A program made the translations under genes and the position numbers. The notes beneath the pieces were generated by a model, which was not told where the DNA came from, did not search any database, and saw only the letters and a list, made by a program, of their open reading frames with translations. From a virus: a stretch of 31,575 nucleotides of DNA. Numbering within the stretch: the stretch's first letter is position 1; each line of letters opens with the position of its first letter. The stretch is from positions 1-31,575 of IMG/VR virus record IMGVR_UViG_3300007963_000025. The stretch is one strand, 5' to 3'. Positions 1-31,575 of the stretch are shown piece after piece.

Positions 1-54
1 TTGATAAACCAATTTTTTTTTCATATACAAAATAAATTAAATTATTTTTGGGGG

Positions 55-83
55 TTGACAATAAGTTTTAAAAAGAGGATAAT
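55..83 (+). promoter_or_regulatory. Sigma70-type early promoter, left end
   Basis: A perfect -35 TTGACA (55-60) is separated by exactly 17 nt from GATAAT (78-83). It lies 27 nt before the first credible start codon at 110 and should drive the early plus-strand operon. The same -35/-10 pair with the same spacing recurs at 6091-6119 and, on the minus strand, at 31539-31567. Confidence 0.8.
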
Positions 84-109
84 AAAAAGAAGCCGAAGGA
101 GGATTACAC

Positions 110-316
110 ATGGAAAATTGGCTAAAAATGACAGGCTCACCGAAGCCGGAAGTCAAAGACGTATGCAGCTCATGTCAAAAAAAGTTTGACAATGAATTAC
201 CATTTGTCTACGATAACTACTTCTGTGCAGTATGTCGCGAAAAAAAACACAACGAACAATCGTACGCTATGTACGTACTAAGCTACGGTTACAATCATGG
301 AAGGACTATGAGATGA
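110..316 (+). CDS. Small zinc-ribbon protein, first early gene
   Basis: This 68-aa protein has two cysteine pairs, CSSC (about residues 19-22) and CAVC (about 39-42), spaced as in a small zinc ribbon. A DNA- or protein-binding role is an inference. The start at 110 is chosen because AAGGAGG lies 7 nt upstream, directly after the left promoter. An upstream-extending frame from position 1 has no ribosome site and is ignored. The stop overlaps the next start as ATGA, so translation is probably coupled. No more specific family is recognised. Confidence 0.75.
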   Translation: MENWLKMTGSPKPEVKDVCSSCQKKFDNELPFVYDNYFCAVCREKKHNEQSYAMYVLSYGYNHGRTMR

Positions 317-747
317 ACGAAAAATTAATACCAGATGCACAAGCTATCGAGGAGATGGAATTAGGGTTGCTATTTAAAAAACTAAGCAACGCTAAAGAAC
401 AGCTTGACTTCTACAAACAACAGTACGATACCGTTAAGGCGCAAATAGAAACTATAGCAGAAATTAAAGGCGCTAGGGTACTAACTGCAGCAGGCAAAAA
501 ATGCACTATATCATATTCAAGAAAATATGATGTTGATAAGCTGCTAGCGAACTTCGCTGATGATGAAGTTATGGGAGCGCTACTAGATAAGGCTTACAAG
601 CCGGCTACAGAAAAAACGGTCAAAGTACCGCATACAGTAGACGGTCACGAGCTTAAGAACTGGTGGGACATGGGCGACGATGTAGTGGCAAAGCTACAAA
701 CTTGTTTACTACCGTCATATAAGACAATTAAAGTGGAGGAATTATAA
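313..747 (+). CDS. Hypothetical early protein, 144 aa
   Basis: The frame is open from 232, but the ATG at 313 fits best: it overlaps the upstream stop as ATGA and has GGAAGGA about 8 nt before it. The protein starts with MNEKLIPDAQ. Residues about 15-50 are charged, helical and possibly coiled-coil. The rest is mixed alpha/beta with a WWDMGDD segment near residue 117. I do not recognise the family. Its place between a zinc-ribbon protein and a short HTH protein suggests an early host-takeover or replication-accessory role, which is inference only. Confidence 0.75.
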   Translation: MNEKLIPDAQAIEEMELGLLFKKLSNAKEQLDFYKQQYDTVKAQIETIAEIKGARVLTAAGKKCTISYSRKYDVDKLLANFADDEVMGALLDKAYKPATEKTVKVPHTVDGHELKNWWDMGDDVVAKLQTCLLPSYKTIKVEEL

Positions 748-884
748 TGGCTAGTATAAAAGAACTTTACACTATGATACAAACGGGAGAGCTTACAGCT
801 GCAGATATAGCGTTGTTTTTTCCCGCTACAAAAGAAGAAGAATTAAGGATACTGAAAAACTACAAAAACAAGGAAGGAGGTTAA
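747..884 (+). CDS. 45-aa early protein
   Basis: This short gene (MASIKELYTMIQTGELTAAD...) overlaps the previous stop by one base (TAATG), with GGAGG about 8 nt upstream. It ends in KEGG just before the next start. Its own tail encodes the AAGGAGG that serves as ribosome site for the following gene, which supports its being a real part of the operon. It is predicted to be helical and soluble, with an acidic patch KEEE. Function is unknown. Confidence 0.6.
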   Translation: MASIKELYTMIQTGELTAADIALFFPATKEEELRILKNYKNKEGG

Positions 885-886
885 TT

Positions 887-1069
887 TTGAGAGGACATAA
901 AGGCGCTGAAGATACACCGCGTAACAGAATGATTATAGACTTGCACCGTAAAGGGTTTTCTTACAACCAAATAAGAAAACAAGTAGAAGCAAGCGGAAGC
1001 GACATAACTGTACAGCGTGTACAAAGAATAGTAAAACAGGGAATCAACAAAACAACACAAAAAGTATAG
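887..1069 (+). CDS. Small helix-turn-helix protein (TTG start)
   Basis: This 60-aa protein starts at TTG 887, because AAGGAGG (874-880) lies 6 nt upstream and no nearer ATG exists until residue 15. The segment from RNRMIIDLHRKG to VQRVQRIVKQG looks like a homeodomain-like or resolvase-like helix-turn-helix: a first helix, the turn around SYNQIRKQVEASG, and a recognition helix. It is strongly basic, fitting DNA binding. It may be a small early transcription regulator. The exact family is not identified. Confidence 0.65.
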   Translation: MRGHKGAEDTPRNRMIIDLHRKGFSYNQIRKQVEASGSDITVQRVQRIVKQGINKTTQKV

Positions 1070-1082
1070 AAAGGTTATACAA

Positions 1083-1832
1083 ATGGTTAACGCAAACAAC
1101 ACATACAACAGTAAAGAGCTGAACTGGAAGCCGACTTTGAACGCTGACGGTACAGAACGAATAGCACAAGACGGCACGAAAGAAGTACAAACAGAACCAA
1201 CAGTACTAGTACCGCAAGTTTTCGGTAAATATGGCGGTTGGAGTTTTGAGGGTGTAGACGGTTTTTGGTCGTGGAAGGGTGCGGCAAACTTGATAGAGAA
1301 GGGAGTACCGGTAGAAGTAGTATTGAAGCTTGGAAAGCAAAAAGCTACAGGCTCACGCTACCAAGACATTCTACACGTCAATCCAGTTCCGACAGATTCG
1401 CCACAGGTGCAGAACGCACTACAATCAGATTCACCTTCTGTGAACAAAGCCGTAGAGCTAGGAGCAACAGTACACAACCCGAATAATCCTACACCTAAAA
1501 CTCAGATGTTCGGAGAAATTGACACGAATACAAGCATAAGGGAGCAAGCATTTTTTAATAACTTGACAGTAGAAATGCTACAGCAAATGGAACTTCCAGA
1601 AAGAGCAGCTGCCATGAGCGGGTATATCGATACCATGTTTTTGATGATGCGTCCGGCGGTTCGTGAACGTGCGTTGAGGGTTAAGCGAGAGATGGAGCAA
1701 ATCGAAGCGCAGGAAGCCGCAGAAGCCGCCGAAGCTGCAAAAGAGGAGCAACCGACTGAAAACGTCGCTGAAGCACCTAAAAACGGAACTGAGGAGCAAA
1801 AAACAGAAGAAATTACAGAGATTAATTGGTAG
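1083..1832 (+). CDS. Possible single-stranded DNA-binding protein
   Basis: This 249-aa protein lies directly upstream of the primase/helicase gene. Residues about 47-105 (GKYGGWSFEG... to SRYQDILHV) look like short beta strands rich in Trp and Gly, as in an OB-type fold. The C-terminal third has an Ala/Glu-rich helix (EAAEAAEAAK), then a long acidic tail ending in EEITEINW. An acidic tail with a terminal aromatic residue is typical of phage ssDNA-binding proteins, where it contacts replication partners. Assignment rests on architecture and neighbourhood, not on a motif I can call with certainty. A structural or scaffold role is not excluded. Confidence 0.5.
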   Translation: MVNANNTYNSKELNWKPTLNADGTERIAQDGTKEVQTEPTVLVPQVFGKYGGWSFEGVDGFWSWKGAANLIEKGVPVEVVLKLGKQKATGSRYQDILHVNPVPTDSPQVQNALQSDSPSVNKAVELGATVHNPNNPTPKTQMFGEIDTNTSIREQAFFNNLTVEMLQQMELPERAAAMSGYIDTMFLMMRPAVRERALRVKREMEQIEAQEAAEAAEAAKEEQPTENVAEAPKNGTEEQKTEEITEINW

Positions 1833-1838
1833 GTTGAA

Positions 1839-3806
1839 ATGAAAAAAATAGATTATGCACTAGATTATGCTCAGCGCGGTTGGTACGTTCTTGCTTTACA
1901 AAATAACGCTAAAGCGCCAATCTCGCATGAGCTGCAGCGGAACGGCTGTAAAGACGCTACAGTAGATGAAAATAAAATTAAAATGCTATGGAATTTATTT
2001 CCAGACGCTAATATAGGCGTTGCTACTGGTAAAGGTTCGTCGTTGACGGTCTTGGACTTAGATGGAATGGAAGCTGTCGAGCAGCTGCAAGAAATACAGT
2101 ACGAGTTTCCGGAAACTTATACTGTAAAAACCCCGCGAGGTTGGCATCACTACTATCAGTACGATAGCACTATAGGTCAATCTGCAGGGAAGCTCACAAA
2201 ATGCGACATTAGAAACGACGGTGGCTACGTAGTGGCTGCCGGTTCAGTCGTAGACGGTGTAGAGTATACAGTAGCTCGCGACTTTACAGTAGCAACTTCA
2301 GAACTTCCTAGCGTTTTTAAGGCAGGAGTAGAGCCGCCGCAAAAAGAATGGATAGATAAATTACAGAACGGAGCTATTACAGAAGGTCAGAGAAATAACA
2401 CTTTGTTCAGATACTCATGTATGTTGAGAGCGAATAAGAACCTCAACAGTTCTGATATAGATGTTCTAGTTAGAAAATTTAACGATGAACGCTTAGTTCC
2501 GCCACTACCTATAAAAGAAGTAGAAGGAATAATACTGCAAGCTTTATCGTACAATCAAGGCGAGTCAATATCATTTGTAGGGAATCTGATAGAGCCGCCA
2601 ATGATTGAAACACAAACTGATAGGCGCTGTACTTTTTACTGGACAGATTATGACGTACGCGTTGAGCTGTCAAAAATTAATCATAAGAACACAAATACAA
2701 CTTGCCGTATGAAAATATGGTATGAAGGGACTATGATATTTTTTAACAGTTATACGCTGTACTCTGAAAATGCTAGGCGGGTTGCTCACCAGAACTTGAA
2801 TAATTTAGTACCGTTGATTGACTGGGTTGGCATTTTGCAACATATAACGCACGTAATCGACACAAGCAGCGAACGTGACGGCGATATAGTCGACATTGTA
2901 AAGCACAAGCGTAAAGAAGAATCTCCGTATTTGATATATCCGGTAATCCGAGAAAATCAAGCGAGTATATTTTACGCTGACGGCGGAAGCGGTAAGTCGA
3001 CTATGGCTTTATGCTTAGCAGCTTCACTAGCAACTGGTGAATCGTTTATTCAAGGTCTTAATCCAACGAATACAGAGCCGATAAAAACTTTGTATTTGGA
3101 TTGGGAAGCAGACGAAGACGACGTTGGCGACATGATTGACGAAGTAGCTAGGGGAAGAGGTATTGAGATACCTAACAACTTAATCCTATACAAGCATATG
3201 TCCGGAGCTTTCATCGATAGAGTAGACGGACTAGTAGACACGATAGTAGAAAACAATGTTAAATTGATTATCGTAGACAGTCTAGTCGGTAGTGCAGGAA
3301 GCGATGTTAACGACGCTGAAGCAGCTAGGCAGTATTTTCAAGCTGTTCGCTCGCTGAAGGTGGCTTCAATAGGAATTACGCACACTAACAGAGAAGGGAG
3401 CTTGTATGGTAACCGGTTCTTCTGGAACTTATCGCGACAAGTTTACAGAATACATAGCGTAGTAGAAACTGAAAGCAATCCTATAGTAGGAATGTTTCAT
3501 GAAAAAGCGAACCGGTCGCAGCTTAATGCTCCGATGGCTTGGGAAATAGAATACGGCGATTTAAATTCTGAAGACAACTTTATCAGATACAAACCAGTGG
3601 ATATACAAACTATTCCAGAGCTTGCGAAGTTTACAGGCGTTAGGGAGCAGATTATAAGCGTACTAAAGCAAGGCAGTATGAACGCTGAACAAATTTCTGA
3701 ATATCTCGGAATTAGTTTACAAAAAACTACAAGCACACTTTATCAATTCAAGACAAATTTCCGATTAGGTCAAGACCGTATATGGGAGCTAGTCGATGAA
3801 GTGTAA
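1839..3806 (+). CDS. Primase-polymerase/RecA-like helicase fusion
   Basis: This 655-aa replication protein starts with a bifunctional primase/polymerase (PrimPol) domain. The metal-binding DLDG motif is at residues 73-76, following VATGKGSSL, and KTPRGWHHYY (97-106) carries the conserved His. Around residues 180-230 (EGQRNNTLFRYS...) it resembles the PriCT linker that follows such domains. A RepA/RecA-like ATPase follows, with Walker A GGSGKST near 382, LYLDWEADEDD near 420 and Walker B LIIVDS near 476-481. A winged helix (AEQISEYLGIS...) closes the protein at about 605-650. It should prime and unwind at the origin. No DNA polymerase gene accompanies it, so elongation probably uses the host enzyme. 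It overlaps the next gene by 11 nt. Confidence 0.88.
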   Translation: MKKIDYALDYAQRGWYVLALQNNAKAPISHELQRNGCKDATVDENKIKMLWNLFPDANIGVATGKGSSLTVLDLDGMEAVEQLQEIQYEFPETYTVKTPRGWHHYYQYDSTIGQSAGKLTKCDIRNDGGYVVAAGSVVDGVEYTVARDFTVATSELPSVFKAGVEPPQKEWIDKLQNGAITEGQRNNTLFRYSCMLRANKNLNSSDIDVLVRKFNDERLVPPLPIKEVEGIILQALSYNQGESISFVGNLIEPPMIETQTDRRCTFYWTDYDVRVELSKINHKNTNTTCRMKIWYEGTMIFFNSYTLYSENARRVAHQNLNNLVPLIDWVGILQHITHVIDTSSERDGDIVDIVKHKRKEESPYLIYPVIRENQASIFYADGGSGKSTMALCLAASLATGESFIQGLNPTNTEPIKTLYLDWEADEDDVGDMIDEVARGRGIEIPNNLILYKHMSGAFIDRVDGLVDTIVENNVKLIIVDSLVGSAGSDVNDAEAARQYFQAVRSLKVASIGITHTNREGSLYGNRFFWNLSRQVYRIHSVVETESNPIVGMFHEKANRSQLNAPMAWEIEYGDLNSEDNFIRYKPVDIQTIPELAKFTGVREQIISVLKQGSMNAEQISEYLGISLQKTTSTLYQFKTNFRLGQDRIWELVDEV

Positions 3807-4182
3807 AAAATGTGAAGGTAGAATGCTAATGCAATATGATGATATTGTGTGTGCTAATTGCGGTTGGCGAGAAACTCCAGTAGAGCTTCAATTTATGCTA
3901 ACCGTAATGGTAGCGCGCGGTCATGAAAAGCATTATGACTTGACTAGTAAAGGTGATAGGCGCACCGTCGCTAAGTGGCTTAAGCGGTGCGTTGGTTCTG
4001 GTAAGCTTGGGAAATATCTCAGAGAAAAATACGTACGTTGTATAGCTTGCAACCGCGAGATAGAACCAACAATGAGCGGTAGAGTACCGAAGCACTTACC
4101 AAGCAAATGGTTCGCTCAACGCATTATGAGCTTACTATCAATAAAAAATTATGACATACAAAAAGGAAATTATCATGAATAA
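3796..4182 (+). CDS. Zinc-ribbon protein with second CxxC
   Basis: This 128-aa protein opens with MKCKKCEGRM and a second pair CANC near residues 19-22, forming a classical four-Cys zinc ribbon. Near residue 84 a further pair (CIAC) may pair with nearby Cys/His. The middle is basic and helical (TVAKWLKRCVGSGKLGKYL). GGGAG lies about 8 nt before the ATG, which sits inside the end of the primase/helicase gene, so the two are probably co-translated. A DNA- or RNA-binding partner of replication or transcription is likely, but no family is recognised. Confidence 0.7.
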   Translation: MKCKKCEGRMLMQYDDIVCANCGWRETPVELQFMLTVMVARGHEKHYDLTSKGDRRTVAKWLKRCVGSGKLGKYLREKYVRCIACNREIEPTMSGRVPKHLPSKWFAQRIMSLLSIKNYDIQKGNYHE

Positions 4183-4513
4183 ACAACTATCGTTCGACGA
4201 AGCTACTAAGTTTGTAGCGAACGAAAAAGATTATGCACGGTGGAATAAACAGATGAAATCTATATACGACGTGCTTGCAGATGGAAATTGGCACAGTAGG
4301 GAGGAGCTAGAAAAAGCTTCGGGAGCTAAGCAACCTACAGCGAGAGTTTCTGAGCTGCGCAAACAGGGGTATATAATAGATTGTCAAAGAGTTAGCGATA
4401 TAGGAGCAACGGTATATAAGATACTCTCGTACGTTGGTTACGACACTACGAAGACGAAACATTGTTACTGTTGTCGTTATAATGAAAATTTTAAGGAAAC
4501 TTACACAGGGTGA
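4175..4513 (+). CDS. Winged-helix DNA-binding protein
   Basis: This is 112 aa from the ATG at 4175, preferred over a longer frame from 4151 because AAGGAAA lies about 8 nt upstream and it overlaps the preceding stop. Residues about 28-80 form a winged helix: MKSIYDVLADGNWHS, EELEKASGAKQPTARVSELRKQGY, then a beta wing ending ATVYKIL. The W-H-S and SELRKQG pattern is common in small phage regulators that resemble MarR/wHTH domains. The tail has a CYCC cluster that could bind metal. It may regulate early-to-late switching or assist replication. Confidence 0.7.
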   Translation: MNKQLSFDEATKFVANEKDYARWNKQMKSIYDVLADGNWHSREELEKASGAKQPTARVSELRKQGYIIDCQRVSDIGATVYKILSYVGYDTTKTKHCYCCRYNENFKETYTG

Positions 4514-4516
4514 AAT

Positions 4517-5089
4517 ATGAAAAGAATGATTACAAAAAAAGAATACAACGAACTGAAACAAAAAAATATTAATTTTTTGAAAGACTTGAAAGATAGAGGG
4601 GAGCTGATAGAAGAAGTCGCTGAACGTGATGTAGAAAAATTAACAGAAGATTGGTTCAAAGAAAACTATTACGAAGAGCTTACAAAACAAGTAGATTATG
4701 ACTGGTTTTTTGAGCAGCTGAAAAACTCGTACAAAGACTATAACATATCTGCTATATGGCGTAATATAAAATCTTACGAAGATGCAACAGGCAAAGAATT
4801 ACTATTTGAAGTAAACTTTATAAAACAAATATGGGTAGAAAAAAACAACTATACAGAAGCTAAAAATTTTTTAAGTAAAGCAAAAAACGAACCAGTCGTA
4901 TACGATAGTTTTTACGAGATGTACGAAATTGGTACGGACATTATGGTTGAAGGAACGGCAATATCGAAGGTGCTTGGAAAAAATAGTTTTGACAGCTATA
5001 TGGATTTTTATCGATGTCAAATAGCGAAAGAGTTTATAATATTAGTACGAAATAAAGACGCCGTAATCGGCGAGGAACACGAGGAGTAA
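4517..5089 (+). CDS. Hypothetical charged protein, 190 aa
   Basis: The start ATG 4517 lies 3 nt after the previous stop with AGGG about 7 nt upstream. The protein is rich in Lys, Glu, Tyr and Trp and looks all-helical (KKEYNELKQKN..., EDWFKENYYEELT, SAIWRNIKSYEDATGKE). The C-terminus is acidic (GEEHEE). No catalytic motif is seen. It sits between a wHTH protein and a resolvase, so a replication or recombination accessory role is possible, but nothing in the sequence proves it. Confidence 0.7.
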   Translation: MKRMITKKEYNELKQKNINFLKDLKDRGELIEEVAERDVEKLTEDWFKENYYEELTKQVDYDWFFEQLKNSYKDYNISAIWRNIKSYEDATGKELLFEVNFIKQIWVEKNNYTEAKNFLSKAKNEPVVYDSFYEMYEIGTDIMVEGTAISKVLGKNSFDSYMDFYRCQIAKEFIILVRNKDAVIGEEHEE

Positions 5090-5092
5090 CAA

Positions 5093-5707
5093 ATGAATAA
5101 CAGAAAAAAGAATCATATTTTGGCAATAGACGCCGGAACTAGTAAATCTGGTTGGGCGTTGGTTGAAGAAGATAGAGGGTTGAAGCCGGTTGAGTGGGGT
5201 TTTTGGGATAATGAAGAGCTAGAAATTTTAATTACAGACACTAATAACGAAATTTATCACCCGCACAAAGTAACAGTAGTTTTTGAAGATATACAAAGCT
5301 ATGGAATGCCGGTCGGTGTTGATGTATTTGAAACTGTAAAGTGGCTAGGAGAGCTGCGGCACGTATGCAAAGCTGAACTTATTCCGTACAATTTTGTAAA
5401 ACGTTCTGAAGTTAAAAATTTCCTATGCAAAACGAACAGAGCTTCAGACAAAAACGTTAGGCAAGCCATCATAGATTATTACGGTGGTGACGCTGCAGCG
5501 ATTGGTGGTAAAAAGTGCTTAGAATGCAAGGGGAAGGGGTGGAGCGGACGCGGTAGGGTTTATTGTGGAATCTGTGCCGGAAGTGGCTTGCAGTCCCGTA
5601 AAGGCGTTTTAAACGGCATTTCTGGTCATGTTTGGAGCGCGCTTGGAGTGGCTTTGACTTTTTACAACGTAGGCAAGCAAGCGGAAACAGTTAATGCAGT
5701 CGTATAA
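5093..5707 (+). CDS. RuvC-like resolvase with DnaJ-type zinc insertion
   Basis: This 204-aa RNase H-fold protein carries RuvC-type motifs: AIDAGTSKSGWAL with Asp13, VVFEDIQSYG with Glu65, and the C-terminal helix GHVWSALGVALTF with His179. Ser182 stands where RuvC usually has Asp. Between the central helix (NVRQAIIDYYGG) and the last motif is an insertion with two CxxCxGxG units, CLECKGKG (142-149) and CGICAGSG (158-165), as in the DnaJ zinc centre. It probably cleaves Holliday junctions or branched replication intermediates before packaging. GAGGAG lies upstream of the ATG. The Ser substitution means catalysis is inferred, not certain. Confidence 0.78.
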   Translation: MNNRKKNHILAIDAGTSKSGWALVEEDRGLKPVEWGFWDNEELEILITDTNNEIYHPHKVTVVFEDIQSYGMPVGVDVFETVKWLGELRHVCKAELIPYNFVKRSEVKNFLCKTNRASDKNVRQAIIDYYGGDAAAIGGKKCLECKGKGWSGRGRVYCGICAGSGLQSRKGVLNGISGHVWSALGVALTFYNVGKQAETVNAVV

Positions 5708-5903
5708 GCTGCGGATAGTGGCTATCGATTCTATCGAAAACAAAGAGGAGCAAATTTATGAAAAAGTACTTGATTACAACATTTTTAGTAAGCATATCTT
5801 TACTAGCGGCGAAGCAGATACATTCATCAAAAAAATCGAAGCTATAGTAAGAAGTCATAACATCAACAAAGAAACTATACTTGATAAAGAACTTCCGATA
5901 TAA
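5694..5903 (+). CDS. Hypothetical protein, 69 aa
   Basis: This frame starts at an ATG overlapping the end of the resolvase gene by 14 nt and runs to 5903. The protein (MQSYKLRIVAIDSIENK... DKELPI) has beta then helix character and a composition like its neighbours. The ribosome site is weak (GGAAA about 9 nt upstream), and a competing short frame with a much better site overlaps it at 5758. It is probably the last gene of the first operon. Confidence 0.45.
   Translation: MQSYKLRIVAIDSIENKEEQIYEKVLDYNIFSKHIFTSGEADTFIKKIEAIVRSHNINKETILDKELPI
5758..5847 (+). CDS. Possible 29-aa signal-peptide-like protein
   Basis: This short frame has a strong GAGGAG about 8 nt before its ATG. Its product begins MKKYLITTFLVSISLLAAK, a Lys-Lys start followed by a hydrophobic stretch like a signal peptide or single membrane segment, and ends HSSKKSKL. 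It overlaps the 69-aa frame (5694-5903) in a different register, so probably only one of the two is the main product. It could be a tiny membrane peptide. Confidence is low. Confidence 0.3.
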   Translation: MKKYLITTFLVSISLLAAKQIHSSKKSKL

Positions 5904-5962
5904 TGAAATTAAGTAAACTGGTTTTTGCATAGTCTACAGTTTATTTTGTGTAATCCTTTTTA

Positions 5963-6008
5963 GTAAGCGGCTTGTAGTTTTTGGTTCATTTGATTGCAAG
6001 CCGTTTAC
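5963..6008 (+). terminator. Hairpin ending the first operon
   Basis: GTAAGCGGCTTG (5963-5974) pairs with CAAGCCGTTTAC (5997-6008) to give 12 pairs including one G-T, with a 22-nt loop. It lies 60 nt after the last gene of the first block and 83 nt before the next promoter. There is no clear T-run after it on the plus strand, so it may be a factor-dependent terminator, an RNA-stabilising hairpin or a processing site. Confidence 0.5.
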
Positions 6009-6090
6009 CATTTAATATATGAATTAAAAATTCATTTTCCAATTTTATATACGACTTTTAAAAAAACTCTAAATTCGTGTGATTTACCTA

Positions 6091-6119
6091 TTGACAACAA
6101 GTTCTTTATTAGCGATAAT
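6091..6119 (+). promoter_or_regulatory. Sigma70-type early promoter, internal
   Basis: TTGACA (6091-6096), a 17-nt spacer and GATAAT (6114-6119) form a near-ideal promoter 42 nt before the start codon at 6161. The 17 bases ending in the -35 and ACA (from 6083) are the same as those of the minus-strand promoter at the right end, and both have GC immediately before GATAAT. It should drive 6161-7746. Confidence 0.82.
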
Positions 6120-6160
6120 AGAGTTATCAAACAAATTAGTTTCACGGAAGGAAACACAAA

Positions 6161-6592
6161 ATGAACGAAGAAATAATACATCAAATAGAGAGTCTTAACG
6201 AGATAACGCAAGGTTGGAGCGACGGCAGCGAATTAGAAGAGCTTGATACTCACAAAATTCAGTACTTGAACACCAGACCAACACATAGCGGAAGATTAAT
6301 GGATATAGAGAAGGGAGTTTACTTTACTACTAACAAAGAAGGTCACGACGTATGGGTACTGGTTGGAACGAACAAAGATATAGACAATGAAAACTTCAGT
6401 ATGAAGATAGTACAAAATGTAGAAACTGAAGAATTTATGTTTATGTCACCGTCCCGCAAAGTTTACACAAACATCTACTTGTACTACCCAGAGTACCCAG
6501 ACGAAACTCACAGAATTATGGACTACAGAATGGTTACAGATTTACAGAGAAGAGCCGGAATAGAGCTAGAGTGTACAACAGAACGCGACTAG
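6161..6592 (+). CDS. Hypothetical early protein, 143 aa
   Basis: GGAAGGA lies about 9 nt before the ATG, directly downstream of the internal promoter, so this is probably highly expressed early. The protein is acidic at its start (ITQGWSDGSELEELDTH) and beta-rich in the middle (GRLMDIEKGVYFTTNKEGHDVWVLVG), and is aromatic around IYLYYPEYPDE. No family is recognised. Position suggests a host-takeover or anti-defence protein, but the sequence shows no active-site motif. Confidence 0.75.
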   Translation: MNEEIIHQIESLNEITQGWSDGSELEELDTHKIQYLNTRPTHSGRLMDIEKGVYFTTNKEGHDVWVLVGTNKDIDNENFSMKIVQNVETEEFMFMSPSRKVYTNIYLYYPEYPDETHRIMDYRMVTDLQRRAGIELECTTERD

Positions 6593-6613
6593 AGCAATAA
6601 TAACAAGTTCAGC

Positions 6614-6636
6614 TAGGCAACTGACTAAACTGCCTA
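6614..6636. other. Short intergenic hairpin
   Basis: TAGGCA (6614-6619) and TGCCTA (6631-6636) form a 6-bp stem with an 11-nt loop in the 79-nt gap between two early genes, followed by a run of ten or so A on the plus strand. It could be an mRNA-processing or stabilising element. Read on the minus strand the A-run becomes a T-run. Confidence 0.35.
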
Positions 6637-6671
6637 CTCAAAAAAAAAATTAAAAAGAATAGGAAAACACA

Positions 6672-7508
6672 ATGACAACACACAAAACAGAACTACAGAA
6701 ACTAGAAACAAAGAGCCATAAAGCAAGCTTGCAAGATAACTCAAAGATTTACTTGACTTACGAGCAGCTTAAGCAACTTCAAGATAATAATAAGAATAAA
6801 AGAAATTTCAGAGTTACGCACGCTTACGAAGAAGCCGCTGCAAAGCCGAAACACTTTGAACTACCTTCAGTAGGCGGTGGCGTAGACAACGGTAGTTTTT
6901 TTCAGTACGAAAATGGTCATAGAAGTCCAATGAACTTTTCAAACGAAAAATCATACTACATAGAAAACGTTAACGTACTGCAAGGTTCAGAGAATGAAGA
7001 AGATTGGCTAGAGTTTTCAGACTTAGCAGCAGACGTAAACCAGATACTAGCGAAAATAAGTAAAATAGATTGGGAAAATAAAATTGCAGTTAGCAGCTTC
7101 CTAGACTTGATGATTAGCCAAGTACTAGTACAAACAGTACGTCATTCGCACTATGACTACAGCGCGTTAGAAGAGTATAGGAGTACCGGCAAATCTGAAA
7201 GCTTTACGGTGACTAATACTCCAATATGGGACGAAGACTGGGATACAGACGTTGAAGAGTACCATTTTCAAGGTAAGTTTTTTAGTATAGGATATGAAAA
7301 AACTAAGACCAGACCGAACGGTGCGCACTACACAAAAATTATTCCTATACGACTATATGTTGCACATGACCATATAAGGCTAGTAGGGGATTATGATATT
7401 TGTACCAAATTGCACGGAGAACTGGAACTAGCGTTAGTAAGTGTAATAAACAACTTAAAAAATTACTATATCGCTTTGTTAGAAGAAAAAGCAGAAGTAG
7501 GAGCTTAG
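6672..7508 (+). CDS. Hypothetical early protein, 278 aa
   Basis: The ATG follows AGGAAAA by about 7 nt. The N-terminal 60 residues are hydrophilic and helical (TELQKLETKSHKASLQDN, TYEQLKQLQDNNKNK). The middle has a Gly-rich SVGGGVDNGSFF. The C-terminal half alternates beta strands and helix (TVTNTPIWDEDWDTDVEEYHF, IIPIRLYVAHDHIRLVGDYD, ending in a long helix). No family is recognised and no catalytic motif stands out. It is expressed with its neighbours from the 6091 promoter. An early host-directed role is inference. Confidence 0.72.
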   Translation: MTTHKTELQKLETKSHKASLQDNSKIYLTYEQLKQLQDNNKNKRNFRVTHAYEEAAAKPKHFELPSVGGGVDNGSFFQYENGHRSPMNFSNEKSYYIENVNVLQGSENEEDWLEFSDLAADVNQILAKISKIDWENKIAVSSFLDLMISQVLVQTVRHSHYDYSALEEYRSTGKSESFTVTNTPIWDEDWDTDVEEYHFQGKFFSIGYEKTKTRPNGAHYTKIIPIRLYVAHDHIRLVGDYDICTKLHGELELALVSVINNLKNYYIALLEEKAEVGA

Positions 7509-7509
7509 T

Positions 7510-7746
7510 ATGAGTTTAGTAAGAATAGTATTCACGCTTGAAGAGTATATGTTTTTTGGACAGCAAGGCGGGAAGCAGCACAGCTTCCCACAAGCTGAAC
7601 AGGGAGCTATAGAGAGATTCAAGAAGCAAGTAGAAGCTACTGGTAACAGTATCGTAGCAACGCACGAAGAAGCAGATACTCAGAGATGGACAACTAGCGA
7701 TGGTTTGACGCTCGGAGATGATGACTTGACTATGAAGGGTTGGTAA
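7510..7746 (+). CDS. Hypothetical protein, 78 aa
   Basis: The start lies 1 nt after the previous stop, with GTAGGAG just upstream, so translation is coupled. The protein has a short hydrophobic beginning (SLVRIVFTLEEYMFF) and a polar C-terminal half (THEEADTQRWTTSDGLTLGDDDLTMKGW). No motif is recognised. Confidence 0.65.
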   Translation: MSLVRIVFTLEEYMFFGQQGGKQHSFPQAEQGAIERFKKQVEATGNSIVATHEEADTQRWTTSDGLTLGDDDLTMKGW

Positions 7747-7748
7747 GT

Positions 7749-7817
7749 ATGAAAGAAATCGTTTACCTATACGTTAGAATAAACGGAATAGAAAAAATTA
7801 TATATAAAAAATTCTAG
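7749..7817 (+). CDS. Possible 22-aa peptide
   Basis: ATG 7749 follows the previous stop by 2 nt with GAAGGG about 10 nt upstream. The product, beginning MKEIVYLYVRINGIEK, is short, hydrophobic then basic. It is the last frame before the terminator at 7836. Length makes it uncertain. Confidence 0.3.
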   Translation: MKEIVYLYVRINGIEKIIYKKF

Positions 7818-7835
7818 TTTGTTTGTTTGATAGAG

Positions 7836-7869
7836 TAGCCGTTACAGATGTAGCGGCTATTTCTTTTTA
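7836..7869 (+). terminator. Intrinsic terminator of second early operon
   Basis: TAGCCG (7836-7841) pairs with CGGCTA (7854-7859) across a 12-nt loop, extended by wobble pairs. It is followed directly by the T-rich tract TTTCTTTTT. It lies 90 nt after the 78-aa gene and ends the operon from the 6091 promoter. Confidence 0.75.
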
Positions 7870-7980
7870 ATCGTCCGGATATTTCCAAACTACGAACAAC
7901 ATTATACCGCAAATAATCGCCATAAATATTATTGTTTTGAGCAAGTCAAAAAGAAACAAAAAAAACCTTTCGTTCCTCTA
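7870..7980. other. Non-coding spacer before repeat array
   Basis: This AT-rich stretch of about 110 nt has no credible gene. It contains an A-rich run (7951-7967) just before the GTTACTTAA array. An AT-rich flank beside iterons is common at replication origins. Confidence 0.3.
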
Positions 7981-8103
7981 GTTACTTAAAAGTTACTGTT
8001 ACTTAAGTTACTTAAGTTACTTAAGCTACGAAACTTAAGTAACCCGTTACTTCATAGAAAGATAATTATTCTATTAGTTACTTAAGTTACTAGTTACAGT
8101 AAC
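7981..8103. repeat. GTTACTTAA iteron-like repeat array
   Basis: Full copies of the 9-mer GTTACTTAA occur at 7981-7989, 7998-8006, 8007-8015, 8016-8024 (the last three directly in tandem) and 8077-8085. An inverted copy is at 8035-8043. Truncated GTTACT or GTTAC copies are at 7992, 8046, 8086 and 8093. The unit contains half of the palindrome ACTTAAGT, so tandem copies create CTTAAG symmetric centres. The array lies in the largest intergenic gap, just upstream of a ParB-type gene. A replication origin, a partition-like site or an operator are all possible. Confidence 0.75.
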
Positions 8104-8128
8104 AGAAACAAGCAGCTTGTTGCAAGAA

Positions 8129-8241
8129 CTAACGTCAAGAAACATTGTTGAAACTGTCGTTTTCGGCAACGAGCTTACGTTTTAAGCCACTCGCAGACAT
8201 TTTTCTAGGTCAGACGTTAGGTTGCGTTTTTGGAGTGGCTT
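8129..8241 (+). ncRNA. Candidate structured RNA with possible pseudoknot
   Basis: Within 113 nt there are two long perfect complements that interleave. CTAACGTC (8129-8136) pairs with GACGTTAG (8213-8220), and AAGCCACTC (8184-8192) pairs with GAGTGGCTT (8233-8241). Paired together they form a pseudoknot, and if exclusive they form a switch. A small hairpin TCGTT/AACGA (8157-8161, 8168-8172) sits inside. There is no open frame of note. It could be a leader regulating the downstream operon, or a free phage RNA. Only complementarity supports it. Confidence 0.45.
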
Positions 8242-8395
8242 CTGTTATATTTAAATCTGGGCAAAGTTCCTCTGTCCGCGATGGTGACCGGTTTTATTAA
8301 CACCATCAACGATATGAATTATTGCTCAATTTATAAAATATTTCCCAACTTTTGTATATAAAACAAGGCGGGGAAACATAAAAGAGGAACATTTT
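8242..8395. other. Leader region before ParB-like gene
   Basis: The only symmetry seen here is GATGGTG (8280-8286) against CACCATC (8301-8307), a 7-bp stem with a 14-nt loop. The stretch 8308-8360 is very AT-rich (TTTATAAAATATTT, TTGTATATAAAAC) and could contain a late promoter. No hexamer pair of the TTGACA/GATAAT class is present. An AGAGGA ribosome site precedes the ATG at 8396. Confidence 0.4.
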
Positions 8396-9100
8396 ATGAC
8401 CACAGATAATACTAACGAAGCTACTCATCACGCGCGCGAAGATTTACGAATCAAGTACGTTGCTACTGATGATTTAATACCGTATATAAACAACTCGCGC
8501 ATTCACAGCGACAAGCAGATATCCCAGATAGCCGCGAGTATAAAAGAGTTTGGTTGGACTAATCCGTTGATAGTCGACGGTGAAAACGGACTAATAGCCG
8601 GTCACGGTAGACAGGAAGCTGCTAAGAAATTGAAGGCTTCTAAAGTTCCGGTCATCGAGCTAAAAGACTTATCAGAATCCCAGAAGAGAGCGTACGTTAT
8701 TGCGGATAACAGATTGACCGAAAACAGCGCTTGGGACGTCGGCTTATTGGACGTTGAGCTGCAAGCTTTGCGTGATAGTAATTTCGATTTGTCGCTAACT
8801 GGTTTTGACGCTCAAAGTCTTGAAGACTTGGGACTAAGTTTTAACGAAGTGGTGGACTTTGAAGAAACTGTATACGGAATGGATAACGCCGAAAATCCTG
8901 CAGAACTGAAGGAAGCTTACGAACAAGGAAGTATTAGGCAGCTTATACTAGTTTTTATGCAGGACGAGTTTAACAGAGTTATTGACGCGATGGGAGAATA
9001 TGCAGAGAAAAACGGACTAGCAAACAATACTGAAGTATTTATACATCTTATGGAGAGCAACGGTTATGCAATCAATACAAGCCAAGAAAAAGAATCTTAA
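8396..9100 (+). CDS. Orphan ParB/Srx-type protein
   Basis: This 234-aa protein has a ParB N-terminal domain at residues about 18-130: YVATDDLIPYINNSRIHS, QISQIAASIKEFGW, the nucleotide-binding GHGR (69-72), then RAYVIADNRLTEN. This version usually forms the front half of phage DNA adenine methyltransferases (ParB-N plus N6-MTase). Here the methyltransferase half is absent and the tail (residues 150-234) is an unrelated acidic helical region. It starts the late block after the repeat array and overlaps the oxygenase gene by 35 nt. It may bind or nick DNA, target the oxygenase, or act at the repeats. The partner role is inference. Confidence 0.8.
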   Translation: MTTDNTNEATHHAREDLRIKYVATDDLIPYINNSRIHSDKQISQIAASIKEFGWTNPLIVDGENGLIAGHGRQEAAKKLKASKVPVIELKDLSESQKRAYVIADNRLTENSAWDVGLLDVELQALRDSNFDLSLTGFDAQSLEDLGLSFNEVVDFEETVYGMDNAENPAELKEAYEQGSIRQLILVFMQDEFNRVIDAMGEYAEKNGLANNTEVFIHLMESNGYAINTSQEKES

Positions 9101-9875
9101 CATCAGCGAGTATCAACATCGCCGAGCTTCCGAAGACGATTTTACAACGTTGATTAAAAAAGACACTACAGTTTATATAGACGGCAGATTAGCAATAGCT
9201 TACTTCGCGCCGGTAAGCGAGCAGCTGACGGAACTACGGCAAGCACTACACGATATTAAATATAGCACGAGTACCAGAACATCTGGACTTAAAACGACTA
9301 GCCGTATATTCGGGTGGTCACCGCGAAACGCAATACGTAATCACCCGTGCAGGTTAGTTTCACTAGCTACCGAGTTCCCGAAAGAACATGCCACGATTGA
9401 ATTAGGCGCAAGAGTAGCGGCTAAATACTACAAGCAAGTTAATCCAGACTTAGCGGGACTACACCAACAGATGACCGACGAAAAACTAAACGGCGACTAC
9501 GTTTTAGCTGACACAATGTTTACTAGCGGGATTGTTAACGAGAATAACCCGCTCAATTATCATTTTGATTCTGGTAACTACAAGGGCGTATACTCTGCAA
9601 TGTTCGGATTTAAACAGGGTATCAGCGGCGGCTACTTAGCAGTCCCCGAGCTTGGATTAGGTTTTGAGATTGGCGACAGAAGCTTGCTACTATTCGACGG
9701 TCAAGGATTATTGCACGGCGTAACACCTATAACAAAACGTTCTGCCAACGCTAAGCGCTACAGCATAGTTTACTACTCGCTGCAGCAGATGTGGAACTGT
9801 GAAGCCGTCGGCGTAGAGCTTGACCGGCTACGAAACAAGCGAACTGAAATAGAACGCAAAAGAGCAGAAACATAA
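9066..9875 (+). CDS. TET/JBP-like 2-oxoglutarate/Fe(II) DNA-base oxygenase
   Basis: This 269-aa protein carries the double-stranded beta-helix motifs of 2OG/Fe(II) oxygenases: the HxD pair in NYHFDSGNYKG (His166, Asp168), the GGYLAVPELGLGFEIGD strand-turn, the distal His in LLHGV (His217), and Arg231 in KRYSIVYYS for 2-oxoglutarate. The N-H-x-D-s-g-N spacing and the GG-L-PELG segment match the TET/JBP group, which oxidises the methyl group of thymine or 5-methylcytosine in DNA. GGAGA lies about 10 nt before the ATG, and the 35-nt overlap ties it to the ParB-like gene. The substrate is unknown: no methyltransferase, kinase or glycosyltransferase is seen in the window. Confidence 0.72.
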   Translation: MQSIQAKKKNLNISEYQHRRASEDDFTTLIKKDTTVYIDGRLAIAYFAPVSEQLTELRQALHDIKYSTSTRTSGLKTTSRIFGWSPRNAIRNHPCRLVSLATEFPKEHATIELGARVAAKYYKQVNPDLAGLHQQMTDEKLNGDYVLADTMFTSGIVNENNPLNYHFDSGNYKGVYSAMFGFKQGISGGYLAVPELGLGFEIGDRSLLLFDGQGLLHGVTPITKRSANAKRYSIVYYSLQQMWNCEAVGVELDRLRNKRTEIERKRAET

Positions 9876-10240
9876 TGCCGACACCATTACACAAACCAAC
9901 AGACCAGAATAGGCGAACCGTTGAAGCGATGAGCGCTTACGGTATACCGCACGAAGAAATTGCAGAAGTTATAGGAATAAGTCGTAAAACACTAACGAAG
10001 CATTATCAACGAGAACTAAACATATCACTAGCAAAAGCTAACGCAAAGATAGCAGAAAAACTATTCGCGAGAGCAGCCGAAGGTGATGTTAAGGCTATGA
10101 TGTTTTGGCTAGAACGGCGTGGCGGTGAAGCTTGGAAGAATAAGCCGGTAGTGACATTCCAACCCGCAGACTTTACAATAGACATAAATCCTACTGATGT
10201 TTTAGAATTACCAATAGATGACGACGAAACAACAACATAG
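9875..10240 (+). CDS. Probable small terminase subunit
   Basis: This 121-aa protein starts at a TAATG overlap. Residues 12-45 form a helix-turn-helix (NRRTVEAMSAYGIPHEEIAEVIGISRKTL, split here by its turn), followed by HYQRELNISLAKANAKIAEKLFARAAEGDVKAMMFWLERR, the oligomerisation region typical of phage small terminases. The tail is acidic (PIDDDETTT). It should recognise the packaging start and load the large subunit, whose gene overlaps it by 23 nt. Position and fold agree. A generic HTH protein is the alternative. Confidence 0.75.
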   Translation: MPTPLHKPTDQNRRTVEAMSAYGIPHEEIAEVIGISRKTLTKHYQRELNISLAKANAKIAEKLFARAAEGDVKAMMFWLERRGGEAWKNKPVVTFQPADFTIDINPTDVLELPIDDDETTT

Positions 10241-11417
10241 AGTTAAGTATACTAGACCGTATATGTATCCGAAGCAAAAAGAAGCGATATTCTGTAAAGA
10301 GCGTTTCAGTATAATCGAAGCTTCAACGAAGTCGGGTAAGACTGTAGGTTGCATGGTATGGCTTGCAGAACAGGCTATAAAGGGCGGAGCGAACAGAAAT
10401 TACTGGTGGATAGCGCCGATATACAGTCAAGCGGAGATAGCATATAGACGACTTAAGGCGGGACTTGGACAAAATAACTACGTAACTAACGCTTCTAACT
10501 TGACCGTAACGCTAGCAAACGGAAGTACAATATGGTTCAAGGGCGGAGATAAACCAGACAGCTTATACGGAGAAGATGTATTCGGAGCAGTAATAGACGA
10601 AGCAACCCGATGTAAAGAAGATGTTTGGCACGCTATAAGGTCTACGATTACCGCTACACAAGCTCCTGTGAGAATCATAGGTAACGTAAAGGGTAGAAAA
10701 AACTGGGCATATCAGCTAGCGCGCAAAGCAGAAGCCGGCGTACCATCATGGCGCTACAGCAGAATCACAGCTGCGGACGCTATCGAAGGAAGCGTACTAA
10801 GCGAATCAGAAGTTCAAGAAGCTAAAAGAGATTTACCGGAGAACGTATTCAGAGAACTATACATGGCAGAACCAAGCAACGACGAAGGCAACCCGTTCGG
10901 AGTAGAAGCGATATATAAATGTGTTGGCAAGCTTAGCGACAAGCCGCCAGTAGTTTGGGGTTGGGACTTAGCGAAGAGTGTAGACTATACGTGGGGAATA
11001 GCTTTAGACGAAGACGGGAATGTTTGCCGTTCCGATAGATTCCAGATGGACTATAAAGATACTCTGCACCGGATAAAAAACCTAACCGGAGGAACACCGG
11101 CGCTTATTGACAGTACCGGAGTAGGCGATGCTATAATAGAATTTTTAGCAGAAGCAGGAAACAATTACGAGGGTTTTAAGTTTACAGCATCAAGTAAGCA
11201 ACAAATCATGGAACGGCTTGCAGTAGTAATTCAACAAAATGAAATTACAGTTCCAGAAGGGTTGCTGGCTAGCGAGTTATTAAGCTTCGAGTACGTATAC
11301 ACTAGAACGGGAGTACAGTACTCAGCGCCGAACGGACTACACGATGACGGAGTATGCGCACTAGCGCTAGCAGTACATCATTCAAACAAAGCACCAAGTA
11401 TTGGAGTATGGCTATAA
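10218..11417 (+). CDS. terL: Large terminase subunit
   Basis: This 399-aa packaging motor has an N-terminal ATPase and a C-terminal RNase H-like nuclease. Walker A is EASTKSGKT (34-42), WWIAPIYSQ marks the adenine/motif region, and Walker B is VFGAVIDEAT (121-130) with Glu128. The nuclease acidic residues are Asp250 (WGWDLAKS), Asp298 (LIDSTG) and Asp376/377 (GLHDDGVCALALA). It drives DNA into the prohead through the portal and cuts concatemers. It follows the probable small terminase and precedes the portal by 1 nt. Confidence 0.95.
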   Translation: MTTKQQHRVKYTRPYMYPKQKEAIFCKERFSIIEASTKSGKTVGCMVWLAEQAIKGGANRNYWWIAPIYSQAEIAYRRLKAGLGQNNYVTNASNLTVTLANGSTIWFKGGDKPDSLYGEDVFGAVIDEATRCKEDVWHAIRSTITATQAPVRIIGNVKGRKNWAYQLARKAEAGVPSWRYSRITAADAIEGSVLSESEVQEAKRDLPENVFRELYMAEPSNDEGNPFGVEAIYKCVGKLSDKPPVVWGWDLAKSVDYTWGIALDEDGNVCRSDRFQMDYKDTLHRIKNLTGGTPALIDSTGVGDAIIEFLAEAGNNYEGFKFTASSKQQIMERLAVVIQQNEITVPEGLLASELLSFEYVYTRTGVQYSAPNGLHDDGVCALALAVHHSNKAPSIGVWL

Positions 11418-11418
11418 A

Positions 11419-13944
11419 ATGGGTATTTTAGATTTTTTTAGAGCGAAGCAAGAGAACAACGAAGCTATAGTTTCGAGTGTTGTTAACAGTACGGATTTAC
11501 AACCAACCTATCCAGACGCTAATTACGCGAGCTTCTCACAAAAAGGCTACGCGGGTAATGAACTAGTTTTCGCTTGTATAAGAGAAATAGCAACATCATC
11601 AGCCGAAGCTATGTTGTGTTTGTATGATGATGAAAAACAAAAAATACAAGCGAATCAGTCGCCGCTAGCCATGTTACTAGAAAAACCTTCAACGCAAGAT
11701 ACACAGTACGAGTTTTTAGAAGCTTTAATCACACACTTACAAATATCGGGTAATGCTTACGTTTTGAAAGAACGTGCTGCTATAGGCGTTGTTTCATTAA
11801 TGCTACTAAGACCGGATAGAGTAGAAGTTCACCCAAGCCGCGACGCATATACTTACGAAGTTAACGGATTGAAATATGTAATACCCGCCGAAGATATAGG
11901 ACATCTTAAATTTCCTAATCCTAACAACGATTTCTACGGACTATCACCGCTACAAGTTTTATTAAAGCAAGTTCAAATTGATACCGACGCCACTAACTTC
12001 ACTAGAGCATTTTTTAACAATGCAGGAGTACCTAGCGGAATATTGAAATTAAAAAGACGCATGAGCAGCCAAGAAGAAGCTGACCGACTACGTACTCAAT
12101 GGCGCGGTCAATTTAGAGGTGACAGAAATTGGCATAGAATCGCGATTTTAGATGAGGACGCAAGCTACGAAACTATGGGAAGTTCAATAGGACAAATGGA
12201 GATACCGGCACTAAGGCAACTATCAGAATCAAGAATATGTGCAGCTTTCGGAGTACCTGCGATATTGGTTGGAGCGAACGTAGGACTTCAAAGAAGCACT
12301 TACAGCAACTACAGGGAAGCTAGGGAGAGTTTCTGGGAGGAAACTTTATTGCCACTATACAAACGTATTGAGCAGTTTATGATAGGATTGCTTGAACCAG
12401 AATTTCCTAACGAGAACGGGTACGTAGCGTTTGACTTTGCGCAAGTACGAGCGTTACAAGAAGACGAAGACGCGATAGTACAAAGAAAACTTACGCAAGC
12501 ACAAATAGCTAAAGAGCTTATAAACGCAGGTTTTACGCCACAATCAGCACTACAAACAGCCGGCTTAAACGAAGAAATGGAGCATACGGGATATTTACCG
12601 TCTAGTTTAACCGTACTAGGAAGAGGACAAAGCGAAATAAAAGATTCAACGAAAGCTTTATCACAGGGACGCGCTAACACTTTACTAGAGCCGTTACAAC
12701 AAGACTACGAAGAAGAAGTAGAGAATATGGAAAAGGTTCTTGAAAAATATTTCAGACAACAGCAAAACCGAGCTGACGGAATCATAGGAAGATATTTACA
12801 ACAAGAAAAACCAGAAGACAAAACCATTGAAGTCAAGATTGAAGTTCCCGCATTCATTGCAGAGAACGCCGCAAAGGGACTTGTTTACGTCAGAGAGGGA
12901 CGCGGCGGTGACGGACTAACCGACAAGACTAAACGGGAAGCGCGTGCGCTCTCCGGGGGTTTTGCAAGCGAAAGCAAAGTTAGGAGAATGTCTGCTTGGT
13001 TCGCGCGGCACGTTTCAGATTTAGATTCACCGGCTAATAGTGACAGGAGTAATGAAGACTTTCCGCAAGCCGGAGCAGTAGCATGGTACTTATGGGGTGG
13101 TAATCCTACTACTAATCCTATGCGGGCGAAAGAGTGGGCAGATAGGCAAGTAGCGCAGTTTGAAGAAAACAGCAAAGCACCAGTAGCAGGAGCAGATAGA
13201 TTTACTACGCAAGAAGAAGCAGCTGCAAGAGCAGCTGAAATAGGTTGCGAGGGTACGCACAGCATGGACGAAGACGGAAACACGATATATATGCCATGTA
13301 GTACTCACGCTGATTATGACAGCGCCGTAGGCAATACAACACCTACGACTTACGGTGAGAAAACCAAACAACAGCTGCCATTCAATGAAGTTTCTTTAAT
13401 ACCGTTAGCAGATGATGTTTTACTGAATCAAACAATGCTTCCTACACAATTAAGAGCGATGGAAAAAGCTTGGAATACAGTTAACGCCGGCGGTCTTTTT
13501 GTTAGCACACCGTTTGACGCAGAGCTGCCAATAGTACAAAATGCTTTACGGGGTAGTGGAAAGTTAATCAATGACGCGAGTAGAAGAAAAGTAGCAAAAG
13601 TACTTGAAACTGGCACGGCTAGGGGTTACAGTTTAGACCAGATAGTACGCGGAGTAGAAAAAGATAATTTTGTGGGATTAAGAAGCGTAGTAAGAGAAAC
13701 TTACAAAAACAGAGCGAAGGCGATAGCGAGAACCGAAGTAGGGAAAGCACAAAACGCTTCTACAGTAGCTCGGTATCAAGCTGCCGGAGTAACCAGAGTA
13801 ATCGTACGGGACGGTGACGAAGACAACCTGTGCGCGCCATTCGCAGATACAATACAAACTATGGATTGGGCGTTACAAAATCCAAGCGCACATCCAAATT
13901 GCACTAGAGCTTTCGCAGCTGTAGTAGAAGGAATAGATTACTAG
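11419..13944 (+). CDS. Portal-MuF fusion protein
   Basis: ATG 11419 is preferred to a TTG at 11401, giving 841 aa. Residues about 1-400 are an HK97-type portal (GYAGNELVFACIREIA, LLRPDRVEVHPS, FPNPNNDFYGLSPLQ, FNNAGVPSGIL). Residues about 468-570 hold an extra domain with a RH..D..SP and AWYLWGG...WADRQ pattern that I know from other environmental phage head proteins. The C-terminal ~150 residues are a MuF minor-head domain (RAKAIARTEVGKAQNAS, GDEDNLCAPFADT, HPNCTRAFA). Portal and minor head protein are normally separate genes, and here they make one chain. It forms the dodecameric DNA gate and probably part of the injected or internal head content. Confidence 0.88.
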   Translation: MGILDFFRAKQENNEAIVSSVVNSTDLQPTYPDANYASFSQKGYAGNELVFACIREIATSSAEAMLCLYDDEKQKIQANQSPLAMLLEKPSTQDTQYEFLEALITHLQISGNAYVLKERAAIGVVSLMLLRPDRVEVHPSRDAYTYEVNGLKYVIPAEDIGHLKFPNPNNDFYGLSPLQVLLKQVQIDTDATNFTRAFFNNAGVPSGILKLKRRMSSQEEADRLRTQWRGQFRGDRNWHRIAILDEDASYETMGSSIGQMEIPALRQLSESRICAAFGVPAILVGANVGLQRSTYSNYREARESFWEETLLPLYKRIEQFMIGLLEPEFPNENGYVAFDFAQVRALQEDEDAIVQRKLTQAQIAKELINAGFTPQSALQTAGLNEEMEHTGYLPSSLTVLGRGQSEIKDSTKALSQGRANTLLEPLQQDYEEEVENMEKVLEKYFRQQQNRADGIIGRYLQQEKPEDKTIEVKIEVPAFIAENAAKGLVYVREGRGGDGLTDKTKREARALSGGFASESKVRRMSAWFARHVSDLDSPANSDRSNEDFPQAGAVAWYLWGGNPTTNPMRAKEWADRQVAQFEENSKAPVAGADRFTTQEEAAARAAEIGCEGTHSMDEDGNTIYMPCSTHADYDSAVGNTTPTTYGEKTKQQLPFNEVSLIPLADDVLLNQTMLPTQLRAMEKAWNTVNAGGLFVSTPFDAELPIVQNALRGSGKLINDASRRKVAKVLETGTARGYSLDQIVRGVEKDNFVGLRSVVRETYKNRAKAIARTEVGKAQNASTVARYQAAGVTRVIVRDGDEDNLCAPFADTIQTMDWALQNPSAHPNCTRAFAAVVEGIDY

Positions 13945-13952
13945 GAGTAATT

Positions 13953-14591
13953 ATGACAATAGAAAAACTAGAAAAAATTAGCCATAAAATCTATACATCT
14001 GATGTAAAAGTTATAGACGGTGCAGAAGGTATCGTAGAAGCTTATGTAAACAGTATGGGCGTAGTAGACCACGATGGCGAAATTATACAATTCGACGCGT
14101 TTAATGCGTCTATAGAAAAAGGCGGTCAATCAGTAGCATGGTTTCATGACCAAAGCTCGCCAGTAGGAAAAGTGATTGACGCAGCGCCAGTAGAACTTGG
14201 CTACGGCGATTACGACGATGAAGACTTTAAGAAGGGTAGATTGAAAGCCGTAATGCAGTTTAATATGAATACACAGCGAGGGCGTGAAGCGTTCGCTGAC
14301 GTACAGTTCGGAAGCGTTAAGGAGTGGAGCGTAGGCTTCCGCTCACTTGATGACAATATCGAGCGACTATCCAACGGTGAAAACGTTAGAGTAATCAAAG
14401 CGTTAGATTGGGTAGAAGTGTCACCGGTAATGCGCGGAGCATCGCCGGACACGTCAACTATAATCAGTAAATCCGCCACAATGACGCAGGAAGCTACTAC
14501 AGATGATAGTGCCGTTGTCACGGAAACAGAAAAATTAAAGGTTGAAATTGAAATACAAAAAACAAAACTAGACATTATGGAGAAAAAATAA
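13953..14591 (+). CDS. HK97-type prohead protease
   Basis: This 212-aa serine protease of the HK97/U35 family carries His65 in VAWFHDQSSPVG, Ser126 in KEWSVGFR and Glu154 in WVEVSPV, the usual catalytic arrangement. It removes scaffold segments from capsid subunits during maturation. The C-terminal 45 residues form a helical tail (TEKLKVEIEIQKTKLDIMEKK, split), consistent with self-cleavage or a link to assembly. GGAGTAATT precedes the start, and the stop overlaps the capsid gene by one base. Confidence 0.9.
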   Translation: MTIEKLEKISHKIYTSDVKVIDGAEGIVEAYVNSMGVVDHDGEIIQFDAFNASIEKGGQSVAWFHDQSSPVGKVIDAAPVELGYGDYDDEDFKKGRLKAVMQFNMNTQRGREAFADVQFGSVKEWSVGFRSLDDNIERLSNGENVRVIKALDWVEVSPVMRGASPDTSTIISKSATMTQEATTDDSAVVTETEKLKVEIEIQKTKLDIMEKK

Positions 14592-15898
14592 TGAAAAAAG
14601 TAAACGAGCTTCAAGAGCAAGCACGAATAGCTTTAGCTGATGCTGGTAAGTTTATTGAAAGTGGTGAAGTAGAATCTGCTAAAAAAGCAAAAGAAGACGC
14701 GGTTCAAAAAATTGAATTAGCAACAGAATTGCAAAATGAAGCAGACGCGCTAAAAACGCTTTCTGGTGACTTCAACAAGCCAACTAATTCTGTTCCGGCT
14801 TCTAAAGAAGAAGCAAAATTATACAATCCTACCGACAACGGTAAGGACTACAGGAACGACTACAAACCTGCAACATGGGTTAAAGGTTTACCCGCTGCTG
14901 TACAGCCAAAATGGGTACGTGAGCAAATGGGACAAAACTTAAAACAAGAAGAAAACTTTTATAAAGACACTTGGACAAAGTGGTTCAGAGACCGCTCACC
15001 GAATGCCGGTAAATTCTTTGCAACAGCTTCAGCAGACGAGCTAAAAGCTATGCAAGAAGGAACTGACAACGAAGGTGGTTTTTTCGTACCGGAAGACTTT
15101 AGAACGCAAGTTATACATAACACGGGCGTGCCGGGCGGAGTACACAGACCGTATACAACAGTCTTGACTACAAGTTTAAAAGACGGTTACCTACCTACTC
15201 TAGGTTCTGTAACTTGGGCGGCAATCGCTGAAGAAGCAGCTTACGGTGACAATACACCGACTGTAGGACAGGTTTCCTTCACAACTAGAAAAGCCGGTGG
15301 TACTGTTAAAGTTTCTAACGAATTGTTAGAAGACTCAGCAGTAAACTTACCTGCACTACTTAGCCAGATTATGGGAGAAGCAGCAGGAAGATACGAAGAC
15401 CAACAAATTATTGAAGGTGATGGTTCAACTGAACCGGAGGGCATAAGAACATCTGGTACAGACGGTTCTGATTCTGCTGCTAACAACGCAGTAGCAATCG
15501 GTGACTTCCAAACTTGGTACTTTAACTTGCCGGCACAGTTCCGAGCAAACGCTGTAGTATCAACAACATCTTCAGCTATGGCACAGATAGCAGCTTTAGA
15601 CGTTACAGCTAACAAAGGTAATCTAGCTACCGCAACTCCGGCAGCTACATTATACGGAAGACCAACTGTACTATTCGATGGTACTGGTTGGGACGATGCG
15701 ACTGCTATTGCGACTAATGAAGAAATTGGTTGTATTGGTGACTTTTCAAACTACTACATTATCGAGAGAATCGGAATGAGTATGAGAAGGGACGATTCCA
15801 TATATGTAGCGAATGACCAAGTAGGTTTCTTTGCTAGAAATAGATGGGACGGTCGAGTAGGACTGGCTGACGCATTTAGAATCTTCAAAATAGCGTAA
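14591..15898 (+). CDS. HK97-fold major capsid protein
   Basis: This 435-aa protein has a helical N-terminal delta/scaffold segment (residues about 1-60, ELQEQARIALADAGK...), a linker, then the HK97 core from about residue 155: GTDNEGGFFVPEDFRTQVIH, LEDSAVNLPALLSQIM, GRYEDQQIIEGDGS, RNRWDGRVGLADAFRIFKI. Length and order match phage capsid family members processed by the adjacent protease. The cleavage site is probably between residues 100 and 150 but is not visible as a defined motif. Confidence 0.93.
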   Translation: MKKVNELQEQARIALADAGKFIESGEVESAKKAKEDAVQKIELATELQNEADALKTLSGDFNKPTNSVPASKEEAKLYNPTDNGKDYRNDYKPATWVKGLPAAVQPKWVREQMGQNLKQEENFYKDTWTKWFRDRSPNAGKFFATASADELKAMQEGTDNEGGFFVPEDFRTQVIHNTGVPGGVHRPYTTVLTTSLKDGYLPTLGSVTWAAIAEEAAYGDNTPTVGQVSFTTRKAGGTVKVSNELLEDSAVNLPALLSQIMGEAAGRYEDQQIIEGDGSTEPEGIRTSGTDGSDSAANNAVAIGDFQTWYFNLPAQFRANAVVSTTSSAMAQIAALDVTANKGNLATATPAATLYGRPTVLFDGTGWDDATAIATNEEIGCIGDFSNYYIIERIGMSMRRDDSIYVANDQVGFFARNRWDGRVGLADAFRIFKIA

Positions 15899-15915
15899 TA
15901 GGAGTATAAATTACA

Positions 15916-16305
15916 ATGCCAAAACAACGACAATTAAGTAATCGGGTAAGCTTCAATCAAGCTTTAGCACCTGTATCAAAGTCTGCGGGAACGACAACAA
16001 GTTCTGCAATAGACTTGACTGGATATAGTAATGCTAGTTTGTTTGTTAGTGTCGGGGTTATTTCTTCAAGCGGTACAGTAGACTGTAAAGTACAGGCTTC
16101 TGCAACCTCCGGAGGAAGTTACGCTGATATTACTGGAGCGGCAATAACACAAGCAACACAAGCCGGCGGAGATTCCGGAAGCTCACAGCTAGTGGACTTC
16201 GAGATTCCCGCAGGAAAGCCATTTGTAAAAACTGTATTGGTTAACGCAACCGCTGCAGCAGTACAAGGCGTCTACGTTATCGCTGACCAAGATACCAGAA
16301 ACTAA
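15916..16305 (+). CDS. Head decoration-like structural protein
   Basis: This 129-aa all-beta protein is rich in Ser, Thr, Ala and Gly (SAGTTTSSAIDLTGYSNASLFV..., VDCKVQASATSGGSYADITG). Its size and place right after the capsid gene fit a capsid-associated cement or fibre protein with an Ig- or jelly-roll-like fold. AGGAG lies about 12 nt upstream. It is known only by context and composition, so a minor tail component is possible but less likely. Confidence 0.65.
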   Translation: MPKQRQLSNRVSFNQALAPVSKSAGTTTSSAIDLTGYSNASLFVSVGVISSSGTVDCKVQASATSGGSYADITGAAITQATQAGGDSGSSQLVDFEIPAGKPFVKTVLVNATAAAVQGVYVIADQDTRN

Positions 16306-16314
16306 AATTAAAAA

Positions 16315-16370
16315 TATATAGGCGGGTGGCATGCCGGCAAACGTTGAGCTTGCTACTCGCCGACTATATA
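16315..16370 (+). other. Long intergenic stem-loop
   Basis: TATATAGGCGGGT (16315-16327) pairs with ACTCGCC (16355-16361) and TATATA (16365-16370), leaving a 3-nt bulge. GCA/TGC can add inner pairs, and the loop contains a self-complementary GCCGGC. It fills the 82-nt gap between two head genes. No T-run follows on the plus strand, so it is probably not a simple terminator. mRNA stabilisation or processing is more likely. Confidence 0.6.
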
Positions 16371-16387
16371 AAAAATAAGGAGAAAAA

Positions 16388-16594
16388 ATGAAATATAAAG
16401 TTATGTGCATCGAAAGCCGACGGATTGCAGACGATAGCTACACAGCCGGCGAGGAATACATACTTGAAACAGATAGGCTTAAAAAATACAGAAATTATTT
16501 TGAAGTTATTTCTATTATTGAAGAAAAAAAACCAACTACTAAAAAAGCCAAAAAAGTAGAAAACAAAGACGCAGGAAAAACTGAGGATAAATAG
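16388..16594 (+). CDS. Small head-region protein, 68 aa
   Basis: AAGGAG lies 7 nt before the ATG, right after the intergenic stem-loop. The first 45 residues look like a small beta barrel (MKYKVMCIESRRI, YTAGEEYILETDRLKKY, YFEVISI). The last 23 are a Lys-rich tail (KKPTTKKAKKVENKD). Proteins of this size with a similar barrel often sit between capsid and connector genes in siphoviruses. The function is not established. Confidence 0.6.
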   Translation: MKYKVMCIESRRIADDSYTAGEEYILETDRLKKYRNYFEVISIIEEKKPTTKKAKKVENKDAGKTEDK

Positions 16595-16596
16595 CG

Positions 16597-17520
16597 ATGG
16601 CACAAACCTATCATACATACGGCAATATTTACGATTTTAAATCATACTTAGGCGGTACTGACCATGTTACGAACTGGACTACAGACGAAACACCGGTACT
16701 AAGAGTTTTAGAAGCTGCAAGCAACCGCATAGACCAATATGCAGGGCGTTCGTTTGGAGTAAGAACTGAAACACATTCTTTCGACTTGGGAGAAGGCGCG
16801 TTAAGAGATGACGCATTAATGCCAAATGGCGATATGGTGGAGCGTCCAGATTATTGGACTACTAAATTACAAAGTACCGGAATATTGCCGCTAGATGATT
16901 GGTTGATTTCTGCAACTACGGTTACAAGCTACGAAGGTACTGACAGAACCACAAGCGCAACACTTACAGAAGGCATAGGGAATGATTTCCTACTTATGCC
17001 ATATAACAGTAATCCTAAAAGCAAACTAAAGCTTCAAGAAAATACAAGTAAGAATTTATTCGCCGGTCAGCAAACACTTACAATATTAGGCGAATGGGGT
17101 TGGCAAAACGATACAGAGAGTATTAGCACAGCTGACGCTGTAGGTTCAACAAGTACAACGACGGTTACAGTAACAAGTGGAAGTACAACTTATATAGGAG
17201 ATACAATTTTAATCGATTCAGAACAGATGTACGTAACAAATGTTGACGGTAATACTTTGACAGTCATAAGAGCAGTAAACGGCACAACCGCAGCCACACA
17301 TAGCGGAGGAGTAACTTACTACCGGTACAAATATCCTGCAGACGTTGTTCAAACTTGCTTAGACGTCGCAAGAACGTACTGGAAGAGCCGCGATGTTGGA
17401 CAAAGTACCTTAATAGGTACGGCTGATATGCAGATGACATTTTCACAAAACGAAGAGAAAATGTTACTACGAAGATTAGACCATTACTTGAACAAAAGGG
17501 AAACTGCAATATATGTCTAG
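16597..17520 (+). CDS. Head-tail connector (adaptor) with beta insertion
   Basis: This 307-aa protein has N-terminal helices (VLRVLEAASNRIDQYAGRSF) and C-terminal helices (DVVQTCLDVARTYWKSRD, EKMLLRRLDHYL) that resemble the gp6/gp15-type adaptor that plugs under the portal. Between them, about residues 180-250, lies a beta domain (TVTVTSGSTTYIGDTIL, IDSEQMYVTNVDGNTLTVI, RAVNGTTAATHSGG) of a type common in tail and connector proteins. GATAAATAGCG precedes the ATG, and it overlaps the next gene by 8 nt. The connector role follows from gene order and helix pattern. Confidence 0.75.
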   Translation: MAQTYHTYGNIYDFKSYLGGTDHVTNWTTDETPVLRVLEAASNRIDQYAGRSFGVRTETHSFDLGEGALRDDALMPNGDMVERPDYWTTKLQSTGILPLDDWLISATTVTSYEGTDRTTSATLTEGIGNDFLLMPYNSNPKSKLKLQENTSKNLFAGQQTLTILGEWGWQNDTESISTADAVGSTSTTTVTVTSGSTTYIGDTILIDSEQMYVTNVDGNTLTVIRAVNGTTAATHSGGVTYYRYKYPADVVQTCLDVARTYWKSRDVGQSTLIGTADMQMTFSQNEEKMLLRRLDHYLNKRETAIYV

Positions 17521-17908
17521 TGGTTTTGAAATACAGTTTGAAACTACGGGGAAAATTTTTAAAAATCCCAAGCTTAAAGACGCAATTAATCGTGCTGTTA
17601 GCAATATGGCTTTAGTAACAGAAGAAAGAGTCAAGGCACAGCTATATAAAGGACATGGTGTTCTTACTGGTCATCTTAGGCGTAGTATCAGCGGAATGCT
17701 AGTCGGCGACTTAAAGGCACAAGTAGATAGCGGAAAGTTTCAGCAAGGCGCAAATGTTGTATATACTGATTGGGTTGAAGGAATATCTGCAAGAAATAAA
17801 ACAACAAGTTTTAGAGGGTACAAAATGTTCGAGAACGCAAAAAATACACTAGACAAAGAAGACAAAGATAAATATTTTAAACAACCGTTGAAGGATACAT
17901 TAGATTGA
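17513..17908 (+). CDS. HK97 gp10-like head-tail protein
   Basis: This 131-aa protein has the recognisable gp10/neck pattern: GVLTGHLRRSISG, a beta region (AQVDSGKFQQGANVVYTDWVEG) and F-R-GYKMFENA, as in the HK97-gp10 family of head-closure or tail-completion proteins. It lies between the connector and the tail terminator. The first 30 residues form a short strand and helix. It overlaps both neighbours, so the three are co-translated. Confidence 0.8.
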   Translation: MSSGFEIQFETTGKIFKNPKLKDAINRAVSNMALVTEERVKAQLYKGHGVLTGHLRRSISGMLVGDLKAQVDSGKFQQGANVVYTDWVEGISARNKTTSFRGYKMFENAKNTLDKEDKDKYFKQPLKDTLD

Positions 17909-18342
17909 GTAGAAGCGGAGCTATAACAACTATAAAAAGTTTACTTGATGGGGTAAGCTCTCCAACCTTCCGGCAAGTTTTCATAGGTGAACCATTGTCG
18001 ATTCCTACTGGGGATAGAGTGGTGGCTGCTTGGTTTAACGGTGAAAGCGAAAAAACAAAAACGCTAGGTAACATAATGGTTACGCAAATTTTCACCGTCA
18101 GAGCGTATTTTAGGGTGGGTGCAACCGCAAAACTAAGGGAAGACTTAGAGTTAGAGCTTTGGAACGCTGTGCGGAGCATTCAGACGGCTTTTCGAGGAGA
18201 TTCAACGCTCAGCGGAAACGTCACAGATTTAGACATAAGCTTGGCGCAAGTCGGGTGGACTGATATTGGCGGTAACACTTTCCGTACAATAAGTTTTGAT
18301 TTACAATTAATAGAACTAGAAGCAGAAAGCATATCTGAGTAA
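17905..18342 (+). CDS. Tail terminator-like protein (TTG start)
   Basis: This 145-aa protein starts at TTG 17905, 4 nt inside the previous gene, with AAGGA about 9 nt upstream. It begins MSRSGAITTIKSLLDGVS. A beta region follows (VVAAWFNGESEKTKTLG..., TQIFTVRAYFRV), then a helix (REDLELELWNAVRSIQTAF) and closing strands. Size and position right before the tail-tube gene fit a gpU-like tail terminator, which stops tube growth and joins to the head. Identification is mainly by synteny. Confidence 0.65.
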   Translation: MSRSGAITTIKSLLDGVSSPTFRQVFIGEPLSIPTGDRVVAAWFNGESEKTKTLGNIMVTQIFTVRAYFRVGATAKLREDLELELWNAVRSIQTAFRGDSTLSGNVTDLDISLAQVGWTDIGGNTFRTISFDLQLIELEAESISE

Positions 18343-18353
18343 AGGAAATATAT

Positions 18354-19073
18354 ATGGCAAAAAAATCTGGACTAGGAAATAATCTTTTCATATCTGGTTA
18401 CGATTTAAGCGGAGATGTTGGCGTAATCAACACAATATCAAGTACTCGCGGAGTGCAAGATGTAACGAGTATAAACAAGTCAGCTCATGAAAGATTATTA
18501 ACGCATAGTGATAGTACTATTGATTTTAACTCTTTTTTCAATGACGCTGCACTAGCAGAACACGCTGCACTTAGTGGATTACCGACTACTGACAGAATAG
18601 TCACATTTTTAATGGGTAGTACACTTGGTGATAGTGCTTGTAGCTTGGTTGGGAAACAGCTTAATTACGACGCTAGCAGAACTGCAGACGGCGGATTAAC
18701 TTTTGGTGTACAAGTAGTAGGGCAAGGTTTTCCGCTAGAGTGGGGAATATCTGGAACTGCCGGCAAAGTTACGCATTCTTCAGCTACGAACGTTACAAGT
18801 ATTGATAACTCTGCTAGCACGAGCAACGGAGCATCAGCATACTTGCAAGTCTTTGCAGTTTCTTCTGGAACTTGTGTAGTCAAAGTTCAACATTCTACTA
18901 ATAACAGCTCATGGTCAGATTTAATAACATTCACCGGCGCAGATGACATTACGTCCGAAAGAGCTACATCAAGCGGCACGGTCAATAGATACTTAAGGGT
19001 AATTTCAAGTGGTACATTCTCGAGCTGCTCGTTTAACGTCGTCGTTAGGCGCGGCACAGCAGACGACATATAG
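18354..19073 (+). CDS. Tail-tube-like protein A with extra C-terminal domain
   Basis: This 239-aa protein has an N-terminal 140 residues clearly paralogous to the protein at 19415-19819: both open MAK(K/E)SGLG and share RGVQD(V/I)T, NKSA/DKSA-ERLL and FNDA. A beta-rich domain follows (about 140-239: SSGTCVVKVQHSTNNSSWSD, VNRYLRVISSGTFSSCSFN), resembling surface or carbohydrate-binding domains on tail tubes. It is probably a tube subunit that displays the extra domain outward. AAGGAAA precedes the ATG. Confidence 0.75.
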   Translation: MAKKSGLGNNLFISGYDLSGDVGVINTISSTRGVQDVTSINKSAHERLLTHSDSTIDFNSFFNDAALAEHAALSGLPTTDRIVTFLMGSTLGDSACSLVGKQLNYDASRTADGGLTFGVQVVGQGFPLEWGISGTAGKVTHSSATNVTSIDNSASTSNGASAYLQVFAVSSGTCVVKVQHSTNNSSWSDLITFTGADDITSERATSSGTVNRYLRVISSGTFSSCSFNVVVRRGTADDI

Positions 19074-19422
19074 GGCGATTAAGCCATTATCTACACATTT
19101 TCGACAGGGAACTTGTCAAGAAGTCAGCTGTCTTCAGTATCTTAACGGTTGGAAAACTCTACTACCAAAAGAACACAACGGGGTAGACTGGATAAGAAAC
19201 TCAAAAATGCGTTATACTGAAGTAAGTAAAGAAAATATGATAGAATTTATTTTTGAAGCCGGACAAAAATGTTTTAAAAGAAACGAACATTACGTTTCAC
19301 TAGACAAACCGGCTATATATGCTATTCGGGATAGCTTCGGCACTAAAAAGCAAGAAGCCAACGAGTGGGTAGACAAATTCGATAACCATTTACACAAACT
19401 GAAGGGAGAAATAGATGGCTAA
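19009..19422 (+). CDS. Actinophage-type tail-region protein
   Basis: The 137-aa frame opens at GTG 19009 with AAGGG 9 nt upstream, 65 nt inside the preceding gene. The first ~20 residues look unlike a protein start. The recognisable part begins YRAIKPLSTHFRQGTC, then CLQYLNGWKT, VDWIRNSKMRYTE, FIFEAGQKCFKRNEHYVSL, WVDKFDNHLHKL. I know this C-x(4)-C and NGW pattern from conserved actinobacteriophage tail genes of unknown role. No ATG, GTG or TTG exists between 19009 and the conserved region, so the true start is uncertain. Two cysteines could bind metal. Confidence 0.65.
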   Translation: MVHSRAARLTSSLGAAQQTTYRAIKPLSTHFRQGTCQEVSCLQYLNGWKTLLPKEHNGVDWIRNSKMRYTEVSKENMIEFIFEAGQKCFKRNEHYVSLDKPAIYAIRDSFGTKKQEANEWVDKFDNHLHKLKGEIDG

Positions 19423-19819
19423 AGAAAGCGGATTAGGAATGTCAGTAGCGGTTGATGATAGCGGCAGTAGTGCTAGGACAATTTCTAACGACATTACAAG
19501 TACTGATTTTAGTATACCAAGAGGTGTACAAGATATAACAGGCTTGGACAAATCAGCTAACGAAAGATTACTTTTACTAGCAGATTTTTCAGTAACATTA
19601 AACGGCGTTTTTAACGATGCGTCCAATATGTCCCATGATGTTTTTAAAACCGTGTCTAGTACATCGGTAGTAAGAACCGTAACTCTAGGAATATCTGGAC
19701 AATCGTTAGCTACAGAAAGTTTTTTTACTGACTACGCTTTAAGTAGACCGGCAAGTGGAGAGCTAACGTTCACAGCTTCCGGCGTACTTGGCAACGGCTC
19801 AGTACCAACTTGGGCATAA
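19415..19819 (+). CDS. Tail-tube-like protein B
   Basis: This 134-aa paralogue of the N-terminal part of protein A (18354-19073) shares MAKESGLG, SIPRGVQDITGLDKSANERLL and LNGVFNDA, and ends with beta strands (ASGELTFTASGVLGNGSVPTWA, split). This is probably the main tail-tube subunit, lacking the outward domain. GAAGGGAG lies about 8 nt before the ATG, which overlaps the preceding gene by 8 nt. It precedes the chaperone gene as expected for a major tail protein. Confidence 0.78.
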   Translation: MAKESGLGMSVAVDDSGSSARTISNDITSTDFSIPRGVQDITGLDKSANERLLLLADFSVTLNGVFNDASNMSHDVFKTVSSTSVVRTVTLGISGQSLATESFFTDYALSRPASGELTFTASGVLGNGSVPTWA

Positions 19820-19838
19820 CAATATAGAGGAATGAAAA

Positions 19839-20237
19839 ATGGCAAAGTTTAAATTAAGTCAAGCGCAAAAAATCGCTAACATAAGTTTCGAGGGAACAGA
19901 CTTTGACGGCTTGGAAGTAAAAGTTTCGTTAGATTTACCGTTGAAGGTTGTACTAGATATACAATCTCTAAGCGGTTCTGACGAAAATGAAGATAAATTA
20001 AAAGCAAACACGATATGGTGCGATAAAGTTCTGTTATCGTGGAATTTAGTAGATGACAAAGGAGAAAACATACCTGCTACTGCTGAAAGCTTGCTAATGG
20101 GAGTACCATCAAGATTACTCAATACACTAATTTTAAAGTGGAGCGAACTTGTAACAGAGCCATCAGCAAATTTATCGGAAGCGCAGAACGATACGTCCAC
20201 GTTGGCGGAACTAGCGAACACATCGACAGCGAATTAG
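19839..20237 (+). CDS. Tail assembly chaperone, short form (gpG-like)
   Basis: This 132-aa protein lies between the tail tube and the tape measure, where siphoviruses encode the G/GT chaperone pair. It opens with MAKFKLSQAQKIANISFEG. Its reading frame passes through two heptamers that allow a -1 slip (T TTA AAG at 20132-20138 and A AAT TTA at 20168-20174), after which ribosomes continue in the frame of 20138-20377 to make a ~179-aa fusion. The chaperone wraps the tape measure and recruits tube subunits. AGAGG precedes the start. Confidence 0.82.
   Translation: MAKFKLSQAQKIANISFEGTDFDGLEVKVSLDLPLKVVLDIQSLSGSDENEDKLKANTIWCDKVLLSWNLVDDKGENIPATAESLLMGVPSRLLNTLILKWSELVTEPSANLSEAQNDTSTLAELANTSTAN
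20132..20174 (+). promoter_or_regulatory. Two in-phase -1 frameshift heptamers
   Basis: TTTAAAG (20132-20138) reads T TTA AAG and AAATTTA (20168-20174) reads A AAT TTA in the chaperone frame. Both match X XXY YYZ exactly and both shift into the frame that stays open from 20087 to 20377. Which is used, or whether both are, cannot be told from sequence. The products are the same total length (about 179 aa) and differ only between the two sites. Confidence 0.78.
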
Positions 20238-20377
20238 AGGTACTGCTTCTAATCGACAGCTTGTGTCAGCGCTATAGCGTTTTACCGTCAGCGCTACTGG
20301 AAGAACCGGCTATGGTTTTGCGCATCGCAAAGATTGCAAATATAGTAGAGAATTTAAGATATAAAGATGGCAAATGA
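20138..20377 (+). CDS. Tail assembly chaperone T extension (made by -1 frameshift)
   Basis: This frame is open from 20087 to 20377 in the -1 register of the preceding gene. It has no credible ribosome site: the GTG at 20138 overlaps the slippery heptamer and is unlikely to be a start. The T part is about 68-79 aa and includes ERYVHVGGTSEHIDSELEVL, SLCQRYSVLPSALLEEP and a final helix (VLRIAKIANIVENLRYKDGK). It is expected only as the C-terminus of the fusion. It overlaps the tape-measure start by 11 nt. Confidence 0.8.
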   Translation: MERTCNRAISKFIGSAERYVHVGGTSEHIDSELEVLLLIDSLCQRYSVLPSALLEEPAMVLRIAKIANIVENLRYKDGK

Positions 20378-22079
20378 AGTAAATATAAAAATAAAAGCCG
20401 ATGACATGGCAAGCGGAAAGCTAAAAACGTTAGACCAGAAAGCTAAAGACTTGCGAGGTACTTTTACTAAAGTAGCTGCAGCGGGTGCTGCTATTACTGG
20501 TGTGTTTACTGTTTTGACAAAATCAAGCTTAGACCAAGAAATAGGTATCAATCGGCTTGACCAAGCTTTAAAAAATGTAAATTCAAGCTATGAAGAACAA
20601 AAAGAAGCTATAGAAGAAGCAATATCTGCTACACAAGCTGCTACAAACTTCGGCGACGAAGAGCAAAGAGATTCTCTTACTAAGATTATAAGTTTAGTTC
20701 AAGACGAAACAATAGCACTTGAAGCGCTAAGCGCAGCAACCAACCTAGCCGCCGGAATGGATATGGATTTACAAAATGCTTCTTTACTAGTTTCAAAAGC
20801 TTTGACAGGTAACGCTACAGCGTTAACAAGATACGGATTAGAAATACCAGAAGCAGCAACAAACCTCGAAATATTAGAATTAATTCAAACGCAATTTAGA
20901 GACCTTGCAATAGCTTCGGCAGACCCAACGACACAATTAGGAAACCGTATGGGGGACTTAGGGCAGACAATCGGTGACGTTCTTCTTCCAGTTATGAAAA
21001 CTGTAGTACCGGCGCTTGATAATGCTATACAAAAAGTTATAGCGTTTTCAGAAGAAAATCCAGAGCTTACAAAAACAATCGTTATAGCAGCCGGAGCGTT
21101 AGGAGCTGCAGCAGTAGCTGTAGGAACGCTAGGACTAGCACTACCGTTAATAATCTCTGGAATAACGGCTTTGAAAACAGCGTTTGTACTGTTAAAAGTT
21201 ACTATGATGACTAACCCGTTCGGACTGATTGCGGTTGCAATTGCTACGCTAGCCACGCTATCAATACCGCTGCTAATAAAACATTTTGACCAGATACAAG
21301 ATGTTGCGTTTAAGGTAGTCAATAACGTAGTCACTTATTTTGAGAACATGGCTAATAATGTTGTTACGGTTATTAACGTAATGATTGAAGCTTTTAATTT
21401 TGTAAACGTTTTTGGAGATGACATTGACACTTTAGGAGAAGTAACATTCCCAAGATTTAAAAGAAGTTTAGACGATACAACAGACGCTATAAAAGATAAT
21501 AGTGACGCTATGGCAAAAAACGCAGAAGACGCTATGTTTTTAGCAGAAGCAAAGATAGCCGGAAGCGAAAGCGCAAAGCAAGCCATTCTGGAAGATATGG
21601 AAGAGCTAGCCAAATTTGAACAACAAGATAGAGAACGAAGAGGAGCGGAGATAAGAGCGGAGCAAAAAGCAAAGCGAGCTGCAGAAAGCGGAGATTTTAA
21701 TTTATCATATTCTGATTTTTTACGTATAGAGATGGCGCGAGTAAAAAATATGCCAGACGTAATAGGCACAGGTGGACATATGTCGGACGCGCTCGGAAAT
21801 GCTTTCCGGAACTTTTTTCAAGGAAGCCAAATAGCAGAACACGGTCAAGCAGGAATTGACGCACAAGCTAGATTTTTTGAAAAAATTGATACTGGACGAA
21901 TGTTTGAAAGAAGACCAATGCCGAGTATACACGATTTTCAAACGCCGGTAAATGTAATGGTTAACGGCAATATATACGGATTAGACAATTTTAAAGTAGA
22001 TGTAGCGGAAGCAGTACAAGAAGGCTTAGACAACGGCGGACTTGTGCCATATATGGATTTATCAACAGGGCAATTTTAA
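20367..22079 (+). CDS. Tape measure protein
   Basis: This 570-aa protein starts MANEVNIKIKADDMASGKLK, the usual tape-measure beginning, with a long helical N-terminal half. Hydrophobic segments lie at about 235-262 and 268-308 (IAAGALGAAAVAVGTLGLAL and MMTNPFGLIAVAIATLATL), which probably form membrane channels during injection. At about 0.15 nm per residue the tail would be near 85 nm. The end (residues 440-570) has a coiled charged region and a VMVNGNIYGLDNF beta motif often seen at the tail-tip end. No lysozyme or peptidase domain is seen. Confidence 0.9.
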   Translation: MANEVNIKIKADDMASGKLKTLDQKAKDLRGTFTKVAAAGAAITGVFTVLTKSSLDQEIGINRLDQALKNVNSSYEEQKEAIEEAISATQAATNFGDEEQRDSLTKIISLVQDETIALEALSAATNLAAGMDMDLQNASLLVSKALTGNATALTRYGLEIPEAATNLEILELIQTQFRDLAIASADPTTQLGNRMGDLGQTIGDVLLPVMKTVVPALDNAIQKVIAFSEENPELTKTIVIAAGALGAAAVAVGTLGLALPLIISGITALKTAFVLLKVTMMTNPFGLIAVAIATLATLSIPLLIKHFDQIQDVAFKVVNNVVTYFENMANNVVTVINVMIEAFNFVNVFGDDIDTLGEVTFPRFKRSLDDTTDAIKDNSDAMAKNAEDAMFLAEAKIAGSESAKQAILEDMEELAKFEQQDRERRGAEIRAEQKAKRAAESGDFNLSYSDFLRIEMARVKNMPDVIGTGGHMSDALGNAFRNFFQGSQIAEHGQAGIDAQARFFEKIDTGRMFERRPMPSIHDFQTPVNVMVNGNIYGLDNFKVDVAEAVQEGLDNGGLVPYMDLSTGQF

Positions 22080-22088
22080 GGAGTAAAC

Positions 22089-23282
22089 ATGACAGCCGGT
22101 AGTACAAATTTTCCCACAAGCTTAGATTCCACGACTAACTTACCAGTAGCAAGTAGCTTATCGGGCGTCGAACTAGATGGCGACGGCGACGCTAATAAAG
22201 TACATTCCAACTTACACGGAGTAACAGATACAGCTTTAGTTCAAGTAGAGAGCAAAATTGGTACAGGTAGTAGCACTCCTACTAACAACAAAGTATTAAG
22301 AGGAACTGGAACGGGTACTTCAGCTTGGGCGCAGGTTGCTTTGACTACTGATGTAACTGGAACTTTACCAGTAGCGAACGGCGGTACAGGCGCAAGTTCT
22401 CTTACAGACGGTGGTATATTGCTCGGTTCTGGAACTGGTGCTATAACTGCTACTGCAGTTTTGGCAGACGGAGAAATGATAGTCGGCGACGGAACAACAG
22501 ACCCAAGTATAGAATCGGGAGCTACTCTAAGAACTAGTATAGGATTAGGTTCAGCCGCAACCCAAGACACAGGGATAGCAAATAATAACGTTCCTATTTT
22601 TACTTCTGGAGCTGCTAATAGTGATTTTTTACAAATAAGTAGCAGCGGTTCTACAATAGAAGGGAAAAGCGCTTCTGAAGTTCTTACAGCTATAAGCGCT
22701 TCACCAGTAGCGGGAAGTTCTTCAATCGTTACTACAGGCGCACTAGATAGCGGTAGTATAACTTCAAACTTCGGGACTATAAATAATGGAGCTTCGACGA
22801 TTACTACTACAGGTACTGTTAGCACGGGTGATATAAGCGCCGGAGGTAATGTTACGATGGCTGACGCAAAGTCAGTTATATTTGACGCAGCACCGGCTTC
22901 AGACCATAACGCAGCCGGATTACTAGCAAGCATGACTGCAGGAGCAACATTAAACTTCGGCGATGCTGTTTATCAAAAATCTGACGGAGAAATGCACCTA
23001 GCGGACGCAGACGCAGCGTCCACAGCGGGTGTTGTGGCTTTGGCAGTCGCGAGCGGTTCGGACGGCGCAGCAAGCAATTTCATGTTTTACGGCTTCGCTA
23101 GAGATGATTCATGGAACTGGACTGTAGGCGGTTTAATTTATCTTTCGACTACCGGTAGTACAGGCAACACGCTAACACAAACAGCACCTAGCGGAAGCGG
23201 CGACATTGTACAGATATTAGGCGTTGCAACACACGCTGATAGAATATTTTTTAATCCTTCACTAACTTACGCAGAGGTTTAA
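22089..23282 (+). CDS. Tail fibre protein with GGTG repeats
   Basis: This 397-aa fibre has GGTG and triple-beta motifs familiar from environmental phage genomes: TLPVANGGTGASSLTDGG, LLGSGTGAITATAVLADGE, MIVGDGTTDP, RTSIGLGSAA. Low-complexity Thr/Ser/Gly repeats occupy about 130-250. The C-terminal ~120 residues (SDGEMHLADADAASTAGVVA, WTVGGLIYLSTTGSTGN) form a folded head. Such fibres trimerise and contact the host surface. AAGGAG precedes the ATG. Confidence 0.78.
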   Translation: MTAGSTNFPTSLDSTTNLPVASSLSGVELDGDGDANKVHSNLHGVTDTALVQVESKIGTGSSTPTNNKVLRGTGTGTSAWAQVALTTDVTGTLPVANGGTGASSLTDGGILLGSGTGAITATAVLADGEMIVGDGTTDPSIESGATLRTSIGLGSAATQDTGIANNNVPIFTSGAANSDFLQISSSGSTIEGKSASEVLTAISASPVAGSSSIVTTGALDSGSITSNFGTINNGASTITTTGTVSTGDISAGGNVTMADAKSVIFDAAPASDHNAAGLLASMTAGATLNFGDAVYQKSDGEMHLADADAASTAGVVALAVASGSDGAASNFMFYGFARDDSWNWTVGGLIYLSTTGSTGNTLTQTAPSGSGDIVQILGVATHADRIFFNPSLTYAEV

Positions 23283-23283
23283 T

Positions 23284-24237
23284 TTGACTGATATAGCAAA
23301 AATATCAAATATTGCTATAGGAGATGTTGCAAAGTTTCAAAACGTAGCAATAGGAAGTCTAAGCAAAATAATGAGTTTAGATATTAATCTTGTTTTAACT
23401 TGGACAACAAAAAACGCTATGAGCGCGAACCGGCAAGGACATACACAGCACGGTACAGGCTCTGCCAGTATGGTTACAGCCGGCTATAGCGGTTCTGCTA
23501 CTTTGTCTTCTACAGAAGAATTTGACGGAACTAACTGGTCTAGTGGTGGTGCTTTGTCGTTTTCAACAGGTAGTGATGGAACAGTAGGATTTGGAGCTGC
23601 TAACAGCGGAGTTAATGCGGGCGGCTTCACGAGCGGAGATGAAACAGGGAGGACGGAAGAATACAACGGTACATCATGGAGTAGTGGTAATACTATGAGT
23701 ACGCCAATATATGGAGCAGCGGGTTGGGGTACACTCTCAGCCGGCGCAGTAGTAGGAGGAACACTATATTCACCAACCCAAAGAGATAGACAGACTACGC
23801 AGGAGTATGACGGAACGAACTGGAGCAACGGCAATAATTGCTCTACGGGAACGTCACAATCTGCTACTTTTGGCACACAAACGGCAGCCGTAAAAGCTAC
23901 TGGAGCTTCTGGAGGAAGTTCAGCAGTAGACACTACAACGTGCGAGGAGTACGACGGTACAAATTGGAGTAGTGGTGGCAGTATTTCTACAGGGCGGCGC
24001 TATGCTGCAGGTTTTGGTGCTTTGAGCAAAGGCTATGTAGCGGGCGGCGAGAACGGGGGAACAGACCAAATAAGCACGGAAACATATAACGGAAGTTCTT
24101 GGAGTGGCGATACTAACTTACCTGCAGCAAAAAGCTTAGCTGCACAGGGAATGGGCGGCGACACTTCCAGTAACGGATTTTTAGCGGGTGGTATTAGTGG
24201 TGGTTCAGTAGTCAATACGATGTATTCGGCAAGTTAG
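23284..24237 (+). CDS. Kelch-type beta-propeller fibre protein (TTG start)
   Basis: This 317-aa protein starts at TTG 23284, 1 nt after the previous stop with AGAGG about 8 nt upstream. Five repeats share (E)-(F/Y)-(D/N)-G-(T/S)-(N/S)-W, near residues 80, 127, 175, 223 and 268, a 45-48 residue period typical of kelch-like beta propellers. The first 40 residues (IAKISNIAIGDVAKFQNVAI) repeat a short I-A-(I)-G unit, perhaps for attachment to the fibre. It is probably a receptor-binding or virion-surface protein encoded beside the main fibre. Confidence 0.78.
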   Translation: MTDIAKISNIAIGDVAKFQNVAIGSLSKIMSLDINLVLTWTTKNAMSANRQGHTQHGTGSASMVTAGYSGSATLSSTEEFDGTNWSSGGALSFSTGSDGTVGFGAANSGVNAGGFTSGDETGRTEEYNGTSWSSGNTMSTPIYGAAGWGTLSAGAVVGGTLYSPTQRDRQTTQEYDGTNWSNGNNCSTGTSQSATFGTQTAAVKATGASGGSSAVDTTTCEEYDGTNWSSGGSISTGRRYAAGFGALSKGYVAGGENGGTDQISTETYNGSSWSGDTNLPAAKSLAAQGMGGDTSSNGFLAGGISGGSVVNTMYSAS

Positions 24238-24245
24238 GAGTATAA

Positions 24246-24515
24246 ATGTTATACGCAGAAGGTACGATAAGCGGTAGAGGGTTTGTTACGCATACTGATA
24301 GAAGTAACGGTATTAATCCTGTGCAATATGGTAATATTATAGTAGTGGAAAATAGTACGGAAGGCGCAGCTTGGCTTACTAGAAACTCGCTAACGAGTAT
24401 AACGAAGTCTGCAGCTCAATCTTCGTATGACGCGCACATGGACAATATAATTGACAACTGGAACGACAACGATATGCAACCAGTAGTCAGACCAACGAAA
24501 GAGGAATTACCATGA
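24246..24515 (+). CDS. Hypothetical tail-region protein, 89 aa
   Basis: AGGAG lies 6 nt before the ATG. The protein begins with beta character (MLYAEGTISGRGFVTHTD) and ends with a helical segment (AAQSSYDAHMDNIIDNWND) and an acidic tail. It overlaps the next gene by 4 nt. It probably belongs to the fibre/tail assembly group (attachment or chaperone), but no family is recognised. Confidence 0.6.
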   Translation: MLYAEGTISGRGFVTHTDRSNGINPVQYGNIIVVENSTEGAAWLTRNSLTSITKSAAQSSYDAHMDNIIDNWNDNDMQPVVRPTKEELP

Positions 24516-25129
24516 ACGAATTAGATTTAACACCGATGTTAAAAACCGGTGACGCTGTCAAAATTAACGACATACAACAAGAAATAGATTTAAATTACGA
24601 AAAAAGACAAATTTTTAGGACTGAAACCGAGATGATGTTCAGCGTACTGAACGACGCAAAGTTTCCTACTAACGCAAGCAAGTACTGGCAAGCCGTTAGA
24701 GAACAATCTGTACACTACGAAGAACTTGTAAGGCTAAGTTTTCGATATAGAGAAAACGAATTAGAAATAGAAAGATTAGGAAAGCTGATAGAAGAAAGCG
24801 TTGACCACTACGAAACAGACAAGCTACAAATACAGTTTGATGAAGCTTTGTTTAATCGTCAACTTAAAAAGCAAGTGGCAAAAGACCGCGTAAGAGAAAT
24901 TTTGGCTTGGCACGGTATAATGCAGGTCTTAACACAAGCCGAAGAGTTTGATACTGAAAAAGTAGATACTCATCAAAATGAAAGCTATATCAAAACTTTA
25001 GAAAATAAATTAAAAACTATTACAACAGGTACTAGTCAAGCTGAAGTCTTCAACATAGTCGGACAGCTGAATACGTTGCGAAGATTGAACGGCGAAGAAC
25101 CAATACCAGAAAGTTTATATACAAAATAG
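24512..25129 (+). CDS. Coiled-coil tail-region protein, 205 aa
   Basis: GAGGAA lies 7 nt before the ATG, which overlaps the previous stop as ATGA. The protein is long-helical and charged throughout (QQEIDLNYEKRQIFRTETEM, RENELEIERLGKLIEESVDH, NRQLKKQVAKDRVREILAW), fitting a coiled-coil rod or an assembly scaffold. It directly abuts the baseplate-like gene, so it may help assemble it. Function is unknown. Confidence 0.65.
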   Translation: MNELDLTPMLKTGDAVKINDIQQEIDLNYEKRQIFRTETEMMFSVLNDAKFPTNASKYWQAVREQSVHYEELVRLSFRYRENELEIERLGKLIEESVDHYETDKLQIQFDEALFNRQLKKQVAKDRVREILAWHGIMQVLTQAEEFDTEKVDTHQNESYIKTLENKLKTITTGTSQAEVFNIVGQLNTLRRLNGEEPIPESLYTK

Positions 25130-26719
25130 ATGCCAACGCTATATGATAAAGCCATAGATTACGATTCCAGTATTAGGTATGATGATATTCGCGCCGGCTA
25201 CGGTAAGTATAACGTTTATGTTGATTGGAACAATGACGGGGACTTCAGCGACAGCTTAGAAGACATATCTGCAGACGTTACTAGCGTGCAATCTCGAATT
25301 GGTAGAAACTTTGCAAGTCAGCTAACAGGCGAAGCTGTAGCGGGTACTTTGACTGTTGTAGTAAGGAATGAAACTGGTAAATATTCTCCGTTTAATACTA
25401 CAGGTTCTTTATACGGCAATCTTGTACCAAACAGAAAAATACAATTTGGTAGTTACTATCCTATAGTAAAACCTTTATTCACCGGTTTTGTAGAAAGCAT
25501 AATACCGCAATCTGAAAGAAACAAAACACAAATAGCTGTAATAACAGCTCGTGGAGCTTTTAGAAGATTTTCACAGCAGAATATTAGAGTACCTATGTCA
25601 ACAAGCGTTGCAACCGGTACTGCAGTAGGCGCTGTACTAGACGCTGCAGGGTGGGCGAGCGCAGACCGCAGTATAGATACTGGAAAAACTACTATGACTA
25701 GATTTTTCTTTTCTGGAGCAGCGCTTACAGGCTTAAGGCAAGTCGAACATACTGAAGCGGGTTTTATAAAAGAAACAAAAGATGGCAAAATAGCATTCGA
25801 GGACAGACACCATAGGCTAGAAACAGCAACATCAAATACAAGTCAAGCCACTTTTGCAGATGACGGTACAGGGTTATCTTATACACAAATTAGACAAGAA
25901 GATGCTATGCGGCTTGTATACAATGAATTTTTATCTCCAGTTCGGGTTTATACTGTAGCGTCTATAGCGACTTTGTGGACACACCCGCTAGCTACTACAA
26001 CTGGTACTGCTCCGAGCTTAGAAGATGGCGAGAGTATAACCATACTCGCAGAATATCCGAACGAAACTTCAGATAATAACGTTATTGGCGTTGAAACTTG
26101 GACTACACCGGCAGCGACAACCGACTATCTTGCAAATACTGCAGCTAACGGTACGGGTAGTAACAAAACTACAGATTTATCAATATCAACAGTAAAAACT
26201 TCAAAAAACATGGAAGTAACAATAACAAACGGCGCGGGAGTGAAAATATATTTAACAAAGTTTCAAGCTAGAGGGACTGCAGTAACACTTTCAGACCCAG
26301 CCACTATAAAAACTTCTGACGCCACGAGCCAAACAAAATATGGAAAAAGAACTTATCCAAGACCGAGCGAAGCTAAGTTCGTTCCAACCCAAGAAGAAGC
26401 GCAAGATTGGTGTTTGCAGGCGCTTAACGCACACAAAGAGCCGACGGCGACGGTGCAGCTAACCTTCGCGGCAAATCAAAGCGACGGGACGCTCTCCGAA
26501 GCTCTCACGCGCGAAATTAGCGATAGAGTTACCATTAAGGCGAATAATAATGTAAAATTTGGAATAAATAGAGATTTTTATGTAGAAAGCATACAGCACG
26601 CAATATCTACAGGTGGTCTTCACACGTGTACTTATTTTTTGTCTGATACAGGTGGCTTCGCGGGTTTTTGGGTACTAGGGAAATCTGCACTAGGAATCGA
26701 TACTAGATTAACTTATTAG
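25130..26719 (+). CDS. Baseplate/tail-tip structural protein
   Basis: This 529-aa protein starts immediately after the previous stop. The N-terminal region (VYVDWNNDGDFSDSLEDIS) carries a DxNxDGDxxD loop like an EF-hand or dockerin calcium site. It then shows beta domains (GTLTVVVRNETGKYSPFNTT, LFTGFVESIIPQ) similar to tail-hub/baseplate proteins. The middle and C-terminal parts are beta-rich (ANGTGSNKTTDLSISTVKTS, RVTIKANNNVKFGINRDFYV, QHAISTGGLHTCTYFLSDTG). It probably forms the tail tip or baseplate ring that holds the fibres. The exact family is not determined from sequence. Confidence 0.72.
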   Translation: MPTLYDKAIDYDSSIRYDDIRAGYGKYNVYVDWNNDGDFSDSLEDISADVTSVQSRIGRNFASQLTGEAVAGTLTVVVRNETGKYSPFNTTGSLYGNLVPNRKIQFGSYYPIVKPLFTGFVESIIPQSERNKTQIAVITARGAFRRFSQQNIRVPMSTSVATGTAVGAVLDAAGWASADRSIDTGKTTMTRFFFSGAALTGLRQVEHTEAGFIKETKDGKIAFEDRHHRLETATSNTSQATFADDGTGLSYTQIRQEDAMRLVYNEFLSPVRVYTVASIATLWTHPLATTTGTAPSLEDGESITILAEYPNETSDNNVIGVETWTTPAATTDYLANTAANGTGSNKTTDLSISTVKTSKNMEVTITNGAGVKIYLTKFQARGTAVTLSDPATIKTSDATSQTKYGKRTYPRPSEAKFVPTQEEAQDWCLQALNAHKEPTATVQLTFAANQSDGTLSEALTREISDRVTIKANNNVKFGINRDFYVESIQHAISTGGLHTCTYFLSDTGGFAGFWVLGKSALGIDTRLTY

Positions 26720-26728
26720 GAGATTAAA

Positions 26729-27025
26729 ATGGCTTGGACAAACCCAAGAACATACCAAACAGGCGACTTAATAGACGCTGATATGTTAAACGCGCAGCTT
26801 CGCGACAATCTTAACGAGCTGAGTACACATGTACATGATAATTCTGGCGGTGAGGGTAACGGCGCACTAGCCGGAGTAGATACAATAACGTTTGACGATG
26901 TTAGCAGTACCCCAGACGCTCCAAGTTCTGGAAAGATTATTATATATTCAGAAGGCGGAGTTTTAAAATACAGAGTACCCGCCGGAACAGTTTTTACACT
27001 ATCAACAACAACGCACACACACTAG
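26729..27025 (+). CDS. Short tail fibre protein, paralogue 1
   Basis: This 98-aa protein has AGGAG about 7 nt before the ATG. It shares its whole fold with the first ~98 residues of the next gene (MAW-NP---T, LN-Q-RDN-N-LSTH-H, KIIIYSEGG/KVIIFSEGG, STTTHTH/STTDHVH). The opening MAWTNPRTYQTGD...LRDNLNEL is widespread in tail genes of environmental phages. The HxH motifs at the end resemble metal-binding tips of short fibres. It may be an attachment module for longer fibres. Confidence 0.72.
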   Translation: MAWTNPRTYQTGDLIDADMLNAQLRDNLNELSTHVHDNSGGEGNGALAGVDTITFDDVSSTPDAPSSGKIIIYSEGGVLKYRVPAGTVFTLSTTTHTH

Positions 27026-27034
27026 GAGATAATC

Positions 27035-27727
27035 ATGGCTTGGAATAATCCCGCAACATGGACAGACGGCACTATACCAGACGAAGATGACTTAAACGAA
27101 CAAATTAGAGATAACATGAACGCGCTTTCAACACATACCCACAGCGGCGCTGCAGGGGACGGAAGCTCAACATTAAGCGGCGTTGATAGCATTACGACGG
27201 ACGACGCCGGAAGCACACCATCGGCTGCAGGTACTAACAAAGTTATAATATTTAGTGAAGGCGGACTTTTAAAAATGCGAGCCGGTTCTAGTGGAAGCGT
27301 TCAAATATTTTCAACAACAGACCACGTTCATACTGTTGCAGAAAGTACGCAAACAAAAGCTACTTCAATGGCTTCGACAGGTGTAGCAAGCTCGTATGCA
27401 GGCGGTTCTGCACAACATTCTGTCACCTTCACTCCAACAGCAAGCACAGGGACGGAGAAATTCGCCATACTGCATTATGCTTCAGTTATCTATACAAATT
27501 CTAACGGGACTGATGGAACTTTTTTTATGAATTTTGAAAAAGACGGCACGCAACAGAGAGAATTATCAGTAAGTTTTACTGCAAACAATACAGTACAGCT
27601 TGCAGGAGATTTTCTATACGATAAATTAGCAGCTTCATCTACTGTTTTTGAAAACGACTACAGAGCATCTGAAACTGGCAACGTAAATTATAGAGTAACC
27701 GTAACACGGGAAATTAGGTACGTATAA
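27035..27727 (+). CDS. Tail fibre protein, paralogue 2
   Basis: This 230-aa protein has a first half duplicating the preceding protein and a second half (about 100-230) that adds a beta-sandwich head (SVTFTPTASTGTEKFAILHY, NSNGTDGTFFMNFEKDGT, SASSTVFENDYRAS-like end). It reads as an attached receptor-binding domain on the common base. AGGAGAT precedes the start. The stop overlaps the next gene as TAATG. Confidence 0.72.
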   Translation: MAWNNPATWTDGTIPDEDDLNEQIRDNMNALSTHTHSGAAGDGSSTLSGVDSITTDDAGSTPSAAGTNKVIIFSEGGLLKMRAGSSGSVQIFSTTDHVHTVAESTQTKATSMASTGVASSYAGGSAQHSVTFTPTASTGTEKFAILHYASVIYTNSNGTDGTFFMNFEKDGTQQRELSVSFTANNTVQLAGDFLYDKLAASSTVFENDYRASETGNVNYRVTVTREIRYV

Positions 27728-27990
27728 TGTCTTTGCTAGGTGTAGAAATTTTAAAAGATACAAATTTAGAACATATAGAAAAAGTTTTCGGCAGACCAGA
27801 GCTTACAGAATACGGTGTTGACTATCTTGAATTTGAAAATAAAAGATATGCTCAATTTTTTGTACATCACAGCGACGGCTCACCGATAAGCCAAAAAGAA
27901 AATTTACATCTACAAACATGGTTAGAAAAATTAACACTACAAAGCAATCATGAACGATTGCAGAAACTAAGGGAAATACAAAATGTTTAA
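27727..27990 (+). CDS. Hypothetical protein, 87 aa
   Basis: The start overlaps the previous stop as TAATG and the end overlaps the nuclease gene by 8 nt. The protein has beta strands (LLGVEILKDT, YLEFENKRYAQFFVHH) then a helix (NLHLQTWLEKLTLQSNHERLQ, split by a Q-rich segment). No family is recognised. It may be a structural cap on the tail or a small accessory protein. Confidence 0.62.
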   Translation: MSLLGVEILKDTNLEHIEKVFGRPELTEYGVDYLEFENKRYAQFFVHHSDGSPISQKENLHLQTWLEKLTLQSNHERLQKLREIQNV

Positions 27991-28387
27991 ATATTTTGCT
28001 GAGCTTATAAGAATCATTGACGGCGATACGTTCGTAGCGAAGATAGATTTAGGCTTTAGTACTCATCGAAAAGAAACAGTACGGCTTGCAGGAATCAATA
28101 CTCCAGAAAGTCGCACTAGAAACTTAGAGGAAAAAAAACACGGATTAGCAGCAAAAAAAGCTTTAGGCGATATGCTGACAAACTGTAAAGAACTTATAGT
28201 CGAAGTAAAAGAGGTTGGAAAATACGGTCGAGCTTTAGGCGTCGTATATGCTGACGGGATTAACATAAACTTCGAGCTTATAGACAGAGGTTTTGCTTAT
28301 CCGTATAGCGGGGAACAAAAATTAAATTATGACCAGATGTTGCAAAGATTCGCGGCTATGAATGAGGTAAAAAATAAACTTGTCTGA
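27983..28387 (+). CDS. Staphylococcal-nuclease-like protein (SNase)
   Basis: This 134-aa protein has the SNase/thermonuclease core: IDGDTFVAKIDLGF, VRLAGINTPESR with the conserved Arg, GKYGRALGVVYADG with the second catalytic Arg, and LIDRGFAYPYSG. The fold cleaves DNA or RNA with calcium. There is no signal peptide, so it is probably cytoplasmic or packaged. Its position between fibre and membrane genes suggests host nucleic acid degradation or a role in the lysis stage. Its length is close to the family core, without extra domains. Confidence 0.82.
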   Translation: MFKYFAELIRIIDGDTFVAKIDLGFSTHRKETVRLAGINTPESRTRNLEEKKHGLAAKKALGDMLTNCKELIVEVKEVGKYGRALGVVYADGININFELIDRGFAYPYSGEQKLNYDQMLQRFAAMNEVKNKLV

Positions 28388-28670
28388 CGAGAAAAAAATT
28401 AAAGTAGAGAAGAAAGAAAAAGACGGGAACGTTAATTTAACTGGTACTCAGTTAATTACGTTTTTAATATTTTTTCCTATCGTCGTAGTATGGTTATTTC
28501 TTGCAGCTAGGATAGTATGGAGCGCAAGCAGCAATCCAGAAACACTAGACAGCATAGAAGGTTTACTAACCGCACTAGCAGTACTCTCACTCCCAGTAGC
28601 GGGAGGACTAAGCGAGATACTCCGCGCATATGCAGCAGAGGTTACAGAAAGAAAGAAGGAGGAAGACTAG
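28380..28670 (+). CDS. Membrane protein, possible holin (TTG start)
   Basis: This 96-aa protein starts at TTG 28380, 8 nt inside the nuclease gene with GAGG upstream. A basic N-terminus (EKKIKVEKKEKDG) precedes a membrane segment (LITFLIFFPIVVVWLFLAARI). A second hydrophobic stretch follows (LLTALAVLSLPVAGGLSEIL), and the end is basic. Two membrane helices, small size and position beside other membrane genes fit a holin. A membrane anchor for a neighbour is the alternative. Confidence 0.6.
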   Translation: MSDEKKIKVEKKEKDGNVNLTGTQLITFLIFFPIVVVWLFLAARIVWSASSNPETLDSIEGLLTALAVLSLPVAGGLSEILRAYAAEVTERKKEED

Positions 28671-29549
28671 ATGAAAATTACATTTAAGTCTAAAACGTTT
28701 CGGTTTCCTAAAATCTATATACCGAAAATTAAAGCAAAGCTCAGCTTACCAGTACTTGAAATGGCTGTGCCACGCATTCGTACGAAGTTAGGTTTGGGAG
28801 ATAACTTCAAAAAAATAATGGGTATATCGTTATCTTTAGCGGGGTTGATTATAGTGGGTTCTGTTTATTTTGCTATTGCAGGAGTAAACCAAGCACCAGT
28901 ATTTCCACAATCAGCTACTTACGATATGAACGCAAAAACTACTAACGTACCTGTAGGAAACGAAGGTTCAGAGCTTACGCAAACGTTAGCGCTCAATATT
29001 GGCGGAGCAAGAATAGAATCAATAATTATTGACGATATAAACGTAGGTTCAACAACCATTACAGATTCTTTAAAAATATTCGCGACTGGAAGCTATTGGA
29101 TAGAAGTTGACGAATTACTTATTGATAATCTTACAGCGCCGGATTTTGTGCTAGGAAATTCTGAGATATACAGCTTAGTAGTAAAAGATAATAAAGCAGA
29201 TGGTAATTCATTTTCGCCAACGCTTACGAACGGAATAGCAGATATAACTCTGGCTTCTACTCGTGGCGCTATCGATTTACCTGCAATAACAGGCTCGGAT
29301 TATGACCGAATCGTTATAGAAACTGCAGGAGCTAGCGCACAGATAGGAAAGCTTCATATTAAAAATCTGAAAGCTTATGACGAAGGTATTGTCTTAAAGA
29401 ATTTAAAAGTCGGACAGCTGACTATACAAAATTCATCTATCGGCGACGGGGACGGAATTGACTCAGCAGATTTTATTATTCAAAGCGATACTAAAATAGC
29501 TACGTCAACATTGACTAACAATGCTGAAGTTCCTATAAGCGTAAAGTAG
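28671..29549 (+). CDS. Membrane-anchored beta-rich surface protein
   Basis: This 292-aa protein starts 1 nt after the previous stop, with GGAGG about 9 nt upstream. The first ~47 residues are very basic with a repeating K-x-PK-I pattern (FPKIYIPKIKAKLSLP). One membrane segment follows (about 49-70, IMGISLSLAGLIIVGSVYFA). The remaining ~220 residues form an acidic beta-rich region (IESIIIDDINVGSTTITDSL, YWIEVDELLIDNLTAP, GKLHIKNLKAYDEGIVLKNL) that looks like a beta-solenoid. The topology suggests a host-cell envelope protein, perhaps for superinfection exclusion or lysis control. No enzyme motif is seen, so function is inferred. Confidence 0.68.
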   Translation: MKITFKSKTFRFPKIYIPKIKAKLSLPVLEMAVPRIRTKLGLGDNFKKIMGISLSLAGLIIVGSVYFAIAGVNQAPVFPQSATYDMNAKTTNVPVGNEGSELTQTLALNIGGARIESIIIDDINVGSTTITDSLKIFATGSYWIEVDELLIDNLTAPDFVLGNSEIYSLVVKDNKADGNSFSPTLTNGIADITLASTRGAIDLPAITGSDYDRIVIETAGASAQIGKLHIKNLKAYDEGIVLKNLKVGQLTIQNSSIGDGDGIDSADFIIQSDTKIATSTLTNNAEVPISVK

Positions 29550-29555
29550 GTAATT

Positions 29556-29708
29556 ATGTTTGGAAAATTAAGACCACAAATTTTTCTTGCTATAATAGTA
29601 CTAGCAGTACTTTCAATAGTCGGATTATATAAGGGACATAATGAGATAGCTTCTGGTGCGATTGGCGGTATAATTGCATTGGGTATGAAGGTACTTGAAT
29701 CAGAATAA
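29556..29708 (+). CDS. Small two-helix membrane protein (holin-like)
   Basis: This 50-aa protein (MFGKLRPQIF...) has two hydrophobic segments: IFLAIIVLAVLSIVGLY (about 9-25) and IASGAIGGIIALGMKVLE (about 31-48). A polar turn (KGHNE) lies between them. The pattern is like short class II holins. GTAGG precedes the ATG. It lies in the membrane-gene cluster and may be the main holin or its partner. Confidence 0.62.
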   Translation: MFGKLRPQIFLAIIVLAVLSIVGLYKGHNEIASGAIGGIIALGMKVLESE

Positions 29709-29724
29709 AAATAGGAGAGGAACT

Positions 29725-29934
29725 ATGAGCTTTATTATAAAGTTATTACCGAAAAAATACCAAAGTATGCTTACAGTCGGTATGAAAGTTTTGGAAAACA
29801 TCGAAGACAATCATGCAGAGATTGCAGAATATGTTAGCAAGATGTTTGATGAAAACAGTACTGGAGGGACTAGGGTAACTATGGGAGAATGGGCAAAGCT
29901 TGGCGCAAAGCTCGGGATATTAAAGGGTAAATAG
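29725..29934 (+). CDS. Hypothetical protein, 69 aa, end of late operon
   Basis: ATG 29725 is preferred because AGGAGAGG lies just upstream and a longer frame has no ribosome site. The protein begins MSFIIKLLPKKYQSML and is helical with a charged middle (NIEDNHAEIAEYVSKMF) and a Gly/Thr turn before a C-terminal helix. It is the last late gene. Its role is unknown, although location next to holin-like genes hints at lysis. Confidence 0.6.
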   Translation: MSFIIKLLPKKYQSMLTVGMKVLENIEDNHAEIAEYVSKMFDENSTGGTRVTMGEWAKLGAKLGILKGK

Positions 29935-29957
29935 CTTATTCTTTCCAACATTCTTTA

Positions 29958-30086
29958 GCTGCGGCGCTACTCGACGGTGGCGTCGCAGTACAAATTAAAT
30001 CGTCCCAGATTGCGTTTTAAGGACGTTCAAGATTCTTTTTTATGCCAAAGGTTAGGCGGTCTGCTTGCTTGTGGCTCTCTGGCATA
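29958..30086 (+). other. Multi-hairpin intergenic region at late operon end
   Basis: A 12-bp stem with a 6-nt loop, CTGCGGCGCTAC (29959-29970) with GTGGCGTCGCAG (29977-29988), has two G-T pairs near its ends. Next, AATC/GTCC (29998-30005) pairs with GGAC (30021-30024) and GATT (30031-30034) across a bulge, followed by a T-run at 30036-30041 that looks like a plus-strand terminator. Then TATGCCA (30041-30047) pairs perfectly with TGGCATA (30080-30086). It may be a terminator series or a small structured RNA. Confidence 0.55.
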
Positions 30087-30103
30087 GAGGGTTGCTTTAA
30101 ATG

Positions 30104-30127
30104 AAAAAGCCGCGCTTGTCGCGCAGC
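30104..30127 (-). terminator. Intrinsic terminator for minus-strand genes
   Basis: Read on the minus strand, GCTGCGC and GCGCGGC form a 7-bp stem around a 5-nt loop (30121-30127 and 30109-30115 on the plus strand), followed by five T (30104-30108). It lies just past the end of the minus-strand gene at 30159 and ends that short operon. Confidence 0.85.
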
Positions 30128-30158
30128 TCCTCCATTCGTCTGGTAAAAAAACCGGTTA

Positions 30159-31046
30159 TTAAATTGAGCTTATCTTTACAATCCCGATTTCTTTATCTCG
30201 TTTTTTGGATTGATAGTCGTACTCTTCGCTTCTCCATGAAGTGGCGCTCCATGAATCAGCGTGTAAAAACGTATCAACATCAAAAAGAGGTACTCTAGTT
30301 AAGTGTTCAGTTTTCTTCTTCATTATAGCAGTCGTAGTTCTGTCGAATAATCTTTGTAGTTCTTCGCGAGCTTCATCATCTCTACGAAAGTCTTCAGTTT
30401 TCGGATTTAGCGCGTTGATGTATCTTTCAGCGAAGTAGTCAGCATCTTGTGAATCGTACGTTATTTGATAGTAAGCTTCCACGAAAAACTCTTCAACAGT
30501 AGGCGCGAACTCTACGTACATCGCTCCTCGATTTTTATTCATTAGGCTAATTACACTGGTAATTAGATATGGACTTGGTATGTATATGTTGTTTTTCACT
30601 ATCATTGAAACAATTTCCATTGTTCGTTCTAACATTGAATCTTGCTTTTCGTTGAAAAGCTCAACAAAAGAATCATCACTTACTAGATTGAACATATCAA
30701 CATAAGCTGTACTTCCTATCTGGTATTTTTCCGCGTATTTAGTAAGTCTTAGTAGTCGTTCGCTTTCGCTTACTATGTGTAGCGTAGTCGCTGCTTCTTC
30801 GGCGTACTCGTTTATTGCTTGTACCCCGACTTTGCCAGTAAGCCAAACAGCTAGCCACTTCTCGTAGTTTTTTGTACAATGTTGAATAATCAAATCCAGT
30901 ACTTCGCTTATCATTTTGTCTTCACGATTCTTATATACTGGACTTGGTACTTCAGCTTCTAAGTAACTTTTTTTGCAAAGTTTTCTTGCTGCTTTTATAA
31001 CGTTGGCTTCTAGTTTGTTCATTGCATTGTCTGCTAATTTTGTCAT
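30159..31046 (-). CDS. Hypothetical protein, 295 aa, minus strand
   Basis: AAGGAAAAAA lies about 6 nt before the ATG. The protein is helical throughout (DNAMNKLEANVIKAARKLCK, LDLIIQHCTKNYEKWLAVWL, ERLLRLTKYAEKYQIGSTAY) with a charged, Glu/Asp-rich C-terminal half that ends in a short basic tail. It has no recognised motif. As the second gene of a leftward early operon it could be a host-defence or control factor, but I cannot assign it. Confidence 0.75.
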   Translation of the reverse strand: MTKLADNAMNKLEANVIKAARKLCKKSYLEAEVPSPVYKNREDKMISEVLDLIIQHCTKNYEKWLAVWLTGKVGVQAINEYAEEAATTLHIVSESERLLRLTKYAEKYQIGSTAYVDMFNLVSDDSFVELFNEKQDSMLERTMEIVSMIVKNNIYIPSPYLITSVISLMNKNRGAMYVEFAPTVEEFFVEAYYQITYDSQDADYFAERYINALNPKTEDFRRDDEAREELQRLFDRTTTAIMKKKTEHLTRVPLFDVDTFLHADSWSATSWRSEEYDYQSKKRDKEIGIVKISSI

Positions 31047-31080
31047 TTTATTTTTTCCTTTTTTTGTATAGTTTGTTTGT

Positions 31081-31494
31081 TTATGCGATTACCTGTGAAG
31101 GTTTTCCTACTTCGTACATGGTTGTGAAATCGTCGTTTTCTTCGTATACGAATACTGTTGCGTCGTGTAAAGATTCTTCGATTTCTCTCTGTAGTAGTCC
31201 AATATGCTGTCTAGTAGTCATTGAGCGGTAGCCAGTTACGTTCTCGATAGCAGCTATCTTGTAGTCGTGTACGTGTATGCTCCAATCTGTACCTGTAAAC
31301 TCAGCAATAAGAAGGTCGTAAGAGTATAATTTACCGTTTTCTACTCGTAGTGTACCGTTGCTGTTTTTTAGTACTTTTCCTACTCTTGCTTTACTAGCGT
31401 TTCTGAAAGCATCAGTTTTTACACAGTAGTTGTATGTGTAGTCTTCGTCGTTTCCGTTCGCTATAAACTCTTGTACTAGTTCTTGGTTTGTCAT
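31081..31494 (-). CDS. Hypothetical protein, 137 aa, minus strand
   Basis: GGAG lies about 9 nt before the ATG and the promoter at 31539 is directly upstream. The protein starts MTNQELVQEFIANGNDED. Residues about 45-105 (GTLRVENGKLYSYDLLIAEF, then SIHVHDYKIAAIENVTG and SMTTRQH) show a beta core followed by an S-x-TT-x-x-H pattern, which I have seen in small unassigned phage proteins. It is the first leftward early gene. Role unknown. Confidence 0.72.
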   Translation of the reverse strand: MTNQELVQEFIANGNDEDYTYNYCVKTDAFRNASKARVGKVLKNSNGTLRVENGKLYSYDLLIAEFTGTDWSIHVHDYKIAAIENVTGYRSMTTRQHIGLLQREIEESLHDATVFVYEENDDFTTMYEVGKPSQVIA

Positions 31495-31538
31495 TTGTGT
31501 TTCTCCTTTTTTTAGAAACTATTTTGTTTGTTAATATA

Positions 31539-31567
31539 ATTATCGCGAATATATTACCTGTTGTCAA
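31539..31567 (-). promoter_or_regulatory. Sigma70-type promoter, right end, leftward
   Basis: On the minus strand TTGACA (31562-31567) is separated by exactly 17 nt from GATAAT (31539-31544). It lies about 45 nt before the ATG of the 137-aa gene. Together with the bases upstream it repeats the sequence at 6083-6099 without mismatch for 17 bases. Confidence 0.82.
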
Positions 31568-31575
31568 TAGGTAAA

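Follow-up and report, generated by a model that had tools for sequence, protein, structure and literature searches.

A conserved ParB–TET gene pair before the terminase genes of phages: candidate core of a thymine-hydroxylation module

What do two overlapping genes, coding for a ParB-like protein and a TET/JBP-like oxygenase and placed directly before the terminase genes, do to the DNA of a phage, and do they do it by themselves? The question is raised by a virus of bacteria (IMG/VR IMGVR_UViG_3300007963_000025), the whole record of which, 31,575 bases, is called the window below. The original prediction saw in the pair a compact system in which the host, or thymine itself, supplies the substrate. 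Our best explanation, to which we give a probability of about 0.7, is that the pair forms the core of a post-replicative, ParB-assisted module for the hydroxylation of thymine in phage DNA. The two reading frames, of 234 and 269 aa with an overlap of 35 nt, came out of the ORF check as predicted, and so did their place: the stop of the TET gene touches the ATG of the small terminase-like gene (TAATG, 9873–9877), with the large terminase, portal, and capsid genes following. The features are:

8396..9100, + strand: ParB-like protein, 234 aa, with a ParB/Srx N-domain and a C-terminal ribbon-helix-helix-like domain (phrog_620, 7e-53; PDB ParB/Noc profile matches; VIA)
8444..8725, + strand: ParB N-domain, residues 17–110, with a GHGR motif at residues 69–72 (range of the VIA alignment; family alignment)
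8927..9076, + strand: C-terminal beta-alpha-alpha domain, residues 178–227, likely ribbon-helix-helix (alignment, profile and structural matches)
9066..9100, + strand: overlap of the ParB and TET reading frames, 35 nt (ORFs; overlap kept in relatives)
9066..9875, + strand: TET/JBP-family Fe(II)/2-oxoglutarate DNA oxygenase, 269 aa, predicted thymine hydroxylase (PF12851, 6e-13; model; Z 17–20 to TET2, NgTet1, CMD1, CcTet)
9561..9569, + strand: HxD motif of the metal site, H166-F-D168 (sequence; alignment of relatives)
9714..9716, + strand: distal metal-binding His, H217 (sequence; alignment of relatives)
9756..9758, + strand: 2-oxoglutarate-binding Arg, R231 (sequence; alignment of relatives)
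9875..10240, + strand: small terminase-like (TerS-like) HTH protein, immediately after TET (phrog_309, 7e-16)
10218..11417, + strand: large terminase, TerL (phrog_2, 1e-35; Terminase_6N)

The oxygenase and its ParB-like partner

The 269-aa protein matches the Pfam profile Tet_JBP (PF12851) with an E-value of 6e-13 and 48.7 bits (cut-off 34.9). The HxD motif, distal His, and Arg named in the original prediction are conserved: among 44 aligned relatives, H166, D168, and R231 are invariant, as is N171, and H217 is nearly invariant. In the structure model (mean pLDDT 93), the best 16 VIA structural matches are all to TET2, NgTet1 (Naegleria Tet1), CMD1, or CcTet (Z 17.0–20.1). The next family is FTO (Z 15.0), with AlkB-type proteins below. 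Profile search and structure prediction, the checks proposed for the assignment, both place the protein in the TET/JBP family, and a non-DNA 2OG oxygenase family is ruled out by the same Pfam profile and fold. Judged by profile and modeled fold, the protein is a true TET/JBP-family DNA oxygenase.

Phage TET genes carry other names in GenBank: queuine tRNA-ribosyltransferase, DpdA-like, SNF2 DNA repair, or DnaJ; PHROG 6059 has the queuine name. These are apparent misannotations. A tRNA-guanine transglycosylase, the name used in many GenBank records and for PHROG 6059, was rejected for the window since the profile makes the protein a Tet_JBP oxygenase.

The 234-aa protein matches PHROG ParB families (up to 7e-53, with phrog_620), and its score with Pfam ParB_N (PF02195) lies just below the cut-off (24.3 vs. 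26.3). With VIA, about 92 residues of the N-domain align to Noc/ParB (Z about 13). The N-domain fold and the GxxR-type motif (here GHGR) assign the protein, by alignment and model, to the ParB/Srx superfamily. It departs from the canonical partition protein. Most of the top VIA matches end at residues 108–112 (a few reach 152), and the canonical partition model TIGR00180, with 32.5 bits, stays far below its cut-off of 58.45, its matched region stopping at residue 110; the parS-binding HTH is therefore apparently absent. There is no ParA partner among the window proteins scanned. Thus, of full domain order, parS-binding HTH, and ParA, which together characterize a canonical ParB partition protein, none is found here.

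At the other end, the 50 C-terminal residues show a beta-alpha-alpha pattern that the alignment keeps across most of the ParB-like family. The best match in a profile search of the PDB is Arc (pArc), a weak one (E 0.075); Pfam Arc weakly matches one of 21 family members (E 0.087), and VIA returns NikR, Arc, MazE-mt1, and MatP over 42–51 residues at Z 3.2–3.8, that is, below 4. The C-terminal domain is, on alignment and modeled structure, likely a ribbon-helix-helix. The original prediction regarded the protein as an orphan, with its methyltransferase half gone. This does not hold, because stand-alone ParB-like proteins of phages share the C-terminal part as a conserved domain. The near-full-length match to stand-alone ParB-like families, together with that conserved domain, indicates that the protein is complete and of the stand-alone type, and not a fusion minus its methyltransferase. 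In other phages, related ParB domains lie within features that the records label adenine, cytosine-5, or other types of DNA methylase, in keeping with a general role of such domains beside DNA-modifying enzymes.

A constant pair beside an exchangeable slot

An IMG/VR scan with the oxygenase alignment gave 370 relatives, and the best 80 of these 370 were kept; three loci from bacterial genomes, those of four named phages, and that of the window brought the set examined to 88. In 81 of them, no more than about 2 kb separates TET from a ParB gene upstream; the remaining seven start at or near a contig end. Where both genes are present in IMG/VR loci (66, window included), they overlap in 55, mostly by 14–44 nt, so the overlap is not due to chance. 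TerL follows within 8 kb downstream in 74 of 81 loci (median distance 1.1 kb). The pair is also present in named phages of Mycobacterium, Gordonia, Rhodococcus, Microbacterium, Arthrobacter, and Pelagibacter. In Margaery, a second ParB-like gene (gene 97, L102:46239-46931) is found at the far right genome end, besides gene 1.

The TerLs of these loci fall into six clusters, only two of which are joined to each other by BLAST. ParB and TET distances are rank-correlated (0.58 over 44 loci), and within one TerL cluster the TET–ParB correlation is 0.75 vs. 0.18 for TET–TerL; in a smaller cluster (n = 8) this difference is lost, the congruence between ParB and TET being no higher than that of the two with TerL. 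Since the distances covary and the TerLs belong to separate clusters, ParB and TET behave as one unit that joins different packaging modules. The predicted action of the oxygenase with a ParB-like DNA-binding partner gains support from this pairing and co-inheritance as far as partnership goes; that the ParB-like protein would act as the guide is suggested by the same data. It could instead be regulatory or nucleolytic. ParB-fold proteins elsewhere have regulatory and DNase roles, and gene pairing is what ties this one to the oxygenase, so it might be an independent late regulator, an NTPase, or a nuclease merely cotranscribed with TET. We hold this to be rather unlikely in view of the overlap, of the joint inheritance with TET beside packaging modules that are not related, and of the related ParB domains in proteins annotated as DNA methyltransferases.

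In most relatives, one or two extra enzymes adjoin TET, usually downstream, between TET and the terminase gene. Among the best 80 of the 370 relatives, the gene in this slot is an FkbM-type methyltransferase in 24 loci (among L012–L073), a TET-associated glycosyltransferase (TAGT) in about 20, and a GT-B-like protein, named by eye without a Pfam match, in 11. A Ploopntkinase3-type P-loop kinase and the amino acid:DNA transferase ADDT (PF18724) occur as well. Mapped on the TET tree, the slot content requires at least 29 changes, where the least possible number is seven. Close TETs can have unlike slot genes (TAGT in L010 vs. GT-B in L016; TAGT in L051 vs. FkbM in L052). The nearest relative of the window TET among the best 80 of 370 (L009, 64% identity) has its TET followed immediately by ADDT and a Ploopntkinase3-type gene, and ADDT or the kinase is found also in Prince, CaiB, and Margaery. 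ParB–TET is thus a constant core beside an exchangeable slot for decorating enzymes. In the window the slot is empty, with no gene between TET and the small terminase-like gene. An FkbM slot gene also occurs in the complete Pelagibacter phage HTVC112P (L109:8497-9195); such an enzyme could place an O-methyl group on 5hmU or on a sugar attached to it.

Thymine as the probable substrate, and the undetected decorator

The mechanism we propose is as follows. With Fe(II), 2-oxoglutarate, and O2, the TET-type enzyme would hydroxylate thymine in DNA at its methyl group, so that a hydroxymethyl group results (5hmU), and the ParB-like protein would bind the DNA and hold or guide the oxygenase there. 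In relatives, 5hmU would then be decorated by what the adjacent slot encodes: a glycosyltransferase of the TAGT or GT-B kind, an FkbM-type methyltransferase, or a kinase together with an amino acid:DNA transferase. As the slot of the window is empty, the product there would be either plain 5hmU or 5hmU decorated through an enzyme that the record lacks or that cannot be recognized in it. The benefit is likely protection against host nucleases.

Two substrates come into question, thymine and 5-methylcytosine. The active-site residues are uninformative for this choice: N171 occupies a position where TET2 too has Asn. The gene content is more telling. The C5-cytosine methyltransferase profile PF00145 has no match in any of 28 viral records (the window and 27 others) nor in any of seven complete genomes of cultured phages that have the pair, and it did match the control genomes. 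The kinase and ADDT families are established members of thymidine hypermodification pathways, and TAGT enzymes are named from 5mC-type pathways. The lack of any C5-methyltransferase match, the kinase and ADDT partners in relatives, and the fact that thymine needs no methyltransferase make thymine very probably the substrate. The enzyme might oxidize 5-methylcytosine supplied by a methyltransferase of the host or by one of the phage that escaped detection, after the manner of the published TET phages that hypermodify cytosine, the fold family of which it shares; some relatives do carry TAGT-type glycosyltransferases, and the record may lack genes, a methyltransferase among them. The absence of PF00145 from all 28 records and seven genomes, and the 5hmU-type kinase and ADDT in close relatives, make 5mC a highly improbable substrate.

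Is the thymine-hydroxylation module of the window complete with two genes? Profiles of five decorator families, curated and home-made, detect no decorator gene in its 31.6 kb, and no C5 or N6/N4 methyltransferase is detected there either; in this respect, the window is as originally described, without a base methyltransferase or other modifying enzyme recognized by profiles. A true two-gene system would convert chosen thymines of newly made DNA, under ParB guidance and before packaging, into plain 5hmU without methyltransferase or decorator. The empty slot, in which the stop codon of TET adjoins the start codon of the small terminase gene, and the lack of a detected decorator agree with it. 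On the other hand, the pair by itself was not found in any complete genome. Margaery is no such case, its gene 3 being a kinase, and the L011 record has a GT-A-like ORF, although a weak one. The empty slot of the L020 clade is no proof of a minimal system either, since a decorator lies away from the pair in these records: a kinase at G003:8172-8669 (L020 record, about 12 kb away) and a TAGT at G004:7988-8692 (L025 record). A two-gene system is therefore unlikely.

The usual full hypermodification pathway, with the decorator in a missing part of the genome or in an unrecognized gene, is compatible with the thymine-hydroxylation core and has, in our estimate, slightly better than even odds. By tally of the profile results, one or more decorator families are present in 22 of the 24 records that are 25 kb or longer, and the empty-slot records keep a kinase, a TAGT, or the weak GT-A-like ORF outside the slot. 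The window record has no end repeats, and no endolysin was recognized among the proteins scanned; it may be a fragment or incomplete. Against a full pathway stand the negative profiles across the 31.6 kb and the size of the complete ParB–TET phage genome HTVC112P, only 32.5 kb, so that little may be missing from the window. Given the 22 of 24 records and the decorators found elsewhere in empty-slot relatives, a decorator past the contig ends or in an unrecognized gene is likelier than a two-gene system. Since no decorator is seen and the record may be incomplete, the window is filed as a ParB–TET (hydroxylation) module and not as a full hypermodification system. Of the compact system first proposed, the part on thymine as substrate is favored by gene content; completeness with two genes is disfavored by those empty-slot relatives.

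Known systems and the surroundings of the pair

Parts of this arrangement are already on record. A note on Gordonia phage CaiB calls genes 1–5 before the terminase, a ParB-like, a TET/JBP, a pyrophosphorylase, and a kinase gene among them, nucleotide modification genes (PMC9302106), and a note on Rhodococcus phage Tonitrus calls its gene set a thymidine hypermodification system (PMC11955845). In GenBank, one relative is already named thymidine hydroxylase. The pair is, accordingly, a further case of a known and widespread phage system, and the novelty implied at first becomes smaller: ParB–TET before the terminase is widespread and has entered both annotations and genome notes; the unusual point of the window is that none of the usual decorators is visible in it. 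For the swappable slot, the FkbM variant, and the ribbon-helix-helix-like ParB tail, no paper was found in a search that covered few subscription journals, and no priority is claimed.

The left-end clusters of actinophages (CaiB of Gordonia cluster DR; Acadian, Nigel, and Prince of Mycobacterium cluster B; Rhodococcus Tonitrus; Microbacterium Margaery) have the same ParB-like, TET/JBP, and terminase genes as the window and, in the genomes tested, likewise no C5-methyltransferase. They differ by a kinase, ADDT/pyrophosphorylase, or glycosyltransferase, none of which is seen in the window, and their TETs are about 30%–35% identical to that of the window. HTVC112P is close to the window in genome size and in its overlapping ParB–TET genes before the packaging genes, but there an FkbM methyltransferase and then other small genes come between TET and terminase.

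In thymidine hypermodification pathways, 5hmU enters DNA as a nucleotide and is acted upon by a 5hmU-DNA kinase and an amino acid:DNA transferase. The same Pfam families (PF18751 and PF18724) adjoin TET in relatives of the window; the window TET would, in contrast, make 5hmU in DNA, and no downstream enzyme is present in the window. Kinetoplastid JBP1/JBP2 (base J) share with the window TET the TET/JBP family and the predicted hydroxylation of thymine in DNA, but the partner here is a separate ParB-like protein instead of a J-binding domain, and no glucosyltransferase is seen in the window. The phage TET systems of cytosine hypermodification (Burke et al. 2021) have, according to a passage in PMC12730594, a C5-methyltransferase. 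They have in common with the present group the TET/JBP oxygenase and TET-associated glycosyltransferases; they differ in that no C5-methyltransferase is found here and that the ParB partner is typical of the group of the window.

With 370 TET relatives in one IMG/VR scan, this phage family is large, and ParB–TET is what stays constant in it. Because decorators swap freely between closely related oxygenases, the pair can be regarded as a platform that allows a clean test of site choice by a ParB fold. If ParB does choose the sites, this would explain why ParB domains accompany so many phage DNA-modifying enzymes and would offer a tool for marking thymine at chosen positions. What is claimed for the window is modest, namely that it adds a further and apparently minimal member.

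Some further observations concern the surroundings of the pair. The portal protein (847 aa, 11401–13944) also holds DUF3721 and a weak Mu-F-like region. Between 7980 and 8110, within a noncoding stretch of 650 nt before ParB, lies an array of direct and palindromic repeats of the AGTTACTTAAG type; the window has ten matches to this repeat vs. 2.4 expected, eight of the ten inside the array. The array is possibly an origin or a regulatory site. A role as a conserved ParB binding site is not supported, since no comparable array was seen upstream of ParB in relatives, where ParB usually stands directly behind another gene. Finally, an inverted repeat of 61 nt (82% complementary) links positions 6083–6143 and 31515–31575, and the second arm is exactly the final 61 nt of the record.
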